From the NCBI GenBank assembly GCA_947589035.1, contig CANPYZ010000004.1:52066-116065 (forward strand): a DNA stretch of 64,000 bases, in the 5' to 3' direction. Both the position numbers and the translations under genes were made by a program. This document shows positions 1 to 64,000 of the stretch, in pieces (the stretch's first letter is position 1; each line of letters starts with the position of its first letter). The notes under the pieces were generated by a model that saw nothing but the letters and a program-made list of their open reading frames with translations, did no database searches and was not told the DNA's origin. The stretch comes from an uncultured Clostridia bacterium (GTDB taxonomy: Bacteria > Bacillota > Clostridia > Oscillospirales > Ruminococcaceae).

Positions 1-768
1 CGGAAATTTCCAACGGCTTGGCTGTCGCTTTTAGGGGTGACAGTACAAGCGAATACGCCGCTCATGAGTGCAGAAAGCGTCTGCGAATTAATAAAAATTA
101 TTTTAGGCATATTATTACTAATTTTACCGGTTTTCGCCTTGCTGAACTGGAAAAATATTCAGGACGAAAAAGAGAAAATCATTATTTTGACTTACTGGTT
201 AATGACGTTACTAATTATGATGGGCTATGTCATGGGGAAACTTTCCGAGGCGAACTGGCGTTTGTCGCCGATTGTCGGAATGTCAACATTAGTTTCTGTG
301 ATTTTCCTGAAATGGTCATTCAAGCAAATCCACTGGAAAAGAATTTCCTGTTTATTCATGATTCCGGTGTTATTCGTCAGCGGGTCGAATGCGTTCACCA
401 TGGCAGAAATGCCAGCGGACAACACAAGCCAGAACGGGCTTTATTTTTTAGAAAAGAAATTAGCCGAAAATCATTTAACTTACGGCTATGCGACATTCTG
501 GAATGCGAATGCGATTACAATTATTTCTGATTCAGAAATTAAATGCAGAAGCATTGAAATTGACGAAAGCGGCATATGGCAAAGACCGTACCAGTCGAAT
601 TGGGACTGGTACAAAGACCAGCCCGAACAGGAAAATTATTTTCTTTTATTAAGTGGTGCGGAAGTAGAAACATTAACCAACATCAACGACCCATTATTAA
701 GTTATCCGCATGAAGAAATTTCAGCAGGCACTTATAAAATCTGGGTGTTTGATGAAAATTTATTTTAA
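1..768 (+). CDS. C-terminal part of a polytopic membrane protein (5' end outside window)
   Basis: The reading frame is already open at the first base, so this is the 3' part of a longer gene. About four hydrophobic segments are visible (starting near ELIKIILGILLLILPVF, then KIIILTYWLMTLLIMMG, LSPIVGMSTLVSVIF and RISCLFMIPVLFVSG), followed by a soluble tail of about 120 residues with several Trp/Tyr residues. The layout of many membrane helices ending in a soluble C-terminal domain resembles integral-membrane glycosyltransferases or other envelope polytopic proteins, but no catalytic motif is present in this fragment. A GTG at 37 could be read as a start, but nothing resembling a ribosome-binding site precedes it. 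It converges on the kinase-like gene and shares its terminator. Confidence 0.6.
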   Translation, partial: RKFPTAWLSLLGVTVQANTPLMSAESVCELIKIILGILLLILPVFALLNWKNIQDEKEKIIILTYWLMTLLIMMGYVMGKLSEANWRLSPIVGMSTLVSVIFLKWSFKQIHWKRISCLFMIPVLFVSGSNAFTMAEMPADNTSQNGLYFLEKKLAENHLTYGYATFWNANAITIISDSEIKCRSIEIDESGIWQRPYQSNWDWYKDQPEQENYFLLLSGAEVETLTNINDPLLSYPHEEISAGTYKIWVFDENLF

Positions 769-777
769 TTAAACAAA

Positions 778-808
778 TCCCCGTCCAATTTTTAAAATTA
801 GGCGGGGA
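778..808. terminator. Bidirectional terminator between the convergent membrane-protein and kinase-like genes
   Basis: Inverted repeat TCCCCGTCC ... GGCGGGGA with an A/T-rich loop, flanked by a T-run on the plus side (809-815) and A-rich sequence on the other side. It lies between the two stop codons at 768 and 813. Confidence 0.7.
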
Positions 809-812
809 ATTT

Positions 813-2822
813 TTAAAGTTCGTCAGTTTCGTAGGGTTCAGGAACGCCGAAAGAATTAGGCGCAGTAGCGGGGGCTTCTTCCGTGTGTTCCGGGAAATCT
901 GTTTCTTCCGGTGCATTCGTTGGCGCAACGAACGGAGCGGATTCTAAAGGTATGCCGGAATCGTCGGTCATGTCGGGAATTTCCTGCGGTTCTGTCTGTA
1001 CGGGGGTAACAGTAGGGGGTTCAGTAGCGGGAGTTGTTTCAGGGTTGCTTGCGTAGAAAATTTTTAATTTTTCGTCACCGCTTAAGTCGAACATATCGCC
1101 GGCGGCTTTATTTAATTCTACAACGTAACCTGTTTCGAAACCGTAATTCACAACGGCTTCTGTAATGTAATACTCACTGGTTAAACCAATTGCAGCGAGT
1201 TCTTCTTCATATTGCATTAATGATTTTCCGGCGTAATCGGGCAGAGGAATAGAAGAAGGACCTTTGCTGACAACGACTTTCACGACTGCGCCGCTGTGGA
1301 AGGGCTGACCGGCTTCAATTTCCTGTTCCATAATAATACCGGCATCTATTGTATCACTGAAGGCGTAAATGGGTTCAAGATGTAACCAACCGTCAATTTC
1401 GAGTTGTTCTTTTTTGAGTTCGTAACTCATACCCACTAAAGCGGGCATTTGGCTGTCGCCTTGGGCTTCTGTTTCGGTGACGGATTCGGGGGAAGATTCC
1501 GTAATAATATGATTTTCGGTAGATTCCGCAATGTCTGTTTCGGAAGAATGATTCATGGAAACCGTACCGCTTGACCCTGTCACGCTGATAATAATAATCG
1601 TAAGCACTAATAAAATGCATACTGTCATGACGGCAATCAACAAAGAAGAACGGAATTTTTCCGTAACGCTTTCTTGTCCTGGAATAGTGTAATCCATTTG
1701 TTTTTCTTTTTCTTTGGTTTTTTCTTTGGGTGGGTCTTTTGGTTTGGTTTTCGCTTTATTTTTTGATTTTTCTTTTTTAGGCTTAGAAGAATTAGCATTT
1801 TTCTTCTGGGGAACGGGGGAAACAATTTTCGTTTCTTCTTTGGAATTTTTAGCATTTTCGGTATGTTCGAAAAGCTGAGTGACAAGTTCAGTAATGGACT
1901 GCGTGCGTTTCTGGGAATCTAAGTCCATTCCTGACATAATCGCATCAGAAACATTCTGAGGAATTTTCGGTTCGAGTTTGCAAGGCGGGGAAAGATTGTC
2001 TAATTGAATCCGGCTTGGCGCATCAACGGGGCGTGTTCCGGTCAATAACCGGTACAGAACGGCACAAATGCCGTAAACGTCCGTGAATGTTCCCTGTTTT
2101 GCTCCTGGAGTATATTGTTCCGGTGCGGCGTATCCGTCGAAAAGTTCAGAAGGCAATTCTAAATGCATTGTCCGCACGTCGTAAATGCTGAACCCGCAGA
2201 GTTCTAATTCTTTTTCGGGAGTAATGTAAATCGTTTCCGGACTGATTGCCCGATGAATAACATGCTGATTATGCATTAAACTTAACGTAGTAAAGAACGT
2301 TGGGAAAAGTTTAGCGACTTCTTCCCAGGATAAATAACCGGCGTAATCTTTTAAATATTCGGTTAATTTAATGCCTTCAATATATTCATAAATGACATAA
2401 GTCGTATTATTTGCAGTAATAATATCTAACGTCGGAATAATATGCGGTAAAGACCGCATTTGCGCAAGATTTCTGTTTAATTCGGTAAATTCAGCCATTA
2501 AGGCTTTATATTTGACGGTATTATTTTTCAGAATGGTAATTGTCGCCCTGCCTTTCACCCGTTTACACAAGCCGACGGGCATATATTCCCGAATTAAGAC
2601 TTTGCATTTAATTGCTGAATTATAACCGATATAATTTGCGCCTTCGCTGTTATGACCGAGTTTAATGCCGAGTGTGTACCGTTCATTTAATTCTGTGCCA
2701 GGCGGTGCATACTCAGGGTCGTAAGGAGCATCTTCGGCATAACCGCAGTGCGGGCAAATTCTAAATCTTGCCGGTTTTAATTCCATACAACAATAACAAC
2801 GAGTAGTTTCATCATTTATCAT
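813..2822 (-). CDS. Membrane-anchored PASTA-domain serine/threonine kinase homologue, probable pseudokinase
   Basis: The 669-residue protein has an N-terminal zinc ribbon (CYCC...CPHCG, residues about 9-27), a kinase-fold domain (about 45-310), a Lys-rich linker, one membrane helix (about 394-417), two PASTA-like repeats (about 460-590) and a Thr/Pro/Glu-rich tail. The kinase fold is clear from YAAPEQY and the D-V-Y-G-x-x-x-x-x-Y segment, but the catalytic residues are missing: the ATP-binding Lys is Arg (VLIREYMP, near 76), HRD is HRA (near 190), and DFG is replaced by CGF (near 210). PASTA kinases sense cell-wall fragments and control growth; this one probably acts by binding or as a scaffold. 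The start at 2822 is chosen because a sigma-A promoter and AGGAG lie just upstream, inside any longer reading of the frame. Confidence 0.85.
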   Translation of the reverse strand: MINDETTRCYCCMELKPARFRICPHCGYAEDAPYDPEYAPPGTELNERYTLGIKLGHNSEGANYIGYNSAIKCKVLIREYMPVGLCKRVKGRATITILKNNTVKYKALMAEFTELNRNLAQMRSLPHIIPTLDIITANNTTYVIYEYIEGIKLTEYLKDYAGYLSWEEVAKLFPTFFTTLSLMHNQHVIHRAISPETIYITPEKELELCGFSIYDVRTMHLELPSELFDGYAAPEQYTPGAKQGTFTDVYGICAVLYRLLTGTRPVDAPSRIQLDNLSPPCKLEPKIPQNVSDAIMSGMDLDSQKRTQSITELVTQLFEHTENAKNSKEETKIVSPVPQKKNANSSKPKKEKSKNKAKTKPKDPPKEKTKEKEKQMDYTIPGQESVTEKFRSSLLIAVMTVCILLVLTIIIISVTGSSGTVSMNHSSETDIAESTENHIITESSPESVTETEAQGDSQMPALVGMSYELKKEQLEIDGWLHLEPIYAFSDTIDAGIIMEQEIEAGQPFHSGAVVKVVVSKGPSSIPLPDYAGKSLMQYEEELAAIGLTSEYYITEAVVNYGFETGYVVELNKAAGDMFDLSGDEKLKIFYASNPETTPATEPPTVTPVQTEPQEIPDMTDDSGIPLESAPFVAPTNAPEETDFPEHTEEAPATAPNSFGVPEPYETDEL

Positions 2823-2858
2823 ACCGAAAAATTCTCCTTTCCTGAATAGTCTATTATT

Positions 2859-2887
2859 ATTGTACCAGTTTTTGACGGAGTTGTCAA
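2859..2887 (-). promoter_or_regulatory. Sigma-A promoter of the kinase-like gene
   Basis: On the minus strand TTGACA (2882-2887), a 17-base spacer, then TACAAT (2859-2864) preceded by TGG. It lies about 37 bases upstream of the ATG at 2822 and rules out the longer reading frame as the protein start. Confidence 0.85.
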
Positions 2888-2953
2888 GTTTTTTTCGCAA
2901 CTGGAAATCATTTCTTTGCTAATTTGTATCAGAAATGTAACATTTTGAAAAAA

Positions 2954-4228
2954 TTAAAGTGAAATTAACTTTTTCCGGAGTAATTCCTGCGCCGCAAGAA
3001 GAATGCTGATTCTTCCGCTGTTCCAGCTGATTCCGCCCTGAAGCCAGACGGCGTAAGGCGGTCTTAACGGTGCATCGGCGGAAAGTTCAATAGAAGCCCC
3101 GTTAGTGAATGCGCCAGCTGCCATAATGACTTGATTTTCGTAACCAGGCATATCCCACGGTTCCGGCGTAACATACGCATCAACAGGAGAACCTTTCTGA
3201 ATGCCCTGACAGAAGGCAATGACATTTTCGGGAGAATTTAATTCAATTGCCGTGACAATGTCGCCTTTTACCGCATTCGCTTCCGGAGAACAGGAAAACC
3301 CTAACAAAGTAAATAATTCCGCTGCGAAAGCAGTCGTTTTCAGGGCGTTAGCGACAATATCCGGTGCGAGGTAAAGCCCTTGAAATAATTCCCGATTCAT
3401 GCCGAGTGTACAGCCGACTTCTTTTCCTAATCCGACACAAGTTAAACGATAAGCGCATAATTCGACTAAATTCGCATTTCCGGCGATGTAACCGCCCGTG
3501 CGGGCAATCCCTCCGCCGGGATTTTTAATCATTGAACCAACTAAAATATCTGCACCAACAGCAGAAGGTTCAACTTCTTCTACAAATTCGCCGTAGCAAT
3601 TATCGACGAAAATAATAATTTTCGGATTTACTTCACGAATAGAAGAACATAAATGTTTCAGTTCGTCAATCGTAAACGCTGTCCGGAGGGAATAGCCCCT
3701 TGACCGCTGAATGTAAGCCATTTTTGCGCCAGAAAGATTTTTCTGAATTTCGGGAATATCCGGTTTTCCTTCCGGAGTAAGGGGAATGATTTTTGTTTTT
3801 ATGCCGAAATCTTTTAATGAACCGTTTCCGGCTTTACCGGAAAAGCCAATGACTTCATGTAACGTGTCGTAAGGCGTACCTGTCACGAAAACGAGTTCAT
3901 CTTCCGGACGGAGTAAGCCGAATAATGCCACACTCAAAGCATGAGTTCCGGAAACGAAATTATGCCGGACGAGTGCGTCTTCCGTGCCGAAAACGTCCGC
4001 CCACACACGGTCTAATGTTTCTCTTCCGAAATCCCCGTAGCCGTAACCGGTACTAAGAGTAAAACAAGTTTCACTGACTTTATTTTTCGTGAAAGCGTGT
4101 AATACTTTAGCAGCATTATGGCGGGCGATTCTGTCAGTTCTGCTGAAGAAAGAAGAACAATTCTTTTCAGCTTGTTCAGCGAGTGTTTCTAAACGTGGGT
4201 CAATTTCAAAATAATCATGCATTGCCAT
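2954..4228 (-). CDS. PLP-dependent methionine gamma-lyase-like enzyme (aluminium resistance protein family)
   Basis: The 424-residue protein matches the Cys/Met-metabolism fold-type I PLP family often labelled aluminium resistance protein or methionine gamma-lyase family. Visible motifs are the substrate/PLP loop FVSGTHALS, the PLP-phosphate and Asp region IIIFVDNCYGEF, and the Schiff-base Lys in VGSMIKNPGGGIARTGG. It probably cleaves a sulfur amino acid, but the substrate is not shown by sequence. The start is ATG at 4228 with AAAGGA 10 bases upstream; it overlaps the end of the GNAT gene by 14 bases, so the two are likely translationally coupled. The frame stays open further upstream, but that part lies inside the GNAT gene in another frame. 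It is the last gene of a four-gene minus-strand operon. Confidence 0.85.
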   Translation of the reverse strand: MAMHDYFEIDPRLETLAEQAEKNCSSFFSRTDRIARHNAAKVLHAFTKNKVSETCFTLSTGYGYGDFGRETLDRVWADVFGTEDALVRHNFVSGTHALSVALFGLLRPEDELVFVTGTPYDTLHEVIGFSGKAGNGSLKDFGIKTKIIPLTPEGKPDIPEIQKNLSGAKMAYIQRSRGYSLRTAFTIDELKHLCSSIREVNPKIIIFVDNCYGEFVEEVEPSAVGADILVGSMIKNPGGGIARTGGYIAGNANLVELCAYRLTCVGLGKEVGCTLGMNRELFQGLYLAPDIVANALKTTAFAAELFTLLGFSCSPEANAVKGDIVTAIELNSPENVIAFCQGIQKGSPVDAYVTPEPWDMPGYENQVIMAAGAFTNGASIELSADAPLRPPYAVWLQGGISWNSGRISILLAAQELLRKKLISL

Positions 4229-5009
4229 TATCGAGTAATCCTTTCGTAAATATATCGGAAGAATTTTCCGAACGTTCGAGAACGTATTCTGTTTCAATAG
4301 CCGTAAAGCCAATTTCCCTGTAGAAACTTTCCCGAATATCGAGTGCGTAAAGAACAGACTGTTTATTAAATTGTGCAAGCCAGCCGGCAAGCCACCGCAG
4401 GAATAATCTTGCATGACCTAAACCCCTTGCTTCCGGTAAAGTAGCCACTTGCCCCACAAGCACATAATTGTCAATATCAAATAAAATTGATGCAGTAGTG
4501 CTGTTCTTATATGTCAGAATATGACTAATTCCATGACGGCATCTGTGGGAAGTATCTGTCAGCCAGAGGGAATAATCTTCTAAATTCGGAAAACCTGCAT
4601 GAAGAATTTCATACACTTTATCTAAAGACGGGTTAAATTCCACATCTTCTTCATGAAAATCAGGGTGATTCATGTCCGGTTGAAGTGCAAACGTTGTCCG
4701 GTGCAAAGACTGATATTCCGGAAGGCGTTCAGCCAGCATATTCCGAACAGGTTCATTGCATTCAATGCGAAAAGGCTCATGCATTTTTAAGAAAACGGCT
4801 AAATTTTCGACTTCTTCCGGTTCAGCCTGAAGAATTAGCACAGTACTGTTAAAATTCAGCATTACACCGGAATTTCCGACAGTGTAAAACTGGCAGAACG
4901 GATAATGTAAACCGTAGGCTTTATAATAAGAAAACATTTTCCTCCCCCGCCACGACTGCCGGAGGAGCGCACAAGGGAATTGCGATTCAGAAGTAATTTT
5001 TTTAATCAT
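4215..5009 (-). CDS. GNAT family N-acetyltransferase
   Basis: The 264-residue protein has a divergent N-terminal half and a C-terminal GNAT acetyl-CoA-binding domain, recognised by the motif A region VGQVATLPEARGLGHARLFLR and the later motif B part FYREIGFTAIE. The acceptor is unknown; GNAT proteins beside peptidases and PLP enzymes often acetylate amino acids or peptides, which is inference here. Start ATG at 5009 shares one base with the TAA of the upstream M42 gene (TAATG), and the stop overlaps the next gene, so it sits inside a tightly coupled operon. Confidence 0.8.
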   Translation of the reverse strand: MIKKITSESQFPCALLRQSWRGRKMFSYYKAYGLHYPFCQFYTVGNSGVMLNFNSTVLILQAEPEEVENLAVFLKMHEPFRIECNEPVRNMLAERLPEYQSLHRTTFALQPDMNHPDFHEEDVEFNPSLDKVYEILHAGFPNLEDYSLWLTDTSHRCRHGISHILTYKNSTTASILFDIDNYVLVGQVATLPEARGLGHARLFLRWLAGWLAQFNKQSVLYALDIRESFYREIGFTAIETEYVLERSENSSDIFTKGLLDNGNA

Positions 5010-6046
5010 TATTCATGCATTCTTTCCAATAATTTTTCCGCTAACTGGTAAGTGTTCAGCATGTCGCTGATTTGCGCCGTGCAGAAAGGCGAATGCAAAT
5101 ACCGGCAAGGCAAGGAAAGCGCAAGTGTTTTCACACCGTTTCGGGATAAATGCACAGAACCAGCGTCATTTCCTCCGGCAATGCGGGTTTTCGTCTGGCA
5201 GGGAATGGAAAATTTTTCCGCTTCCTGAAAGGCGAGATGATATAAATTTTTATCATAAATTGTTGCCCTGTCCATAAATAACGCCACTGCGCCCCGACCT
5301 AAACGGCAAACCGCCGCACCATCATTCACGCCATCAAGGTCAGCAGCAGTTGTTGTTTCTAAAATTAACGCTGAATCAGGCGCAATAGCGAAAGCAGCAG
5401 TTTTACTTCCCCGCAAGCCGATTTCTTCCTGAACGAAAAACGCAAACCATGTATCATAGGGAATATCTGATTCAAGCATTTTCAGCATAACGGCACAGCC
5501 GAAACGGTCATCAATCGCTTTACAAGCGACACGGTTTCCGCCGAGTTCCGTCCAATCACTAAGAAAACAAACAGAATCCCCGGGCAGAATATGTAATTCT
5601 ACTGTTTCACTTCTGGAAGTTGCGCCAACATCTAATAATAAATCTTTTTTTTCGGGTTTTTGTTCTTGTTCTTCTTTGGAAAGCTGGTGAACAGGTTTAC
5701 ACCCAATTACGCCGAAAATATTCTGTTCCGGTAAGAAAACACTTCTGCCAATCGCAACATCTGCATCAATTCCGCCGACAGGTTCTAAAACGCAAAGACC
5801 GTCAGAACGAATTTCCGTAATGATGAAACCGACTTCGTCCATGTGTGCGCCAATTAACACAGTATGTTTTGCAGGGGATTTTCCTTTTTTATGAACAAGT
5901 AAATTACCGAGTGCATCTGTGCGGCATTCAGCAATATCAGGGAAAGTGTTAATTTTCTCCTCAAGATAATTCCGGACGGCGGATTCATCGCCGGAAATGC
6001 CGTATAAAGCGCAAAGTTCTTTCAAGTAATTCAGCATGATTCGCAC
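5009..6046 (-). CDS. M42 family metallopeptidase (glutamyl/leucyl aminopeptidase type)
   Basis: The 345-residue protein has the M42 co-catalytic metal motifs in order: GAHMDEVGFI (His and Asp near 68), KAIDDRFGCAV (bridging Asp), FVQEEIGLRGS (catalytic Glu pair), ILETTTAADLDG, and the final metal His in YLHSPFC. These are dodecameric cytosolic aminopeptidases that trim short peptides. The N-terminal ATG overlaps the end of the upstream M42 paralogue by 16 bases. All metal ligands appear present, so it should be active. Confidence 0.9.
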   Translation of the reverse strand: MRIMLNYLKELCALYGISGDESAVRNYLEEKINTFPDIAECRTDALGNLLVHKKGKSPAKHTVLIGAHMDEVGFIITEIRSDGLCVLEPVGGIDADVAIGRSVFLPEQNIFGVIGCKPVHQLSKEEQEQKPEKKDLLLDVGATSRSETVELHILPGDSVCFLSDWTELGGNRVACKAIDDRFGCAVMLKMLESDIPYDTWFAFFVQEEIGLRGSKTAAFAIAPDSALILETTTAADLDGVNDGAAVCRLGRGAVALFMDRATIYDKNLYHLAFQEAEKFSIPCQTKTRIAGGNDAGSVHLSRNGVKTLALSLPCRYLHSPFCTAQISDMLNTYQLAEKLLERMHE

Positions 6047-7050
6047 CCCCTTAAAAATTCAGCTAATAATTTTCCTGTAGCGCAAATGTCGTTTAAGTCC
6101 ACGACTTCAACAGGCGTATGCATGTAAAATAATGGAATGGACACCGTGCAGGACTTCACGCCCTCACAAGAAACGGAAAACTCATCTGCATTCGTTCCGG
6201 TTCTGCCGGACATGACTTCATATTGATAGGGAATATTTTTTTCAGCGGCAATCAAGGCTAAATTTCGGGAAATTTCCTTTGACAGGGAAGGCGAAAAGCC
6301 AATCATTGCACCGTCACCAGCTTTTCCGGTATTTTTCGTTCCGTCACCAGCGAAAGAAACATCTACAGCAAGTGCAATATCTGGTTGAATGCGAAAACAG
6401 CCGGTTTTAGCACCACAGCCATTAACTTCTTCCCTATGCGAGAATAAAACACTCACTTCACAAGGAAGAGTATTTTTCTTCACTAAAGATAAAGCGTAAA
6501 GAATAGCCGCAATTCCGGAACGGTCATCTAAAGCAGGAGAAGTGAATTTTTCTCCGGCAAGGCAAGTTGTGACACCGGAAAATGTCACGCTATCACCGAG
6601 GGAAAGAATTTCTTTCAGTTCGTCAGCGGAATAACCTGTATCAATGCGGACTTGTTCAATTTTCTGAACGGATTCCTTACCGCCGGACAAATGCGGCGGT
6701 AAAGTGGAAATAATGCCGGAAATGCATTTCTTCCCGTGGAGGAAAACTTTCTGTGCCGGAAACCAGCGGCGGTCAAGTCCGCCAACGTTGCCGACAGTCA
6801 CGAATCCGTCAGGAGTAATTCCGGTAACAATCAGCCCGACCTGGTCAAGATGTGCATCTAATAATACATGTAATGCATTCGGCTTTTCGCAAGGAATATG
6901 CCCAATGACATTATTTTCGGAAATCTGCACTTCCGGACAGAATTTCCGGAGAAATTCAGCGGAAACTTCTGCAATGTTAAACTCATCGCCGGAAATTCCG
7001 GTTGTCTGGCAAAGTGCAGAAAGCATTTTTTTCAAAGAATCTTTTCTCAT
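6031..7050 (-). CDS. Second M42 family metallopeptidase
   Basis: The 339-residue paralogue of the adjacent M42 gene has DAHLDQVGLIV, ALDDRSGIAA, FSHREEVNGCG and YMHTPVEVVD. The sequence is clearly divergent from its neighbour (for example AVDVSFAGDG in place of ETTTAADLDG), so the two may differ in peptide preference or form a mixed particle, which is inference. It begins with ATG three bases after the murD stop (7053), making it the downstream member of a murD-M42-M42-GNAT-PLP transcription unit. Confidence 0.88.
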   Translation of the reverse strand: MRKDSLKKMLSALCQTTGISGDEFNIAEVSAEFLRKFCPEVQISENNVIGHIPCEKPNALHVLLDAHLDQVGLIVTGITPDGFVTVGNVGGLDRRWFPAQKVFLHGKKCISGIISTLPPHLSGGKESVQKIEQVRIDTGYSADELKEILSLGDSVTFSGVTTCLAGEKFTSPALDDRSGIAAILYALSLVKKNTLPCEVSVLFSHREEVNGCGAKTGCFRIQPDIALAVDVSFAGDGTKNTGKAGDGAMIGFSPSLSKEISRNLALIAAEKNIPYQYEVMSGRTGTNADEFSVSCEGVKSCTVSIPLFYMHTPVEVVDLNDICATGKLLAEFLRGCESC

Positions 7051-7052
7051 GA

Positions 7053-8447
7053 TTAATTTCCTAAATCCTTTACTAAGCGTTTAAAATGTTGCCCCCGTAC
7101 TTCAAAATTAGGGTATGCGTCGAAACTTGCGCACGCTGGGGAAAGTGTAACAATATCGCCGTTTTGTGCATTCTGGAAAGCAGTCTGCACGGCTTCTTCC
7201 ATAGACTGCACGTGAATAATTTTTAACGTTTCGGGGTTGTAATTTTCAGCGGAAGTAACTGCTTTTTCGATTTTATCGGCAGTCACGCCCATTAAAATTA
7301 ATAATTTTACTTTTTCGCAAACGGTTTCCGCCATAGGTTCAAAGGGAATTTTCTTGTCATAACCGCCTGCTAAAACAATTAATTTCTGTTGGAAACTGTT
7401 TAACCCTGCGAGAACTCTTGTCGGGCTTGTGGCAATGCTGTCATTGTAATATTTCACGCCGTTCAATTCCCGAACAAATTCTATACGATGTTCCACACCG
7501 CCGAAATTTTCTGCAACGGTAACGAATGCCTCAACAGGAACTTCCCCCCAGAGGGCAGCAATTACGCCGAGGAAATTTTCCACGTTATGCATTCCTGGAA
7601 TGCGAATCTGGTCTTTATGCATAACGGGCGTAATGCAATGATTTTCGATATAGCATAACATGCCATCATTCCGGAGGAATGCGCCACGTTCAGGAATTTC
7701 CTTCCGGCTGAACCAGTTTAATTTCCCACGAACGATAGGAGCAAGAGCTTTCGTGCCGTCGTTATCAGCATTCAGCACAGTTCTTGAAAAAGCGTTCTGG
7801 TGGGCAATTAAATTCGTTTTAGCGGAAATATATTCTTCCATAGTGCCGTGAACGTCTAAATGATTTGGCGTAATATTCGTGATTAACGCCGTGTCGGGAG
7901 ATTTCCGCATGGAAATTAACTGAAAGCTGGACAATTCCACAACAGCGGCATCAGTTTCCCGAATGTTTTCAATTACAGGAAGTAAAGCCTTTCCGATGTT
8001 TCCGCCTAAATATACTGTTTTTCCGGCAGCGGAAAGAATTTCAGAAATTAACGTTGTAGAAGTGGACTTCCCGTCAGAACCGGTAACAGCGTAAATTTTA
8101 CACGGGCATAAATCGAAAAACACTTCCATTTCGGAAGTCACGACAACTCCGGCATTTTTCGCCTGAAGTAAAGCCGGATTATGGTAATACATTCCAGGAG
8201 TACGGAAAACAACGTCAAATTCTGTTAAAGAATCTAAATACTTTTCTCCTAAAATGAAATTCACGCCGAGTTCGGAAAGTTCGTCATAGACTTCCTGAAA
8301 CTGTTCAGCGGAACGCTTGTCGCAGACGGTTACGGGAATATGTTTTTTCCGGAAAAGGCGAATCAGTTCCGTATGGCTGACACCTGTTCCGATGAAGGCA
8401 ATATGTTTTTGCTGCATATCGTTGAAAAATTGTTGAATTTTACTCAT
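7053..8447 (-). CDS. murD: UDP-N-acetylmuramoyl-L-alanine--D-glutamate ligase
   Basis: MurD adds D-glutamate to UDP-MurNAc-L-Ala in cytosolic peptidoglycan precursor synthesis. The 464-residue length is typical. The ATP-binding loop is VTGSDGKSTSTTL, followed by the Mur-ligase segments NITPNHLDVHGTMEEY and YYNDSIATSPT. The start ATG at 8447 has AGGAG eight bases upstream; more upstream in-frame codons are A/T-rich and include the promoter. murD usually lies in the dcw cluster; here it heads an operon with peptidases. Confidence 0.95.
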   Translation of the reverse strand: MSKIQQFFNDMQQKHIAFIGTGVSHTELIRLFRKKHIPVTVCDKRSAEQFQEVYDELSELGVNFILGEKYLDSLTEFDVVFRTPGMYYHNPALLQAKNAGVVVTSEMEVFFDLCPCKIYAVTGSDGKSTSTTLISEILSAAGKTVYLGGNIGKALLPVIENIRETDAAVVELSSFQLISMRKSPDTALITNITPNHLDVHGTMEEYISAKTNLIAHQNAFSRTVLNADNDGTKALAPIVRGKLNWFSRKEIPERGAFLRNDGMLCYIENHCITPVMHKDQIRIPGMHNVENFLGVIAALWGEVPVEAFVTVAENFGGVEHRIEFVRELNGVKYYNDSIATSPTRVLAGLNSFQQKLIVLAGGYDKKIPFEPMAETVCEKVKLLILMGVTADKIEKAVTSAENYNPETLKIIHVQSMEEAVQTAFQNAQNGDIVTLSPACASFDAYPNFEVRGQHFKRLVKDLGN

Positions 8448-8490
8448 AAAAATAACTCCTCCTGTTGAGTGAAAAAAGCTGTCACATTCT

Positions 8491-8519
8491 ATTATAGCAG
8501 ATAATTTCAGAAAAATCAA
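8491..8519 (-). promoter_or_regulatory. Sigma-A promoter of the murD operon
   Basis: Minus strand: TTGATT (8514-8519), 17-base spacer ending TGC (extended -10), TATAAT (8491-8496). It lies divergently to the promoter of the DtxR-like gene. Confidence 0.8.
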
Positions 8520-8536
8520 TGTTTTTCAAAAAAAAC

Positions 8537-8565
8537 TTGACATTTCTTTGAAATTATGTTATTGT
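8537..8565 (+). promoter_or_regulatory. Promoter of the DtxR-like regulator gene
   Basis: TTGACA (8537-8542), 17-base spacer, TATTGT (8560-8565, four of six matches to TATAAT). It lies 38 bases before the proposed TTG start. Confidence 0.6.
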
Positions 8566-8602
8566 ATTAGTAAGGCAAGAATTGCAAAGGAGTGACAGAA
8601 AT

Positions 8603-9040
8603 TTGAATTTATGTTCAGGTCAGTATAGATATTTACTGTGTATTTACCGATTAGGGCGGGGAAATGAACGCATACGCTGCGTAGACATAGCGAAAGATTT
8701 AGGGGTAACACGTCCGAGTGTCAGCAAGATGATGAAATGCATGGTACGCATGGAACTAATAGAACCAGATTACAGTGAACAGGTAAGATTAACGGAAACG
8801 GGGCGGAACATCGCCGAGCATTTCAATCAGGATTATGATATTACCTATGCATTTTTCCGGAGAATCTTGAAATTATCGCCGGAGAAAGCGAAAGACAATG
8901 CTTTTTTGTTTTTGTCGACGTTTTCAAGGGAAACCGTGAAACAGCTGAATGCGGTAACAAGCAGAAGTTTAGAGCATGTGCGCAAAAGCCGGACAGCGGA
9001 AAAGAAGAAACCCGTGCAGACAGATGAAACATCATCTTAA
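8603..9040 (+). CDS. DtxR/MntR-like winged-helix metalloregulator (short form)
   Basis: The 145-residue protein has the N-terminal helix-turn-helix of the DtxR/MntR family: YLLCIYRLGRG, then VDIAKDLGVTRPSVSKMMKCM (recognition helix) and VRLTETGRNIAEHF. The part after residue 80 is shorter than in full MntR, and an SH3-like domain is missing. The classical metal ligands are not obvious, so metal sensing is inference from the family. The TTG start at 8603 is chosen because AAAGGAG lies 10 bases upstream; an earlier in-frame TTG would place that site inside the coding region. The next gene is a MIF tautomerase 45 bases downstream. Confidence 0.75.
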   Translation: MNLCSGQYRYLLCIYRLGRGNERIRCVDIAKDLGVTRPSVSKMMKCMVRMELIEPDYSEQVRLTETGRNIAEHFNQDYDITYAFFRRILKLSPEKAKDNAFLFLSTFSRETVKQLNAVTSRSLEHVRKSRTAEKKKPVQTDETSS

Positions 9041-9085
9041 TGTAAAATTTTTAATTTAATTTAATTTTGAAAGGGAGTTATTTTC

Positions 9086-9427
9086 ATGCCATTTATTAAC
9101 GTGAAAACCAACCAGAAAGTAACAGAAGCACAGAAAGAAGCCATTAAGAGCGGATTAGGGGCAGCCATTCCCACAATTCCCGGGAAGTCAGAACAGTGGC
9201 TCATGGTCGGAATTGAACCGGAATACACGCTGTATCATCAGGGAACGAATGCGCCGGCAGCAATGGTAGAAGTGCAGATTTACGGCAGCGCAAACGGCGC
9301 AGCATACGCCAGCTTAACCGGAAAAATCAGTGATTTGCTGAATGCGGAACTGAACATTCCAAAGAACCGGATTTACGTCAGCTACACCAGCACGAAAGAC
9401 TGGGGCTGGAACGGAAGTAATTTCTGA
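9086..9427 (+). CDS. MIF-like tautomerase (phenylpyruvate tautomerase-related)
   Basis: This 113-residue protein has the macrophage-migration-inhibitory-factor fold signature: Pro directly after the initiator Met (catalytic base), MPFINVKTNQKVTEAQKEAI, the mid-chain AMVEVQIYGSANG and the C-terminal NRIYVSYTSTKDWGWNG. The family forms trimers that tautomerise enol/keto phenylpyruvate-like compounds; the natural bacterial substrate is unknown. An AAGGGAG site precedes the ATG. It is probably co-transcribed with the DtxR-like regulator and ends in a strong terminator. Confidence 0.88.
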   Translation: MPFINVKTNQKVTEAQKEAIKSGLGAAIPTIPGKSEQWLMVGIEPEYTLYHQGTNAPAAMVEVQIYGSANGAAYASLTGKISDLLNAELNIPKNRIYVSYTSTKDWGWNGSNF

Positions 9428-9441
9428 ATCTGAACAAAAAA

Positions 9442-9467
9442 CCCCCGTTTTCACAACGGGGGAATTT
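9442..9467. terminator. Bidirectional terminator between MIF and dockerin genes
   Basis: CCCCCGTT (9442-9449), 5-base loop, AACGGGGG (9455-9462), preceded by six A and followed by TTTTT. It serves both convergent genes. Confidence 0.85.
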
Positions 9468-9497
9468 TTAGTTTAAGTTTAAATTTAAGTTTAAAGC

Positions 9498-10313
9498 TTA
9501 AAATTCTTCGACAATGCCGACAACTTTTTTCATCATTAACAAAGCATCAGCAGAATCCACAATGCCGCTTTTGTCCACGTCGGCGGACTTGATTTGCGAT
9601 GCGGAAAAGTCTGCTTTTCCGAGAATGTAACGATTCACGGAAATCACATCTAACACGGACGTTTCGCCGTCGCCGTCCACGTCGCCGAGAACAGAAGTCG
9701 TTTCTGCACTTGCCGGAGAAGAAGAGTTAATCATAGCAATTGCTTCTTGTGGAACGACATCAGGTGTAGCAAGTGAAACATAGAAACCAGCTGTATCATT
9801 AGAAGGGAAGTTCAGCACTTGTTCAGCTGTCAGTATAGCAACATGTTGTCCATATTTATCTTTAAAAAGCGTAATGCCTTGTTCTTCTAAGAAATCATAT
9901 TCTTCATTGGTTTTTTCTTCACACAGTTTTTGATGAAGGTCAGATGTTTCTTTATCTGTGAGCGCAGCTGAAATTTGTTCAACTTCTACTTCTTTGTCAA
10001 TTTCATCATATACACTATCACCAGGATATGCTGAAATATTGACAGCGAAACGATACTCCGGAAAAGCACCTGCCGCAACTCTTGCATTCCAGTCTATATA
10101 ATTGTTTCTGGGCTGAGGTATAACACAATTATTTCCGTCCATATGTTCAGGGTGATGATAAACAATCCCGTTTTTGTCTGCTACACAATAATAAGAAACA
10201 TAAGTATTGTATAATTCAGTATTATCCATTTCTTCTTCAGCCTGAACAGTAACCGCTGTTGCACAACCTGTCAGCACTAACGCACTGACAAAAGCAAGTA
10301 ATTTTTTACACAT
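9498..10313 (-). CDS. Secreted dockerin protein with a protease-propeptide-like domain, partner of the S8 protease
   Basis: The 271-residue protein has a signal peptide with both a lipobox-like LTGC and an AxA site (VQAEE), a central domain of about 150 residues, and a C-terminal type I dockerin with two calcium loops (DVDGDGETSVLD and ADVDKSGIVDSAD). The central part YGQHVAILTAEQVLNF resembles the strand-helix pattern of the neighbouring protease's own pro-region (YSPIVIAKLTLDEVVDL), so it may be an I9-like inhibitor or chaperone; this is inference. The start is ATG at 10313 with AAAGGA nine bases upstream. It follows the S8 gene by 14 bases in one operon, so protease and partner are probably made together and docked to a cohesin. 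Confidence 0.75.
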   Translation of the reverse strand: MCKKLLAFVSALVLTGCATAVTVQAEEEMDNTELYNTYVSYYCVADKNGIVYHHPEHMDGNNCVIPQPRNNYIDWNARVAAGAFPEYRFAVNISAYPGDSVYDEIDKEVEVEQISAALTDKETSDLHQKLCEEKTNEEYDFLEEQGITLFKDKYGQHVAILTAEQVLNFPSNDTAGFYVSLATPDVVPQEAIAMINSSSPASAETTSVLGDVDGDGETSVLDVISVNRYILGKADFSASQIKSADVDKSGIVDSADALLMMKKVVGIVEEF

Positions 10314-10327
10314 AACTACCATTCCTT

Positions 10328-12199
10328 TCATGATGACCATGCCACAGCATATTTAGCTGTTGTAGCAATTGATTGATCTGCGTTTTTAATTTCAATCTTA
10401 TATTTTCCAGTTTTAGAGGGGGTGAAATCAATGATTTCTACATTGTTTACACTTGTTGTAGAACAACCAACTTCAGACCCGTCAGGAGCATAAAGGTGAA
10501 GATCCAAATTAGCAACAGGTGAAACAGCCAGCCCGCTTGCACTAAAATGATTATCAGAATTTAAATTAACTTCTTTTAAATATGCCAAAGAAATTCTCAT
10601 TGGTTTACCTGTTTCAGTGATGTTTATTTCTCGAGTAATTCTCGATACAGTTTGCAATACACTTCCAATGAAATAATTTTCATTGACTGCTGTTTTTATT
10701 GCTCTGTTGACATCTAACATACCTGCTCCGTATTTTTTACAGTCAGGTTTTGATGACCATGAACTTGGACAGTAATGTTTACCATCGAGATTCACAGAAG
10801 CGGTTAAAATTGCTTTTGCTAATTCAGGGTGTGATTTTACGAAAGGCTTTGCTTCAAACAATAAAGCAACTGCACCTGTAACATGCGGAGCGGAAAAGCT
10901 TGTTCCACTATCTGTAATAATTCCTGTGTTGATGTTTGTTCCTGGTGCGCATAAGTCAGGTTTATATACCAAACTTGCATTTGAACTGTATGAAGATAAT
11001 TTTTGTAAAGTATCATCTGACAAGCTTTGTGTGTTGTTGTCATCAATATTTCCTACGACAATAGCATTATAGGACATATTACTGGACGAAACACCTTCCG
11101 CACCATTATTCCCAGCTGCTATTACCATAGTTACATAATGATTTGTCGAAATATGGTCAAGCCATTGTGCGTACGTACCATAAGAATTAACTCCAACATT
11201 AGACACCTCTTGACTCCAATTGACTACATTTGCTCCTTGTGAAATCGTCCATTCTATAGATTCATATATTCCAGATGTACCAGAATTTGAAACGGAATAC
11301 AATTCTGCATTTGGTGCAATGCCTTGTGGAATAGAAGAACCAGAGACTTTTTGACCAACCATGATAGAAGCAACATTATTAGCATGATGATTTTCATGTG
11401 TACTGGAACTGGAAAGCACTGGTGATGAATCAGGGTTATTGTGAATATTATTGCGATTAAATCTTGGAAGACTTCTATCTACCACATAATTTTCAACTTC
11501 TCCAATTTTTACACCTTTTCCTGTATAACCATAAGAAGCAAGTTGTGTATCTGCTTCCACTACGGGAATACTCACATCCATTGCAGGTTCACATTCTTGA
11601 ATGTTGCAGTCAAGAATTTTTGTTGCATCTGTTTCAGCCAAATCAACAACTTCATCCAAAGTCAATTTTGCAATCACAATTGGAGAATATTGTCCGATAT
11701 ACTGAATTTCCGCATTAGGCATATACTGCTCAACAAATTGCCCGTTCAGTTCCTGGTACATCTGACTTGCGGCAGCCCGTTCAGATTCAATGTACTGTTG
11801 AATCACTTCACCGGATAATTCCACATCATTGTCAAGAATGTCATTCGCAGAAATTTCGTCTGTAGCAGGTAAGACAGAATTTAAAGTTGCCGTATCCAGA
11901 TTTTCTGTCAGAACTGGCAATGCTTGTTCTTTGGCTACATCGTAGTCAATATCTTCCGAACACCAGACAAGCACAGACGTTTTTTCTGAATTTGCGGGCG
12001 TAAGAGCCTGGGTTTGATTCCCTGTGTTTTCCAGGGATTCTCTGCTGACACCATAAGCATCTAACAAGCTATCGGTGATTTTAGCAGAAAAATTAGTTTC
12101 TTCTTCTTCGGTTGCTGTTCCCAATAAAGACCAGCCGCTAAATGCAACACACATTACAGAGGCAGTTAAAACGGAAACAACGGATTTAATCATTTTCAT
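10328..12199 (-). CDS. Secreted S8 (subtilisin-like) serine peptidase with PPC-like C-terminal domain
   Basis: The 623-residue protein has a signal peptide, a pro-region (about 60-210), a subtilase domain (about 220-500) and a C-terminal beta domain resembling prepeptidase C-terminal modules (LDLHLYAPDGSEVG...TGKYKIEIKN). The catalytic Ser is in GTSFSAPHVTG (near 433), the oxyanion Asn in IAAGNNGAEG, and the His in ENHHANNVASI (near 271). The position of the catalytic Asp carries Glu (KIGEVENYVV, near 235). Acidic replacement could still work; the effect is unknown. A perfect promoter lies upstream, and the dockerin partner gene follows. Confidence 0.88.
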   Translation of the reverse strand: MKMIKSVVSVLTASVMCVAFSGWSLLGTATEEEETNFSAKITDSLLDAYGVSRESLENTGNQTQALTPANSEKTSVLVWCSEDIDYDVAKEQALPVLTENLDTATLNSVLPATDEISANDILDNDVELSGEVIQQYIESERAAASQMYQELNGQFVEQYMPNAEIQYIGQYSPIVIAKLTLDEVVDLAETDATKILDCNIQECEPAMDVSIPVVEADTQLASYGYTGKGVKIGEVENYVVDRSLPRFNRNNIHNNPDSSPVLSSSSTHENHHANNVASIMVGQKVSGSSIPQGIAPNAELYSVSNSGTSGIYESIEWTISQGANVVNWSQEVSNVGVNSYGTYAQWLDHISTNHYVTMVIAAGNNGAEGVSSSNMSYNAIVVGNIDDNNTQSLSDDTLQKLSSYSSNASLVYKPDLCAPGTNINTGIITDSGTSFSAPHVTGAVALLFEAKPFVKSHPELAKAILTASVNLDGKHYCPSSWSSKPDCKKYGAGMLDVNRAIKTAVNENYFIGSVLQTVSRITREINITETGKPMRISLAYLKEVNLNSDNHFSASGLAVSPVANLDLHLYAPDGSEVGCSTTSVNNVEIIDFTPSKTGKYKIEIKNADQSIATTAKYAVAWSS

Positions 12200-12261
12200 T
12201 GCACATGCACTCCTTTTTAAAAATTGTTGTGGATATTTGCATTTGTGTTCGGATTAACTTC

Positions 12262-12290
12262 ATTATAACACGAATATTCGCCTTTGTCAA
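12262..12290 (-). promoter_or_regulatory. Consensus sigma-A promoter of the S8 protease-dockerin operon
   Basis: Minus strand: TTGACA (12285-12290), 17-base spacer ending TGT, TATAAT (12262-12267): full match to both boxes with an extended -10. The remainder of the 12200-12556 intergenic stretch is A/T-rich and shows no further gene. Confidence 0.92.
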
Positions 12291-12551
12291 GAGAAAACCG
12301 GAAAATTTTTCATTTTCGTATATATGCATAAGTAGACAAGCTATTTTTTAGTACTTTTCCATAAGCAATAAGCTTAAATTTTCACGTCAGAAATATTAAA
12401 CAAACCCTCTCTTTTTCTTCCCTCTTCACTTATATAACAACTGAACGCCGAAAAAATTGGATTTTTTTTCAAAAAATTTCTGAAAAATTTCACTTTCTCT
12501 GTATTGCACAAAAAATTATTTTTCAGAACTTAAAAATTATTCATTTTCAAC

Positions 12552-12580
12552 AAAAACTGCTGTACCCTCCGGCACAGCAG
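12552..12580 (-). terminator. Terminator of the metal-handling operon
   Basis: On the minus strand CTGCTGT, 10-base loop, ACAGCAG, then TTTTT. It lies just downstream of the stop codon at 12585. Confidence 0.8.
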
Positions 12581-12584
12581 TCAG

Positions 12585-13040
12585 TCAGTGAATATATTTT
12601 TCCATAGAGGCGGCAAGCATCCACGGCAGATAGGCACAAATTTCAATTTGCAGAACGGGCTTTGGAAAGTCCGGTAAAGTGGGACTAAGATATTCCGGAA
12701 TGAAAATAGCGAAATTATCCGCTAATTTCCAGTCAGCATTATTTCCGGAATGAATTACTTCCCCGCTGACCTGATAGAACCCCCCGTATAACATGCCGTC
12801 ATGCTTGCGGTAATCTTCCATTTTCGTTCCGAACGGAATCACATCAATAATTTGATTCATGTCATCAATGCCGAAATCGTGAAATTGCTGTTGAATTTCC
12901 GTGGGGCAATATTTTGTCCATTGCCGGAAATTCTGACAGCCCAGACAAGAACAATGGTGGCGGTAGTGGGTTTGCGTGTAATAAGTTCTGGTTGCCTCGG
13001 CGTGAATTTCGGCAAGGGTATTTCCGAATTGAAAAACCAT
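12585..13040 (-). CDS. Small Cys/His-rich protein of unknown function in a metal-handling operon
   Basis: I do not recognise this 151-residue protein. Near the N-terminus it has HYRHHCSCLGCQNF followed by YCPTEI, a Cys/His cluster that could bind metal. The rest is a mixed alpha/beta domain with several aromatic residues. It starts with ATG after CAGGAG and lies 30 bases downstream of a COG0523-type GTPase, as the last gene of a three-gene operon. Metal handling is inferred only from that context. Confidence 0.6.
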   Translation of the reverse strand: MVFQFGNTLAEIHAEATRTYYTQTHYRHHCSCLGCQNFRQWTKYCPTEIQQQFHDFGIDDMNQIIDVIPFGTKMEDYRKHDGMLYGGFYQVSGEVIHSGNNADWKLADNFAIFIPEYLSPTLPDFPKPVLQIEICAYLPWMLAASMEKYIH

Positions 13041-13070
13041 TTTTTAACTCCTGAAAAATTTCTTAATAGC

Positions 13071-14033
13071 TTAATAAAACGTAGCAACTTCTTGTTCGGG
13101 TGCATTCGTCAGCACAACGGACTGAATGCGCAGAACAGGACCTTTACCTTTATAAAGTTTATGACGCTGAATGGAAATTTCCGCCGTCAGGCGAATCCAT
13201 TGGCGAGTGTCGAAGAGGGAAGCCTTTTCCCATTCGCAGACAAGCCAGCAGAATTGAATATCTTCCACACAGCAAGTCATAATGTGACGACCGGCGGCGA
13301 AAGTCGCATGAGGGAATTTTTTATCTCTCACAGCGGAGGCACGGAAGGTAATGCGTTTCTTGTCATATTTTTCCGGTTCTTCCATAATATCCCGATAAAA
13401 TAAAGCGAAATCTTCATCGTTAATGACAATTTCATCAGCGTTAATATCAAAAGGCAGCGGGTCTTGAATATCATCATAAGCGACATCGCCGGTAATGGAT
13501 TCATACGCAATCTGAATGCGGCGGCTTACTCCTCTGACAATCTGGTGAAAATCGAGTTGGTTCATTTTCGACTGGTCGAAACGGTTAAACACAACGAGTT
13601 CACTAACATTTAATTTATCCACAACGAGACTGCGCATATTAGCGTTATAATTCAGGAATGTGTTGGAATCCACGAAACACATTGCCTGATAGACAGCCCA
13701 TTCCACGGGTAAATTTTCGAATAAGTCGTTAATTGTCCACATACCGTTATATTCGAGAACAACACGGGTAGCACCGCAATTGTTTAAAATTTTCCGGAGG
13801 TTATCTTCATTGAAGTCTTCCTGTTCGTCAATGACATGCTGGAAAACATTTTTTGAAGCGAAACGGGAAGAATCATATTCTTCTTCTCCTTCTTCACAAA
13901 GCAGGAGAAGAGTTTTTTCGCCATTGTTAAAGCGTTTATCTTCGAGGGTTTCCTGAATGAATTTGGTTTTTCCGCCTTCAAGGAAACCGACGAATAAATA
14001 CACCGGAATGTCTTCCGGAGGGGTCATAGGCAT
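13071..14033 (-). CDS. COG0523-type GTPase fused to a DUF1980/YcgQ-like domain
   Basis: The 320-residue protein has an N-terminal G3E GTPase domain (Walker A GFLEGGKTKF, Walker B region RVVLEYNGMW, and a variant base-specificity motif FNRFD) followed by a C-terminal beta domain around FPHATFAAGRHIMTCC, which resembles the DUF1980 (YcgQ/TIGR03943) module with its conserved CC. YcgQ partners with the YcgR permease in zinc-responsive loci, so this looks like a metallochaperone with a fused metal-site module. The CXCC metal motif of canonical COG0523 proteins is missing from the GTPase part. Start at 14033 has AAGGA 10 bases upstream. Confidence 0.75.
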   Translation of the reverse strand: MPMTPPEDIPVYLFVGFLEGGKTKFIQETLEDKRFNNGEKTLLLLCEEGEEEYDSSRFASKNVFQHVIDEQEDFNEDNLRKILNNCGATRVVLEYNGMWTINDLFENLPVEWAVYQAMCFVDSNTFLNYNANMRSLVVDKLNVSELVVFNRFDQSKMNQLDFHQIVRGVSRRIQIAYESITGDVAYDDIQDPLPFDINADEIVINDEDFALFYRDIMEEPEKYDKKRITFRASAVRDKKFPHATFAAGRHIMTCCVEDIQFCWLVCEWEKASLFDTRQWIRLTAEISIQRHKLYKGKGPVLRIQSVVLTNAPEQEVATFY

Positions 14034-14093
14034 AGAATGCACTTCCTTTTCAAAATTCAGAAAATAGTGCCGTAAGGGAACGGCACAAGGGAA

Positions 14094-15113
14094 TTATTCA
14101 GCGTGGAACAGTTCAGCGATTTTTTCTTCATGAATGGCTGAACCAATGACACAAAGTCTTCCGGTAGTTGCCGGAGAACCGAAACGAATGTCAGGCGTAC
14201 CCGGCACATAATCGTAATGAATCCATTTTCCGTCAGTGGAGGGAACAATGCCTTTTGCACGGAGAATTACGCCGTAAACGTCTTCATTACCGAGGGCATT
14301 AAGGGCGGATTGAATTTCTTCCACAGTATATAAGCGGGCAGTTTCTTTGCCCCAACTGGTGAAAATTTCGTCGGCGTGGTGATGATGATGTTCGTGTTCA
14401 TGGTCATGATGATGTTCATGTTCTTCATGTTCGTGTTCATGTTCATGGTCATGATGATGATGTTCATGGTCATGATGTTTTTCTTCTTCTAATAAAGCCT
14501 TTAATTCATCGTCAAGAGTGTTTTTCTGGGTCATTGCAGAAATTAACTGTTCTCCGGTTAAATCATTCCATTCTGTGGTGACAATCGGGGCGGAAGTATT
14601 TTTCGCACGGAGTCTCTGCACGCAGTCGTCTAATTTTTCTTCAGAAAGTCCTTTCGTATGGCTGAGAATCAGACAACTTGCGTAAGTAATCTGATTATCG
14701 AAAAATTCACCGAAATTTTTCTGATACATTTTGCATTTTTTCGCATCAACAACAGTGGTGAACCCGTCGAGTTCAACGCCCTGAATTTCTAAATTCTGCA
14801 CGGCACGAATCACATCGGAAAGTTTCCCCACGCCGGACGGTTCAATTAAAATTCTGTCGGGGTGATACTGGTCAAGCACTTTCCGGAGGGCTTCCCCGAA
14901 ATCGCCCACTAAGGAACAGCAAATACAGCCGGAGTTCATTTCTGTAATTTCAATTCCAGCGTCCTGAAGAAAACCGCCGTCAATGCCGATTTGCCCGAAC
15001 TCATTTTCAATTAAAACGAGTTTTTCGTTTTTGTAGGCTTCGGAAATCAATTTTTTAATTAAGGTTGTTTTTCCGGCACCGAGAAAACCGGAAAAAATTG
15101 TAATTTTTGTCAT
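14094..15113 (-). CDS. COG0523 (CobW-like) metallochaperone GTPase with His-rich loop
   Basis: The 339-residue protein has Walker A SGFLGAGKTTL, the family metal motif GCICC, Walker B ILIEPSGVG and a CobW C-terminal domain (GVILRAKGIV). Between the two domains is a run of about 45 residues consisting almost only of His, Asp and Glu, encoded by repeated CAT/GAT/GAA-type codons, as expected for a metal (zinc or nickel) store or delivery loop. COG0523 GTPases insert or deliver metals under limitation. The start is ATG at 15113. It is the first gene of the operon and sits behind an operator-like palindrome. Confidence 0.88.
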   Translation of the reverse strand: MTKITIFSGFLGAGKTTLIKKLISEAYKNEKLVLIENEFGQIGIDGGFLQDAGIEITEMNSGCICCSLVGDFGEALRKVLDQYHPDRILIEPSGVGKLSDVIRAVQNLEIQGVELDGFTTVVDAKKCKMYQKNFGEFFDNQITYASCLILSHTKGLSEEKLDDCVQRLRAKNTSAPIVTTEWNDLTGEQLISAMTQKNTLDDELKALLEEEKHHDHEHHHHDHEHEHEHEEHEHHHDHEHEHHHHHADEIFTSWGKETARLYTVEEIQSALNALGNEDVYGVILRAKGIVPSTDGKWIHYDYVPGTPDIRFGSPATTGRLCVIGSAIHEEKIAELFHAE

Positions 15114-15147
15114 GGCAAAAAGCACTTCTTTCTGAAAATAATTTTAA

Positions 15148-15170
15148 TAGTGTTTTAGAGTTTTACACTA
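15148..15170. promoter_or_regulatory. Palindromic operator candidate of the metallochaperone operon
   Basis: TAGTGT (15148-15153) and ACACTA (15165-15170) form an inverted repeat with an 11-base A/T-rich centre, placed over the expected transcription start directly downstream of the -10 box. A metal-dependent repressor is a natural reader, but this is inference. Confidence 0.45.
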
Positions 15171-15178
15171 CTGAATTA

Positions 15179-15207
15179 AATATACCACATTTTTGAAAAA
15201 ATTGCAA
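15179..15207 (-). promoter_or_regulatory. Promoter of the metallochaperone operon
   Basis: Minus strand: TTGCAA (15202-15207), 17-base spacer ending TGG, TATATT (15179-15184). Confidence 0.75.
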
Positions 15208-15247
15208 GGGGAACAAGTGAAAATTTCAGGAAATTTTCAAATTAAAA

Positions 15248-16258
15248 TTAAAGCCCTTCCGGATTTTTCTGCATGAAACGCCAGCTGTCTTCACACATTG
15301 TGTCAAGGGTTTCTTCTGCTTGCCAATTCAGGAGTTGTTTAGCCCGTTCAGCGTTAGCATAAGAAGAAGCAATATCTCCGGCACGGCGGGCAGTAATTTT
15401 ATAAGGAATTGCATGACCGCAGGCTTTTTCATAAGCGTGAACCATTTCAAGAACGCTTACGCCGTGACCCGTACCGAGGTTAATGGGAATGAAACCTTTA
15501 TGCTGTTCAGCGTAAGCAATAGCGCAAACATGCCCTTTTGCTAAATCCACAACGTGAATATAATCCCGAACGCCTGTTCCGTCTGGTGTGTCGTAATCGT
15601 CCCCGAAAACAGATAACTGCTGTAATTTTCCGATAGCGACCTGACCAATATAAGGAAGTAAATTATTCGGAATGCCGTTAGGGTCTTCACCGAGTAAACC
15701 GGATTTATGCGCCCCGATTGGGTTAAAATAGCGTAACGCCACGGCACGGAATTCCGAATCCGCCTGACAAATATCATTTAAAATTTGTTCAATCATGACT
15801 TTTGTGTAGCCGTAAGGATTCGTTGCGGAAGTGGGCATTCCCTCAACGTAAGGCACGGGGTTATGCATTCCGTAAACCGTTGCGGAAGAAGAAAATACAA
15901 TTGTTTTGCATTGAAATTCCCGCATGACTTTTAATAAAACGAACGTACCGTTCAGATTATTTTCATAATATTCAAGAGGTTTTTCGACAGATTCGCCAAC
16001 GGCTTTCAAACCGGCGAAATGCACAACGGAAGAAATTTCCTGTTCCTGAAAAATTTTCCGCAAAGCCTGTTCATCACGCACGTCCGCATGATAAAACGCA
16101 ACAGATTTTCCGGTAATGGCTTCAATCCGGCGAATACTTTCTTCTTTGGAATTGCTGAGATTATCAATCACAACAACTTCATAACCGGAATTAAGAAATT
16201 CAACGCAGGTATGACTTCCAATGAATCCGGCACCGCCAGTAACTAAAATTTTACTCAT
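15248..16258 (-). CDS. galE: UDP-glucose 4-epimerase
   Basis: The 336-residue SDR-family enzyme interconverts UDP-glucose and UDP-galactose in the Leloir pathway. The Rossmann NAD loop GGAGFIGSHTCVEFL is at the N-terminus, the Ser of the active site is in VFSSSATVYG, and the catalytic Tyr/Lys pair is in NPYGYTKVMIEQ. The start is ATG at 16258 after AGGAG. It follows galK by 21 bases in the same operon. Confidence 0.96.
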   Translation of the reverse strand: MSKILVTGGAGFIGSHTCVEFLNSGYEVVVIDNLSNSKEESIRRIEAITGKSVAFYHADVRDEQALRKIFQEQEISSVVHFAGLKAVGESVEKPLEYYENNLNGTFVLLKVMREFQCKTIVFSSSATVYGMHNPVPYVEGMPTSATNPYGYTKVMIEQILNDICQADSEFRAVALRYFNPIGAHKSGLLGEDPNGIPNNLLPYIGQVAIGKLQQLSVFGDDYDTPDGTGVRDYIHVVDLAKGHVCAIAYAEQHKGFIPINLGTGHGVSVLEMVHAYEKACGHAIPYKITARRAGDIASSYANAERAKQLLNWQAEETLDTMCEDSWRFMQKNPEGL

Positions 16259-16279
16259 AATTAAAATTCTCCTGTTCTA

Positions 16280-17575
16280 TTATTTTTTAATAATAAGTTG
16301 AGTTGCGCCGATTTTCCGTAAATGCAGAACCCGGCAACGGTCAATGCCAATCCAATTTTCCATTTGCATTTTAAACGCTGAAAGAAAATCTACAGGCACA
16401 TAGGCTTGCACCGTTCCGGAAAAACCGCCGCCATGTACACGAACCGCCCCCCGACCGTCAAGAAGCCGCTGACATAATGCAATTGCCGTTGCTGCGCCCT
16501 GGTGTTCAGGTTCTGACGGAAAAGAAAGATTTTGCAGGCAAGCAGAAGAAGAAAGCCCTGAAGCGTTGACTTCCTGCAAAAATTCCGGAAATTGTTCATT
16601 TTCCAGAAATTGCACCTGACGAATGACACGTTTTTCTTCTTCAAAATAATGCATAGCCCTAAGTACAGCCCTGTCACCGCAAGTCCGGCGGAGTCCGGCG
16701 AAATGGGAGAAAAATTCCGTTTCGCTGATTTCGGAAAGTTTTTCTCTGCTGAACATTTTCGCAATCGTGTTCATTTCCTGAGGAATGGCGGCGTAAGCCT
16801 GTGAAGTGTCGGAATGAGCCGCACTCGCATCAAGGAAACATAAGGCATAACCGAATTTTTCCGCATCGAAAGGAATTTGTTTCCATTCGGGAATATTCGG
16901 TTGAAAATTCAACGCAAGCATTCCGCCAATGGAACAAATTAACTGGTCAAGCAAACCGCACGGTTTTCCGAAAAAAACATTTTCCGCAAATTTTCCGATT
17001 TCAGCGAGTTGCAGAGGGGAAAAGGGCGTTTCAGCGTAAAATGAAGAATACACTAATCCGGCAAGAATTTCCATTGCAGCGGAAGAAGATAGACCGGATT
17101 CAGGCGGAATGTCAGAAGTGATGTAAATTTGCAGACCGCCGACGGCACAACCGTCCTGAATGCATTTCGTGGCAACACCCCGAAATAATGCAGCACAGGA
17201 AAAGCGTTCCTGTTCGAAAGGGTGCAGTGCTGAAAGGGAAACGGAACAATTTTCCTGTTCAAATTCTTCTGAAAAAATTTGGATTTCAGGAAAATCCTGT
17301 TCAGCAGCGACGGCGAGCAAATCTAAAGTAATGGCAGCAGCGAGAGCATGACCGCCTTGATGGTCGGTATGATTTCCGCCGAGTTCGGTTCTTGCCGGAA
17401 CGGAAAATAAACGAATTTCCGTATCATCACCGGAATGAAAAGCAGTCTGAAAATGAAGTACTGCATTTCTTAGGCGTGTCCGGCAAGGCGTACAATCTTC
17501 ACAGGCATATAGCGCAATTAGGGAAGCGTCGAACGCCCCTGAATCAATCGCCTGCAATGTCTCATGGATCGTCAT
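16280..17575 (-). CDS. galK: Galactokinase
   Basis: The 431-residue GHMP kinase phosphorylates galactose at C1. It shows the galactokinase signature in the Clostridia form (ARTELGGNHTDHQGGHAL), the ATP loop PPESGLSSSAAMEI, and the C-terminal GGGFSGTVQAY. The start is ATG at 17575 with AGGAG 10 bases upstream; an in-frame TTG two codons earlier is too close to that site. First gene of a galK-galE operon; no galT was seen in the window. Confidence 0.95.
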   Translation of the reverse strand: MTIHETLQAIDSGAFDASLIALYACEDCTPCRTRLRNAVLHFQTAFHSGDDTEIRLFSVPARTELGGNHTDHQGGHALAAAITLDLLAVAAEQDFPEIQIFSEEFEQENCSVSLSALHPFEQERFSCAALFRGVATKCIQDGCAVGGLQIYITSDIPPESGLSSSAAMEILAGLVYSSFYAETPFSPLQLAEIGKFAENVFFGKPCGLLDQLICSIGGMLALNFQPNIPEWKQIPFDAEKFGYALCFLDASAAHSDTSQAYAAIPQEMNTIAKMFSREKLSEISETEFFSHFAGLRRTCGDRAVLRAMHYFEEEKRVIRQVQFLENEQFPEFLQEVNASGLSSSACLQNLSFPSEPEHQGAATAIALCQRLLDGRGAVRVHGGGFSGTVQAYVPVDFLSAFKMQMENWIGIDRCRVLHLRKIGATQLIIKK

Positions 17576-17620
17576 GAACAATTCACTCCTAAATTAAGCT
17601 AAAAAATTTCGCATACATAT

Positions 17621-17649
17621 ATTATATACTAAAATTTCGGATTTTGCAA
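17621..17649 (-). promoter_or_regulatory. Promoter of galK-galE
   Basis: Minus strand: TTGCAA (17644-17649), 17-base spacer, TATAAT (17621-17626). Confidence 0.8.
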
Positions 17650-17691
17650 GCGTTTTTTGAAAAAAAATTGATTTTGTGCAAATGTTCTAAA

Positions 17692-19491
17692 TTATTCGAC
17701 TTGAAAGCAGATACCGGAGAACGGCGGAAGAGAAAGAATAAATTCTCCCTGATTGCCTTCAATGACCGTTCCGGCGGTATTCGGGCGGGAGCCATTGTAA
17801 ATGTCGGCACTGGAATCTAAAAGCACGGTTAAGCGTTTCGCATCACAATGCAAAATATAATGGTCTTGCGGCGCACCGGCGAAATTAAACACGCCGACAA
17901 TCGATTCTGAAGAAGAATATCTCTGCATAGCGTAACAGCAAGGGTAATTCTGTTCGCAGTCACGCCAATCAAAACCGCCGTTTGTGTAGTCACGTTCGAA
18001 TAAAGCGGAATGTTTCAAATATAACTGGTTGACTTGTTTGATATATTGATGAAACGCATCATGAATGGGATATTTTAATAAAAACCAGTCTTGTTCTCTT
18101 GTTTCGTCCCATTCACGGAGCTGTCCAAATTCACTGCCCATGAAATCTAATAATTTCCCTGGGTGAATGGCATTATATAAATAAAAAGCTCTTGCCTGTG
18201 CGAATTTCCCTTCATAAAGCCCGTGCATTTTCTGGAGAATGGTAGCTTTTCCGTGGACATTTTCGTCATGGGAAAAGGGAAGAATGTAATATTCAGAATG
18301 ATAATACATCATAGAGAATGTTAATTTATCATATTGATTATAACGAAATAATGGGTCAGTTCGGAAATACTCTAACGTATCGTTCATGAAACCCATGTCC
18401 CATTTATAGTCAAAACCTAAGCCATCACTCCAGACAGGGGCAGTGACTTTCGGATAGTCAGTAGAATCTTCTGCACAGAGAATGCAATTCGGGAAACGGG
18501 CTTTTAAGCCGGAGTTCATATTTTTCAGGAAATTTAAGGCGTTGTTATTCACGCCGCTTTCTTTCTTGCCGTGCCAGTAAATTAGCCGGCTGATTGCGTC
18601 CATGCGAAGCCCGTCGAAATGAAATTCTTCCAGCCAGTAGCAAGCATTAGATTGAAGAAAACTCTGCACATCGCCTTTAGAATGCATAAAATTATAGCTT
18701 CCCCATTCGCTCAAGCCTGCTCCGGCGTTAGGGTATTCGTAAAGCGGAAACCCATCAAAATTGCCTAATCCGTAACTATCCACAGCGAAATGCACAAGCA
18801 CGAAATCTAATAACACGCCAATATGATTCTGATGAAGTTTGTCAATTAAAATTTTCAGTTGTTCCGCCGTGCCGTAACGGGAAGTTGGTGCGAAAAATCC
18901 CGTGTTCTGATAGCCCCAGGACGTGTCGCAGGGATGTTCAGCGAGCGGCATAAATTCAACGTAATTATACCCCATTTCTTTCAGATAGGGAATAAGCAAA
19001 TCGGCAATTTCTTCATAAGAATAAAATGCTCCTGTTTCGTCATCGGGATTTGCTTTTTTCTGTTTCCAGGAACCGAGGTGCATTTCGTAAATATGCATAG
19101 GGCGGTTTTTTCCGTCAGTGCGCTGGTGCATCCATGACTGGTCATGAAATTCATAATCGGAAAGATTCCGGATAATGGAACAGAACGCCGGACGTAAATC
19201 CATGCCGAAACCGTAAGGGTCACAATGTTCCGTGTAACTGCCGTCATTGTGCCAGATGCGGTATAAATACCGCTGTCCCTCTTTCGCTTGCGGAACGGTA
19301 ACTTCCCAGAAGTGATGATTTTCACTTTGATATAATTCCCAGTCCTGCCAGTCGTTAAATTCCCCAACAAGCGTAATTCTTGCCGCATGGGGGGCATATA
19401 CCCTGAAACTATACCCTTCCTGTGCCGGATGCACGCCTAAATATTGGTGTGCATCGAAAATTTTTCCTTTGTAGAATCCGTAAATGTCCAA
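17692..19491 (-). CDS. glgB: 1,4-alpha-glucan branching enzyme
   Basis: The 599-residue GH13 enzyme makes the alpha-1,6 branches of glycogen. It has an N-terminal CBM48 (VYAPHAARITLVGEFNDW), then the catalytic barrel with the nucleophile in DGLRMDAISRL, the acid/base Glu in CILCAEDST and the transition-state Asp in PFSHDENVHGK, then a beta domain. It lacks the longer N1 extension of E. coli GlgB, in line with its shorter length. The start codon is TTG at 19491 with AGGAGG eight bases upstream. It is divergent from a TetR gene, whose promoter region it shares. Confidence 0.95.
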   Translation of the reverse strand: MDIYGFYKGKIFDAHQYLGVHPAQEGYSFRVYAPHAARITLVGEFNDWQDWELYQSENHHFWEVTVPQAKEGQRYLYRIWHNDGSYTEHCDPYGFGMDLRPAFCSIIRNLSDYEFHDQSWMHQRTDGKNRPMHIYEMHLGSWKQKKANPDDETGAFYSYEEIADLLIPYLKEMGYNYVEFMPLAEHPCDTSWGYQNTGFFAPTSRYGTAEQLKILIDKLHQNHIGVLLDFVLVHFAVDSYGLGNFDGFPLYEYPNAGAGLSEWGSYNFMHSKGDVQSFLQSNACYWLEEFHFDGLRMDAISRLIYWHGKKESGVNNNALNFLKNMNSGLKARFPNCILCAEDSTDYPKVTAPVWSDGLGFDYKWDMGFMNDTLEYFRTDPLFRYNQYDKLTFSMMYYHSEYYILPFSHDENVHGKATILQKMHGLYEGKFAQARAFYLYNAIHPGKLLDFMGSEFGQLREWDETREQDWFLLKYPIHDAFHQYIKQVNQLYLKHSALFERDYTNGGFDWRDCEQNYPCCYAMQRYSSSESIVGVFNFAGAPQDHYILHCDAKRLTVLLDSSADIYNGSRPNTAGTVIEGNQGEFILSLPPFSGICFQVE

Positions 19492-19537
19492 AATTTTTTC
19501 CTCCTTAATAAAAAAATAGTAAAAATTATGCCAAAGT

Positions 19538-19558
19538 ACTTGAAAAATTCTGTCAAGT
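19538..19558. promoter_or_regulatory. Inverted repeat over the tetR promoter, operator candidate
   Basis: ACTTGA (19538-19543), 9-base centre, TCAAGT (19553-19558). It covers the -35 box and part of the spacer, a usual place for TetR autoregulation, and lies between tetR and glgB. Confidence 0.4.
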
Positions 19559-19568
19559 CTGCTATAAT
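19540..19568 (+). promoter_or_regulatory. Promoter of the TetR-family gene
   Basis: TTGAAA (19540-19545), 17-base spacer ending TGC, TATAAT (19563-19568). Confidence 0.8.
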
Positions 19569-19729
19569 AGAAGTAGCAGAAGAAACAGAACGTTTTTACC
19601 CGTTAAGAACATTATATTCCATTTTGCCGGAATATGCAATCTGTATTTTTGAACAACCGTCGTGTAAACCACAAAACAGGGAATTTTGAGGATTAATTCA
19701 AACAAATTCAACAGAAAGGTGGGAAAACT

Positions 19730-20311
19730 ATGGATTTACGGCAACAGCGCACGAAACGAAACATAGCGAACGCATTTTTAAGTTTGCGGAGTGAAAAACC
19801 GCTGGAAAAAATCACCATACGGGAATTAGCGGAACGGGCTTCCATTCATAAGGCAACGTTTTACCTGCACTACAAAGATATTTATGCGTTGTCGGAAAGT
19901 TTAGAGCAGGAAGTCATTGATGATATTCTGTACGGATTATCTGACCCGGCAATGCTTTTGACCGATACGGACAGATTCAATGAAGAATTATACTGCTTAC
20001 TCATGGCGAATGAAAGTATGTTAAGCATATTATTTTCAGGAAGCCGTGCCGGAATGCTTGCAGCAAGAATGGACGTGCAGTTGAAAGAATATATTTTTTC
20101 ACGGCACGAGGACTGGAACACATTAGAAATCAATGTGATTTTAACTTACTTAATTCAGGGGGCGTATTATGCGTACATGCAATACCACAGCAAGAACGCC
20201 AAAGAAGTTCTCCACATGATTAATACAATGGCAGGTTCCGTTCTCCGGCGGTACACCGGACAAATTCCCTTGAATGGGAAAACTTCCGAACCGAACCCGG
20301 AAAGTAAATAG
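19730..20311 (+). CDS. TetR/AcrR family transcriptional regulator
   Basis: The 193-residue protein starts with a TetR DNA-binding domain: RTKRNIANAFLSL, ITIRELAERASIHKATFYLHY (the recognition helix with the typical TFY-x-HY ending). The ligand-binding half is not assignable. The start ATG follows AAAGGTGGG. Target genes are unknown; the closest candidate is its own promoter, which overlaps an inverted repeat, and possibly the divergent glgB. Confidence 0.85.
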   Translation: MDLRQQRTKRNIANAFLSLRSEKPLEKITIRELAERASIHKATFYLHYKDIYALSESLEQEVIDDILYGLSDPAMLLTDTDRFNEELYCLLMANESMLSILFSGSRAGMLAARMDVQLKEYIFSRHEDWNTLEINVILTYLIQGAYYAYMQYHSKNAKEVLHMINTMAGSVLRRYTGQIPLNGKTSEPNPESK

Positions 20312-20560
20312 TTGTTCACAAAATGTCGGAAGTTTACGGAAAAATCACAGCTTCTATTTACAAAGTCGGAAAAATTTTGTAGAAGATAAACAAAGAAAAA
20401 AGCAATTACCGGAAAACAGTAAGTTAAAATCATTGACTTATGTAATAAAAAATTTTCAATTATCTTGTATTTTTTTCTTGATTTCTACTTTGTGTATAAT
20501 TAATATGTTCGTTTAGTGAAAATTTCTAAAAAAAAAATTTGGATTTATGTAAAAATACAG
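20312..20560. other. Non-coding stretch upstream of the pilus operon
   Basis: A/T-rich and without a convincing gene. A 19-codon reading frame starting near 20322 has no ribosome-binding site and was not called. The pilus operon promoter begins at 20561. Confidence 0.5.
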
Positions 20561-20589
20561 TTGCAATTTTTTCTGGTAAATGATATAAT
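20561..20589 (+). promoter_or_regulatory. Promoter of the type IV pilus operon
   Basis: TTGCAA (20561-20566), 17-base spacer ending TGA, TATAAT (20584-20589), followed by a leader of about 70 bases and GGAGGTGG before pilC. Confidence 0.85.
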
Positions 20590-20667
20590 TAAGATACTGG
20601 GATATTATGCACAGGCATATCATGTCCGGAATCTATGTAAGCCCAAAATTTTATTGGAGGTGGTCGA

Positions 20668-21864
20668 ATGAAAAGTTTTTCCTACGTGGCAACCACTGCC
20701 GCTGGTAAACAGGTAAGAGGTACAATCAATGCGGAAGATGTCCGTGAATTTACCAAACAAGCTAAGGATAAGGGCTTGACCGTTACCAAATACGAGGAAA
20801 AAGAAATCGAAAAGAAAAAGACTATCAAGAACTTTAAAACGAAAGACCTTGCGTTCAACTGTCGTCAGCTTGCTGCAATGCTGACTTCTGGTTTAACACT
20901 GGTTAAAGCTCTTGATATTCTGAGCAAGGAACAGCCAACGGAAGATGCCAAGGCTGTTTGGCAGGACGTTTACGAAAATGTACAGAAGGGCGAATCGTTC
21001 TCCGATGCGTTACTTCAGTACAGAGGGGTATTCCCCGACTTCATGGTAGCAATGGTTTCTGCCGGTGAATCATCTGGTTCATTGGATACTATCATGCAGG
21101 ACTTGTCTGACTATTATCAGAAACAAAATAAGATGAATAATACAATTAAAGGCGCATTAACTTATCCGATTATTTTAGGCGTTTTAATGATTGTCATTAT
21201 TGTATTCATGTTCGTGTTCATCATGCCGACATTCGCAGGCATGTATGAAAATCCGGATGATATGCCGGCGTTGACAAAAGTCATGATGGGCTTCAGTGAC
21301 TCTCTTGTCCAGTTCTGGTATATTTACCTTGTGGTAATTGTTGGTATTGTTTTCGGCGTGATGTACATGCTGAAAATTCCGTCCACACGTCTGAAATGGG
21401 ATAAGTTAATTATTAAAGGTCCAGGCTTTGGTCCTTTAGTTGTAAAAGTGTACACTGCACGTTTTGCCAGCACAATGGCTTCCCTGTATTCTTCCGGTAT
21501 TCCTATGGTAGACTGTCTGAAACGGTCTTCCGCAATTCTCGGAAACAGTTATATTAGCTTATTGTTTGAACAGGTCATTGACGAAGTAAAACAGGGCGAA
21601 ACGCTTTCCTCTTCCATTCAGCGTACAGAAATTTTTGACTCCATGTTCTGTTCCATTATTTTCGTCGGTGAAGAAGCCGGCGCATTGGATAGTATTTTGA
21701 CGAAAACCGCAGACTATTACGACGAAGAAGCCGATGCCGCTGTTGGTCGTTTAGTCGGAATGCTTGAACCGTTAATGATTATCATCATGGGTGTTGCTGT
21801 AGGTTTACTGCTTGCCGCAATCTTCCCGGCATTGTATGGTTCATTCGATGCTATCGCAGCATAA
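20668..21864 (+). CDS. pilC: Type IV pilus inner-membrane platform protein PilC (type II secretion F family)
   Basis: The 398-residue polytopic protein has the duplicated T2SSF domain: the first copy around FNCRQLAAMLTSGLTLVKAL and GESSGSLDTIMQDLS, the second around RFASTMASLYSSGIPMVDCL and EEAGALDSILTKTADYYDEE, each followed by hydrophobic segments. It is the membrane platform on which PilB and PilT act. First gene of the pilus operon, with a strong GGAGG site. Length is usual for the family. Confidence 0.94.
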   Translation: MKSFSYVATTAAGKQVRGTINAEDVREFTKQAKDKGLTVTKYEEKEIEKKKTIKNFKTKDLAFNCRQLAAMLTSGLTLVKALDILSKEQPTEDAKAVWQDVYENVQKGESFSDALLQYRGVFPDFMVAMVSAGESSGSLDTIMQDLSDYYQKQNKMNNTIKGALTYPIILGVLMIVIIVFMFVFIMPTFAGMYENPDDMPALTKVMMGFSDSLVQFWYIYLVVIVGIVFGVMYMLKIPSTRLKWDKLIIKGPGFGPLVVKVYTARFASTMASLYSSGIPMVDCLKRSSAILGNSYISLLFEQVIDEVKQGETLSSSIQRTEIFDSMFCSIIFVGEEAGALDSILTKTADYYDEEADAAVGRLVGMLEPLMIIIMGVAVGLLLAAIFPALYGSFDAIAA

Positions 21865-21896
21865 TTATTCTGAAAAACAAAAAGGAGGCTGACTAA

Positions 21897-23561
21897 ATGC
21901 TTTCATTTGATATTACTGATAGAAATATCCGAATTATTAAAGGTGCAGAAAGCGGCGGAAAAATTAAAATCAGTTCCGCTGCTGAACTGGAACTGGACGA
22001 ATCCTTAATTGTCAACGGACACGTCAACGACAGAAACCGTGTTGTTGGTAAAATCAACCAGGCGTTGAAAAGTGCCGGAATCGCTGACAAAGAAGCGATG
22101 ATTTCCATTTCCTCCAACGAAACAGTATTCAAGGAATTAATGATTCCTCCGAATCCTAAAGAAGCGGAATTTATGAAAAGTGTCCGCTTGGAACTCAAAA
22201 ACCAAATTAACATTGATGAATCTTACGCTGTAGCGTATACTATTGTAGGTGACCCGGAAACAGACGAAACCGGCGCACAAATGCAGAAAATTCTTGTCAC
22301 AGCATGTCCGCAGGATGTTATTGAAAGTTACCGTGCAATCTTCAATATGCTGAATATTCAGCTGAAGTCTGTCATGATTGGCTGTAATGCCATTACAAAA
22401 GTTCTGCTTGCCGATACGAAAACAAAAGCGAAAATGCCATTACTGGCAGTACAGGTTGATGCGAATTTTATCAGCTTGAACTTGTATGAAGACGGAATGT
22501 TGTCATTCTCACGTTTTGCCTCGATTGACCCAGAAGACTATGATCACCCAGATGATTATATTTTCGAGGCAGTGAATGAAAATATTTACCGTATGCTGCA
22601 ATTTGCGAGAATCAGAGGTTCAGAAGAAATCCGGAACGTTGTGTTCTATGGTGACATAGACGTGCAGAAGGATTTATATGACCGACTTCAGGACGAACAG
22701 AAAGCAAACGACATTGAAGTGAGCCGTTTGAACGTTCCTCCGCAGATTCACGGCTATCAGAATCTGAATTTCTCTCTGTATGCTAACGCAATCGGCACAA
22801 TGTTCAAACGTGATAAACTGACTGAACATATTAACTTCTTAGAAACAGAAGCGTCCGGTGCAGGGATTGCCGGAAAAGTGCCGAAAGATGACCATTCATT
22901 CAATTTAGTTGCCGTTGTTGGCGTAGTGCTTTCCGTTGTTGTGATTGGCGTAGCGTATGGTGTATTAGCCATTAGTGATGCCAATGTGAAATCAAAAACC
23001 GCTGATTTACAGGCGCAGATTGATTCACCGGATACGGCTTCTAAATTACAGTTATATGACAATCTCCAGATTATTCGGGATAATGTACGGGCGTATGCCG
23101 ATAATGTCAACATGGCAAAAGATGCTTATCTGTCCCTGCCAGTCATTGACGACGGTGTATTTACTGCCCTTGATGAAGCCCTGGAAACCGTCATGAACGA
23201 AAACGAAGGCACCAGTGAAGAAGCACAAGTTGGCACAATTACTTACGAAGACGGTATTGCCACAGTGGAAATTTCTATCACCACGAAAGACGAACAGACA
23301 CAGAAATACCCGGATGCATTAGTGCAGTATTTATATGATACTTACGGTGTGGAAGGTTCCGACAAGGAACACCAGTATTTCTCAGATGTAGACTATGCTG
23401 GTTATGAAGTGAATACAACAACTGGTGAAAATAATGAAGAAGTCAAAACAGTGGAATTTGACCTCGTGCTTCACCTGAAACCAGGTCAGGAAATTGAAGT
23501 CGTGGAAGAAACCACAGAACCCGCAACAGAAGCTGCCGCAGAGGATGCCGCTGCTGAATAA
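21897..23561 (+). CDS. pilM: PilM-PilN fusion, type IV pilus alignment protein
   Basis: The 554-residue protein begins with an actin-like PilM domain (SFDITDRNIRIIKGAESGG, then LLAVQVDANFISLNLYEDG, about 1-310). It continues with a membrane helix near 335-360 (FNLVAVVGVVLSVVVIGVAY) and an extracytoplasmic PilN-like domain ending in an acidic Glu/Thr/Ala tail. In most systems PilM and PilN are separate and bind through the short PilN N-terminus; here they form one chain, so the cytoplasmic ring is covalently tied to the membrane. PilO follows 31 bases downstream. Confidence 0.85.
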   Translation: MLSFDITDRNIRIIKGAESGGKIKISSAAELELDESLIVNGHVNDRNRVVGKINQALKSAGIADKEAMISISSNETVFKELMIPPNPKEAEFMKSVRLELKNQINIDESYAVAYTIVGDPETDETGAQMQKILVTACPQDVIESYRAIFNMLNIQLKSVMIGCNAITKVLLADTKTKAKMPLLAVQVDANFISLNLYEDGMLSFSRFASIDPEDYDHPDDYIFEAVNENIYRMLQFARIRGSEEIRNVVFYGDIDVQKDLYDRLQDEQKANDIEVSRLNVPPQIHGYQNLNFSLYANAIGTMFKRDKLTEHINFLETEASGAGIAGKVPKDDHSFNLVAVVGVVLSVVVIGVAYGVLAISDANVKSKTADLQAQIDSPDTASKLQLYDNLQIIRDNVRAYADNVNMAKDAYLSLPVIDDGVFTALDEALETVMNENEGTSEEAQVGTITYEDGIATVEISITTKDEQTQKYPDALVQYLYDTYGVEGSDKEHQYFSDVDYAGYEVNTTTGENNEEVKTVEFDLVLHLKPGQEIEVVEETTEPATEAAAEDAAAE

Positions 23562-23592
23562 ATCAAAATCATAAAAAGGAGAGTGATGAATC

Positions 23593-24444
23593 ATGATGAA
23601 TGAAATGAGTTACAGAGATAAAATGATTGTTCTGATTATGTCTGTCATTATCATTCTGGCAGTCGGTTTCTTTGCGTTAGTCCGCCCGAAATATAATACA
23701 TTAGTTGCAGACAAAGCGACTTATGAAACCACGAAAGAAGAATGGGAAGGCATTGACACCAAACTCCAGCAAATTCCCACGCTGCAAAGCGGAATTACTT
23801 CTGAAGCGGACGAGGCGAAGAAAACCGCAGAAATTTTCGTCAATGAGGCTTTCGCCACCGGAAACGAAACTTACGACAACTACAAGACCAATTTAGAAAT
23901 CAGCCAGCACATGCAGCCATTTATTGATGACAGTGAACTGGCAGTGACTGAAGCAGAAATTTCCGGCGTTACAGCTGAAGAACTGGCATATTACTACTAT
24001 GAACCGGACGTATTGACCTATTCTTTACTGGAAAAAGCCGACGTAAACGGCAATTACGCTAAAGAAGTTTCCAGTGTCCTGCAAGAACAGAATTATCTGG
24101 AAGAAAGAGAAGTCGCAGAAGTTCTGGAAGATACCATTACATTCACGGTAACCGGCAAAAAAGAAAACTTAATGACATTCTTAACCAAAATGAAAGAAGA
24201 AGAGAAAAACGCAGTGAACATTACCGCACTGGAAATCAACGACTACACATTCGGCAAAGGCAATAAAGAAGTTGTCACCGAACAGCAGACAGATGCCGAA
24301 GGTAATGTCACTACAGTCCAGAGAGAAGTAGACGGGGAGGAAATTTCCGAGATGACAATTGGCTTAACATTCTATAATGCGACACCGATTGACGAACCGG
24401 ATGTAGAGAACACACAGCCGATGGCTGCACCGGAAGAAAAGTGA
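23593..24444 (+). CDS. pilO: PilO-like type IV pilus alignment protein
   Basis: The 283-residue protein has a short cytoplasmic N-terminus, one membrane helix (MIVLIMSVIIILAVGFFAL), a coiled-coil-prone stretch with many Glu/Lys residues, and a C-terminal ferredoxin-like part (TITFTVTGKKENLMTFLTKM), the usual PilO layout. The sequence itself is weakly conserved, so the call rests on layout and on the position directly after the PilM-PilN gene. It would bridge the platform to the surface through heterodimers with the PilN part. Confidence 0.75.
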   Translation: MMNEMSYRDKMIVLIMSVIIILAVGFFALVRPKYNTLVADKATYETTKEEWEGIDTKLQQIPTLQSGITSEADEAKKTAEIFVNEAFATGNETYDNYKTNLEISQHMQPFIDDSELAVTEAEISGVTAEELAYYYYEPDVLTYSLLEKADVNGNYAKEVSSVLQEQNYLEEREVAEVLEDTITFTVTGKKENLMTFLTKMKEEEKNAVNITALEINDYTFGKGNKEVVTEQQTDAEGNVTTVQREVDGEEISEMTIGLTFYNATPIDEPDVENTQPMAAPEEK

Positions 24445-24471
24445 TGTTTCATCATGAAAGGCGGTAGGAGA

Positions 24472-27225
24472 ATGATGAGAGAGAAAACAACAAATCCGAA
24501 GCGGGTCAAAGGTACAGTCCTGTTTACCGTCGTAGCGGTGATGATGGTGCTGACTGTATTTCTGGCAGCGACGCTGGCGTTGGCGACGACCGCCAACCGC
24601 CGGGCGTACACGAACTATCAGCAAGAGCAATCGGAATACACCGCAAGAGCTGTTCTTGAGGCAGTCACACAGCAAGTACAGACAGATGCCGCCGCTGACG
24701 GTTCAGGAATCTGCACACAAATCTGTGATGTTCTGCCGAATACTTCAACATCAATTCCAGTAACGATTGATGACGGAACAACTTCTGAAACACATGAAGT
24801 CATTGTCACAAACACAAACAGCACACAATCCATGTACGATGCGACACTGGGAGCATTCCGGGATTATCCGGTGTATCAGCTTTCTGTTACAGTGGATAGT
24901 GCTACTACTAATGCAAGCGCAACTTATGAAACCTATCTTGCACTGGAAGTAACATCAGACACGCCAACTCCTCCCACTACTCCACCCACACCAAGCGGCG
25001 GCGGCGGCGGCGCATTCGTCAGCTTAGGTGGAGTATCTGCGAGACCAGTTGGTACACATGGTTATACTACTGGTGGTAGCTATATAGGTATTGGTGGTCC
25101 TGGTCCACTTGGACCAATAACTGATCCTAACGATAAAACAAATGCTGTTCTTTTAGCAGCAGCTGATAAGCAGACAATTGATGCTCCGTTGTATATTAAT
25201 AACAATGCATCAGTTACCAATGATTTTTATATTCATTTTACTAAGCCAGATGATTTTATGGTTGTAACAGGTGACCTCTATGTAACAAATCCAAAATTTC
25301 ATACGGACTTCACCGGTTATATAGATACTGGAGCAACTTATGAAAATACCCCTTATATTTATATAGGTGGTGCATTACGTATTCAACAAGAAATGGTTGT
25401 TGGTGATGACACTCACCCGGTTAATATGTATGTTGGAAATATGCAATATGTAGGTAAAAAAGGATTAGATTTGCATGGAGATTTATATCTTATGGATGAA
25501 GATGCTACTTCTAATTTGAATGTAGATGAATCCCCAGGATATTATTTACATGAATGGGTTGGAGCTACATTGAATAGAGCAGAAGGTTACTCCACACGTT
25601 ATGGTAATATCTATGCTATGGGTTCTGTAAGTGTTACAGGAACTAACAACACTATGTTTGTAGATGGGAATGTACAAATAAATAAAGATTTAACAGTTTC
25701 TAAGTTGAAAGTAACAGGTGATGTTATTGTTAATGGAACATTGACAGTAACAAATTCTTTAGAAGTTGGTGAAAAAGTTATTGCTGGCACTATTGTTGGT
25801 GGTGATAAAATTCATAATGCTACTTCTGTGTCAGCTGTGACCGGAGGAACTACAACAATTGATGCATCTACTTTACCAGCCCAGCCTACACATAACTATA
25901 AAACATGGTATGAGAATGTTGTATACGACAAATCTTCTGATGAACAGTTTGGCTGGGGTAATGTTTGGTTTAAAGCTCGTTATGAACTGCATCAGGTTAT
26001 TGATGGTGTAGAACAACCAGTAAAAACAGTTCCAAATGAGTGGGAATTTGAGGATATTATCCCCTATCAAAGCGGGGTTAATACTGCCGGAGCTGCTAAT
26101 ATTGATGAATATGCCGGAGCAACCAATGCAAAAGCAAAAGCATTGCTTGAAAATGTTGGTGAAGCTAATGCTTCTGTAGAAGATAGGGCAGCTGGATATG
26201 ATTTTTCTAATTCAATATACTTTGACAGGGACGTATATCCACAAAATTACACAAGAGAGAAACTGAATGATTCTGATCCTGCTGTCGGCAAGATCGAGCA
26301 ACCACAGCCCGCTAATTATGAAAGTATGTATCCTGTAAGTATAACTGCTTTGGATTCTTCATTATTTGACGGTGGTGCATATCAGGTACCAATTTATGGA
26401 GCAAATGGTAATGCAACATATCCTACAGTAATTAATGGTGGTGATGCACTTCCTCTTAGTGATTTAGAAACAAGTGATTATTACAAAATCACAAGTAGTT
26501 GCGTATTGACAGGAAGTATTGATAAAAATGTTTATGTTGATAGTTCTTCCGGTTCAGTAACAGTAATTATAGATAAAACATGGTTTGAATATGGGGACAA
26601 TGGAACTTCAGGACTTATTATTGACGACACAAGTAATGTTACAATTTTTGTTGTTGGTAATAATACATTCAATAATGGTGCAGGTATAATAACAAAGGAC
26701 TATTTAGAGTTAATATGGAATGCAAGTCCAGTAGATTTGTCAGCTCGTAGAAGATATGTTTTTGGTGAAATGCAGCAAGATATTACTATTGCGCAAGAAC
26801 AGACACCAGGAAGTCCGACATATCCAAATGTAGTAATTTATTCTGATGATGGGGCTAATTTAGCAGTAAATGATGGTGGAGTAGTTACTGCAATGGTTCG
26901 TGCGCCTAAATTGAAATTCTCACCACGTCAAGGAAGTTCAGCAAGTAGAACTATACATTATGTGTTACCTACAGGAGAAACTGTTGATTATGGATATAAT
27001 TGCGAAATTTCAAGCTGTAATAATTGTATTGGTGTAATTGGTCAATTAATTGCGGGAGAAATTGATTTTGGTGATAGTGGTAACTGGGGTATGCTTTATA
27101 TTACTGAACCAGCTTCTTCTACGCCGCCAACAACGCCACCAACAACGCCAACGACACCACCCACAACACCGACTCCAGGTTCAACTCATGCAACACTTGG
27201 TGTATTGTATTCTAATGTATATTAA
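24472..27225 (+). CDS. Large PilX-like surface protein of the pilus operon
   Basis: About 917 residues. The N-terminus (FTVVAVMMVLTVFLAATLAL followed by ATTANRRAYTNYQQEQSEYTA) is a PilX/PulG-type hydrophobic helix, but without a clear prepilin Gly-Phe/Glu cleavage motif. After about 160 residues comes a Pro/Thr/Gly linker (TPPTTPPTPSGGGGGAF), then a long beta-rich domain with strand-turn repeats (LYVTNPKFHT, VQINKDLTVSKLKVTGDVIV), and near the end a second linker of PPTTPPTTP units. It is probably a tip or minor-pilin adhesin. ATG at 24472 is preferred for its GGCGGTAGGAG site; ATG at 24454 or 24475 are alternatives. The middle (25.02-27.1 kb) is A/T-richer, with other codon preferences than its neighbours. 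Confidence 0.7.
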   Translation: MMREKTTNPKRVKGTVLFTVVAVMMVLTVFLAATLALATTANRRAYTNYQQEQSEYTARAVLEAVTQQVQTDAAADGSGICTQICDVLPNTSTSIPVTIDDGTTSETHEVIVTNTNSTQSMYDATLGAFRDYPVYQLSVTVDSATTNASATYETYLALEVTSDTPTPPTTPPTPSGGGGGAFVSLGGVSARPVGTHGYTTGGSYIGIGGPGPLGPITDPNDKTNAVLLAAADKQTIDAPLYINNNASVTNDFYIHFTKPDDFMVVTGDLYVTNPKFHTDFTGYIDTGATYENTPYIYIGGALRIQQEMVVGDDTHPVNMYVGNMQYVGKKGLDLHGDLYLMDEDATSNLNVDESPGYYLHEWVGATLNRAEGYSTRYGNIYAMGSVSVTGTNNTMFVDGNVQINKDLTVSKLKVTGDVIVNGTLTVTNSLEVGEKVIAGTIVGGDKIHNATSVSAVTGGTTTIDASTLPAQPTHNYKTWYENVVYDKSSDEQFGWGNVWFKARYELHQVIDGVEQPVKTVPNEWEFEDIIPYQSGVNTAGAANIDEYAGATNAKAKALLENVGEANASVEDRAAGYDFSNSIYFDRDVYPQNYTREKLNDSDPAVGKIEQPQPANYESMYPVSITALDSSLFDGGAYQVPIYGANGNATYPTVINGGDALPLSDLETSDYYKITSSCVLTGSIDKNVYVDSSSGSVTVIIDKTWFEYGDNGTSGLIIDDTSNVTIFVVGNNTFNNGAGIITKDYLELIWNASPVDLSARRRYVFGEMQQDITIAQEQTPGSPTYPNVVIYSDDGANLAVNDGGVVTAMVRAPKLKFSPRQGSSASRTIHYVLPTGETVDYGYNCEISSCNNCIGVIGQLIAGEIDFGDSGNWGMLYITEPASSTPPTTPPTTPTTPPTTPTPGSTHATLGVLYSNVY

Positions 27226-27237
27226 TAAGGAGGGCTT

Positions 27238-27633
27238 ATGATGAAACAAAAACTTGAACAACGGAAATCCGTGAAACGAGTAAAAGGTATGACCCTCATC
27301 GAAATCCTCATCGCCATGGCAGTTTTTGCCGTGGCGGGGTTGATGATGGTGAAAGTCGGTGCGGCTTCCAAGTCTCAGCTCATGAACAGCAATCATCTGA
27401 ATAATAAAACACAGGCAGAAGCCGCTATTGGTGGAAAAAAAGATAAGGATACACTTAACACATATGGCAGTACAGGCGAACAAGATGTAACATTTACAGT
27501 TGGCAGTTATGCCCCAATTACTGCAAAACGTTATGATACCCTCGCTGCGGATGCAGTTTCTGGAAAGAATTGTGATACAGGTCTGGGTAATGATGAAAGT
27601 CTGCAATTCTATATTATCGGTTCCGGAACATGA
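27238..27633 (+). CDS. Type IV prepilin-like protein (small)
   Basis: The 131-residue protein has a basic leader and the prepilin cleavage/methylation motif KGMTLIEILIAMAVFAVAG: cleavage after Gly with Met at +1 and Glu at +5, then a hydrophobic helix. The globular part is short (about 90 residues), with a single Cys. It starts after AGGAGG; a second ATG follows directly. Its stop overlaps an in-frame ATG of the next gene, but that gene more likely starts at a GTG downstream. It could be the major pilin or a minor one. Confidence 0.85.
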   Translation: MMKQKLEQRKSVKRVKGMTLIEILIAMAVFAVAGLMMVKVGAASKSQLMNSNHLNNKTQAEAAIGGKKDKDTLNTYGSTGEQDVTFTVGSYAPITAKRYDTLAADAVSGKNCDTGLGNDESLQFYIIGSGT

Positions 27634-27650
27634 AAACAGGAGGCATAATT

Positions 27651-28589
27651 GTGAAAACAACGAAAGTAAAAGGGTTCACCTTGATTGAATTAATTGTGGT
27701 TATGGCAATTTTCGGTGTGATTCTTGCAGGAGCAATGAGTTTGATGCAGCCTGTTTCAAAAGTTATGGTGCAGTCGGAAACCTATGAAGGCGGAAATGCT
27801 GCTGTGCAGTCCATTACAAACTATCTGGAAAAATCCATGGCTTCAGCAGAATTTATGGATTCATATAATTATATTCCTGATTTAGATGCAGCTGTTCTGG
27901 ATTATGCAACGTTCTATTATGAAGGTGTGCTGAAAGATAATACTACTGCTGACATGCATACGGTTAATTATGCAGATGGCAAAATTCATGCGCTTGTAAT
28001 CGATAACACAGGAATAGATTCAGAAACAGGTGAAGTATCCACCCAAATTAAAGAATATGTTTATGGTGCAGATTTCACTAATGGAGCAGTAAATGTATGG
28101 CAGGAAAGTGCTGAAGAAAATGTTATCAATAAAGCATATTATGATAACTATGATTTTCAGATTAAAGTTGGTGATCATGATGAACTTGACTGGGGAAATA
28201 TTGTGACACAAACAGAATTTGGTGATGATGTCAGTGAAGGGCTTCAGTTTACTATCAAGGCAACCACAAAAAAAAGAGCTAATGGACAGTTATATTCTTT
28301 CTTCACCAATACGTCCATGACATTTGCTAATTTTGCTGTTCCTACACAAAATTTGCGGTATTATGTGATTTCAGATGCCCCTGGAGATGATGAAGGAGAT
28401 TTGAGTGATAATACACAAACAATTGGACCAATTTCTTCAGCCGGCAGCTGGTCAGACAGCACACCGCTTTCTCGCACATATGGAGCACTTTTAGATCATC
28501 GTAGACTAAAAAATACTGGTCCAGAAGAAGTATTCAACAGTATGTGCTTCATCTATAGCTACGGCGCAGAAATCAATACAAAAGGATAA
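27651..28589 (+). CDS. Type IV prepilin-like protein (large)
   Basis: About 312 residues. The cleavage motif KGFTLIELIVVMAIFGVIL is canonical (Gly|Phe, Glu at +5). The C-terminal domain of about 270 residues is acidic and rich in Tyr/Asp/Asn, resembling pseudopilins with an exposed adhesive head. GTG at 27651 is the start, with AGGAGG seven bases upstream; an ATG at 27630 overlapping the previous stop has no site of its own. Last gene of the operon before the bidirectional terminator. Confidence 0.85.
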   Translation: MKTTKVKGFTLIELIVVMAIFGVILAGAMSLMQPVSKVMVQSETYEGGNAAVQSITNYLEKSMASAEFMDSYNYIPDLDAAVLDYATFYYEGVLKDNTTADMHTVNYADGKIHALVIDNTGIDSETGEVSTQIKEYVYGADFTNGAVNVWQESAEENVINKAYYDNYDFQIKVGDHDELDWGNIVTQTEFGDDVSEGLQFTIKATTKKRANGQLYSFFTNTSMTFANFAVPTQNLRYYVISDAPGDDEGDLSDNTQTIGPISSAGSWSDSTPLSRTYGALLDHRRLKNTGPEEVFNSMCFIYSYGAEINTKG

Positions 28590-28602
28590 CCCATAAAAAA
28601 CA

Positions 28603-28637
28603 GCAGTCGGAAAGATTGCTTTCCGACTGCCTCTTTT
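28603..28637. terminator. Bidirectional terminator between the pilus operon and the prepilin peptidase
   Basis: Twelve-base perfect stem GCAGTCGGAAAG / CTTTCCGACTGC with a 4-base loop (28603-28630), followed by CTCTTTT; on the other strand it is followed by a T-run. Confidence 0.9.
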
Positions 28638-29524
28638 CAAATTCCCTGCGTTGGGTCGTACGTCACCCACGCAATATACCAATCTAAAATTTGTTCCCCG
28701 AACAGCGTCCCTAAAAATAACCCCAAAGCTAAGTAAGGACCAAATGCGAATTTCGATTCGCCGTTGATTTTTTTCAACACTAATCCGCATACCGCCGCAA
28801 GGCATATCCCGAAAAATGCGGAAACTACCGTAGCTTTCCACCCAATCAGAAACCCGCCGGCAGCCATTAAAATGGTGTCGCCCAGTTCGATTGCCCGAAA
28901 GCTTTCGCCGAATTTCCGTTCAATAATTGGCTTGCTGATTTCCCCAATTAAGAAAAATGGCAGTCCAATGCAAACAAGCCCGATGAGATGGTCTTGTAAA
29001 GAAAGGCTTCCGGCAGTGATAAATTCCGGAAACGCTGAAAACGTATTTTCCGAAACGAGCCGAATCACCGAAAGCACCACATCCGGCAGTGCTAACACGG
29101 CAATGCACAACAGCACCCGTAAATCCATTTCCTGCGTGTCCCAGTCAATGAAGGCAATGCAGATCAGCGCAGAGAAGAAAAAACAATACAAAATGGTCTG
29201 CAAACTGAAATCCAACACGGCAAACGTGACAAGATACACGATACAGTTTAATGATTCCACAATAGGGTAGCGTTTAGAAATTGGCTCACCGCAGGCACGG
29301 CATTTTCCTTTCAGTAAAAGCCAGCCCAGAACGGGGATGTTATCCCGCCAGAGAATTTTGGTTCCGCAAGTCATGCAGTGAGAAGCCCTTTTGACTAAAG
29401 ACTCATCTTTCGGCAGGCGGAAAATGACGACATTCAGGAAACTGCCGATACACAAACCATAGAAAGCTACGATGAGGTAAAACATAATGTAGAATGGCAG
29501 TTCCATAAACTGATTATGAAGCAT
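28637..29524 (-). CDS. pilD: Prepilin peptidase (A24 family)
   Basis: The 295-residue polytopic enzyme cleaves and methylates prepilins. It has the N-terminal zinc-binding pair CMTC...CRAC in the cytosolic loop and the two aspartate sites: FIDWDTQEMD and IELGDTILMAAGG (the family's GxGD motif with Glu at the first Gly position). Eight or so membrane segments are visible. The start follows AGGAGG by nine bases. It is convergent with the pilus operon and has its own promoter. Confidence 0.92.
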   Translation of the reverse strand: MLHNQFMELPFYIMFYLIVAFYGLCIGSFLNVVIFRLPKDESLVKRASHCMTCGTKILWRDNIPVLGWLLLKGKCRACGEPISKRYPIVESLNCIVYLVTFAVLDFSLQTILYCFFFSALICIAFIDWDTQEMDLRVLLCIAVLALPDVVLSVIRLVSENTFSAFPEFITAGSLSLQDHLIGLVCIGLPFFLIGEISKPIIERKFGESFRAIELGDTILMAAGGFLIGWKATVVSAFFGICLAAVCGLVLKKINGESKFAFGPYLALGLFLGTLFGEQILDWYIAWVTYDPTQGI

Positions 29525-29557
29525 TGTGTACTTCCTCCTTCAATCGATAATATATAT

Positions 29558-29586
29558 ATTATAACATAAAATGACCAATTTGACAA
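29558..29586 (-). promoter_or_regulatory. Promoter of pilD
   Basis: Minus strand: TTGTCA (29581-29586), 17-base spacer ending TGT, TATAAT (29558-29563). Confidence 0.8.
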
Positions 29587-29650
29587 GAGTTTTTTTAAAA
29601 TTGTCAGCAAATATTATTATTTTATTTAATCAAACGGAGGGAATTTTTTC

Positions 29651-31330
29651 ATGAGAAACATTCGAATTGGTGACTATCTGGTAGAACAGAAACTCATCAC
29701 ACAAGAACAGCTGATGGAAGTGCTTGCTAAGCAGAAAGAACCGGAAAATATTGGAAAACGTTTCGGCGAAATGGTTGTTGAACTGGGATTTATTTCAGAA
29801 ATCAGTCTTTCAAAAGCATTAGCAGCGAAATTGAGAGTACCGTATGTAGATTTAGCGAATATTGAAATTGATGAAGATGCAGTACGGCGCATTCCGGAGT
29901 CTTTGGCGAGAAAATACACGGTAATTGCCATTAGCATTCAGGGGCGCAGACTGACTGTAGCGACGGACGACCCGATTAACTTTAATATTCTGGAAGATAT
30001 TAAAATGCAGACTGGTATGGATACGATACCGGTATTAGCGACGAAATCGGCAATTAACAAGGCAATTGGTAATATGTATTCCATGGAAAACGTGGACGAC
30101 GTATTAGCAAGCGTGAACCAATTCCGAGACGAAGAAGAAGACGATGATTCCAAAGACAGAATTGAAAGTGCGCCGATTGTTAAATTGGCAACGACCATTG
30201 TGGAAAACTCATTCCGTGCAGATGCAACGGATATTCACATTGAACCGTTCAAGACGTACACAAGAATCAGAATCCGTGTAAACGGCGACTTAGTCGAATT
30301 AATGAACGTTTCTAATGTGGTGCATAATGCCTTGACTACACGTTTGAAATTGATTTCCGGAATGAACATTGCGGAAAAGCGTGTACCGCAGGACGGACGT
30401 TTCACACAGGTTGTTGATGGCACAACGCTTGACGTGCGTGTATCTTCTCTTCCGATGGTACACGGAGAAAAAATCGTTATTCGTATTCTTTCGACTGGTA
30501 ATATTGCATTAAGAAAAATTACAGACTTAGGTATGTCTGATTACAACTATCAGTTATTTGAATCCATGATTAAATGCCCGCACGGCGTTATTCTGGTAAC
30601 AGGTCCTACAGGTTCCGGTAAAACAACAACCCTTTACGCCGCACTCGGTGAATTAGCTAAACCGAATGTAAACGTAATTACCGTAGAAGACCCGGTAGAA
30701 AAAGCGATTGACGGAATTAATCAGGTACAGGTAAATGCAAAAACAGGTATGACTTTCGCAGCGGCATTGCGTTCTATTTTACGTCAAGACCCTGACATTG
30801 TTATGATTGGTGAGATGCGTGACTCGGAAACAGCCGACATTGGCATTCGTGCCGCAATTACAGGACACTTAGTATTGTCCACACTGCACACGAATGACGC
30901 AGCATCAACAATTGTCCGTCTGATTGACATGGGCGTAGCCTCCTACATGGTAGCGACTTCTTTAATTGGCGTTATTGCCCAGCGTTTAGTAAAAGTGCTT
31001 TGCCCGAAATGTAAAACACAGCGTTTTTCTGATGAAGATGAAAACAAGCTGATGAAATTAGATGATATTTACACGCCGATTCCGGTATTTGAAGCACAAG
31101 GCTGTCCGGAATGCAATAATACAGGATATAGAGGACGTACGGCAATTCATGAAATTATTCACTGTACGGCAGGAATTTCCACAATTATTGCCCGCAACGG
31201 AAGTAAAGAAGAAATTGAAGAAAAAGCGAAAGAAAACGGTACAAAACTGCTTCGTGACAACGTATCAGAATTAGTGCAGAAGGGTGTCACTTCTATGGAT
31301 GAACTGGTGCGTGTTACTTACGCTGTATAA
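29651..31330 (+). CDS. pilB: Type IV pilus assembly ATPase PilB (GspE family)
   Basis: The 559-residue protein has an N-terminal MshEN-like domain (IGDYLVEQKLITQEQLMEVL), Walker A in GPTGSGKTTTLYA, the Walker B/His-box region DPDIVMIGEMRD and HLVLSTLHTNDAAS, and the zinc site CPKCKT...CPECNNTGYRGR typical of PilB/GspE. It powers pilus extension. No clear own promoter was seen, but it begins a plus-strand unit with pilT after GGAGGG. Confidence 0.95.
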   Translation: MRNIRIGDYLVEQKLITQEQLMEVLAKQKEPENIGKRFGEMVVELGFISEISLSKALAAKLRVPYVDLANIEIDEDAVRRIPESLARKYTVIAISIQGRRLTVATDDPINFNILEDIKMQTGMDTIPVLATKSAINKAIGNMYSMENVDDVLASVNQFRDEEEDDDSKDRIESAPIVKLATTIVENSFRADATDIHIEPFKTYTRIRIRVNGDLVELMNVSNVVHNALTTRLKLISGMNIAEKRVPQDGRFTQVVDGTTLDVRVSSLPMVHGEKIVIRILSTGNIALRKITDLGMSDYNYQLFESMIKCPHGVILVTGPTGSGKTTTLYAALGELAKPNVNVITVEDPVEKAIDGINQVQVNAKTGMTFAAALRSILRQDPDIVMIGEMRDSETADIGIRAAITGHLVLSTLHTNDAASTIVRLIDMGVASYMVATSLIGVIAQRLVKVLCPKCKTQRFSDEDENKLMKLDDIYTPIPVFEAQGCPECNNTGYRGRTAIHEIIHCTAGISTIIARNGSKEEIEEKAKENGTKLLRDNVSELVQKGVTSMDELVRVTYAV

Positions 31331-31372
31331 TTATATTTTAAAAATAAATTATAGTTTGGAGGAATTTCAAGC

Positions 31373-32443
31373 ATGTCCATCAACATTAACACGATTCTGA
31401 ATGAAGTCCGTGCAATAGGCTGTTCAGACTTGCATTTTACTTACGGAATGCCGCCGGTAGTCCGTTTGCATGGTGCATTACGCCGGATTTCGAAATATCC
31501 GGAACTGGACGATGAAGAAACAATGTCTATTGTGAACCAGATGACGAATGACACGCAAATGGCAAGCGTTCGCCAGCACAAAGACACAGACTTTTCATTT
31601 CAGACAACCGCAGGTTACCGTCACCGTGTCAACGTGTATTTCCAAAGAGGTCATACAGCGATTGCGATTCGTCTGTTAAGAAATGACATTCCGACTTTGG
31701 ATGATTTGGATTTACCGCCGGTTTTAGCCGATTTTGCCATGAGACCCCGTGGGTTAATTCTGGTAACAGGACCGACAGGTTCAGGAAAATCCACAACATT
31801 AGCCGGAATGATTGACTACATTAACGTACACAGAAGCGCACATGTTATCACCGTAGAAGACCCGATTGAATACGTTCACCAGAATAAGCTTTGCATGATT
31901 AACCAGAGAGAAGTTGGCGACGATGTACCGGACTTTGCAATGGCATTGCGTGCAGCACTTCGTGAAGACCCTGATGTAATTCTCGTAGGGGAAATGCGTG
32001 ACTTTGAAACGATTAGTGCAGCAATTACCGCCGCTGAAACAGGGCATTTAGTATTATCTACATTGCATACGACTTCAGCAGCGGACACAATCAACCGTAT
32101 TATTGACACATATCCGGAACATCAGCAAGGGCAAATCAGAACACAGCTTGCCGGAAACATGGTCGGCGTTATTTCACAAACGCTTTTGCCGACAGCAGAC
32201 GGAAAAGGGCGTGTTGCCTGCATGGAAATTCTGAATGTGACAGATGCCTGTGCGGCGATGATTCGTGACGACAAAGTACATTTGCTGTTATCGGCAATTC
32301 AGTCTGGTAAACAGCATGGAATGATGTGCCTTGACCAGGAATTAGCCCGTTTTGTAAAGCGTGGCATTGTTAATGAAAATGCCGCTTTGGAAAAATGCCA
32401 GAGTAAATCGGAATTTTACCGTTTCTTGAATGGTACGAACTAA
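31373..32443 (+). CDS. pilT: Pilus retraction ATPase PilT
   Basis: The 356-residue protein has Walker A GPTGSGKSTTLAG, DPDVILVGEMRD and the retraction-ATPase signature AAITAAETGHLVLSTLHTTS. It lacks the N-terminal domain and zinc site of PilB, as expected for PilT, and so supports retraction and twitching rather than only display of pili. It follows pilB by 42 bases with GGAGG. A terminator follows at 32461. Confidence 0.95.
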   Translation: MSININTILNEVRAIGCSDLHFTYGMPPVVRLHGALRRISKYPELDDEETMSIVNQMTNDTQMASVRQHKDTDFSFQTTAGYRHRVNVYFQRGHTAIAIRLLRNDIPTLDDLDLPPVLADFAMRPRGLILVTGPTGSGKSTTLAGMIDYINVHRSAHVITVEDPIEYVHQNKLCMINQREVGDDVPDFAMALRAALREDPDVILVGEMRDFETISAAITAAETGHLVLSTLHTTSAADTINRIIDTYPEHQQGQIRTQLAGNMVGVISQTLLPTADGKGRVACMEILNVTDACAAMIRDDKVHLLLSAIQSGKQHGMMCLDQELARFVKRGIVNENAALEKCQSKSEFYRFLNGTN

Positions 32444-32460
32444 ACAAACTAAACAAATCC

Positions 32461-32494
32461 GCAAAGACCTTCCGCAAGGAAGGCTTTGCTTTTT
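32461..32494 (+). terminator. Terminator after pilT
   Basis: GCAAAGACCTTCC, 4-base loop, GGAAGGCTTTGC with one bulge, then TTTTT. It ends within a few bases of the polA ribosome-binding site (32495-32500). Confidence 0.9.
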
Positions 32495-32506
32495 AAGGAG
32501 AAAAAC

Positions 32507-35044
32507 ATGAAATTATTAGCGATTGACGGGAATAGTATTTTCCACAGGGCGTATTATGGGGTAAAATTATTATCTAACCGGAAAGGCGTATATACAAATG
32601 CGATATTCGGCTTTATGAATATTTATTTAAAAGTTTTAGAAGAAGTGAAACCGGACGGAATAGCCGTAGCATTTGATTTACCTGCGCCAACGTTCCGGCA
32701 TAAAGCCGATGCGGAATATAAATCCAACCGGAAAGGAATGCCGGAAGAATTAGCTATGCAATTGCCCTATTTAAAGCAAATTCTTCAATATATGGGCATT
32801 TCCTGCGTTAGTGCGGAAGGATTTGAAGCAGATGACATATTAGGCACTTTAGCGGGAATTTGTGACCGGAACGGGGAAAAATGCGTAATTCTGACCGGAG
32901 ACAGGGACAGTTTGCAATTAATTACCAAAAATGTGACAGTTGAATTAGTGACAAACCAAAAATATACACAATACACACCGGAAGTATTTCAGGAAGAATA
33001 TCAATTTCAGCCGGAAAATTTAATTGATTTGAAAGCGTTAATGGGGGATAGTTCCGACTGCATTTCCGGCGTGAAAGGCATTGGCGAAAAGACAGCGAAA
33101 ACTTTCATTCAGGCGTGGGGAACAATAGAAAATCTTTATTCCCACATAGAAGAAATTCAGGCAACGCCGAGAGTGAAAAAATTACTTTCCGAAGGGAAAG
33201 CCGATGCGGAAAAGAGTAAATTTTTAGCCACGATTGTTCGGAATGCACCTATTGAAGAAACTGTTTCTTCTTATTTGCCGAAAGAACAGAATACGGAAGA
33301 ATTGCGGAAAATTTTAACAGAATTGGAAATGCACCAGTTAATGGAACGCCTGAACTTAAAGCCGTTCACTGAAACGGAAAATTTCCCAGAAGCCCCTGAA
33401 CTGCTTGAAATGAGCTATGAAAAAATTTTCGAAACAGGGAAACCAGTTGCTTATTTATTACAAGAAAGCGAAACGTTCGGAACGGAAAAGAAATTACTTC
33501 TTTGTGTGGAAAATCAAATTTGCACAGTAGAGGAAGAAGAAAAAATTCTGGATTTTTTAGAATCGGATTTACCGAAATTTACAGACGATGCGAAACCGCA
33601 TTATCATTATGCATTACGGCACGGCAGAAAATTAAATCATCTTATTTTTGACGGAATAATTGCAGGCTATGTGTTGAATCCCTCAGCGAAAGATTACAGC
33701 ATTTCGGCGTTATGCAGGGAAATGCATATTCCGCTTTATGTTGAAGAATGGGGAAAATATGCTGAATTGCAGGCATTGCCGGAATTAAGCCGGAAAGCGT
33801 TGCAGCAATTAGAAAACCAAAATATGAAAGCATTATTTCAGGAAATTGAACTTCCCCTAACGAAAGTACTTGCTTCAATGGAATTTGCCGGAATTAAAGT
33901 CGACACAGAAGGCATTCAGGCATTCGGCAGAATGTTAATGAAAAAAATTTCCGACGTACAGAAAGAAATTTACGCCCTCGCAGGGGAAGTGTTTAACATT
34001 GCCTCACCGAAACAATTAGGGGTAATTTTATTCGAAAAATTACATCTTCCCGTGAAGAAGAAAACGAAAACAGGCTATTCCACGAATGCGGAAGTATTAG
34101 AAGAATTAAAAGATTCGCATGAAATTATTCCGTTAATTTTAGCTTACCGGCAGTATACAAAATTACAGTCCACTTACGTTGACGGACTATTGAAAACAAT
34201 TTCTTCAGACGGCAGAATCCACACGAATTATAAACAAACGGAAACCCGCACAGGGAGAATTTCTTCCACTGAACCGAATTTGCAGAATATTCCGGTCAGA
34301 ACGGAACTCGGAAAACAAATGCGGAAATTTTTCATGGCGGAAGAGGGTAATATATTACTTGATGCGGATTACAGCCAGATTGAATTGCGGATTATGGCGC
34401 ATTTAAGCGGAGATAAAGCCATGCAGGAAGCGTTTCTTTCCGGTGCGGACATTCACACGGCAACAGCAGCAAAAATTATGCACGTTCCGGAAACGGAAGT
34501 TACTTCTGAAATGCGCAGCGCAGTGAAAGCGATTAATTTCGGGATTTTGTACGGCATGGGGGCGTTTTCCTTATCGAAAGACATTCACGTCAGCAAGCAG
34601 GAAGCCCAGCAATATATTGATGAATATTTAGGTTCATTTCCGAAAGTTTCGGAATTTTTAACGAAAACTGTTGACGATGCGAAAACTTCCGGCTATGTCT
34701 GCACATTATATCATAGAAGACGTTATGTTCCGGAATTGCAGTCGAAAAATCAACAAATGCAGTCCGCCGGAAAACGAATTGCCATGAATACCCCCGTTCA
34801 GGGAACGGCAGCAGACATTATTAAAGCGGCAATGATTCGAGTATTTAACCGTTTAGAAAAAGAAGTTCCGCAGGCGAAATTATTATTACAAGTGCATGAT
34901 GAACTAATTATTGAAGTGCCGGAAAATTATGCCGTTCAGGCAGCGGAAATTCTGCATGAAGAAATGATTCACGTTGTTGAATTAAGTGTTCCATTAATTG
35001 CGGACGTGAACAAAGGGAAAACCTGGTATGACGCTAAAGGTTAA
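32507..35044 (+). CDS. polA: DNA polymerase I
   Basis: The 845-residue protein has an N-terminal 5' nuclease domain (IDGNSIFHRAYYG, AEGFEADDILGTLAG, LMGDSSDCISGVKGIGEKTA), a middle 3'-5' exonuclease-like domain and a C-terminal polymerase domain (DADYSQIELRIMAHLSGD, the O-helix RSAVKAINFGILYGMG, LLQVHDELIIEVP). In the middle domain the Asp-x-Glu metal motif is replaced (VAYLLQESETF), so proofreading is probably lost, as in Bacillus Pol I. The start is ATG at 32507 after AAGGAG; an upstream in-frame codon lies in the terminator. Its end overlaps rimI by 17 bases. Confidence 0.96.
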   Translation: MKLLAIDGNSIFHRAYYGVKLLSNRKGVYTNAIFGFMNIYLKVLEEVKPDGIAVAFDLPAPTFRHKADAEYKSNRKGMPEELAMQLPYLKQILQYMGISCVSAEGFEADDILGTLAGICDRNGEKCVILTGDRDSLQLITKNVTVELVTNQKYTQYTPEVFQEEYQFQPENLIDLKALMGDSSDCISGVKGIGEKTAKTFIQAWGTIENLYSHIEEIQATPRVKKLLSEGKADAEKSKFLATIVRNAPIEETVSSYLPKEQNTEELRKILTELEMHQLMERLNLKPFTETENFPEAPELLEMSYEKIFETGKPVAYLLQESETFGTEKKLLLCVENQICTVEEEEKILDFLESDLPKFTDDAKPHYHYALRHGRKLNHLIFDGIIAGYVLNPSAKDYSISALCREMHIPLYVEEWGKYAELQALPELSRKALQQLENQNMKALFQEIELPLTKVLASMEFAGIKVDTEGIQAFGRMLMKKISDVQKEIYALAGEVFNIASPKQLGVILFEKLHLPVKKKTKTGYSTNAEVLEELKDSHEIIPLILAYRQYTKLQSTYVDGLLKTISSDGRIHTNYKQTETRTGRISSTEPNLQNIPVRTELGKQMRKFFMAEEGNILLDADYSQIELRIMAHLSGDKAMQEAFLSGADIHTATAAKIMHVPETEVTSEMRSAVKAINFGILYGMGAFSLSKDIHVSKQEAQQYIDEYLGSFPKVSEFLTKTVDDAKTSGYVCTLYHRRRYVPELQSKNQQMQSAGKRIAMNTPVQGTAADIIKAAMIRVFNRLEKEVPQAKLLLQVHDELIIEVPENYAVQAAEILHEEMIHVVELSVPLIADVNKGKTWYDAKG

Positions 35045-35498
35045 ACGCTTATTTCCGGAAGATTTACCCTTACTGGAAGAATGTGCTGAACTGGAAAGGC
35101 GTTTTCTTCCGGAAGAGGCGTGGAGTGTGGAAAGTTTCCGTTCAGAATCGGCGAAAGAAAATGGCTATGTATTAGCCGTTTTCGATGAAGATAAAACTAA
35201 AACTAAAAATATTATTGGTTGTCTGACAGCGAGTAAAATTTTAGACGAGGGCGAATTAACAACAATTGTTGTTGCGGAACAATACCGGAATAAGGGTGCA
35301 GGAAGGCAATTACTGCAAGCATTACTAAAAATGACCGGAAAAATTAGTTTATTTTTAGAAGTCAGGGAATCCAGTTCAGCAAGGGAATTTTACCGGAAAA
35401 ACGGATTTACAGAAATTGGAAAAAGAAAAAATTTCTACCGGAATCCGGAAGAAGATGCAATTTTAATGAAATTATCATTTAAGGAGGAAGTATGCTGA
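35028..35498 (+). CDS. rimI: Ribosomal protein S18-alanine N-acetyltransferase-like GNAT
   Basis: The 156-residue GNAT has EAWSVESFRSE near the N-terminus (the RimI W-x-x-x-x-F segment), the acetyl-CoA loop VAEQYRNKGAGRQLLQALL and EVRESSSAREFYRKNGF, which are typical of RimI. The neighbour tsaD supports this, because rimI is commonly beside tsaB/tsaD. It overlaps polA at the start and tsaD at the end, indicating one transcription unit. Confidence 0.88.
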   Translation: MTLKVKRLFPEDLPLLEECAELERRFLPEEAWSVESFRSESAKENGYVLAVFDEDKTKTKNIIGCLTASKILDEGELTTIVVAEQYRNKGAGRQLLQALLKMTGKISLFLEVRESSSAREFYRKNGFTEIGKRKNFYRNPEEDAILMKLSFKEEVC

Positions 35499-36523
35499 TT
35501 TTAGGAATAGAAAGTTCTTGTGATGAAACGGCAGCAAGCGTAGTGAAAGACTGCACGGAATTAAAATCTTCCGTTATTGCTTCACAAGCGTTAGAACATC
35601 GCCAGTATGGCGGAGTAGTTCCGGAACTTGCATCAAGAAGGCATTGCGAAAATATTTACTTCACCGTGGAAAAAGCCATGACAGAAGCGAATGTGACTTT
35701 TTCAGAATTAGACGGCATAGCCGTGACATATACCCCGGGTTTAATTGGTGCGTTGCTGGTTGGAGTAAACTTTGCGAAAGGGCTTGCGTTCGCCGCCGGA
35801 AAGCCGTTAATTCCGGTACATCACATTACCGGACATATCGCAGCAAATTATTTAGCTCACCCTGAATTGAAACCGCCGTATTTATGTTTAGTGGTCAGCG
35901 GAGGGCATACCATGCTAACGGAAGTGAAAACTTACACGGAATTTCAGATTTTAGGCACAACGAGAGATGATGCAGCAGGGGAATGCTTTGACAAATGCGC
36001 AAGAGTTTTAGGTTATCCCTACCCCGGCGGAGTGGAAATTGACAAGGCAGCGAAAAAGGGAAATAACCGGAAATATTCACTTCCTGAACCGAAAGTGAAT
36101 GGCAGTGCATTAGATTTCAGCTTTTCAGGCTTGAAAACCGCTGTCATTAACATTGTTCATCATGCACAGCAAACCGGAGAAGTCATTGACCGTGAAAGCA
36201 TGGCAGCGAGTTTACAAAGAGCCGTTTCGGAAATTTTAACCGAAAGAACAAGGCTTGCCGCACAGCAGACCGGCTATCGAACAATTGCTTTAGCGGGGGG
36301 AGTGTCTGCTAATTCAGGACTTCGGGAAAGCATGGCGGAAATGTGCCGGAAAGAAAATTTTCAGTTGTATATGCCGCCTTTGTCGCTTTGCGGAGATAAT
36401 GCCGCAATGATTGCTTGCCAAGGGTCATATGAATTTCTTGCCGGAAGAACGGCGGACGAAAGCCTGAATGCATACGCTTCTAAAACGCTTATTGGCGAAA
36501 TGAAAACTAATTCCGCAAGCTAA
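35492..36523 (+). CDS. tsaD: tRNA N6-adenosine threonylcarbamoyltransferase
   Basis: The 343-residue protein belongs to the Kae1/YgjD family, which makes t6A37 in ANN-decoding tRNAs. It shows ILGIESSCDETAASVV, the metal-binding HHITGHIAANYL, the nucleotide loop LVVSGGHTMLTEV, and the C-terminal ALAGGVSANSGLR and LCGDNAAMIA. It is the last gene of polA-rimI-tsaD and has a GGAGG site within the end of rimI. Confidence 0.97.
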   Translation: MLILGIESSCDETAASVVKDCTELKSSVIASQALEHRQYGGVVPELASRRHCENIYFTVEKAMTEANVTFSELDGIAVTYTPGLIGALLVGVNFAKGLAFAAGKPLIPVHHITGHIAANYLAHPELKPPYLCLVVSGGHTMLTEVKTYTEFQILGTTRDDAAGECFDKCARVLGYPYPGGVEIDKAAKKGNNRKYSLPEPKVNGSALDFSFSGLKTAVINIVHHAQQTGEVIDRESMAASLQRAVSEILTERTRLAAQQTGYRTIALAGGVSANSGLRESMAEMCRKENFQLYMPPLSLCGDNAAMIACQGSYEFLAGRTADESLNAYASKTLIGEMKTNSAS

Positions 36524-36560
36524 ACAGAAGCTGTTCATTTCACAGAATCAGATTAAAATA

Positions 36561-36593
36561 AAGCTATCTGATTTCGGAATCAGGTAGCTTTTT
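36561..36593 (+). terminator. Terminator after tsaD
   Basis: AAGCTATCTGATT, TCGG tetraloop, AATCAGGTAGCTT, then a T-run. Confidence 0.9.
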
Positions 36594-36631
36594 GCATAAT
36601 CTGAAAATTTTCGAGTTGTTTTTCAAAGATA

Positions 36632-36660
36632 TTGACTTTTTATGCAAAATATGCTATACT
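36632..36660 (+). promoter_or_regulatory. Promoter of the surface protein-lipoprotein pair
   Basis: TTGACT (36632-36637), 17-base spacer ending TGC, TATACT (36655-36660). Confidence 0.85.
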
Positions 36661-36690
36661 AATATCATTAAAGACAAAGGACGTGATGTT

Positions 36691-38040
36691 ATGCACAAAT
36701 TCAAACTAAAATTGTTGATGACAATTTTATTGATGACCGTTAGTTTTTTCACATGTTCAACAGGAATGCTTACTTACGCAGAAGAAACCCAAACGGAAAC
36801 AGACCCTGCAAGCCAAGAAACTTTTTACTTTGAAGAAAATGTACAAAAAGCTAAAGATGATACCGGATTTGTTGAATTATCTCCTGTTTCCAGTGATGAT
36901 ATTCATTACGGGTGGAGTTTAGGACGTTTTGTCATTACCGGATTTACAAGAGAAACGACAGATGAGGAAACCGGTTTGCCTGTTTTTTTGAAAAATGCCG
37001 GCGATGAAGTCACTCTCTCTTTCCAGTTGGAACAAGACATTAACGCCTTAAACGGAAATGAAAAGCTAACAATTAACGACGATACCGGCTATGATGAATA
37101 TTTCGGTATTGAAGAAACACATTTCGGAAAAGGCGCATTGATTATCGCAGAAACAGATTATCAAAATCACCATTCTAAACCTACTTTGCACACGGATTAT
37201 CTTTTGGGAATTGAACGAGGGGGTGACAAGGTCGTGCAGCTTTGTGAAGAAGGCGACTATGAAGTTGCACTTGATTATTCAATTCTCCAGCGGACATTTA
37301 ACGATTTGGGAGCTATTCCTACCAGTAAAATCGGCGAATCTGAAAATGACTATTGTTTTTATTTCAGTTTTTCTGTACGGAACGGGGACTGCATGGTTTA
37401 CCCTATGGACGCTAAAACAGGCAGTGAATTGACTAATCAGGCATTTACGCCAAATGGATTTCGTCTTGACCTTGCCAAATCAAGATATTTGGATATTGAT
37501 ATTTCTAAAAAGGTACTCAGTGCCGGAAAAGATGATTTAGTTGAAGATACCCGTTTCAACCGCCCTGCACGAGACGGAGAAGAATTTACAGAAGAAGGAA
37601 TTTACTGCATTAAAGTAACAAACCGCTATACTAACAGCACGACAGAAAAACAATTATATGTTGGAACAAATGCCGTTCTTCAAGCCTATGTGACTAATCC
37701 AACATATTCCGTTCAGGAAATTACAAATCTTGTTCAGGAAGGCGCAACAATTCAGTCAGACGGTTCAATCAAAATGCCTGAAACAACGACCACTACCACG
37801 ACAACAACAATAACTACTACAACTACAACAATGACTACTACAACAGCTACTGCCTCAGCAACACCCCAAAATGAAACAACTGAAACAACTACAGAAGAAA
37901 ATACTGGTAAATTTAATGTTTTAATTGTTATCGTGCCGGTTGCAATTATTGTCATTATGCTTGTTTTATGTGTTAAGAAAAAGCAACCCAAACGCAAAAA
38001 AAGAAAACGTAAACATAGAAACCCGGGTGATTTCCTATGA
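36691..38040 (+). CDS. Secreted surface protein with Thr-rich stalk and C-terminal membrane anchor
   Basis: I do not recognise the 449-residue protein's main domain. It has a signal peptide (LLMTILLMTVSFFTCSTGM), an ectodomain of about 320 residues with many acidic and aromatic residues, a Thr-rich stalk near 375-420, then EENTG, a membrane helix (FNVLIVIVPVAIIVIMLVL) and a very basic tail (KKKQPKRKKRKRKH). That end layout is like a sortase-anchored protein, but a full LPxTG is not present. The start ATG follows AAAGGA. It overlaps the lipoprotein gene by four bases (ATGA), so they are co-translated. Confidence 0.75.
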   Translation: MHKFKLKLLMTILLMTVSFFTCSTGMLTYAEETQTETDPASQETFYFEENVQKAKDDTGFVELSPVSSDDIHYGWSLGRFVITGFTRETTDEETGLPVFLKNAGDEVTLSFQLEQDINALNGNEKLTINDDTGYDEYFGIEETHFGKGALIIAETDYQNHHSKPTLHTDYLLGIERGGDKVVQLCEEGDYEVALDYSILQRTFNDLGAIPTSKIGESENDYCFYFSFSVRNGDCMVYPMDAKTGSELTNQAFTPNGFRLDLAKSRYLDIDISKKVLSAGKDDLVEDTRFNRPARDGEEFTEEGIYCIKVTNRYTNSTTEKQLYVGTNAVLQAYVTNPTYSVQEITNLVQEGATIQSDGSIKMPETTTTTTTTTITTTTTTMTTTTATASATPQNETTETTTEENTGKFNVLIVIVPVAIIVIMLVLCVKKKQPKRKKRKRKHRNPGDFL

Positions 38041-38843
38041 ATGGAAAAAAATTTATTTCGTTAATACTTTCCATTTCTCTGTTGTTGATGACAGCTTGCG
38101 GAAAAATTCCTGAAAATTCAAGTATTGCTGAAACTGTTCTTGTTTCGTCCGATTCAGCAACCATTCCTGAAGCAACAACTGTTTTACCTTCTGAAGAAGC
38201 TCCACTTCCGGAGGAAACAATTTCCCCTTATACAGAAATTTCTGAACCTGTTCAGCAAGACACTGTAAAAGCAGAAAATTTAAATTTTTTCGGGTTAGAT
38301 GACCCAAATCTTCTTCAATATGTCAATGATACTGTTTACAGCAATCTTGAATGTAATTTTTCAGAAGATAATTTTGTGATTAACGATGTTAGTTCTGTGT
38401 ATCGTTCAAAAGAATATCTCGATAATCTCGCCGCTAATTCACAGGAAAATATGTATTTCGGTTACACACTTTCAGAAGTGGAACAACAGTTTCACGGTGA
38501 AAAATATGTTTTCACTGTGGACGAAAACGGACAGACAATAGTCAAAGCACTTGAAAAATATGACAACACCTGCGATGAAATCGTCAGAAATGTTGCTATT
38601 GGAACAGGCGTTATTTTCATTCGAATTACTGTTTCTGCCACGAAAATTGGAAAAATAATTCTATTTTTGGCTACATCTGCCGAAAAAGTAAACTCTTTCG
38701 TAGATTCATTAAATACAATCAGCGATATTTCTCAACATCTAATTACAACACAAACAGAAGATACTCCGAAAAATGACACAAACTTTGCATTAGAAGCAAG
38801 TGAAGAATTTATGTGGGCAGCATTACGGGGTAAACTTTTATAA
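38037..38843 (+). CDS. Predicted lipoprotein of unknown function
   Basis: The 268-residue protein has a type II signal peptide ending in the lipobox LLMTAC and a Ser/Pro/Glu-rich linker. The globular part ends with a hydrophobic stretch (VAIGTGVIFIRITVSATKIG and following IILFLATSAEKV) that could be a membrane-inserting helix. No domain recognised. Its ATGA overlap with the upstream anchored protein suggests the two surface proteins work together. Confidence 0.75.
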   Translation: MNGKKFISLILSISLLLMTACGKIPENSSIAETVLVSSDSATIPEATTVLPSEEAPLPEETISPYTEISEPVQQDTVKAENLNFFGLDDPNLLQYVNDTVYSNLECNFSEDNFVINDVSSVYRSKEYLDNLAANSQENMYFGYTLSEVEQQFHGEKYVFTVDENGQTIVKALEKYDNTCDEIVRNVAIGTGVIFIRITVSATKIGKIILFLATSAEKVNSFVDSLNTISDISQHLITTQTEDTPKNDTNFALEASEEFMWAALRGKLL

Positions 38844-38896
38844 TATTGTTTTTGTGTTCAATTTGTGAATAATATGTGAATTTTTCGTGAAGTCTA

Positions 38897-38924
38897 TTGA
38901 TTTTTTCTGAAAATGTGTTATACT
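38897..38924 (+). promoter_or_regulatory. Promoter of htpG
   Basis: TTGATT (38897-38902), 16-base spacer ending TGT, TATACT (38919-38924). The CIRCE element starts five bases after it. Confidence 0.8.
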
Positions 38925-38928
38925 AAAA

Positions 38929-38955
38929 TTAGCACTCAATTCATGAGAGTGCTAA
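38929..38955. promoter_or_regulatory. CIRCE element (HrcA operator) upstream of htpG
   Basis: TTAGCACTC (38929-38937), nine-base spacer, GAGTGCTAA (38947-38955). This is an exact match to the known HrcA operator consensus, located just downstream of the -10 box, so HrcA should repress htpG under normal conditions. Confidence 0.97.
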
Positions 38956-38978
38956 TTTTAATGAAAGAAGTGTACTTT

Positions 38979-40862
38979 ATGGAAACAAAAGCCTTTCAGG
39001 CAGAATCCAAAAAATTACTGGACATGATGATTCATTCAATTTACACGCATAAAGAAATTTTCCTGCGTGAATTGATTTCCAACGCCAGTGATGCCATTGA
39101 CAAACTGTATTTCCGTTCTTTGACGGACGATTCCGTCGGGCTGAATAAGGAGGATTTCTTCATTCGGCTGGAATTGAATAAAACACAGCGGACAATTACC
39201 ATTACGGACAATGGCATTGGCATGACAGAAGAAGAACTCGAAAAAAATCTCGGCACAATTGCCAACAGCGGTTCTCTCCAGTTCAAAACTGAAAATAAAC
39301 TCGGCGATGAACAACAGATTATCGGGCAATTCGGCGTGGGGTTCTATTCGGCGTTTATGGTGGCTAAGCGTGTAACGGTATATTCCAGAGCTTTCGGCAC
39401 GGAACAGGCGCATTTGTGGCAGTCTGAAGGCGTGGAAGGGTACACCATTACGGAAACCGGCGATTTCAGCGACCTGACTAAGCACGGAACGAAAATTGTT
39501 CTTGAATTGATGGACGATGCCGACGAAGAAAATTATTCCGAATTTCTGGAAGATTACCGCATTCAATATTTAGTCAAGAGATATTCGGATTACATTCGTT
39601 TCCCCATTCAGATGGAAGTTTCCCATAGGAAATTAAAAGAAGGTTCTGAAGATGAATATGACTTAGAAGTCACTTTGGAAACGCTGAACAGTCAGGTTCC
39701 CCTCTGGCGGAAAAATAAAAATGAAATTTCCGATGAAGAATATCAGAATTTCTATCAGGAAAAATTCAATGATTATCTTTCCCCGATGTCATGGAAACAT
39801 GTTCACAATGAAGGAACGGTCACATATGATGCGCTGTTATATATTCCTGCTAAAGCTCCGTTTAATTATTACACAAGAGAATATGAAAAAGGCTTGCAGT
39901 TATATTCCAACGGCGTGTTAATCATGGAAAAATGCGGCGATTTACTGCCGGATTATTACAGTTTCGTGAAAGGTCTTGTGGATTCGGAAGACTTATCGTT
40001 GAATATTTCCCGTGAAATGCTCCAGCATGACCGCCAGCTGAAACTAATTGCTAAAAGCATTGAAAAAACCATTCACAGCGAATTAACCCGAATGCTGAAA
40101 AATGACCGTGACAAATACGAAAAATTTTTCGATGCGTTCGGTATGCAAATTAAATACGGCGTTTGCAGTGACTACGGTATGCACAAAGACGACCTCAGCG
40201 ACTTATTATTATTCTATTCTTCCCATGAAGATAAATTAGTTACGCTGAATGAATACGTTGAACGTATGCCGGAAGACCAGAAAGAAATTTATTACGCCTC
40301 CGGTTCTTCTCTCGCACAGATTAAAGCACTTCCGCAAACAGAAGCCGTTCTCGCTAAAGGCTATGAAATTTTATATTTCACTGTTCCGGTAGATGAATTT
40401 GCCGTGAAGAATATGATTTCTTTCAAAGATAAAGAATTTAAATCGGTTACCGCTTCTGATTTAGATTTAAATTCAGAAGAAGAGAAAAAAGCCCTTGAAG
40501 AAAAAAATCAGGAAAATAAAACGCTTTTCGAAACCATGCAGAAAGCCCTTGAAGGAAAAGTTCAGCGTGTTGCCTTGTCCAGCCGTCTGAAAACTTATCC
40601 TGTATGCTTAACCAGTGAAGGCGATTTAACGCTTGAAATGGAAAAAACCCTTAATGCTATGCCCACAGACAGCAAAGTGCAGGCAAGACTTGTGTTAGAA
40701 TTAAACCCAGAACACCCTGTTTTCGCTAAACTTTCCGCTTTAGACAACAGCGAAACAATTGAAAAATATGCTAAATTACTTTACAATCAGGCTTTACTCA
40801 TGGAAAATATGCCGATTGAAAATCCGGCAGAATTTTCTTCCCTGATTTGTGAATTAATGTAA
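38979..40862 (+). CDS. htpG: Hsp90 family chaperone HtpG
   Basis: The 627-residue ATP-dependent chaperone has the GHKL ATP site: FLRELISNASDAIDKL, ITDNGIGMTEEEL, IGQFGVGFYSAFMVA, then the middle domain (SLNISREMLQHDRQL) and a C-terminal dimerisation part. The start is ATG at 38979; a longer reading would run through the CIRCE element. The CIRCE box indicates control by HrcA. HtpG in B. subtilis is in a different heat-shock class, so this arrangement is of interest. Confidence 0.97.
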   Translation: METKAFQAESKKLLDMMIHSIYTHKEIFLRELISNASDAIDKLYFRSLTDDSVGLNKEDFFIRLELNKTQRTITITDNGIGMTEEELEKNLGTIANSGSLQFKTENKLGDEQQIIGQFGVGFYSAFMVAKRVTVYSRAFGTEQAHLWQSEGVEGYTITETGDFSDLTKHGTKIVLELMDDADEENYSEFLEDYRIQYLVKRYSDYIRFPIQMEVSHRKLKEGSEDEYDLEVTLETLNSQVPLWRKNKNEISDEEYQNFYQEKFNDYLSPMSWKHVHNEGTVTYDALLYIPAKAPFNYYTREYEKGLQLYSNGVLIMEKCGDLLPDYYSFVKGLVDSEDLSLNISREMLQHDRQLKLIAKSIEKTIHSELTRMLKNDRDKYEKFFDAFGMQIKYGVCSDYGMHKDDLSDLLLFYSSHEDKLVTLNEYVERMPEDQKEIYYASGSSLAQIKALPQTEAVLAKGYEILYFTVPVDEFAVKNMISFKDKEFKSVTASDLDLNSEEEKKALEEKNQENKTLFETMQKALEGKVQRVALSSRLKTYPVCLTSEGDLTLEMEKTLNAMPTDSKVQARLVLELNPEHPVFAKLSALDNSETIEKYAKLLYNQALLMENMPIENPAEFSSLICELM

Positions 40863-40874
40863 TTTCCGCCCCTG

Positions 40875-40897
40875 ATAAGCCTGCCGTGCAGGCTTAT
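40875..40897 (+). other. Stem-loop between htpG and the GtrA-like gene
   Basis: Ten-base perfect stem ATAAGCCTGC / GCAGGCTTAT with a 3-base loop, but not followed by a T-run, so termination is uncertain. Confidence 0.5.
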
Positions 40898-40923
40898 TGG
40901 CGTTTACTGAAAGGATTTAAATT

Positions 40924-41457
40924 ATGTTTGAAGCCCTCCTACAATTTTTCGTTCGACTTCTGCCAAAACCCTTGAAAGCCATTTATGACCGTTATGAAGA
41001 ACAGATTGTATATATTTATTACGGCGTTCTGACAACGGTAGTGAATACAATTGTCCAATTCGGCATGGAATTTGTTCTGTTAGCACATGTGAACTGGTCA
41101 CCCCGTGTGGAAAATTTCCTTTCCACGGCGGTTGCGTGGATTGCAGCGGTCATGTTTGCCTTTTACGTGAATAAAAAATACGTATTCAAAAGCAAAACCA
41201 ATTCCACAAAGCAACTCATGTGGGAATTATGGACATTCATTTCCGCCCGTTTACTTTCCGGCGCAATGCAAATTGGCATTATGCAGCTTGGCGTTCCACT
41301 TTACATGAAAGACCCGAACGGCAATGGAGAAGAAAAAATTCTCTGGATTTACTTAATTTTCTTCTTTGTTCAGCAAGTTTTGGTTACGCTTGCCAATTAT
41401 TTCCTCAGTAAGTTCATCATTTTCAACAAAAAAAATTCCGCTCCTGATGAAAAATAA
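40924..41457 (+). CDS. GtrA-like membrane protein
   Basis: The 177-residue protein has four hydrophobic segments and the GtrA family features YIYYGVLTTVVNTIVQFG, AFYVNKKYVFKSK and YFLSKFIIFNKK. GtrA proteins are thought to flip or help transfer lipid-linked sugars for surface glycans. It lies 61 bases downstream of htpG; no promoter was seen between, so read-through is possible. Confidence 0.85.
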   Translation: MFEALLQFFVRLLPKPLKAIYDRYEEQIVYIYYGVLTTVVNTIVQFGMEFVLLAHVNWSPRVENFLSTAVAWIAAVMFAFYVNKKYVFKSKTNSTKQLMWELWTFISARLLSGAMQIGIMQLGVPLYMKDPNGNGEEKILWIYLIFFFVQQVLVTLANYFLSKFIIFNKKNSAPDEK

Positions 41458-41575
41458 TATAATTTTTTGCGTAATTCACAAATATTTTTTAGTATTCCTG
41501 AAAATTTACTTTAAAAATTTTTTAACTCGTACAAAGTGTAACATTTACGCACACAATATTTGTTGAAAACGCTAA

Positions 41576-41604
41576 TTGCAGTCACTCCCAAAATAAGGTA
41601 TAAT
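41576..41604 (+). promoter_or_regulatory. Promoter of glgP
   Basis: TTGCAG (41576-41581), 17-base spacer, TATAAT (41599-41604). Confidence 0.8.
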
Positions 41605-41676
41605 AAATAATGTATAGTGTCGTACGCCGGACGGCGTTCACGCTATGAAAAATTATCCGACGAAAGGAGACGTTCT

Positions 41677-41715
41677 GTGCAACACAGGACAATTGTAAAC
41701 TATGGCTGCATATGA
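41677..41715 (+). CDS. Short leader peptide overlapping the glgP start
   Basis: A 12-codon frame GTG...TGA encoding MQHRTIVNYGCI. It has an ideal AAAGGAG site seven bases upstream (41663-41669), whereas glgP's own ATG at 41702 lies over 30 bases from that site. The frame overlaps the glgP start by 14 bases. A hairpin made of GTTCTGTG and CACAGGAC (about 41672-41690) covers the leader start and the only weak AGGA near glgP. Translational coupling is likely but untested. Confidence 0.5.
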   Translation: MQHRTIVNYGCI

Positions 41716-42305
41716 TACTCTTGAAGCGAGAAACTTCAAAAAATTATTCAGTGACAGGCTAATGGCTAAGTTCAACATCTCCCCTGAAGAGGCTTCCGAC
41801 CAACAGGTTTATGAGATTCTTTCCAGTATTGTCATGGAGTTCCTCAAAGTGAAACGCCGTAAATTCATCAATCAGGTTCACTCCGCTGGCAAAAAACAGG
41901 TGTATTACCTGTCTATGGAATTTCTCATGGGTCGTTCCTTGAAAACCAGTCTGTATAATTTAGAAATTGCAGACGACATCAAGGAAATGCTTTCAGAATT
42001 TCACATCAATTTAGATAAAGTTTATGAATGTGAACCTGATGCCGGTTTAGGTAATGGCGGTTTAGGACGTTTAGCCGCTTGTTATCTTGATGGTATGGCG
42101 ACAATGGCAATGCCGGCAATGGGGCATTCCATATGTTACGAATACGGCATTTTCAAACAGAAACTTGAAGACGGCTGGCAAACTGAATTGCCGGATAACT
42201 GGCTTCCTGGGGGAAGTGTCTGGCTTGACCCCAAACCTGAACGGGCAATTGAAGTGCATTTCGAAGGCGAACTGAAAGAATACTGGGTAACTAAACAGTT
42301 ACAAT
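41702..42305 (+). CDS. glgP: Glycogen/alpha-glucan phosphorylase, 5' exon (gene interrupted by an IStron)
   Basis: The first 201 codons of glycogen phosphorylase, which releases glucose-1-phosphate from glycogen. Visible family motifs: QVYYLSMEFLMGRSLKTSLYN and the glucan/PLP-site loop DAGLGNGGLGRLAACYLDG, ending at EYWVTKQLQ where intron sequence begins and a stop (TAA) follows in the unspliced reading. The second half resumes at 44303 with HANYSTVLATPYDM, exactly where homologues continue. The gene is thus not decayed but interrupted; a splice joining 42305 to 44303 restores the frame (TAT, Tyr, at the joint). Confidence 0.92.
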
Positions 42306-42790
42306 AAATAAATAAAAATTTATTGAAACGTATACCCTTTGTATCGTGCAAACGGTGCAAACTCAACGTTAAATGCTTTTAATCCCTAAGAGCTTACGAC
42401 CGAAACAGTAGCTGGAAACGGCAAGCTGAGTAAAAATAACTACGGTGAGAAATCAGAAAAAACAGTAAGATGACCTAAGCTGAAAAAAAGCCAATCAGTG
42501 CTGATGATAGGCTATGCGTGACACATCAGAAACGTTGGTGCTAAGGGTTTTGACAATGGGTGTTTAGCAGGGAAAGCCCTAAACAGAAAATTAATTTTTC
42601 TGCATGGGAGACCTCCAACGACTATTTCCTTGAGGGAAAGTAAAGCCGCAAGCGAATGGCGGAAGAAAAATGTTGCCCTATAATTACAGAATTATAGGTG
42701 AAGATATAGTCTACGCTCATGTGAAAGCATGAGAGGTCTGCCGGTGACGGCAAGACTGCTTTGACGTTGCGAATCAAAGTGAATGAGATA
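42306..42790 (+). ncRNA. Group I self-splicing intron core (5' part of the IStron)
   Basis: The R element CCAACGACTA (42615-42624) and the S element AAGATATAGTC (42701-42711) are close to the group I consensus, and their GACTA and TAGTC form the P7 helix. P9 is CTCATG / CATGAG (42716-42733) and P9.1 is TGCCG, GTGA loop, CGGCA (42739-42752). The 3' splice site lies far away, beyond tnpB, near 44302; exon-2 bases AUAA can pair with UUAU of the left-end helix as a P10-like contact. Splice-site U is paired with A rather than the usual G in my fold, so the P1 model is provisional. Confidence 0.85.
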
Positions 42791-42827
42791 AATATATATA
42801 TTATTTTTAAAAATTTGAAAATATCTA

Positions 42828-42856
42828 TTGACAAAAGTTCATCATTATGCGATAAT
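42828..42856 (+). promoter_or_regulatory. Promoter of the IStron tnpB
   Basis: TTGACA (42828-42833), 17-base spacer ending TGC, GATAAT (42851-42856). It lies inside the intron, so tnpB can be expressed independently of glgP. Confidence 0.75.
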
Positions 42857-42886
42857 TAGAATAGCTTAAAATTTTAAAGAGGTGTA

Positions 42887-42940
42887 ATGATGAATTTGAT
42901 AGGTGAATTTGCTAAAGAGGTGACCGGCGAATGTGGATAG
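42887..42940 (+). CDS. Short leader peptide overlapping the tnpB start
   Basis: Seventeen-codon frame (MMNLIGEFAKEVTGECG) with its own AAAGAGGTG site. Its stop TAG (42938-42940) lies just inside the tnpB start (42931). It could couple or limit TnpB translation; alternatively it is a chance frame. Confidence 0.4.
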   Translation: MMNLIGEFAKEVTGECG

Positions 42941-44115
42941 CAAAGAAAGTCCGCTTAAAGCCGACACCTGAACAGGAGATTTTATTCCGGAAAAGTGCGG
43001 GAATATCCCGCTGGGCGTATAATTATTTTCTTGCGGAAAATGACCGTGTTTATCAGGAATATCTGGAAAACGGCGAAACGGGAAAAAAGTTCATTTTTGC
43101 GAGTGAGGTTCGAAAGCAAATTACTGTTTTGAAAAAAACAGAATGCAAATGGCTTGCAGAAGTTGGTTGCAATGTGACAAAACAAGCGGTAAAAGATGCA
43201 CTGGAAGCATTAAGCAAATTTTTCAAGGGTGTTTCCGGCAGACCTCGCTATAAGGCAAAACACAAGACAAAATTATCTTTTTATGTGAATTATGAAACTC
43301 TCTCCAGAAAAAATGGCGGTTTTCACGGTGAAAAGATAGGTTTTGTGAGAACTTCTGAACCGTTGCCAAAATTACCCAAAGGAACAAAATATGCTGACCC
43401 GCATATTTCTTTCGATGGAAAATATTGGTACTTATCCGTACAATATGAAATCCCTGAACAACAAGAAAAACTGACAAATGAAAGTCTCGGCATTGACTTA
43501 GGTATTAAGCATTTAGCCGTTTGTTCAAACGGGAAAACTTATGAAAATATTAACTATTCTCATGAAGTTAAACGGCTGAAAAAAGTCTTAAAACGGCAGC
43601 AACGGAAATTATCTCGAATGATGGAAGCTAATATTTCAGGCTACAAAACAGTGAACGGAAAAAGGATTCCCATTTTCATTAGACCGTTACAAGATTGCCA
43701 GAACTTTCAGAAACAGAAGAGCATCATAAAATTATTGTATAGAAGGCTGACAAACATCAGAAATAATTACCTTCACCAAACCACAACAGAGATAGTGAAA
43801 ACCAAGCCATCTCGAATTGTGATGGAAACATTGAATGTAAAGGGTATGATGAAAAACAAGCACCTTGCAAAAGCGGTTCAAGAGCAGAAATTTTATGAGT
43901 TCAAGCGTCAGATTGCTTATAAATGCCTGAAATATGGAATTTCTTTCGTTGAAGTTCCAAGGTTCTATCCGAGTTCGAAAACTTGTTCATGCTGTGGAAA
44001 AATCAAACATGATTTGAAACTTTCCGAACGAGTTTACAAATGCGAAACATGCGGACTTGTAATAGACAGAGATTTTAATGCAAGTTTAAATTTAGCAAAT
44101 TATCAATCTGTATAA
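42931..44115 (+). CDS. tnpB: RNA-guided nuclease TnpB of the IStron
   Basis: The 394-residue protein is a complete TnpB (OrfB/IS605 family): N-terminal WIAKKVRLKPTPEQEILFRK, RuvC-I Asp in SLGIDLGIKHLAV (Asp189), RuvC-II Glu in RIVMETLNVKGM (Glu299), the zinc finger CSCCGK...YKCETCG, and RuvC-III in DRDFNAS (379-385). All catalytic residues and Cys ligands are intact. TnpB proteins cut DNA next to a transposon-adjacent motif under guidance of a right-end omega RNA, which favours retention of the element. The start is ATG at 42931 after AGAGGTGA. Confidence 0.95.
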   Translation: MWIAKKVRLKPTPEQEILFRKSAGISRWAYNYFLAENDRVYQEYLENGETGKKFIFASEVRKQITVLKKTECKWLAEVGCNVTKQAVKDALEALSKFFKGVSGRPRYKAKHKTKLSFYVNYETLSRKNGGFHGEKIGFVRTSEPLPKLPKGTKYADPHISFDGKYWYLSVQYEIPEQQEKLTNESLGIDLGIKHLAVCSNGKTYENINYSHEVKRLKKVLKRQQRKLSRMMEANISGYKTVNGKRIPIFIRPLQDCQNFQKQKSIIKLLYRRLTNIRNNYLHQTTTEIVKTKPSRIVMETLNVKGMMKNKHLAKAVQEQKFYEFKRQIAYKCLKYGISFVEVPRFYPSSKTCSCCGKIKHDLKLSERVYKCETCGLVIDRDFNASLNLANYQSV

Positions 44116-44302
44116 TTCCACTTTCAAGGAAATACAGATATGTACCTATCGCTACTGGGGAATTTAAGCCTGTGGAGTGTCATATCCAACAAAAGTAGCT
44201 CCGGCAAAATTGGACATTGTGAAACAGGAAGATATTTCGTGAGGAATATCACAGTATAGATATATTCAACTTTTACAAATTTGTATATATTTATCGTAGC
44301 GG
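44060..44302 (+). ncRNA. Candidate omega RNA region at the IStron right end
   Basis: The stretch from the end of tnpB to the right boundary contains segments typical of TnpB right ends (CCTGTGGAGTGTC, GAAACAGGAAG, and the hairpin GATATT/AATATC at 44231-44250). The omega RNA scaffold would end at the element border and take its guide from glgP sequence downstream. The 3' splice site lies in the same region. Borders are not determined from sequence alone. Confidence 0.55.
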
Positions 44303-46116
44303 ATAACCAATATCATCACATTTCACACGCTAATTACAGTACAGTATTGGCTACGCCTTACGACATGTATGTTTCCGGCTATGATAGCCCCGGTGTGAGT
44401 GTTCTGCGCCTTTGGTCAGCAAAAGCCCCTAATTTCAACATGGAATTATTCAACCAGGGCGATTATGCTAAGGCTTTAGGGCAGAACTCAATGGCTAACT
44501 CCATTTCTAAAATTCTCTATCCGAATGATAATCATTTAGAAGGGAAATCTTTACGTCTGCGTCAGCAATATTTCCTTTGCGCTGCGGCAATCGGTGATAT
44601 TGTTAATACGCATATGAATGTTTACGGCACTTTAGATAATTTGCATGAAAAAGTGGCAATTCATATTAACGACACACACCCGACGTTAGCTATTCCGGAA
44701 TTGATGCGCATTCTTTTAGATGACTGCGGTTATGGCTGGGAACAGGCTTGGCACATTGTGACAAACACATTCGCTTACACGAATCACACTGTCATGGCAG
44801 AAGCCCTTGAAAAATGGGATGTCAACATGATGAACAGAATCATTCCGAGAATTTTCTCAATCATCGTGGAAATCAATAACCGCTATTGTCAGTCCTTAAT
44901 GGAACGCAACGGCTACGACAGCGCAAAAACTACCCGTATGTCCATTATTAAAGACAATACTATTCATATGGCAACGCTTTGTGTGGTTGCTTCCCACAGT
45001 GTCAATGGCGTTTCGAAATTGCATTCCGAAATTATTAAAACTGATGTCTTCAAAGATGAAGCTGCCGACACACCGCACAAATTTAAAAATGTCACTAACG
45101 GCATTGCTTACCGCCGTTGGCTTTACCAGTCCAACCCTGGTTTAACACAACTGCTGAAAGATACTATCGGCAATGGCTTTTTGAAAGATGCTGCACAGCT
45201 TTCTAAATTCGCCGTGTTCGCTGATGATGATACTGTTCTCGAACGCCTGATTCAGGTCAAAAAGGAAAATAAAGAACGTTTCGCTAAATATGTGAAACAT
45301 TCTTCCAAAGTCATTCTGAATACAGACAGTATTTTTGACGTTCAGGTGAAACGCCTTCATGAATACAAACGTCAGCATTTGAACGTACTGAACATTCTCG
45401 CTCAGTATAATTACCTTCTGGAAAATCCTAACGCCGATTTCACGCCGAAAACTTACATTTTCGCCGCAAAGGCTGCCCCGGGGTATTACCTCGCTAAACA
45501 AATCATTAAAATGATTTGGGCAATTTCAGAAGAAATCCGCAAAAATCCACGCATTTCCGAAAAATTAGCCGTGCATTTCATTGAAGATTACCGTGTGACC
45601 CTTTCGGAATTGTTAATGCCCGCAAGCGAAATTTCAGAACAAATTTCCCTCGCCGGCACGGAAGCTTCCGGCACAGGTAACATGAAACTGATGCTGAACG
45701 GTGCAATTACTCTCGGTACGCTGGACGGCGCAAACGTCGAAATTAAAGACGCTGTCGGTGACGACAACATTATTATTTTCGGTATGAAAACGCCTGAAGT
45801 GAATGCAGCAAAATTAGACTACAACCCCGAAAAACTGTATAATGAAAATTATACCATCCGTGACTGCATTAACCGCATGTATCACGGCATTAACGGCTGT
45901 ACGTTCAATGAAGTTGCCGATTCTCTCAAGAAAAGTGACCCGTATATGGTTCTCGCTGATTTTGATTCTTACCATGAAGCACAGAATTTCAGCACAGAAT
46001 GTTATAATGACAAGATGCGCTGGGCGAAAATGTCCTTAATGAATATTGCCGGTGCTGGCATTTTCTCCGCTGACAGAAGCGTTTCTGATTATGCCCGTGA
46101 TATTTGGGGACTGTAA
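44303..46116 (+). CDS. glgP: Glycogen/alpha-glucan phosphorylase, 3' exon
   Basis: The remaining roughly 604 codons contain the rest of the phosphorylase: YSTVLATPYDMYVSGYDS, VAIHINDTHPTLAIPELMR, NTFAYTNHTVMAEALEKW, the FDVQVKRLHEYKRQHLN segment, and the PLP-binding Lys in EASGTGNMKLMLNGAITLGT. No internal stop or frameshift was seen. It has no own ribosome-binding site, consistent with a spliced exon rather than an independent gene. After splicing the full enzyme would have about 805 residues, normal for the family. Confidence 0.92.
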
Positions 46117-46129
46117 TTCCTGATTTTTA

Positions 46130-46161
46130 GCGTGTCTGACGAGAGCCGGACACGCTTTTTT
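46130..46161 (+). terminator. Terminator after glgP
   Basis: GCGTGTC ... GACACGC stem with a loop of about 12 bases, then TTTTTT. Confidence 0.9.
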
Positions 46162-46199
46162 GCTAAAATTGCTAAAATTTAAATTTGGAGTGTGATTTT

Positions 46200-48077
46200 A
46201 TGAGCCATTTATATGACAGCTGGGACTTGAAGTATAAATCCCCTTTCGGTGCTGTCCGTAAAGGCAGAATATGCGATTTTTCGATTCGTCTGCCGAAAGA
46301 AGTCAAACCGGATTTCGCCCCGTGTATGGTCATTTACCGCCCGGGATTCAAAGAACGGTTCATGCATTTGCATATTGTCGGGGAAGAAGATGACTGTTTC
46401 GTCTGGAGTGCGGGCTATATTCCGAAATATACCGGCGTACACTATTATTATTTTGCTTACGCCGTATGCGGTCAGCGGTTTTACATTAAGAAAACTGCCG
46501 GTCATATCGGAAATTTAAACGACGGTGATTTATTCCAATTAACTGTATATGCGGAAGATTACAAAACGCCGAATTTCCTCAAAGGCGGTATCATGTATCA
46601 GATTTTCCCTGACCGTTTTTATAAAAGCGGTAAACCACATGAAAATGTTCCTACTGACCGTGTTTTGCGTGATGACTGGAACGGCACGCCGTTTTACCAG
46701 CCTGACCAGAACGGGCATGTCTGGAATAATGACTATTTCGGCGGAGACCTTGCAGGCATTCAGGAAAAATTGCCTTATTTAGCGGATTTAGGCGTGACAT
46801 GCATTTATTTGAATCCGATTTTTGAAGCGCATGAAAATCACCGCTATAATACTGCCAATTACCGGAAAGTTGACCCCTTACTCGGCACGAATGAAGATTT
46901 TAAAACCCTCTGCACGGAAGCGAAAAAATTCGGCATCAGCATTATTTTAGACGGGGTATTTTCCCATACAGGCGCAGACAGCGTTTATTTCAACAAGTTT
47001 GGAAGATATGAAACGCTTGGGGCTTACCAATCTAAAGACAGTCCTTATTATTCGTGGTATACGTTCTGGGGAGACCATCATGAATATGAAGCCTGGTGGG
47101 GCATTGACACTTTGCCGAACGTTCAGGAAAATAACCCCGAATATACAAAATATATTTGCGGAACAGACGGCGTTTTGGAATATTGGCTTTCTATGGGTGC
47201 GGCTGGATTCCGGCTTGATGTGGCAGATGAACTTCCTGATGAATTTTTATATCATTTAAATCAATGCGTCAAGAAATATTCCCCCGAAAAAATCATTATC
47301 GGGGAAGTCTGGGAAGATGCCTCTAATAAAGAGGCTTACGGCATTAAAAGAAGTTACCTTCTTGGCAGACAGCTTGATTCCGTCATGAATTACCCGTTCA
47401 AAGAGGCAATCATCAATTATATTAAAGGCATGAGTTTACGTGATTTTCAGACGGCAATTATGACCATTCTTGAAAATTATCCGAAAGATACAGTTGATGT
47501 GTTAATGAATTTCGTTTCCACACATGACGTTGAACGGGCAATTAACCGTTTCGGCGGGGAAAGCTGTCAGGATAAACCGAAAGAATGGATGGCGGAACGC
47601 TATCTGAACGATTGGGAATATCACAGGGGGAAATCCATGCTTGAAGCCGCTATGGCGTTAATGTTCTTCCTACCTGGAGTGCCAAGCATTTACTACGGCG
47701 ATGAAGCCGGAATGCAGGGCTATAAAGACCCGTTCAACCGGCGTTGTTATCCGTGGGGCAATGAAGATCAAGATTTAATTGCCTTCACGAAAGAACTCGG
47801 CAGAATCCGTAAAGCGTACAAAGTTTTCCGGAATGGTTTATTACAATTCCTTCCCAGTCAGGACGATGTTGTCGCATTCACCCGTTATCTTGAAAGCGCA
47901 GGGGAAGCGGTGCAGATTTACATTAACCGTTCACAGCATGACCAGCATGTGCATTTCCAGCCGTTTCAGGATTTCACTTTCGACAAAGTCGAACACGGCA
48001 CACTGGAAGACCAGACAATTAAACTTACTCCGTTTAATTACGCAGTTGTCATTTGCCGGAAGAATCGCCATTCTTGA
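46200..48077 (+). CDS. GH13 alpha-amylase family enzyme (neopullulanase/maltogenic amylase type)
   Basis: The 625-residue protein has an N-terminal beta domain, then a GH13 barrel: GVTCIYLNPIFEAHENHRYN (region I), GFRLDVADELP with the nucleophile Asp, IIIGEVWEDASN with the acid/base Glu, and NFVSTHDVERA with the third Asp, followed by a C-terminal domain. No signal peptide is present, so it acts in the cytosol on maltodextrins or glycogen. It follows glgP after a terminator; both use alpha-glucans. Start ATG at 46200 lies nine bases after GGAG. Confidence 0.93.
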   Translation: MSHLYDSWDLKYKSPFGAVRKGRICDFSIRLPKEVKPDFAPCMVIYRPGFKERFMHLHIVGEEDDCFVWSAGYIPKYTGVHYYYFAYAVCGQRFYIKKTAGHIGNLNDGDLFQLTVYAEDYKTPNFLKGGIMYQIFPDRFYKSGKPHENVPTDRVLRDDWNGTPFYQPDQNGHVWNNDYFGGDLAGIQEKLPYLADLGVTCIYLNPIFEAHENHRYNTANYRKVDPLLGTNEDFKTLCTEAKKFGISIILDGVFSHTGADSVYFNKFGRYETLGAYQSKDSPYYSWYTFWGDHHEYEAWWGIDTLPNVQENNPEYTKYICGTDGVLEYWLSMGAAGFRLDVADELPDEFLYHLNQCVKKYSPEKIIIGEVWEDASNKEAYGIKRSYLLGRQLDSVMNYPFKEAIINYIKGMSLRDFQTAIMTILENYPKDTVDVLMNFVSTHDVERAINRFGGESCQDKPKEWMAERYLNDWEYHRGKSMLEAAMALMFFLPGVPSIYYGDEAGMQGYKDPFNRRCYPWGNEDQDLIAFTKELGRIRKAYKVFRNGLLQFLPSQDDVVAFTRYLESAGEAVQIYINRSQHDQHVHFQPFQDFTFDKVEHGTLEDQTIKLTPFNYAVVICRKNRHS

Positions 48078-48081
48078 ATTG

Positions 48082-48110
48082 AAAAACTCCCTGATTTTCA
48101 GGGAGTTTTT
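48082..48110 (+). terminator. Terminator after the GH13 gene
   Basis: CTCCCTGA, TTT loop, TCAGGGAG flanked by A and T runs. A near-identical copy lies at 49211-49239, on the other side of the next gene. Confidence 0.9.
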
Positions 48111-48121
48111 GGAGATTACAC

Positions 48122-49198
48122 ATGAAAAAATTATTATTTGCTATATCATTATTATGTTTTTCGCTTGTGAATAGTATTCACAGTTCTGCTTTACCAGTAA
48201 ATGCTGAATCCTATCATATCACAGGCGACATAAACAATGATGAACAATTTAATGTTTCTGATATTGTGTTATTGCAAAAATTTCTGCTGTCTGAACCGGA
48301 TACCCGCCTTGAAAACTGGCAAGCCGCTGATTTCTGCAAAGACGGCGAATTGAATATTTTCGATTTTGCACTGGCGAAAAAAGAATTACTCTCACCAAAA
48401 AATTCAGAAACAATAGAATCTCCCGCCTGCAAAGCTGCCGCTTTCGCTTGTTTAGACGACAAAGAAATTATTTACAGTAATCACATTCACGAACATATTT
48501 CGCCCGCAAGCCTGACAAAATTATTGACGGCTTCAGTTGCATTGCATTATTTAAGCCCTGAAACAATAATTACCGTAGGTTCAGAACAAAAACTCGTTAA
48601 AGCTGGTTCAAGTTTATGCCTGATTAGAGCCGGACACAAATTAAAATTATATGATTTATTAACGGGGATGCTTATGGCTTCCGGCAATGATGCCGCTTAT
48701 ACTGTCGCTGTGTCTGTTGCCAGAGCCGTCAAAACAGATACGGAAATGAATGATGCTCAAGCTGTTGCCTATTTTGCTGAACTAATGAACGATTACGCAA
48801 GTTCTCTCGGAATGGAAAACAGTCATTTCGTTAATCCTGACGGCTGGGACGATGCCGAACAATATACAACTGTTTCTGATTTGCTGAATCTCGCAGATTA
48901 TGCTTTTTCCGTTCCGGAAATTCGCACAATTACAAGCACATATCAGAAATATGTTGTTTTCGCCTCCGGTGAAAATATCACATGGACAAGTTCTAACGCC
49001 TTGTTAAATCCTGATGGTGCATATTATTGCCCCGATGCCGTCGGAATGAAAACAGGTACAACGAAAAATGCCGGAAATTGCTTGATTGCTGCCTTTACAC
49101 GCAATGAAAAAACATATCTTTCTATTGTGGTTGGCTGTCCGTCCAATGCAGAAAGATATACACTCACATTGAAACTTCTTTCCGCTTTCACAGAATAA
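48122..49198 (+). CDS. Dockerin-bearing D-alanyl-D-alanine carboxypeptidase (S11)
   Basis: The 358-residue protein has a signal peptide, then an N-terminal type I dockerin (GDINNDEQFNVSDIVLLQKF and the second loop CKDGELNIFDFALAKKEL), then a PBP5-type DD-peptidase domain with all three active-site motifs: SLTK (Ser-x-x-Lys), SGN and KTGTT. It would trim D-Ala from peptidoglycan stem peptides but is tethered through the dockerin to a cohesin-bearing scaffold. A DD-peptidase with a dockerin is unusual. Start codon ATG is preceded by GGAG. Identical terminators lie on both sides. Confidence 0.9.
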   Translation: MKKLLFAISLLCFSLVNSIHSSALPVNAESYHITGDINNDEQFNVSDIVLLQKFLLSEPDTRLENWQAADFCKDGELNIFDFALAKKELLSPKNSETIESPACKAAAFACLDDKEIIYSNHIHEHISPASLTKLLTASVALHYLSPETIITVGSEQKLVKAGSSLCLIRAGHKLKLYDLLTGMLMASGNDAAYTVAVSVARAVKTDTEMNDAQAVAYFAELMNDYASSLGMENSHFVNPDGWDDAEQYTTVSDLLNLADYAFSVPEIRTITSTYQKYVVFASGENITWTSSNALLNPDGAYYCPDAVGMKTGTTKNAGNCLIAAFTRNEKTYLSIVVGCPSNAERYTLTLKLLSAFTE

Positions 49199-49210
49199 GC
49201 GAATTAAACG

Positions 49211-49239
49211 AAACTCCCTGATTTTCAGGGAGTTTTTTT
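49211..49239. terminator. Terminator downstream of the dockerin carboxypeptidase and queH
   Basis: CTCCCTGA, TTT loop, TCAGGGAG, then seven T. It lies between converging genes and matches the hairpin at 48082-48110 across the stem and loop. Confidence 0.88.
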
Positions 49240-49824
49240 CGAAAATGGACAGCCACAGAAATTCTGCCGGTATAAATGATATTCTTTAGAAAGAATAATT
49301 GAACGCTGATAGCCGTTTTTTTTCTTGAAATCACTCGGCAGCCAATGAATTTGATGATTTTCCGCAATTTGGAAACCCGTTTCGTTAATGTAGGCGCAAT
49401 CTTTATGCGGGCTTACGGTCAATGTTGTAGCGAAATATTCCGCCTGTAATTTTTCCGCCTGTTCGGCGGTTTTCTCTAAACGTAATGCAATGCATTTCTG
49501 ACAGCGTTTCCCCCGTTCCGGTTCGTCGGCAAGTTCTTTCGCAAAGGATAGAAATTTTTCCGGTTCGTATTCGCCTTCAATGATTTCTATTCCGGAAGAT
49601 TCCGGAAATTCCTGAACAAATCGCTTTAATTCGTTCAGGCGGTGAAAATATTCTTCTTCTGGTAAAATATTCGGATTGTAGAAATATAATTTGATTTCCG
49701 CTTTTCCGGCTAATCGTTCTAAGCAAGCACTTGAACACGGCGCACAGCAAACGTGAAGCAGAAGTTCCGGTTTTTTTCCGGATAAGATTTCCTGCATTTC
49801 TAATTCATAATTTCGTTTTTGCAT
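49225..49824 (-). CDS. queH: Epoxyqueuosine reductase QueH
   Basis: The 199-residue protein has the QueH Cys motifs LLHVCCAPCSSAC near residue 25, RGKRCQKCIALRLEKT in the middle and FCGCPFS at the end, which bind an iron-sulfur cluster. It reduces epoxyqueuosine to queuosine in tRNA. The start is ATG at 49824, which begins one base after the stop of the upstream amidase and has AGGAG nine bases before it inside the amidase gene; longer frames are unlikely. Confidence 0.93.
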   Translation of the reverse strand: MQKRNYELEMQEILSGKKPELLLHVCCAPCSSACLERLAGKAEIKLYFYNPNILPEEEYFHRLNELKRFVQEFPESSGIEIIEGEYEPEKFLSFAKELADEPERGKRCQKCIALRLEKTAEQAEKLQAEYFATTLTVSPHKDCAYINETGFQIAENHQIHWLPSDFKKKNGYQRSIILSKEYHLYRQNFCGCPFSKKTP

Positions 49825-49825
49825 G

Positions 49826-50638
49826 TTAATGGTCTCCTGCGTAATTTTCATCAATGTAAGGTTCAGTGAAATCTCCTGTCGCCGGAGGATTATATTTTGT
49901 GCCGTCTAAATAGGATTCTATGCCGTCGGTAATGCTTTGCGCTAATTCCTGTGTATGGTCTAAAATCCACTGTGAAGTCTGCACATCGTCATGAAATTCT
50001 ACTTCTAAAAGACAACAAGGCACAACGTTCTTGAAAATTTCATATAAATCTCTTTGAGTCTGGTCTTTTAATCCTCGGTCTTCTGTTGGCGTTAATGCTG
50101 CCACTCGGTTGTAAATATTTTCCGCTAAGGCTAAACTACCTGCGATTTCTGAATTGTAATAGCATTCTGTTCCTTGTCCTTTACCGCTTTCGCCGCTTGA
50201 ATTGCTATGAATGGAAACATATGCCCCACACCGTAAACTATTGCCTTCTTTGATTTTGTCCGGCACTTTGTCGTCTTCTCCGCACATGTACACGACATAA
50301 TGGTCTGCTTCCAGCATGTCTTTCACTTGTAAAGCAATATCCCACATGGCTTTTTCTTCCGTTGTTGTTCCGTCACATGCATATAAATTATCTTCCTGTG
50401 TGGACGGGCTTAAATATACTGCCATAGAATTATCAACAATTTTTTCTGTTGTTGGCTGTACGGCTGCCGGCAATGTTTCAAGCGTATCTGTTTCTGAATT
50501 TTTTCTGTGTTTTTTCACACAAGAAGTCATTCCATTAATCATTAGTATCATTAACAATAATAATACTGCCCCTGCTCCGGCGATTCTGTCCCATCTCGCC
50601 CTGCGGCGTAAATCTGCCCATGTTTCTTTTTTTGCCAT
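49826..50638 (-). CDS. Membrane-anchored N-acetylmuramoyl-L-alanine amidase
   Basis: The 270-residue protein has an N-terminal membrane helix (GAVLLLLMILMINGM) followed by a Cys in TSC, then an Amidase_3 domain: AVYLSPSTQ (in place of the usual D-x-G-H-G opening), YVSIHSNSSGESGKG with a zinc His, and LLEVEFHDD with the catalytic Glu. It would cleave peptidoglycan between MurNAc and the stem peptide. The first zinc His region differs from the textbook pattern. Cotranscribed with queH. Own promoter upstream. Confidence 0.82.
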   Translation of the reverse strand: MAKKETWADLRRRARWDRIAGAGAVLLLLMILMINGMTSCVKKHRKNSETDTLETLPAAVQPTTEKIVDNSMAVYLSPSTQEDNLYACDGTTTEEKAMWDIALQVKDMLEADHYVVYMCGEDDKVPDKIKEGNSLRCGAYVSIHSNSSGESGKGQGTECYYNSEIAGSLALAENIYNRVAALTPTEDRGLKDQTQRDLYEIFKNVVPCCLLEVEFHDDVQTSQWILDHTQELAQSITDGIESYLDGTKYNPPATGDFTEPYIDENYAGDH

Positions 50639-50675
50639 AATACACTTCCTTATTTGCTAAAATAAATATATATTC

Positions 50676-50704
50676 ATTATACAACAAAATTTTTCACTTG
50701 TCAA
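50676..50704 (-). promoter_or_regulatory. Promoter of the amidase-queH unit
   Basis: Minus strand: TTGACA (50699-50704), 17-base spacer, TATAAT (50676-50681): full consensus boxes. Confidence 0.88.
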
Positions 50705-50721
50705 CTCCGTTTCGGAAATTT

Positions 50722-51552
50722 TCAAAATTTTCCATGCATTGCCTGATAAATTTGATTTTTCGGAATGCCGGTTTCTTTCGCAGCAAGTTTCGCCGCCGTT
50801 GACGGGTGAATATTTTCCTGTAAATATTCTTCCGCTAAAGCAACTGCTTCTGTTAAAGTTTTCGTTTTCCGTTCCGGCTTTACGCCCTCTAATAATATGA
50901 CAAATTCGCCTTTCGGTTCATGTTCAGTGTAATACTTCACCGCTTCGGAAATCGTCATATTCAGCACTTCTTCATGAATTTTCGTTAATTCCCGACAGAA
51001 GAAAATTTCCCTTTCCGGTTCGGAAATTTCCGCTAATGCAGAAATGGTTTTACAAAGTTTGTGCGGTGCTTCATAAAGTACTGCCATTTTCGTTTCGCTG
51101 CGTAAATTATTCAGCATTTCCGAACGGAATTTTTTTTCCACGGGCAGAAATCCGTAAAAGGCAAATTGTTTCGCTGAACTTCCGCTAATGGCTAACGCCG
51201 TAATTACTGCACTTGCCCCGGGAACAGCCTGAACGGAAATATTTCTCTTCCGGCAGATTCTGACTAATTCTTCTCCCGGGTCGGAAATGCAAGGCATTCC
51301 GGCATCTGTCACAATGGCACAATTTTCCCCGTTTTCGATTCTTTCGGCAATTTTCTGCAAAACAGTTTCTGAACTGTGTTCATGATAGCTAACTAATTCA
51401 TTTTTAATGTCGAAATGCGTTAATAATTTTCGGGTAACTCTTGTGTCTTCTGCCGCAATGAAATCCACTTCTTTTAAAATTCGTAACTGCCGCAAAGTAA
51501 TATCTTCTAAATTGCCTATTGGCGTTCCCGTAACGTATAAAGTTCCGCTCAT
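50722..51552 (-). CDS. rsmI: 16S rRNA (cytidine(1402)-2'-O)-methyltransferase
   Basis: The 276-residue tetrapyrrole-methylase-fold protein has GTPIGNLEDITLRQL, the IVTDAGMPCISDPGEELV loop for SAM and AFYGFLPVEKKFR, plus the C-terminal helical region of long RsmI. It methylates C1402 in the decoding centre. The start overlaps the trmN6-type gene by four bases (ATGA), a common pairing with yabB/yabC in Firmicutes. Confidence 0.96.
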   Translation of the reverse strand: MSGTLYVTGTPIGNLEDITLRQLRILKEVDFIAAEDTRVTRKLLTHFDIKNELVSYHEHSSETVLQKIAERIENGENCAIVTDAGMPCISDPGEELVRICRKRNISVQAVPGASAVITALAISGSSAKQFAFYGFLPVEKKFRSEMLNNLRSETKMAVLYEAPHKLCKTISALAEISEPEREIFFCRELTKIHEEVLNMTISEAVKYYTEHEPKGEFVILLEGVKPERKTKTLTEAVALAEEYLQENIHPSTAAKLAAKETGIPKNQIYQAMHGKF

Positions 51553-52262
51553 GCATGTTTTCCTTTCTGATATAAGGCTTCAGCTTGTTCTGTTAATTGA
51601 TGATTTTTATACATAATAAACGGTTTTTCCATTTGCAGAAATTTTTTTCCGTCCTTCCTGCCCTCTAATAAAAATAACCACGGCTTGTCTTCCGCTGTTT
51701 TAGACACGAATTGTAAGCGTTTCGGTTCTGTTCCGGCGTTTCGCATAGCGCAGATATATTCCGGCAGCCATTCCGGTTTTCCGCAAACGCAAAGCCTTCC
51801 GCCGGATTTTAATAATTTTTTCGCTTGCGTACAAATTTCTTCCGGCGTGCAGAAAATTTCCTGTCGGGCAATTCGCTGGGCTTCCATTTCCGATTCAATG
51901 CCCGAACCGCAAGGCTGATAAGGCGGATTACACAGCACTAAATCAAATTCTGTTCCTGCCGGACGGAAATGTTTCAAATCGCAGCAAACGGGAATAATAT
52001 TCTCCGCATGGCTTAACGCAATTCCGGCTTTTAATTGTTCTATTGCCTGTTCCTGAATATCTATAGCGTAAATCAATGCCGGCGGTTTCTGCTTTTGCAT
52101 TAGTAGGGGAATAATTCCGCACCCCGTGCCAAATTCGCAAACTTTGTCTTTTTGTTTATAATGAGAAAAATTCGTCAGTAAAAATGCATCTGTTCCGAAT
52201 CGGTGTTCTTTTGAAGTACACACGTAAATTTCGTTTCCAATGGGTTCTTGTGTAAAGTCCAA
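51549..52262 (-). CDS. tRNA1(Val) A37 N6-methyltransferase-like enzyme
   Basis: The 237-residue protein is a class I SAM methyltransferase of the TrmN6/YfiC (YabB) type: FGTDAFLLTNFS, VCEFGTGCGIIPLLM (SAM loop), IYAIDIQEQAIEQ and the adenine-N6 motif DLVLCNPPYQP. Start is TTG at 52262 with GGGAGG upstream. The exact tRNA target is family-level inference. Confidence 0.9.
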   Translation of the reverse strand: MDFTQEPIGNEIYVCTSKEHRFGTDAFLLTNFSHYKQKDKVCEFGTGCGIIPLLMQKQKPPALIYAIDIQEQAIEQLKAGIALSHAENIIPVCCDLKHFRPAGTEFDLVLCNPPYQPCGSGIESEMEAQRIARQEIFCTPEEICTQAKKLLKSGGRLCVCGKPEWLPEYICAMRNAGTEPKRLQFVSKTAEDKPWLFLLEGRKDGKKFLQMEKPFIMYKNHQLTEQAEALYQKGKHA

Positions 52263-52285
52263 ACTTTTCCTCCCTTACATGAATG

Positions 52286-52314
52286 AAAGAAGCCGCCGCA
52301 AGGGCAGCTTCTTG
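52286..52314 (-). terminator. Stem-loop after the leucine-rich-repeat gene
   Basis: Minus strand: GAAGCTGCC, a short loop, GGCGGCTTC followed by T-rich TTTC. Weak T-run; a terminator is likely but not strong. Confidence 0.55.
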
Positions 52315-52329
52315 TGAAAATCATAATGT

Positions 52330-54300
52330 TTAAGATGCCGGTACAAATGGTAAATCCTTGTCACTGACTTGTGGTGTTGTTGTTTTCGGCTTGTTTTTCG
52401 TTCCCTGTCCGGCAGTTGTAGTAGTTTCTTTTGGTTTTGTCTCGGCAGGTTTTGTGGTTGTGGGTTCTTCTGTCGGGGTATCGCCGTTTCCAGTAGGTTC
52501 AGACTTTTGTTCAGAGGAAATTTGTTCCCGTTTCAATGCTAACAAGTCGAAGACATTTACTTTTCCGTCACCGTTAATATCAGCATTCTTTTCTTGTTCG
52601 GCAGTGATTGCTGATTTTCCTAATAAGTAATCATTCAGGGCAACCATGTCTGTATGATTTACTGTGCCGTCACTGTTGACATCTCCGGTTACTTCACTGC
52701 CTGTGGAAGGCTTTTCACCGTTCAATGTGACGGAATTATCCTTGCAAAATTCCTGTACTACTGGCGATTCGCTGACAATGTTCACATTATCGTCAACGCT
52801 TGGCAATACGCCTTCACCATAGCCGACGGCATATTCTCCGACTTTTTCCACGCTTGACGGCAAATTGACATCTTTTAAGCCTGTACAGCCTGCCAAAGCA
52901 TAACCGCCGACTTCCGTCACGGTTTCCGGAATAGTTAATTCTTCTAATGATTCACATCTATAGAATGAATGATTCGGCAAAGAAGACATTTCTTTCGGCA
53001 ATTCTACCTGCTGTAATGAAGTACAGCCTGCGAATGCCCATATGCCTAATTGCGTGTTTTTCCCTGCGAAAGAAGCCGTTTTCAGTGCGGAACAATCATA
53101 GAAAGCATAGCTGCCAATGGATTTCACATTCGCCGGAATTGTCACATTTTCCAGTGCGGAACAATCATAGAAAGCATATACGCCAATTTTCGTGACATTT
53201 TCCGGAAGGGTAATCGGATTCAGTGAACGGCATTTACAGAACGTGTATTCGTCAATAGAAGTTACCCCTGCTGGAATATTCACTTCTTTCAGGGCTTCAC
53301 AGTTATAGAACGCATAACCTTCTATTCTGGTGATAGATTCGGGAAGAGTGAGTTTTTCCAAAGTGTTACAGCCATTGAAAGCACTTCTTTTGATTCGTGT
53401 GACACTGTTCGGAATGACAACATTCTGTAAATTATGGCAATCACGGAATAATTCTACAGCAACATCTTCTAAGCCTGCCGACAGCGTCACATCTTTCAAG
53501 TATAAGCAATTTCTGAATGCGCCTTCTCCAACGGAAGTGACCGTGTCTGGAATGGTGATTTTCTCCAATGCGGAAAGTTCGAATGCCCCGTCACGGATTC
53601 TTGTTACACTCGCCGGAATATTCACTGTTTTCAACGCACTGCACTGGTAAGCGATTTTGTCCGGAATGTAAGTAATGCCTTCACTGAATGTTAATGTTTC
53701 CAGTCCTGTACATGTGGAAAATAACAGCGTACTCATTGTGGTAATACTGCCTGGTAAAGTGACTTCTTTCAGCGAATTGCAGAAGGCAAATGCTTCTGTA
53801 GCAATCGTTGTCAGCGTGTCCGGAAGGTTTAATTCTTTCAGGGAAATGCAGCTGTTGAATGCACTTTCTCCGATGTTTTCCACACCGTTCATGCCAACAA
53901 TTTCTTCCAGATTGGAACAATTACAGAATGCATAAGAACCGATTTTCTTCACGGTGTCCGGAATGGTAATTTTTTTCATTTTGCAGTCCTGGAATGCTTC
54001 TGCATAAATGACCTGAACCGGAAATTCATTTTCTCCGTCGCTCATGGTTTCCGGAATCACAATTTCTTCAGCGTCCGGCTTGTTGCATTTAATAATCTGC
54101 AAATATCCTGCCTGAACGAACTGAATCGTGAAATCTCCGACTTCATAATATTCTTTGCAGTCCCACTTAGATTCTACAGCTGCGTCCATAGCTTCCGCTG
54201 TCAGCATTTCGCTGAATCCTGCATTCTGGAGCATTGGCGCACTTCCAGTGAAAACGATTGCTAAAGCAAGCACACCTGCTGTCACTTTTTTTCTGTTCAT
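52330..54300 (-). CDS. Secreted BspA-type leucine-rich-repeat protein with dockerin
   Basis: The 656-residue protein has a signal peptide, about 17 BspA-type (LRR_5) repeats between residues 95 and 500 with the pattern A-F-x-x-C-x-x-L-x-x-V-x-I-P, a type I dockerin near 535-595 (GDVNSDGTVNHTDMVALNDY and ADINGDGKVNVFDLLALKRE), and a Pro/Thr/Lys-rich C-terminal tail. BspA repeats are used for binding to proteins, hosts or substrates; with a dockerin this would be a cellulosome-like binding or scaffold component. The N-terminal 90 residues are not assigned. Start follows AAAGGCAGG. Own promoter upstream. Confidence 0.9.
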   Translation of the reverse strand: MNRKKVTAGVLALAIVFTGSAPMLQNAGFSEMLTAEAMDAAVESKWDCKEYYEVGDFTIQFVQAGYLQIIKCNKPDAEEIVIPETMSDGENEFPVQVIYAEAFQDCKMKKITIPDTVKKIGSYAFCNCSNLEEIVGMNGVENIGESAFNSCISLKELNLPDTLTTIATEAFAFCNSLKEVTLPGSITTMSTLLFSTCTGLETLTFSEGITYIPDKIAYQCSALKTVNIPASVTRIRDGAFELSALEKITIPDTVTSVGEGAFRNCLYLKDVTLSAGLEDVAVELFRDCHNLQNVVIPNSVTRIKRSAFNGCNTLEKLTLPESITRIEGYAFYNCEALKEVNIPAGVTSIDEYTFCKCRSLNPITLPENVTKIGVYAFYDCSALENVTIPANVKSIGSYAFYDCSALKTASFAGKNTQLGIWAFAGCTSLQQVELPKEMSSLPNHSFYRCESLEELTIPETVTEVGGYALAGCTGLKDVNLPSSVEKVGEYAVGYGEGVLPSVDDNVNIVSESPVVQEFCKDNSVTLNGEKPSTGSEVTGDVNSDGTVNHTDMVALNDYLLGKSAITAEQEKNADINGDGKVNVFDLLALKREQISSEQKSEPTGNGDTPTEEPTTTKPAETKPKETTTTAGQGTKNKPKTTTPQVSDKDLPFVPAS

Positions 54301-54367
54301 TGCAAAAACCTGCCTTTCTTAAAAATTTTCATTTTGACCAGAAAATGATTCTGAACTTCTTCTTTTC

Positions 54368-54396
54368 AGTATAGCATATTTTTCACGAATTGTCAA
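54368..54396 (-). promoter_or_regulatory. Promoter of the leucine-rich-repeat gene
   Basis: Minus strand: TTGACA (54391-54396), 17-base spacer ending TGC, TATACT (54368-54373). Confidence 0.85.
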
Positions 54397-54476
54397 GCAA
54401 TTATAAATATTATTTTAAAATTTTTGAGTTATGCGTTAATTCTGCATAAATTTGCTTTTTTGTATTTTATTCTCTC

Positions 54477-54505
54477 TGATAATTTTCTTCTGATTGGTGA
54501 TACTA
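54477..54505 (+). promoter_or_regulatory. Sporulation-type (sigma-G-like) promoter candidate of spoIVB
   Basis: TGATAA (54477-54482), 17-base spacer, ATACTA (54500-54505) preceded by G. It resembles the known sigma-G pattern TGAATA / CATACTA, with mismatches, and no sigma-A promoter is seen before spoIVB. Weak evidence. Confidence 0.35.
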
Positions 54506-54537
54506 TTCCCGTGCATGGCACAGAAAGCTGGTGAAGT

Positions 54538-55707
54538 ATGCATTTTCGTAAAATTTTGTTGTCCGGAATAACAGCTTTTCTTGCTGTATGTGGTTTACAG
54601 CCTGTTTGCCGGGCGTTTTACTACGCCGGACATCTTGCAGATTCTTATTATGTCAAATCCGGTGAAATTCTGGAAGTTTCCCATTGTATCGCTGATTCTT
54701 CTGATATTCCGGATTCCGGCACACAATTAAAATTATTCGGCATTTTCCCCGTGAAACAAGTCGCTGTTCAGCCTTCGGAAGAAGTGCTGCTCGTGCCGTG
54801 CGGTCAGCCGTTCGGCGTGCGAATGTTAATGAATGGCGTAATGGTGATTGGATTCGGCGAAATTGAAACTTCCTCCGGAAAATGCTGTCCCGCTGTTCCG
54901 GCGGGAATACAAGAAGGCGATATGATTACGGCAGTAAATGAACAAGCCCTGCATTCCACGGAAGAATTACAGAATTTCGTCACTGAATCCGGCGGAACGC
55001 CTTTGCAAATGACGATTTGCCGGAATGAAAATTTTTTTGATGTGACGTTAAAGCCGGAATTTTCCCTTTCAGAAAACTGCTGGCAAAGTGGGTTATGGGT
55101 TCGGGATAGCACTGCCGGAATTGGCACAATGACGTATTACAACCCTTCTGACGGGTCTTTCGGCGGGTTAGGGCATCCCATTTGCGACCCCGACACGGGA
55201 AAAATTATTCCCCTCGGCAGTGGTACGGCGGATAATGTCACCATTAGCGGAACCATTAAAGGGAAATCCGGCTCCCCCGGTCAATTACAAGGCTATTTTT
55301 CCGCTGAAGAACCCGTAGGCACGTTAGACAGCAATGAAGAAGAAGGCATTTTCGGACATTTAGACGAACCTGTAAATGCTTTCCCTGCCGTGCCAATGGC
55401 ATTTAAACAGGAAATTACACTCGGCGATGCGGTGATTTTAACCACAGTGCAAGGCAATGCACCGCAGCCTTATTCAGCGAAAATTACAGCAATTGATTAC
55501 ACGGACTCTTCCCAGAATATGATGATTCAAATTACAGACCCTGTTTTATTAAATTCTACCGGCGGAATTGTTCAGGGCATGAGCGGAAGCCCAATTCTTC
55601 AGAACGGAAAATTAATCGGTGCTGTGACACATGTTTTCGTGAGTGACCCTGCTATGGGGTATGCGATTTTCGCTGAAAGTATGTATTATCACGAAGATGA
55701 AAATTAA
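54538..55707 (+). CDS. spoIVB: SpoIVB-like serine peptidase
   Basis: The 389-residue protein has a signal peptide/anchor, a PDZ domain (GIQEGDMITAVNEQAL, about 125-170) and an S55 peptidase domain with the family motifs GGLGHPICDPDTG (His) and QGMSGSPILQNGKL (nucleophile Ser), ending in AVTHVFVSDPAMGYAIF. In Bacillus SpoIVB is secreted from the forespore and triggers sigma-K activation by cleaving SpoIVFA. Its presence points to an endospore former. The first part of the protein is weakly conserved. Start follows GGTGAAG. Confidence 0.9.
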   Translation: MHFRKILLSGITAFLAVCGLQPVCRAFYYAGHLADSYYVKSGEILEVSHCIADSSDIPDSGTQLKLFGIFPVKQVAVQPSEEVLLVPCGQPFGVRMLMNGVMVIGFGEIETSSGKCCPAVPAGIQEGDMITAVNEQALHSTEELQNFVTESGGTPLQMTICRNENFFDVTLKPEFSLSENCWQSGLWVRDSTAGIGTMTYYNPSDGSFGGLGHPICDPDTGKIIPLGSGTADNVTISGTIKGKSGSPGQLQGYFSAEEPVGTLDSNEEEGIFGHLDEPVNAFPAVPMAFKQEITLGDAVILTTVQGNAPQPYSAKITAIDYTDSSQNMMIQITDPVLLNSTGGIVQGMSGSPILQNGKLIGAVTHVFVSDPAMGYAIFAESMYYHEDEN

Positions 55708-55716
55708 AATGAAAAT

Positions 55717-55747
55717 GAAAAAAAGGCTGCCGTTTTCAGGCAGCCTT
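55717..55747 (-). terminator. Terminator after the first HPr gene
   Basis: AAGGCTGCC, 7-base loop, GGCAGCCTT; on the minus strand it is followed by a run of T. It lies between the converging spoIVB and HPr genes. Confidence 0.85.
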
Positions 55748-55770
55748 GCAAATTATAGGTATGTGCTTTT

Positions 55771-56043
55771 TTATCTGTTTTCGTCACTGAAACCGCTCTC
55801 AACAAGTTCTTTCAGTGCTTCCACTGCGGGCTGTTCGTCAGAACCGTCCGCAATAATCCGGATGTCTGTACCGCCGACAATGCCTAATGACAAAATTCCC
55901 AGTAAGCTCTTAGCATTAACACGGCGTTCTTTCTTTTCAATCCAGATTGAACACTTGAATTCATTGGCTTTCTGGATAAAGAACGTTGCCGGTCTCGCAT
56001 GAAGACCTACCTGATTCTGAACGGTTACATCTTTTACAAACAT
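55771..56043 (-). CDS. HPr family phosphocarrier protein with phosphorylatable His
   Basis: The 90-residue protein has the HPr active site NQVGLHARPATFF (His15) and the regulatory Ser46 in NAKSLLGILSLG, both at normal positions. HPr carries phosphate to PTS sugar permeases and, phosphorylated at Ser46, works with CcpA in carbon catabolite control. The Cys at 31 and the basic turn KKERRVN differ from common HPr. The start at 56043 follows GGGAGAG. It has its own promoter. Confidence 0.9.
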   Translation of the reverse strand: MFVKDVTVQNQVGLHARPATFFIQKANEFKCSIWIEKKERRVNAKSLLGILSLGIVGGTDIRIIADGSDEQPAVEALKELVESGFSDENR

Positions 56044-56385
56044 AATCAAACTCTCCCATCTTCGCATGATAATATATAATAGCTTTGCATTTTGTTCTGC
56101 ATATCCTTATTATACATGCAAAAACAGATTTCGTCAACTACTTTTTTTCATCTAAATCACTTTTTCGGAAAAATTCTACGCATTGTGAAAATTCAGGCGG
56201 GATTCAAGGCAGTATATTTGTATATATTCACAAAACTTTTCCAGAAACTTTTTCGGAAATTCCTGTGATTAAATCACAAAATTCAACAAACTTTTCTGTG
56301 CAGGGTGTAGGAAATTTTTCACTTTTCTGTCTGTGCTTGTCGAATGGCTTTTTTTTAAAAATTTTCAAAAAATTCCGGAAAAATT
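56044..56385. other. Non-coding stretch between the two HPr genes
   Basis: Contains the promoter of the first HPr gene at 56109-56137. The rest is A/T-rich with long runs of A and T, and I see no gene. Confidence 0.5.
56109..56137 (-). promoter_or_regulatory. Promoter of the first HPr gene
   Basis: Minus strand: TTGACG (56132-56137), 17-base spacer, TATAAT (56109-56114). Confidence 0.8.
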
Positions 56386-56646
56386 CTACATTCTGTTGAA
56401 ATTTTCCGCAATCGCTGTCAGTTCTGTTACCGCTTGCTGTTCGTCGACACCGTCGGCAATAATGCGTAAACGGCTGCCCTTGTCAATGCCTAAAGATAAC
56501 AACCCTAAAAGGCTTTTCGCATCTGCCCGATTATCATCTTTTTCAATCCAGATGAATGACTTAAATTCATTCGCTTTCTTGATTAGGAATGTCGGAATTT
56601 CTTTCAGGCTTTTCGGCTGGTTGACAACAATTTCTCTCTGTACCAT
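56386..56646 (-). CDS. HPr paralogue lacking the active-site His (Crh-like)
   Basis: The 86-residue protein is clearly HPr-like from KKANEFKSFIWIEKDDN and the Ser46 region ADAKSLLGLLSLGID, but its active-site segment reads NQPKSLKEIPTFL, with no His15 and no Arg17. B. subtilis Crh has the same property (Gln15 with a conserved Ser46) and acts only in catabolite regulation. The start is ATG at 56646 with AGGTG six bases before it. This start lies 80 bases inside the end of trmD in another frame, so it depends on the trmD transcript. Confidence 0.85.
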   Translation of the reverse strand: MVQREIVVNQPKSLKEIPTFLIKKANEFKSFIWIEKDDNRADAKSLLGLLSLGIDKGSRLRIIADGVDEQQAVTELTAIAENFNRM

Positions 56647-57361
56647 ATTCTTCACCTAAATCCTTATTCTGGCTGTTCAGCCAATTCAAATATAAATCAG
56701 GGCGGTTGTTTCGGGTAATTTCAAGACTTTTCTGTTTTTGCCATTCGGCAATTTTCCGGTGATGTCCGGAAAGTAACACTTCCGGAACAGATTCACCATG
56801 CCATACTTCCGGTCGGGTGTATTGCGGATATTCTAACAAGCCGTTCCAATGGCTTTCTTCTTCGAAACAAATCGCTGAAGGCAAAACTCCGCTGCACATT
56901 CGGGCAATTGCATCCGTCAGCACTAATGCCGGCAATTCTCCGCCCGTCAGCACATAATCCCCAATGGAAATTTCTTCATCAATAATTTCATTTATAATTC
57001 TCTGGTCAATTCCTTCATAATGTCCGCATAACAGAAATAAATTTTCCTGTTCAGACAAAAGAATTGTTTTTTTCTGGGTCAATACTTCCCCTTTCGGGGA
57101 TAAATACACACTGTAAGGCAATTTTCCGATTTGTTCGCAAACGGCATTCCAGCAGCGGAAAATGGGTTCTGCCTGCATTAACATGCCCATTCCGCCGCCG
57201 TAAGGCGTATCGTCTACCCGCCTGTGTTTATCTAATGTGTATTCCCGTATTTGATGACAATGAATTTCTATTGCACCGGATTTTCTCGCCCTGCCTAAAA
57301 TGCTTTCTGATAGTACTGATTCGCACATTTCCGGAAATAATGTCGCTATGTCAATCCGCAT
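56567..57361 (-). CDS. trmD: tRNA (guanine(37)-N1)-methyltransferase
   Basis: The 264-residue SPOUT methyltransferase has DIATLFPEMCESVLSESI, the tRNA-binding DDTPYGGGMGMLMQAEP and the knotted SAM site LCGHYEGIDQRIINEIIDEE with SIGDYVLTGGELPALVLTDA. It makes m1G37. The enzyme normally ends near RPDL; here the chain continues about 35 residues (NKDLGEEYGTERN and more) over the start of the HPr paralogue. The start is ATG at 57361, overlapping rimM's end. Confidence 0.96.
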   Translation of the reverse strand: MRIDIATLFPEMCESVLSESILGRARKSGAIEIHCHQIREYTLDKHRRVDDTPYGGGMGMLMQAEPIFRCWNAVCEQIGKLPYSVYLSPKGEVLTQKKTILLSEQENLFLLCGHYEGIDQRIINEIIDEEISIGDYVLTGGELPALVLTDAIARMCSGVLPSAICFEEESHWNGLLEYPQYTRPEVWHGESVPEVLLSGHHRKIAEWQKQKSLEITRNNRPDLYLNWLNSQNKDLGEEYGTERNCCQPAEKPERNSDIPNQESE

Positions 57362-57875
57362 CTTCAAATAGACCTTTCAACGGACGAATTTTCATGAATC
57401 CTTTGTCAAGATTCGTTTCTAAAATCACTTCCGGAATTGCCGGAGCAAGATATTCTTTTTGTTTTTCCTCGTTCCAGATGGAATACACGTCATTTGCGCC
57501 CGTCTGGAGAACGTCTTTTAAACTTCCCCAAATTTTCCCCGTGTCTGCGTCAATCACTTCCAAACCGATTAAATCCTGAATGAAGTAACTGCCTTCTTCC
57601 AGTTCAAACGCTTCACGGTTAAGATAAAGCACTTGCCCTCTGAGCAATTCTGCCTGTTCTCGTGTATCCGTTCCGGAAAATTTCATAATCACCTGATTTT
57701 GCTGTATTCGTGCATGAAGAATTTTCACTTTTTTTTCTCCGTTCCCGTCGAAAAATAATTCCTCAACAGAACACAAAAACGCCGCATCATCACACCAAGG
57801 ATAAATTTTAACTTCCCCGTGCAGACCATGGACGTTTGTGATTTTTCCTACTTCTAAAAATTGCTTTCGCTGCAT
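57351..57875 (-). CDS. rimM: Ribosome maturation factor RimM
   Basis: The 174-residue protein has the N-terminal beta-barrel start EVGKITNVHGLHGEVKIYPW and the PRC-barrel part YFIQDLIGLEVID, with DVYSIWNEEKQKEYLAPAIP near the end. It binds S19 during 30S maturation. Part of the conserved rpsP-khpA-rimM-trmD block, with its end overlapping trmD by 11 bases. Confidence 0.95.
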   Translation of the reverse strand: MQRKQFLEVGKITNVHGLHGEVKIYPWCDDAAFLCSVEELFFDGNGEKKVKILHARIQQNQVIMKFSGTDTREQAELLRGQVLYLNREAFELEEGSYFIQDLIGLEVIDADTGKIWGSLKDVLQTGANDVYSIWNEEKQKEYLAPAIPEVILETNLDKGFMKIRPLKGLFEDAD

Positions 57876-57877
57876 TT

Positions 57878-58114
57878 TCAGTCAATTTCCACGGCTATGG
57901 AACTCATGCCTTTCCGTGTTGCGGCTGAACGCATAATCACCCGAATGGCTTTAGCAATTCTGCCTTGTTTTCCGATGACTCTGCCCATGTCCTGTTCTGC
58001 TACATGTAAATGGAAAACAATAACGCCTTCTTCGTTCGGTTCGTCCTCTGTCACTTGAATGGCTTCCGGATTTTCTACTAAACCTGCTGCAATAGCATGT
58101 AATAATTCTTTCAT
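57878..58114 (-). CDS. khpA: KH-domain RNA-binding protein KhpA (YlqC)
   Basis: The 78-residue single-KH-domain protein has the RNA-binding GxxG loop in GRVIGKQGRIAKAIR. KhpA pairs with KhpB (Jag/EloR) in the RNA-based control of cell elongation in Gram-positives. It lies two bases upstream of rimM; the next upstream gene is rpsP. Confidence 0.93.
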   Translation of the reverse strand: MKELLHAIAAGLVENPEAIQVTEDEPNEEGVIVFHLHVAEQDMGRVIGKQGRIAKAIRVIMRSAATRKGMSSIAVEID

Positions 58115-58143
58115 CTCAAAAATTCCTTTCTATGCCGGTTTTT

Positions 58144-58167
58144 CCCCGTCTGAATCTCCAAACGGGG
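58144..58167. other. Stem-loop between rpsP and khpA
   Basis: CCCCGT and ACGGGG with a 12-base loop. On the transcribed (minus) strand it is followed by A-rich sequence, so it is not a standard terminator; it might affect mRNA stability between ribosomal and downstream genes. Confidence 0.4.
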
Positions 58168-58189
58168 ATTTATTCAGCATGTGCAAAAA

Positions 58190-58432
58190 TTACAGAATAT
58201 TTTCTTTTTTCAGGATATTCTTCACAACGTCTGTAGGCTGTGCGCCTTTGCTGATCCAATCTTTCGCCTTGTCTGCATCAATTTTCACAACAGTTGGTTC
58301 TTTGGTCGGGTCATAGTAACCGATTTCGTCAATACATCTGCCGTCTCTCGGAAAACGTGAATCCGCAACAACCACTCTGTAAAAGGGAGCTTTCTTTGCG
58401 CCCATTCTTCTCAGTCTGATTTTTACTGCCAT
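58190..58432 (-). CDS. rpsP: 30S ribosomal protein S16
   Basis: The 80-residue protein has [20 protein letters not shown] and [20 protein letters not shown], typical of bS16. The start at 58432 is chosen as the conserved Met-Ala-Val-Lys-Ile end after GAGGTG; an upstream ATG would add three residues. Confidence 0.97.
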
Positions 58433-58516
58433 GTTCTTCACCTCACTTTTAAATTTAACTTAACTTAAATTAAATTAAAATTATCTATTTCAAACAGGTT
58501 GCCCTGCATTGAAAAC

Positions 58517-59896
58517 TTATTTTTTCGGCTTTTTCACGCCTGGCATTGCATCGAAATTCATGCCTGCAAAAGAACGTTTCGCCTGTCGGAGTATGGCTTT
58601 TTGTTTTTTGCCTTTGTTCGTGAATTGTTTCATCATTTTCTGCATTTGTTCGAATTGTTTCAGCAAACGGTTGACATCTTCTACTTTCATTCCGCTGCCG
58701 GAAGCAATTCTTCTTTTCCGTGACGGGTTAATGATTGCCGGCTTAGCTCGTTCTGCCGGTGTCATAGATAAAATAATTGCCTCTAAGCGGTCGAATTGCC
58801 TGTCGTCTAATGCGGCTTCATCAACTTTATCACCACCAGGCAACATGGAAACAATGCTTTTTAAAGAACCCATTTTCCGGATTTGTTTTAACTGCTCCAG
58901 TAAATCATTCATATCAAAACTTTGATTTTGTAATTTACGGGTCATTTTTTCTGCGCTGTTATGGTCAATGACCATTTCCGCACGTTCAATTAACGTTAAA
59001 ACGTCGCCCATGCCTAAAATTCTTGACGCCATTCGTTTCGGGTGGAAACGTTCGAAATCATCTAATTTTTCGCCCATACCAATAAATTTAATTGGTTTCC
59101 CTGTTACGGCAAGCACGGACAACGCCGCACCGCCTCTCGTGTCAGAATCTAATTTCGACATTAACACGCTGTGAATGCCTAACGCATCATCAAAGGCTTT
59201 CGCCACGTTCACAGCGTCCTGACCGGTCATTGCATCAACAACTAACATAATTTCATCAGGTTCAGTGATTGCCTTAATCTTCTGCAATTCTTCCATGAGT
59301 TCCGTGTCAATGTGCAACCGTCCTGCCGTATCTAAAATCACAATGTCATGACCATAATCTTTCGCATAGCGAACGGCTTCTTCCGCAATGGTAACCGGAT
59401 TTTCCTGCCCCATTTCGAACACTTTCACGCCGGCTTTTTCTCCGACAACTTGCAATTGCTGAATTGCTGCCGGACGGTAAACGTCACAAGCCGCTAACAT
59501 TGGGCGGTGACCTTCTTCTTTTAAATATTTCGCTAATTTGGCTGAATGTGTCGTTTTCCCTGAACCTTGCAAACCGCACATCATAATGACTGTCGGGGGC
59601 TTTGATGCCATGTGAATCCGTTCGTTATTATTGCCCATTAAGTCAATCAATTCATCGTTTACAATTTTAATGACTTGTTGCGCCGGTGTTAAACTGGATA
59701 ATACATCTTCACCAATTGCCTTTTCGGAAACTTTTGCGACAAAATCTTTCACGACTTTATAACTCACATCTGCTTCTAAAAGGGCTAACTTTACTTCCCG
59801 CATGGCTTCTTTGACATCATTTTCCGTCAGTCTGCCGTGGGATTTTAATTTTTTGAATACATTGGACAATTTTTCAGATAATCCCTCAAATGCCAT
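58517..59896 (-). CDS. ffh: Signal recognition particle protein Ffh
   Basis: The 459-residue GTPase has an N domain (FEGLSEKLSNVFKKLKSHG), G domain with GLQGSGKTTHSAKLAKYL, DTAGRLHIDTELMEEL and SKLDSDTRGGAALSV, and the methionine-rich M domain (PGVKKPKK at the end, after the helix-turn-helix RIASGSGMKVEDVNRLLKQF). It binds 4.5S/6S-type SRP RNA and nascent signal peptides. ATG at 59896 follows AGGAG by eight bases. Its neighbour ylxM lies 12 bases upstream. Confidence 0.97.
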   Translation of the reverse strand: MAFEGLSEKLSNVFKKLKSHGRLTENDVKEAMREVKLALLEADVSYKVVKDFVAKVSEKAIGEDVLSSLTPAQQVIKIVNDELIDLMGNNNERIHMASKPPTVIMMCGLQGSGKTTHSAKLAKYLKEEGHRPMLAACDVYRPAAIQQLQVVGEKAGVKVFEMGQENPVTIAEEAVRYAKDYGHDIVILDTAGRLHIDTELMEELQKIKAITEPDEIMLVVDAMTGQDAVNVAKAFDDALGIHSVLMSKLDSDTRGGAALSVLAVTGKPIKFIGMGEKLDDFERFHPKRMASRILGMGDVLTLIERAEMVIDHNSAEKMTRKLQNQSFDMNDLLEQLKQIRKMGSLKSIVSMLPGGDKVDEAALDDRQFDRLEAIILSMTPAERAKPAIINPSRKRRIASGSGMKVEDVNRLLKQFEQMQKMMKQFTNKGKKQKAILRQAKRSFAGMNFDAMPGVKKPKK

Positions 59897-59908
59897 GCTT
59901 TCCACTCC

Positions 59909-60235
59909 TCATCTCATTAAAAATTGCAGTCCGTTTTCCGCAAGTGTCGAAATATTTTCCCAGTGTTCGTTCTGGCAAGAATCTAAAATTTGTTCTAAAT
60001 TTTTTTTCACTTGCTGTAATCGTTCTGCCATGCCGAGTTTCTGTTCCATTCGGCGAAGAAATTTTCCGGAATGTTTCAGGCTGTCGCTGACTGCCTGACG
60101 GCTGATTCCCTGCATTGCTGCAATTTCAGAAATTTCAAAATCTTCATTATAATATAATCCGGCAATTTCTTTTTGACGTTCTGTCAATAATTCGCCGTAG
60201 CAGTCCAATAACAGCACATCTTCCAACGTTTTCAA
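59909..60235 (-). CDS. ylxM: YlxM family helix-turn-helix protein
   Basis: The 108-residue protein is a YlxM/p13-like regulator with sigma-like helix-turn-helix: LLTERQKEIAGLYYNEDFEI and AAMQGISRQAVSDSLKH. It is conserved just upstream of ffh in Firmicutes and may modulate the SRP system. The start is TTG at 60235 with AGGTG six bases before; a longer frame lacks a ribosome site. Confidence 0.9.
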   Translation of the reverse strand: MKTLEDVLLLDCYGELLTERQKEIAGLYYNEDFEISEIAAMQGISRQAVSDSLKHSGKFLRRMEQKLGMAERLQQVKKNLEQILDSCQNEHWENISTLAENGLQFLMR

Positions 60236-60288
60236 ACTTTGCACCTCACTGTAAAGCAAAATCACTTGACAAATTTCACGTCTTTTCC

Positions 60289-60317
60289 AGTATAACACAC
60301 TTTTTCAAAAAAGTCAA
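60289..60317 (-). promoter_or_regulatory. Promoter of ylxM-ffh-rpsP unit
   Basis: Minus strand: TTGACT (60312-60317), 17-base spacer ending TGT, TATACT (60289-60294). Confidence 0.82.
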
Positions 60318-60414
60318 GTGGAAATTTTCCCTTTTGCGAAATTTTTTCAAAAAACACAAAAAAAACATCTGAACAACATTCCTGCAACACATGCATAAGT
60401 TATCATTAAACAAG

Positions 60415-60443
60415 AAAAAAGCAGTCAGTGCTGACACTGACCG
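60415..60443 (-). terminator. Terminator after the YbjN-like gene
   Basis: GCGGTCAGTG, TCAG loop, CACTGACTGC on the minus strand (one mismatch), followed by six T. Confidence 0.85.
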
Positions 60444-60452
60444 CCTGAAACA

Positions 60453-60938
60453 TTAATCATCATCTTCTTGTTGTTCACATTTTCTCACGGCTTCTTCCGG
60501 CGAACTAATATCGAATAATACTTCCATAAGCCCGTCGCCGTAACGTTTCATCATCAAGGCGTTCACAATGATTGTATGCCGTACTTGTTCCAGTGTGGGA
60601 ACTTCTCCGTCTCCGCAATATAATGTAGTTTTATAGCGGACTTCTCCGTCACGGTAATCCATTTCGAAATTTCCGTAACTCAAGCCGTAATTCGCCCGTG
60701 TAATAAATTCTGCCACTTCTGCCTTATTGCTTTCGTCTGCACCAATTGGCGCACTGCTGAAACAAATGATACCGTCTGACTGAATGCTGACAAGCAGTTG
60801 AATATTTTTCATTTTGCCGTGAAGGGAAATTCCGGTCATAATTACGCCCCGTTCGTCTATTGGCTGATAACTCCAACCGTCCTCGTCAAAAAATTCTTCC
60901 ACGACTTCCTGAATTTCCGGTGAATAATCTCTTGCCAT
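60453..60938 (-). CDS. YbjN domain-containing protein
   Basis: The 161-residue cytosolic protein has the YbjN/T3SS-chaperone-like fold pattern: a long acidic first helix (IQEVVEEFFDEDGWSYQ), a five-strand sheet and a final helix (EEAVRKCEQQEDDD). YbjN proteins act as poorly defined regulators. The start is ATG at 60938, ten bases after AGGAG. Single gene with its own promoter and terminator. Confidence 0.75.
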   Translation of the reverse strand: MARDYSPEIQEVVEEFFDEDGWSYQPIDERGVIMTGISLHGKMKNIQLLVSIQSDGIICFSSAPIGADESNKAEVAEFITRANYGLSYGNFEMDYRDGEVRYKTTLYCGDGEVPTLEQVRHTIIVNALMMKRYGDGLMEVLFDISSPEEAVRKCEQQEDDD

Positions 60939-60998
60939 TCGCAAACCACTCCTTTTTTAAAGTTCAAATTTTAAATTTCAAATTCGAATAATAATTCT

Positions 60999-61027
60999 AT
61001 TATAGCACGGTTTTTTGAAAAAGTCAA
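60999..61027 (-). promoter_or_regulatory. Promoter of the YbjN-like gene
   Basis: Minus strand: TTGACT (61022-61027), 17-base spacer ending TGC, TATAAT (60999-61004). Confidence 0.85.
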
Positions 61028-61056
61028 GAAAATTTCTCATTTCTGGAAAAAAATAT

Positions 61057-61085
61057 TTGACAAATACATTCACTTGTGCTATACT
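61057..61085 (+). promoter_or_regulatory. Upstream promoter of the sortase operon
   Basis: TTGACA (61057-61062), 17-base spacer ending TGC, TATACT (61080-61085). Confidence 0.8.
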
Positions 61086-61107
61086 TAAAACAGGAAAAAT
61101 TTTGCAC

Positions 61108-61136
61108 TTGATTTTTTTCGGAAAATCTGTTATAAT
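61108..61136 (+). promoter_or_regulatory. Second (downstream) promoter of the sortase operon
   Basis: TTGATT (61108-61113), 17-base spacer ending TGT, TATAAT (61131-61136). It is 23 bases downstream of the first -10, giving tandem promoters. Confidence 0.8.
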
Positions 61137-61169
61137 AAGTTCATACATGACATGAAAGGAGTTTTTCAC

Positions 61170-61970
61170 ATGAAGAAATTTTTCGCCGTCTGTGCCGGAA
61201 TGCTTGCCGCCTGCACAATATGCGCAAATCTTTCCGCCTCTGCCTATACTGCTGATGATGTCGCTGCGAAAGCCCGTGCGGCTGGATGGCCTGAAAACGT
61301 CATTCAGATTGGCTATAATCAGTGGGCTTCCGGACAGTACACACAGGAACAGCTTGATGAGGCTTACGCCAGCGTGATGGATTACAACGAACAAACAGAA
61401 GAATTTGTGTATAATTCCCTCGGCATGACACCGCCGGAACACAACGAAACCCCGCAACCGGAAGAAACGACTCCGCCAGAAACAACCCCGAACGAAAATG
61501 CAACGCCTAATGAAAATGTAAATCCTGATTCAAGTTCTGATGCTAATGCTGATTTCATTCCGGAAAGCGATTTCATTAACATGACAATGGAAGAAAAACA
61601 AGAATATGTTTCTTCTTTAGAAGAAGACAAAAAGCAGGAATTTGTTGCGTCTCTTTCTCCGGAAGCCCGTAACAGTATTATTAAACAACTCCCCACACAG
61701 GATAAAATTACAATCATGCAGAAATATATTGATACGGCTGATTCTATGGGAATGAATGTCACTGTTGATGAAATTACCGACAAAGACATTTCCGTTACGG
61801 TTCGCAATAATGACGGTGTTGTCATTGATAAAGCAGAAGTTGGCGTTGTGATTGATGAAACGGGAATTTCCCACACGAAACCGTTTCTTTTCGCTGGAAT
61901 TGGCATTTTCGTTTCCAGTGTCGGGTTCATTGGATTATATGAATATATCCGCCGGACAGAAAATCAATAA
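61170..61970 (+). CDS. Secreted, C-terminally anchored protein; candidate sortase client
   Basis: I do not recognise the 266-residue protein as a whole. It has a signal peptide (FFAVCAGMLAACTICANLSASA), a short helical domain, a Pro/Thr/Asn-rich linker (about 95-130), and a helical region around MTMEEKQEYVSSLEEDKKQ. Its C-terminus is a membrane helix (FLFAGIGIFVSSVGFIGLY) with a basic tail (EYIRRTENQ), the classical layout of a sortase substrate. No LPxTG is present. ATG at 61170 follows AAAGGAG. First gene before a class D-like sortase gene. Confidence 0.7.
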   Translation: MKKFFAVCAGMLAACTICANLSASAYTADDVAAKARAAGWPENVIQIGYNQWASGQYTQEQLDEAYASVMDYNEQTEEFVYNSLGMTPPEHNETPQPEETTPPETTPNENATPNENVNPDSSSDANADFIPESDFINMTMEEKQEYVSSLEEDKKQEFVASLSPEARNSIIKQLPTQDKITIMQKYIDTADSMGMNVTVDEITDKDISVTVRNNDGVVIDKAEVGVVIDETGISHTKPFLFAGIGIFVSSVGFIGLYEYIRRTENQ

Positions 61971-61992
61971 TTAAACTGAAAGGAAGTTGACT

Positions 61993-62685
61993 TTGACTGA
62001 ACAATCGAAGAAAAATTCTGCTTTGTTTTACGTTCTGACGGGTGTTTTCCTGTTGATTCTGTGTATAGCCGTTTCAGTGGGCGTGTTAGTGATTCCCTAC
62101 GAAAAAGCGAAAACATATTTGAATATTGTTTTCATGGATCAGGAAATGAAAATTACCCCTTCTTCCGGTCTTGACGGGCTTGTCATTAAAGAAAATACCA
62201 TTGAAACTGCTGCCCCTGACCAGAAATTTTACGATTCAGGGAAAATCATTCGTCCGGCATTCGGGGAACAGTATGCGGTTTTAGACTGTGAAGAAATTTC
62301 GCTTTCCGTTCCGGTGTACTGGGGTTCTTCCGCTGAACTTCTTGACCGGGGCGCATGTCAGGCAAGCAGTTCCGTTGTTCTCGGCGAAACGGGAAATGTT
62401 GTCATTGATGCACATGTGAACACATTTTTTGCGGATTTGCCTAAATTAAAAGCCGGCGATGTCATTACATTATCCACGAATTACGGAATATTCACGTATC
62501 AGGTCAGTGAACAAATTCAATTCCTGAATACGAATAAACAATATGTTCTGCCGTCAGAAGAAGATAAATTAACGTTATATACTTGTGAAGCGCAAGTTCT
62601 CGGTACTTCTGATAATCGAATCGGCGTGGTGTGTTCCTTAGTGAGTAAGCAGTTTTATCAGCCGTCAGAGGAGGGGACGACATGA
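61993..62685 (+). CDS. Sortase (class D-like transpeptidase)
   Basis: The 230-residue protein has an N-terminal membrane anchor (LFYVLTGVFLLILCIAVSVG) and a sortase barrel with the catalytic His in VIDAHVNTFFADL, Cys in LTLYTCEAQV and Arg in TSDNRIGVVCS. Sortases attach surface proteins to the wall or assemble pili. The usual TLxTC-x-P segment has an Ala here in place of Pro. The start is TTG at 61993 with AGGAAG upstream. Its neighbour upstream is a secreted protein with a sorting-like tail; downstream is a membrane protein overlapping by four bases. Confidence 0.88.
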   Translation: MTEQSKKNSALFYVLTGVFLLILCIAVSVGVLVIPYEKAKTYLNIVFMDQEMKITPSSGLDGLVIKENTIETAAPDQKFYDSGKIIRPAFGEQYAVLDCEEISLSVPVYWGSSAELLDRGACQASSSVVLGETGNVVIDAHVNTFFADLPKLKAGDVITLSTNYGIFTYQVSEQIQFLNTNKQYVLPSEEDKLTLYTCEAQVLGTSDNRIGVVCSLVSKQFYQPSEEGTT

Positions 62686-63554
62686 ACCAGTTAAAATTTT
62701 ACCTCCCGAAAATTTTTCTTTCGTTTCTGCTGGTGTTTCTGTTAATTTTCTCGGAAATTGCCCTTGTTGTGCAGAATAAAGCCTTATCGGAAAAGACTTT
62801 CTCCCTTGTGATTGAACAGCAAGCCCTTGATGAAAAGGCATATTCCGCATTAGACATTTATTTTCAGTCGAGAAGTAACAGCACAGGCATTCCGAAAAAA
62901 GTTTATTTAGAGGCAATTCAGCAGGAAGAATTAAAAACGGCAATTCTTTCCAGTGTCGAACAGGCGTTCGCTTTCCTGAACGGCGAAACGGAAACGTATT
63001 CGTTTTCGATGGATTTCACGAAGTTAGAAAATTCCGTGAATGCGTTTTTCAACCAGTACGCAGAAGAAAACAATTACCAGAAAGATGAAGCCTTTTACCA
63101 GAAAATTCAGGAAAATCTTGACGAAGCAGAAGAAAAAATTCTTTACACAGCGGATACCTTTAAATTTTCCACGCTGAATGAACACGGCTGGCTGGAAAAG
63201 CTCCGTTCTTATTTAAGTATTTTCCGTACGGGAGTAATCATAATTTGTGTCATGACAATTTTCATTATGGGAATTTTATTATTTCTCTGCCGGACAACGC
63301 CGAAAGAAATTCCCTATTGGTTAGGGCTTACGGGGGTCATTTCGGGATTGCTGACGGCTTCCCCGTGTGTATATGTGTTAAGAACGAATTATTTTTCCAG
63401 TTTCGTGGTGAAAGACCCGCAAATTTTCGCTGCTGTCGTTGGCTATCTGCAATATATCACAGGGCAACTCTGCACAGTAACGTTAATCACGCTAATTTTT
63501 GGCATAATTTTCCTGATTCTGTTCGGCATTCTTCACGCAAAAACCAATTCTTGA
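62682..63554 (+). CDS. Membrane protein of the sortase operon, unknown function
   Basis: The 290-residue protein has an N-terminal helix (FLSFLLVFLLIFSEIALVV), an extracytoplasmic part of about 150 residues and three C-terminal membrane helices (GVIIICVMTIFIMGILL, LGLTGVISGLLTASPCVYV, VTLITLIFGIIFLILFG). No known domain. Its ATG overlaps the sortase stop (ATGA), so it probably assists the sortase, for example as a membrane partner, which is inference. Confidence 0.65.
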   Translation: MNQLKFYLPKIFLSFLLVFLLIFSEIALVVQNKALSEKTFSLVIEQQALDEKAYSALDIYFQSRSNSTGIPKKVYLEAIQQEELKTAILSSVEQAFAFLNGETETYSFSMDFTKLENSVNAFFNQYAEENNYQKDEAFYQKIQENLDEAEEKILYTADTFKFSTLNEHGWLEKLRSYLSIFRTGVIIICVMTIFIMGILLFLCRTTPKEIPYWLGLTGVISGLLTASPCVYVLRTNYFSSFVVKDPQIFAAVVGYLQYITGQLCTVTLITLIFGIIFLILFGILHAKTNS

Positions 63555-63625
63555 AAAATTTTACCTACTTTTCTCTTGAAAACACAGAAATTTTTATGAA
63601 AAGCAGAAAAATTTCCGAAAAAGAC

Positions 63626-63654
63626 TTGATTTTTTCCCTTGCATGATGTATAAT
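63626..63654 (+). promoter_or_regulatory. Promoter without a following start codon at the right edge
   Basis: TTGATT (63626-63631), 17-base spacer, TATAAT (63649-63654), followed at 63694-63699 by AGGAGG. No start codon follows at a sensible distance because a tnpB element begins there. Confidence 0.75.
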
Positions 63655-63705
63655 ATAATTAGCAATTCGTTTAATTTCAAACAAACGAATAAAAGGAGGA
63701 ATTTA

Positions 63706-64000
63706 ACAGTTAAAACATTTTGATAAAATGTTGTCATAAAGTATTGACTCTTATAATTTTAAAGGAAAAAGTCAAAAAATGATAAAGGAGCTTACTAAAA
63801 ATGATTAAGACAATCAAAGTCATGCTTCTACCGAACAACAAGCAGAAAACAAAATTGTTTGCATGTGCAGGATTGACAAGATTTGCGTATAACTGGGCAT
63901 TGGACTATGAACAGAAAAATTACGCAGCAGGAAATCAATTTATTTTTGACAGTGAATTAAGAAAAGTATTTACGAAATTGAAAACGCAGCCAGAATATGC
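63706..64000 (+). mobile_element. Second IS605-type tnpB element, right end beyond the window
   Basis: The left end shows a hairpin AACATTTT, GAT loop, AAAATGTT (63714-63732), typical of IS200/IS605 left ends, immediately after TTTAAC. A weak promoter (TTGTCA, TATAAT at 63752-63757) and tnpB follow. The left border is estimated from loss of the expected gene start. Confidence 0.6.
63801..64000 (+). CDS. tnpB: TnpB, N-terminal part (cut by the window edge)
   Basis: 66 codons are present, with ATG at 63801 and AAAGGAG ten bases upstream. The N-terminus (KTIKVMLLPNNKQKTKLF and LTRFAYNWALDYEQKN) is the TnpB/OrfB opening that forms the RNA-binding wedge part. It is related to, but clearly different from, the IStron TnpB at 42931. 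Catalytic residues lie outside the window. Confidence 0.85.
   Translation, partial: MIKTIKVMLLPNNKQKTKLFACAGLTRFAYNWALDYEQKNYAAGNQFIFDSELRKVFTKLKTQPEY

Follow-up and report, generated by a model that had tools for sequence, protein, structure and literature searches.

How can a transposon sit in the middle of a metabolic gene and leave that gene usable? The question is raised by glgP, the glycogen phosphorylase gene, in a 64,000-nucleotide stretch of DNA (the window, whose positions are used throughout) from an uncultured Clostridia bacterium of the Ruminococcaceae (GCA_947589035.1, contig CANPYZ010000004.1). In the ORF list the gene is split into two plus-strand frames, 41702-42307 and 44281-46116, and both match the Phosphorylase family (PF00343), at profile positions 2-102 and then 105-712. 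An earlier note on this DNA had placed an IStron, that is, a group I intron combined with tnpB, between the two halves, and this is borne out by the Pfam matches, an Rfam match and an intact tnpB. We give a probability of roughly 0.86 to the reading that the insert is a group B IStron with an intron predicted to splice at 42287/44303, so that a full-length phosphorylase would still be made. The features are collected in Table 1.

Table 1. Features of the interrupted glgP gene and its insert (window positions).
Feature	Position	Strand	Basis or remark
glgP exon 1	41702..42287	+	195 codons, then base 1 of an Asp codon divided by the insert; ends ...TAC TGG G
IStron, group B, IS607 type, 2015 nt	42288..44302	+	starts TAACTAAACAGTTAC, ends CGTAGCGG; break points against L002, ends shared with relatives
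Group I ribozyme part, P1 to P9.2	42288..42789	+	Rfam match, alignment, RNAalifold, hand-set structure
Predicted internal guide sequence TACCCT	42333..42338	+	invariant in 13/13 introns; would form P1 with exon GGG|U
P7 5' strand GACTA (element R)	42620..42624	+	helix set by hand
P7 3' strand TAGTC (element S)	42707..42711	+	helix set by hand
5' arm, AU-rich inverted repeat around IS part	42787..42811	+	25 nt, 76% complementary to 44271-44295
Promoter-like TTGACA-17-GATAAT with TG, predicted tnpB/guide-RNA promoter	42828..42856	+	just 3' of ribozyme core
tnpA remnant	42887..42940	+	17 codons MMNLIGEFAKEVTGECG, then stop; similar by eye to N-terminus of intact L231 TnpA
tnpB, 394 aa	42931..44115	+	intact ORF; Pfam TNB, OrfB_IS605, HTH
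RAGATH-18 guide-RNA scaffold	44169..44230	+	Rfam, 62.4 bits, E 5.3e-10, gathering 44.9
3' arm, AU-rich inverted repeat	44271..44295	+	76% complementary to 42787-42811
Predicted TnpB guide (the 20 nt that open glgP exon 2)	44303..44322	+	from IS607 TnpB biology
glgP exon 2	44303..46116	+	ORF, Pfam match, homologue comparison

The boundaries were fixed by a second copy in the same genome (L002), 91% identical to the glgP element. The alignment break points, together with 14 aligned left ends, give TGGG|TAAC on the left and CGG| on the right. The joint is therefore 42287/44303 and not 42305/44303 as previously proposed: L002 shares 42288-42305 as element sequence, and the last six codons of the former exon 1, which had been run through codon 201, belong to the intron. 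Comparison with intron-less same-genus alleles, suggested at the time as a check, agrees with the corrected joint, which reads ...EYW-DNQYHH... as they do across the site and aligns with intron-less homologues without a gap, whereas 42305/44303 adds six residues. The protein-level comparison covers 17 of the 29 homologues (a wrong-strand ORF was picked for L026, L038, L039, L041-L045, L047 and L049-L051), and in the DNA the site pattern is present in 26 of the 29 intron-less alleles (absent in L042, L043 and L050). At both levels the first intron U falls outside the exon and the 5' exon ends in G. Exon 2 is undamaged, as had been stated, with 603 codons free of stops and frameshifts, and it resumes where homologues continue; profile positions run on across the insert in glgP (102 then 105), GH9 (364 then 368) and LuxS (79 then 81). 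A TTAC target with an element at 42303-44308, the first guess from homologue codons, is ruled out by L002. That the joint is in frame would follow from a precise insertion alone and is no proof of splicing.

As for the intron, Rfam RF00028 matches at 42485-42733 (36.8 bits, E 3e-7), within the interval 42306-42790 where a group I match had been expected, but the score is under gathering (50), so that a gathering-level scan does not list it. Among 12 scanned relatives three, whose introns align with this one, reach gathering, at 50.5-51.5 bits, and the other nine are below. Alignment of 13 introns argues for a conserved ribozyme fold, RNAalifold finding two-sided changes at 53 of 112 pairs. In a P7-P9.1 structure set by hand over 10 introns, 96.6% of cells pair as against 44-50% when slid, and in the window intron all 35 of the 35 pairs form; elements R and S with P7, P9 and P9.1 are present as described before. 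RNAalifold and the hand-set structure also recovered the P7.1, P7.2 and extended P9 hairpins. On the 13 introns RNAalifold drew neither the proposed P1 nor P7, placing a GTAAC/GTTAC hairpin at the start of the intron instead; the P7 pair is invariant in 10 of 10 introns, and since the pairs of P1 and P7 never vary, covariation support is absent for both. The probable class, IA2, is named from resemblance to the description in the available part of PMC4227781, and the motif after P9.2, GAATGA, lies in the same place as the motifs listed in that part and is close to them, although identical to none.

That the transposon may sit in glgP without killing it, as the earlier note supposed, is suggested by the insertion pattern of relatives. 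Left ends read TGGG|TAAC in 14 of 14 of the first set (13 by pattern, L063 by eye), and those examined later (L224-L229 and L231) have TGGG in all except L229 (AGGG); CGG closes 17 of the 18 right ends listed, the exception, CGA, being the second scaffold in L055. Sixteen copies with an intron have two known ends, the glgP copy among them, and every one lies in sense within an open frame of matching phase; the script placed 15 of them and reading the other (L227, just after a likely start codon). By script alone 15 of 16 are sense-intragenic (P 0.003 against control TGGG sites, 290 in all, with 173 sense and 86 antisense); TGGG is commoner on coding strands, which makes the orientation evidence modest. 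L002 is in phase within a GH9 gene. In L057 the right half starts with its own ATG and matches ToxN only from profile position 44, which puts the site inside the gene. Outside the 16-copy count stand L058, L072, L228 and L229 (right end missing or at a contig end), L060/L232 (left end cut) and L230 (ends undefined). Their single flanks give sense frames of 209, 976 and 354 codons for L072, L228 and L229, against best antisense frames of 37, 22 and 35, and for L060/L232 796 codons sense and 718 antisense; the left flank of L058 has no sense frame above 10 codons and an antisense frame of 111, which counts against sense insertion. Two copies are without the ribozyme core: L054 lies in no ORF, and L066, classed as sense by the script, was placed six codons before a stop by reading only. 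The TnpB tree holds 35 of the 80 TnpB loci plus three, and the placement of L068, misframed in it (28 stops), is meaningless.

From its sequence features we assign the element to group B (IS607 type) because of the TGGG target, the CGG 3' end, the U in first position, the AU-rich repeats and the TnpA of L231 (the only relative whose intact TnpA was examined), which combines MerR and resolvase domains. The tnpB is open and intact, as had been noted, and its product retains the RuvC motifs GIDLG (D189), METLN (E299) and DRDFN (D379) in alignment to the 8IAZ chain (residues counted by hand). The RAGATH-18 scaffold 3' of tnpB had been overlooked; it was also found in 11 of 12 relatives scanned. 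The same genome has 31 RAGATH-18 loci that lack an intron, and 22 of these lie a short way upstream of a start codon. TGGG is predicted as the TnpB target-adjacent motif from the insertion site alone, and the guide target beside it is kept in 26 of 29 same-genus alleles with 2-5 mismatches. None of 200 shuffles gave a promoter as good as the one at 42828-42856, which is equally good in L002, weaker in L231 and ordinary or absent in the other copies scanned, i.e., in most. A search of the 96% complete genome with one query gave no intact IS607 TnpA match, and the element may thus have lost its mobility.

We picture the locus as follows. The ribozyme in the glgP message would remove the element at 42287/44303 and restore a full-length phosphorylase, while TnpB, taking exon 2 as guide and TGGG as target-adjacent motif, would cut empty glgP copies, the element being kept or copied by repair. 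The putative promoter after the ribozyme core would yield tnpB and guide transcripts that are unspliceable. It is possible, though we hold it only tentatively and think it rather doubtful as a whole, that one locus thus makes two exclusive RNAs, a spliced one from the glgP promoter and an unspliceable one from the internal promoter with exon 2 as guide, that the intron acts as an RNA-programmed homing element cutting empty glgP alleles, and that this TnpB clade repeatedly lost the ribozyme, the two placeable core-less copies lying where gene damage is slight.

On the main reading glgP is likely functional through the predicted splicing. Its description as a core gene holds in so far as it is a conserved metabolic gene, but has to be softened: a second, intact phosphorylase, 42% identical, is encoded in the same genome and could mask its loss. 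The element could descend from group B IStrons yet now splice poorly, in a glgP pseudogene covered by this paralogue. In favour of this are the paralogue itself, the intron score under gathering and a possibly young insertion, shared by 0 of the 29 orthologue loci returned from the same genus. Yet exon 2 has kept its 603 codons, every hand-set P7-P9.1 pair forms and the second copy is likewise in phase in its GH9 gene, and we consider a pseudogene unlikely. The dS to relatives is saturated, so that purifying selection is not datable to after the insertion and dN/dS is uninformative on timing.

Far less probable is a domesticated TnpB that regulates glgP for the host, with the intron as a by-product. 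The guide would indeed equal glgP's own sequence and tnpA is only a remnant, but the nuclease motifs are present, the second copy is in an unrelated gene and the same 0 of 29 loci speak against it. Least probable of all, to the point of being negligible, is the CdISt1-like (IS200/IS605, group A) IStron of the earlier note, joined at 42305/44303: that joint is in frame too and TnpB falls in the OrfB_IS605 Pfam family, but the boundary comparison with L002 already refutes it, and the six extra residues, the TGGG/CGG ends in place of a T-rich target and TCAG, and the domains of L231 TnpA also speak against it.

In class and phylum scans the intron is rare. The intron model built here found 10 of 391 genomes of the class at 1e-8 and 2 of 398 of the phylum at 1e-15, the source genome counted in both, with matches under 100 bits left out (e.g., 7 in G668, 4 in G226). 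Viral contigs gave 30 TnpB relatives, of which the nearest two match at 67% and 62% over part of the length only, and four hold a weaker intron match (44-94 bits).

With this locus a conserved metabolic gene is seen to host an IS607-type IStron whose ends are well defined and whose joint is corrected to the base. Within one TnpB clade, copies with and without a ribozyme can also be compared in nature, although in small numbers: those with a ribozyme and two known ends are intragenic and sense, and the two placeable ribozyme-less ones lie where damage is slight. In an IS607-type IStron of Clostridium botulinum, intron and guide RNA are reportedly in conflict (the report is said to be that of Zedaveinyte, in Science in 2024). 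How splicing is traded off against guide RNA becomes testable here, where the guide would equal a host gene, in a genome with 31 intron-less RAGATH-18 loci alongside.

Among known systems, CdISt1 (group A) shares the IStron architecture, but it is of IS200/IS605 type with a T-rich pentanucleotide target and 3' TCAG, where the glgP element has TGGG and CGG. Group B is defined, in the part of PMC4227781 at hand, by a GG-ending site (e.g., TGGG), a CGG 3' end, an AU-rich stem of 15-34 bp round the ORF region and class IA2 introns with P7.1, P7.2 and an extended P9. In vivo splicing is on record there for BcISt1, whose intron opens with U behind a G that ends the exon. BcISt1 and SrISt1 (Tourasse 2014, PMC4227781), as described there, share with the glgP element the GG-ending target, CGG, first U, P7.1/P7.2, extended P9, AU-rich repeats round the ORF region, IS607-type ORF B and a degenerate ORF A; GAATGA after P9.2 is different, and the host clade, a glgP target and a guide RNA go without mention in that part. 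RAGATH-18 RNAs guide IS607 TnpB according to the portion of PMC11061315 at hand, the main text of which is without the words "IStron" and "group I intron". Its ISFba1 TnpB (PDB 8IAZ, the best PDB match of the window TnpB, E 7e-71) has the same scaffold family 3' of tnpB, with published target motifs AGGAG or GAGGG against the predicted TGGG. TnpB can also cleave unoccupied sites and bring about the copying of its own IS (PMC11870625, in part). These sources already describe group B IStrons, the splicing of BcISt1 in vivo and IS607 TnpB guided by RAGATH-18, and the glgP element is one more example of a rare but recognised class, the IS607-type IStron.

The element inside glgP is a new, well-bounded group B IStron, for which splicing and guide activity are predicted. 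Its limits are set by a second copy in the same genome (L002, 91% identical), whose alignment with it starts three bases ahead of the common TGGGTAACTAAACAG and ends at CGTAGCGG plus one base (A), by chance common to both right flanks, together with the ends of related copies: TGGG followed by TAAC at the left junction in 14 loci (13 by pattern, L063 by eye; L229, a copy from a later set, has AGGG instead) and CGG in 17 of the 18 right ends compared, the exception being a second scaffold in L055, which ends CGA. The last six codons of exon 1, as drawn in the earlier note, are therefore intron. The split of glgP and the intact tnpB within the insert were confirmed as described there.

Coordinates of the features in and around the interrupted glgP
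Feature	Coordinates	Size	Basis or remark
IStron	42288-44302	2015 nt	L002 alignment breaks and common ends in relatives
glgP 5' piece, ORF	41702-42307		PF00343 Phosphorylase, profile 2-102
glgP 3' piece, ORF	44281-46116		PF00343 Phosphorylase, profile 105-712
Group I intron match	42485-42733		Rfam, under gathering score
Promoter-like site	42828-42856		Downstream of ribozyme core
TnpB	42931-44115	394 aa	Intact, between glgP pieces
RAGATH-18	44169-44230		Rfam, over gathering score

Joining 42287 to 44303 gives ...KEYW-DNQYHHISH..., gap-free against 17 intron-less homologues (those in the correct frame among 29, the remaining 12 having been misread by the script), and at the DNA level TGGG is followed by the exon 2 start in 26 of the 29 same-genus alleles. 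The intron-less alleles thus uphold the continuity of glgP across the site, but not the joint proposed earlier (42305/44303), which leaves six extra residues. A phosphorylase match was found in 36 of the 38 genomes of the genus scan (the window's included), and since the 29 orthologue loci from other genomes are open frames with no stops, the insertion occurs, among the loci seen, only in the window's genome. This genome also has a second, uninterrupted phosphorylase (42% identity). Among the matches listed, titles and abstract openings of the IStron literature do not name glgP, and "glycogen" is absent from the main text of PMC4227781.

The Rfam search suggested in the earlier note did find a group I intron (36.8 bits, E 3e-7), although under the gathering score, which was reached by 3 of 12 relatives scanned. 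We aligned 13 introns (638 columns) from the window, its genome, a same-genus genome, Selenomonas, Acetobacterium, Clostridium tarantellae, Lysinibacillus (five) and two MAGs; RNAalifold drew 112 pairs, 53 of them with at least one two-sided change. A P7 to P9.1 structure set by hand paired in 96.6% of cells across ten of these introns (44-50% when slid), with two-sided changes in 14 pairs, where shuffling gave 8.3 on average and came as high in 0 of 500 runs; further pair types showed no excess (415 of 500 as high). P7 itself (GACTA/TAGTC) is invariant and so adds nothing to the covariation. P1 would be formed by exon GGG and the following U with TACCC (42333-42337), a pairing absent from the RNAalifold drawing.

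Both ends were available for 16 copies with an intron, the window's among them. The script placed 15 of these in sense in an open frame, phase-matched on both sides; of 290 TGGG control sites on both strands of the same flanks, 173 were sense, 86 were antisense and 31 fell in neither class (P 0.003). L227, antisense by length, on reading lies in sense right after a likely start codon, ahead of a DUF1294 domain. Among the host genes, Pfam supports a GH9 cellulase with dockerin (L002), luxS (L226), a Y-family polymerase (L062), an amidohydrolase (L064), a lactone oxidase (L065), a lipoate ligase (L130), an aminotransferase (L224) and toxN (L057). Five of the 16 (L022, L224-L227) keep the ribozyme and, being only 449-1379 nt long, have no room for a full tnpB plus intron. 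L022 (same-genus genome G006) is a 449-nt stand-alone intron, lacking tnpB and RAGATH-18, in phase within an ORF with no Pfam match. In L226 (Lysinibacillus, G820) luxS is broken off at profile position 79 by an IStron of 1379 nt and resumes at 81, adjoining the start of its CQTGF stretch. Five further copies could be read on a single flank: the sense frame is long in three, L060/L232 has long frames both ways, and L058 has an antisense frame only, which counts against the sense pattern.

In the TnpB tree a single clade (support 98/100) holds all 14 strong-intron TnpBs, four with the flank cut and three without intron, each of the latter nested on its own; outside it fall three TnpBs whose intron matches are weak. 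Of the intron-less copies, L054 is in no ORF, the left end of L056 was not found, and L066, classed by the script as sense (35+170 codons), reads as a 192-codon frame ending six codons on, the right-hand ORF being separate with its own ATG. The numbers are small, and the insertion pattern and the placement of these copies agree with selection for splicing. The close IStron/TnpB relatives L058 and L061 are on contigs labelled Prevotella and Desulfovibrionaceae MAGs, either by transfer or by misbinning.

IS607 TnpB nucleases are guided by RAGATH-18-derived RNAs (PMC11061315), and the best PDB match of the window's TnpB is 8IAZ, the ISFba1 TnpB of that paper. By its model, the opening bases of glgP exon 2 would serve as guide, and a target-adjacent motif ending in TGGG is predicted. 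TnpB cutting of empty sites, driving the element's own copying, is reported for plasmids (PMC11870625). Splicing would part the scaffold from the guide. A conflict between intron and guide was reportedly raised by Zedaveinyte in 2024. The strong promoter-like site (TTGACA-17-GATAAT) is equal in L002 and weaker in L231 (a relative with intact TnpA); most of the other copies scanned lack it or have one that does not exceed shuffles, so a second, unspliceable transcript from it could be proposed for this lineage only.

Besides its two IStrons, the only introns of this type there, the window's genome has 31 RAGATH-18 loci (e.g., L182:150-221, L159, L164-L169). Their scaffolds end mostly in CAGTAACGG, CAATAACGG or GAGTAGCAGG, and purines predominate at the few left ends that were read. 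The ATG of an ORF of at least 60 aa lies within 60 nt in 22 of the 31, and at 16 nt or less in 19 (raw counts, without control). Nearby ATGs, scaffold ends and the published motif AGGAG (PMC11061315) suggest insertion at Shine-Dalgarno sites. Some of L156, L157, L169 and L173 look like units of ~430 nt, RAGATH-18 with no room for tnpB, possibly non-autonomous guide-RNA elements.

The earlier note had set the element beside CdISt1, an IStron with IS605-type genes; the element's ends, and the MerR and resolvase domains of the intact L231 TnpA, which are those expected of IS607 TnpA, point to IS607 instead. The window retains only a 17-codon tnpA remnant, and the one TnpA query, that of L231, had no intact match in the window's genome. 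Without splicing, translation of the glgP message would end at TAA 42305 (window 42288-42307), ahead of the ribozyme core, in agreement with the idea, in the Discussion of PMC4227781, that ribosomes are kept away from the intron by early stop codons. For BcISt1, RT-PCR placed splicing after G, with U as first intron base (PMC4227781). Group B is defined there (Tourasse et al.) by GG-ending targets, CGG 3' ends, IS607-type ORFs and long AU-rich inverted repeats; although its motif after P9.2 lies outside those listed for the group in that source, the window's element has the testable features of group B.
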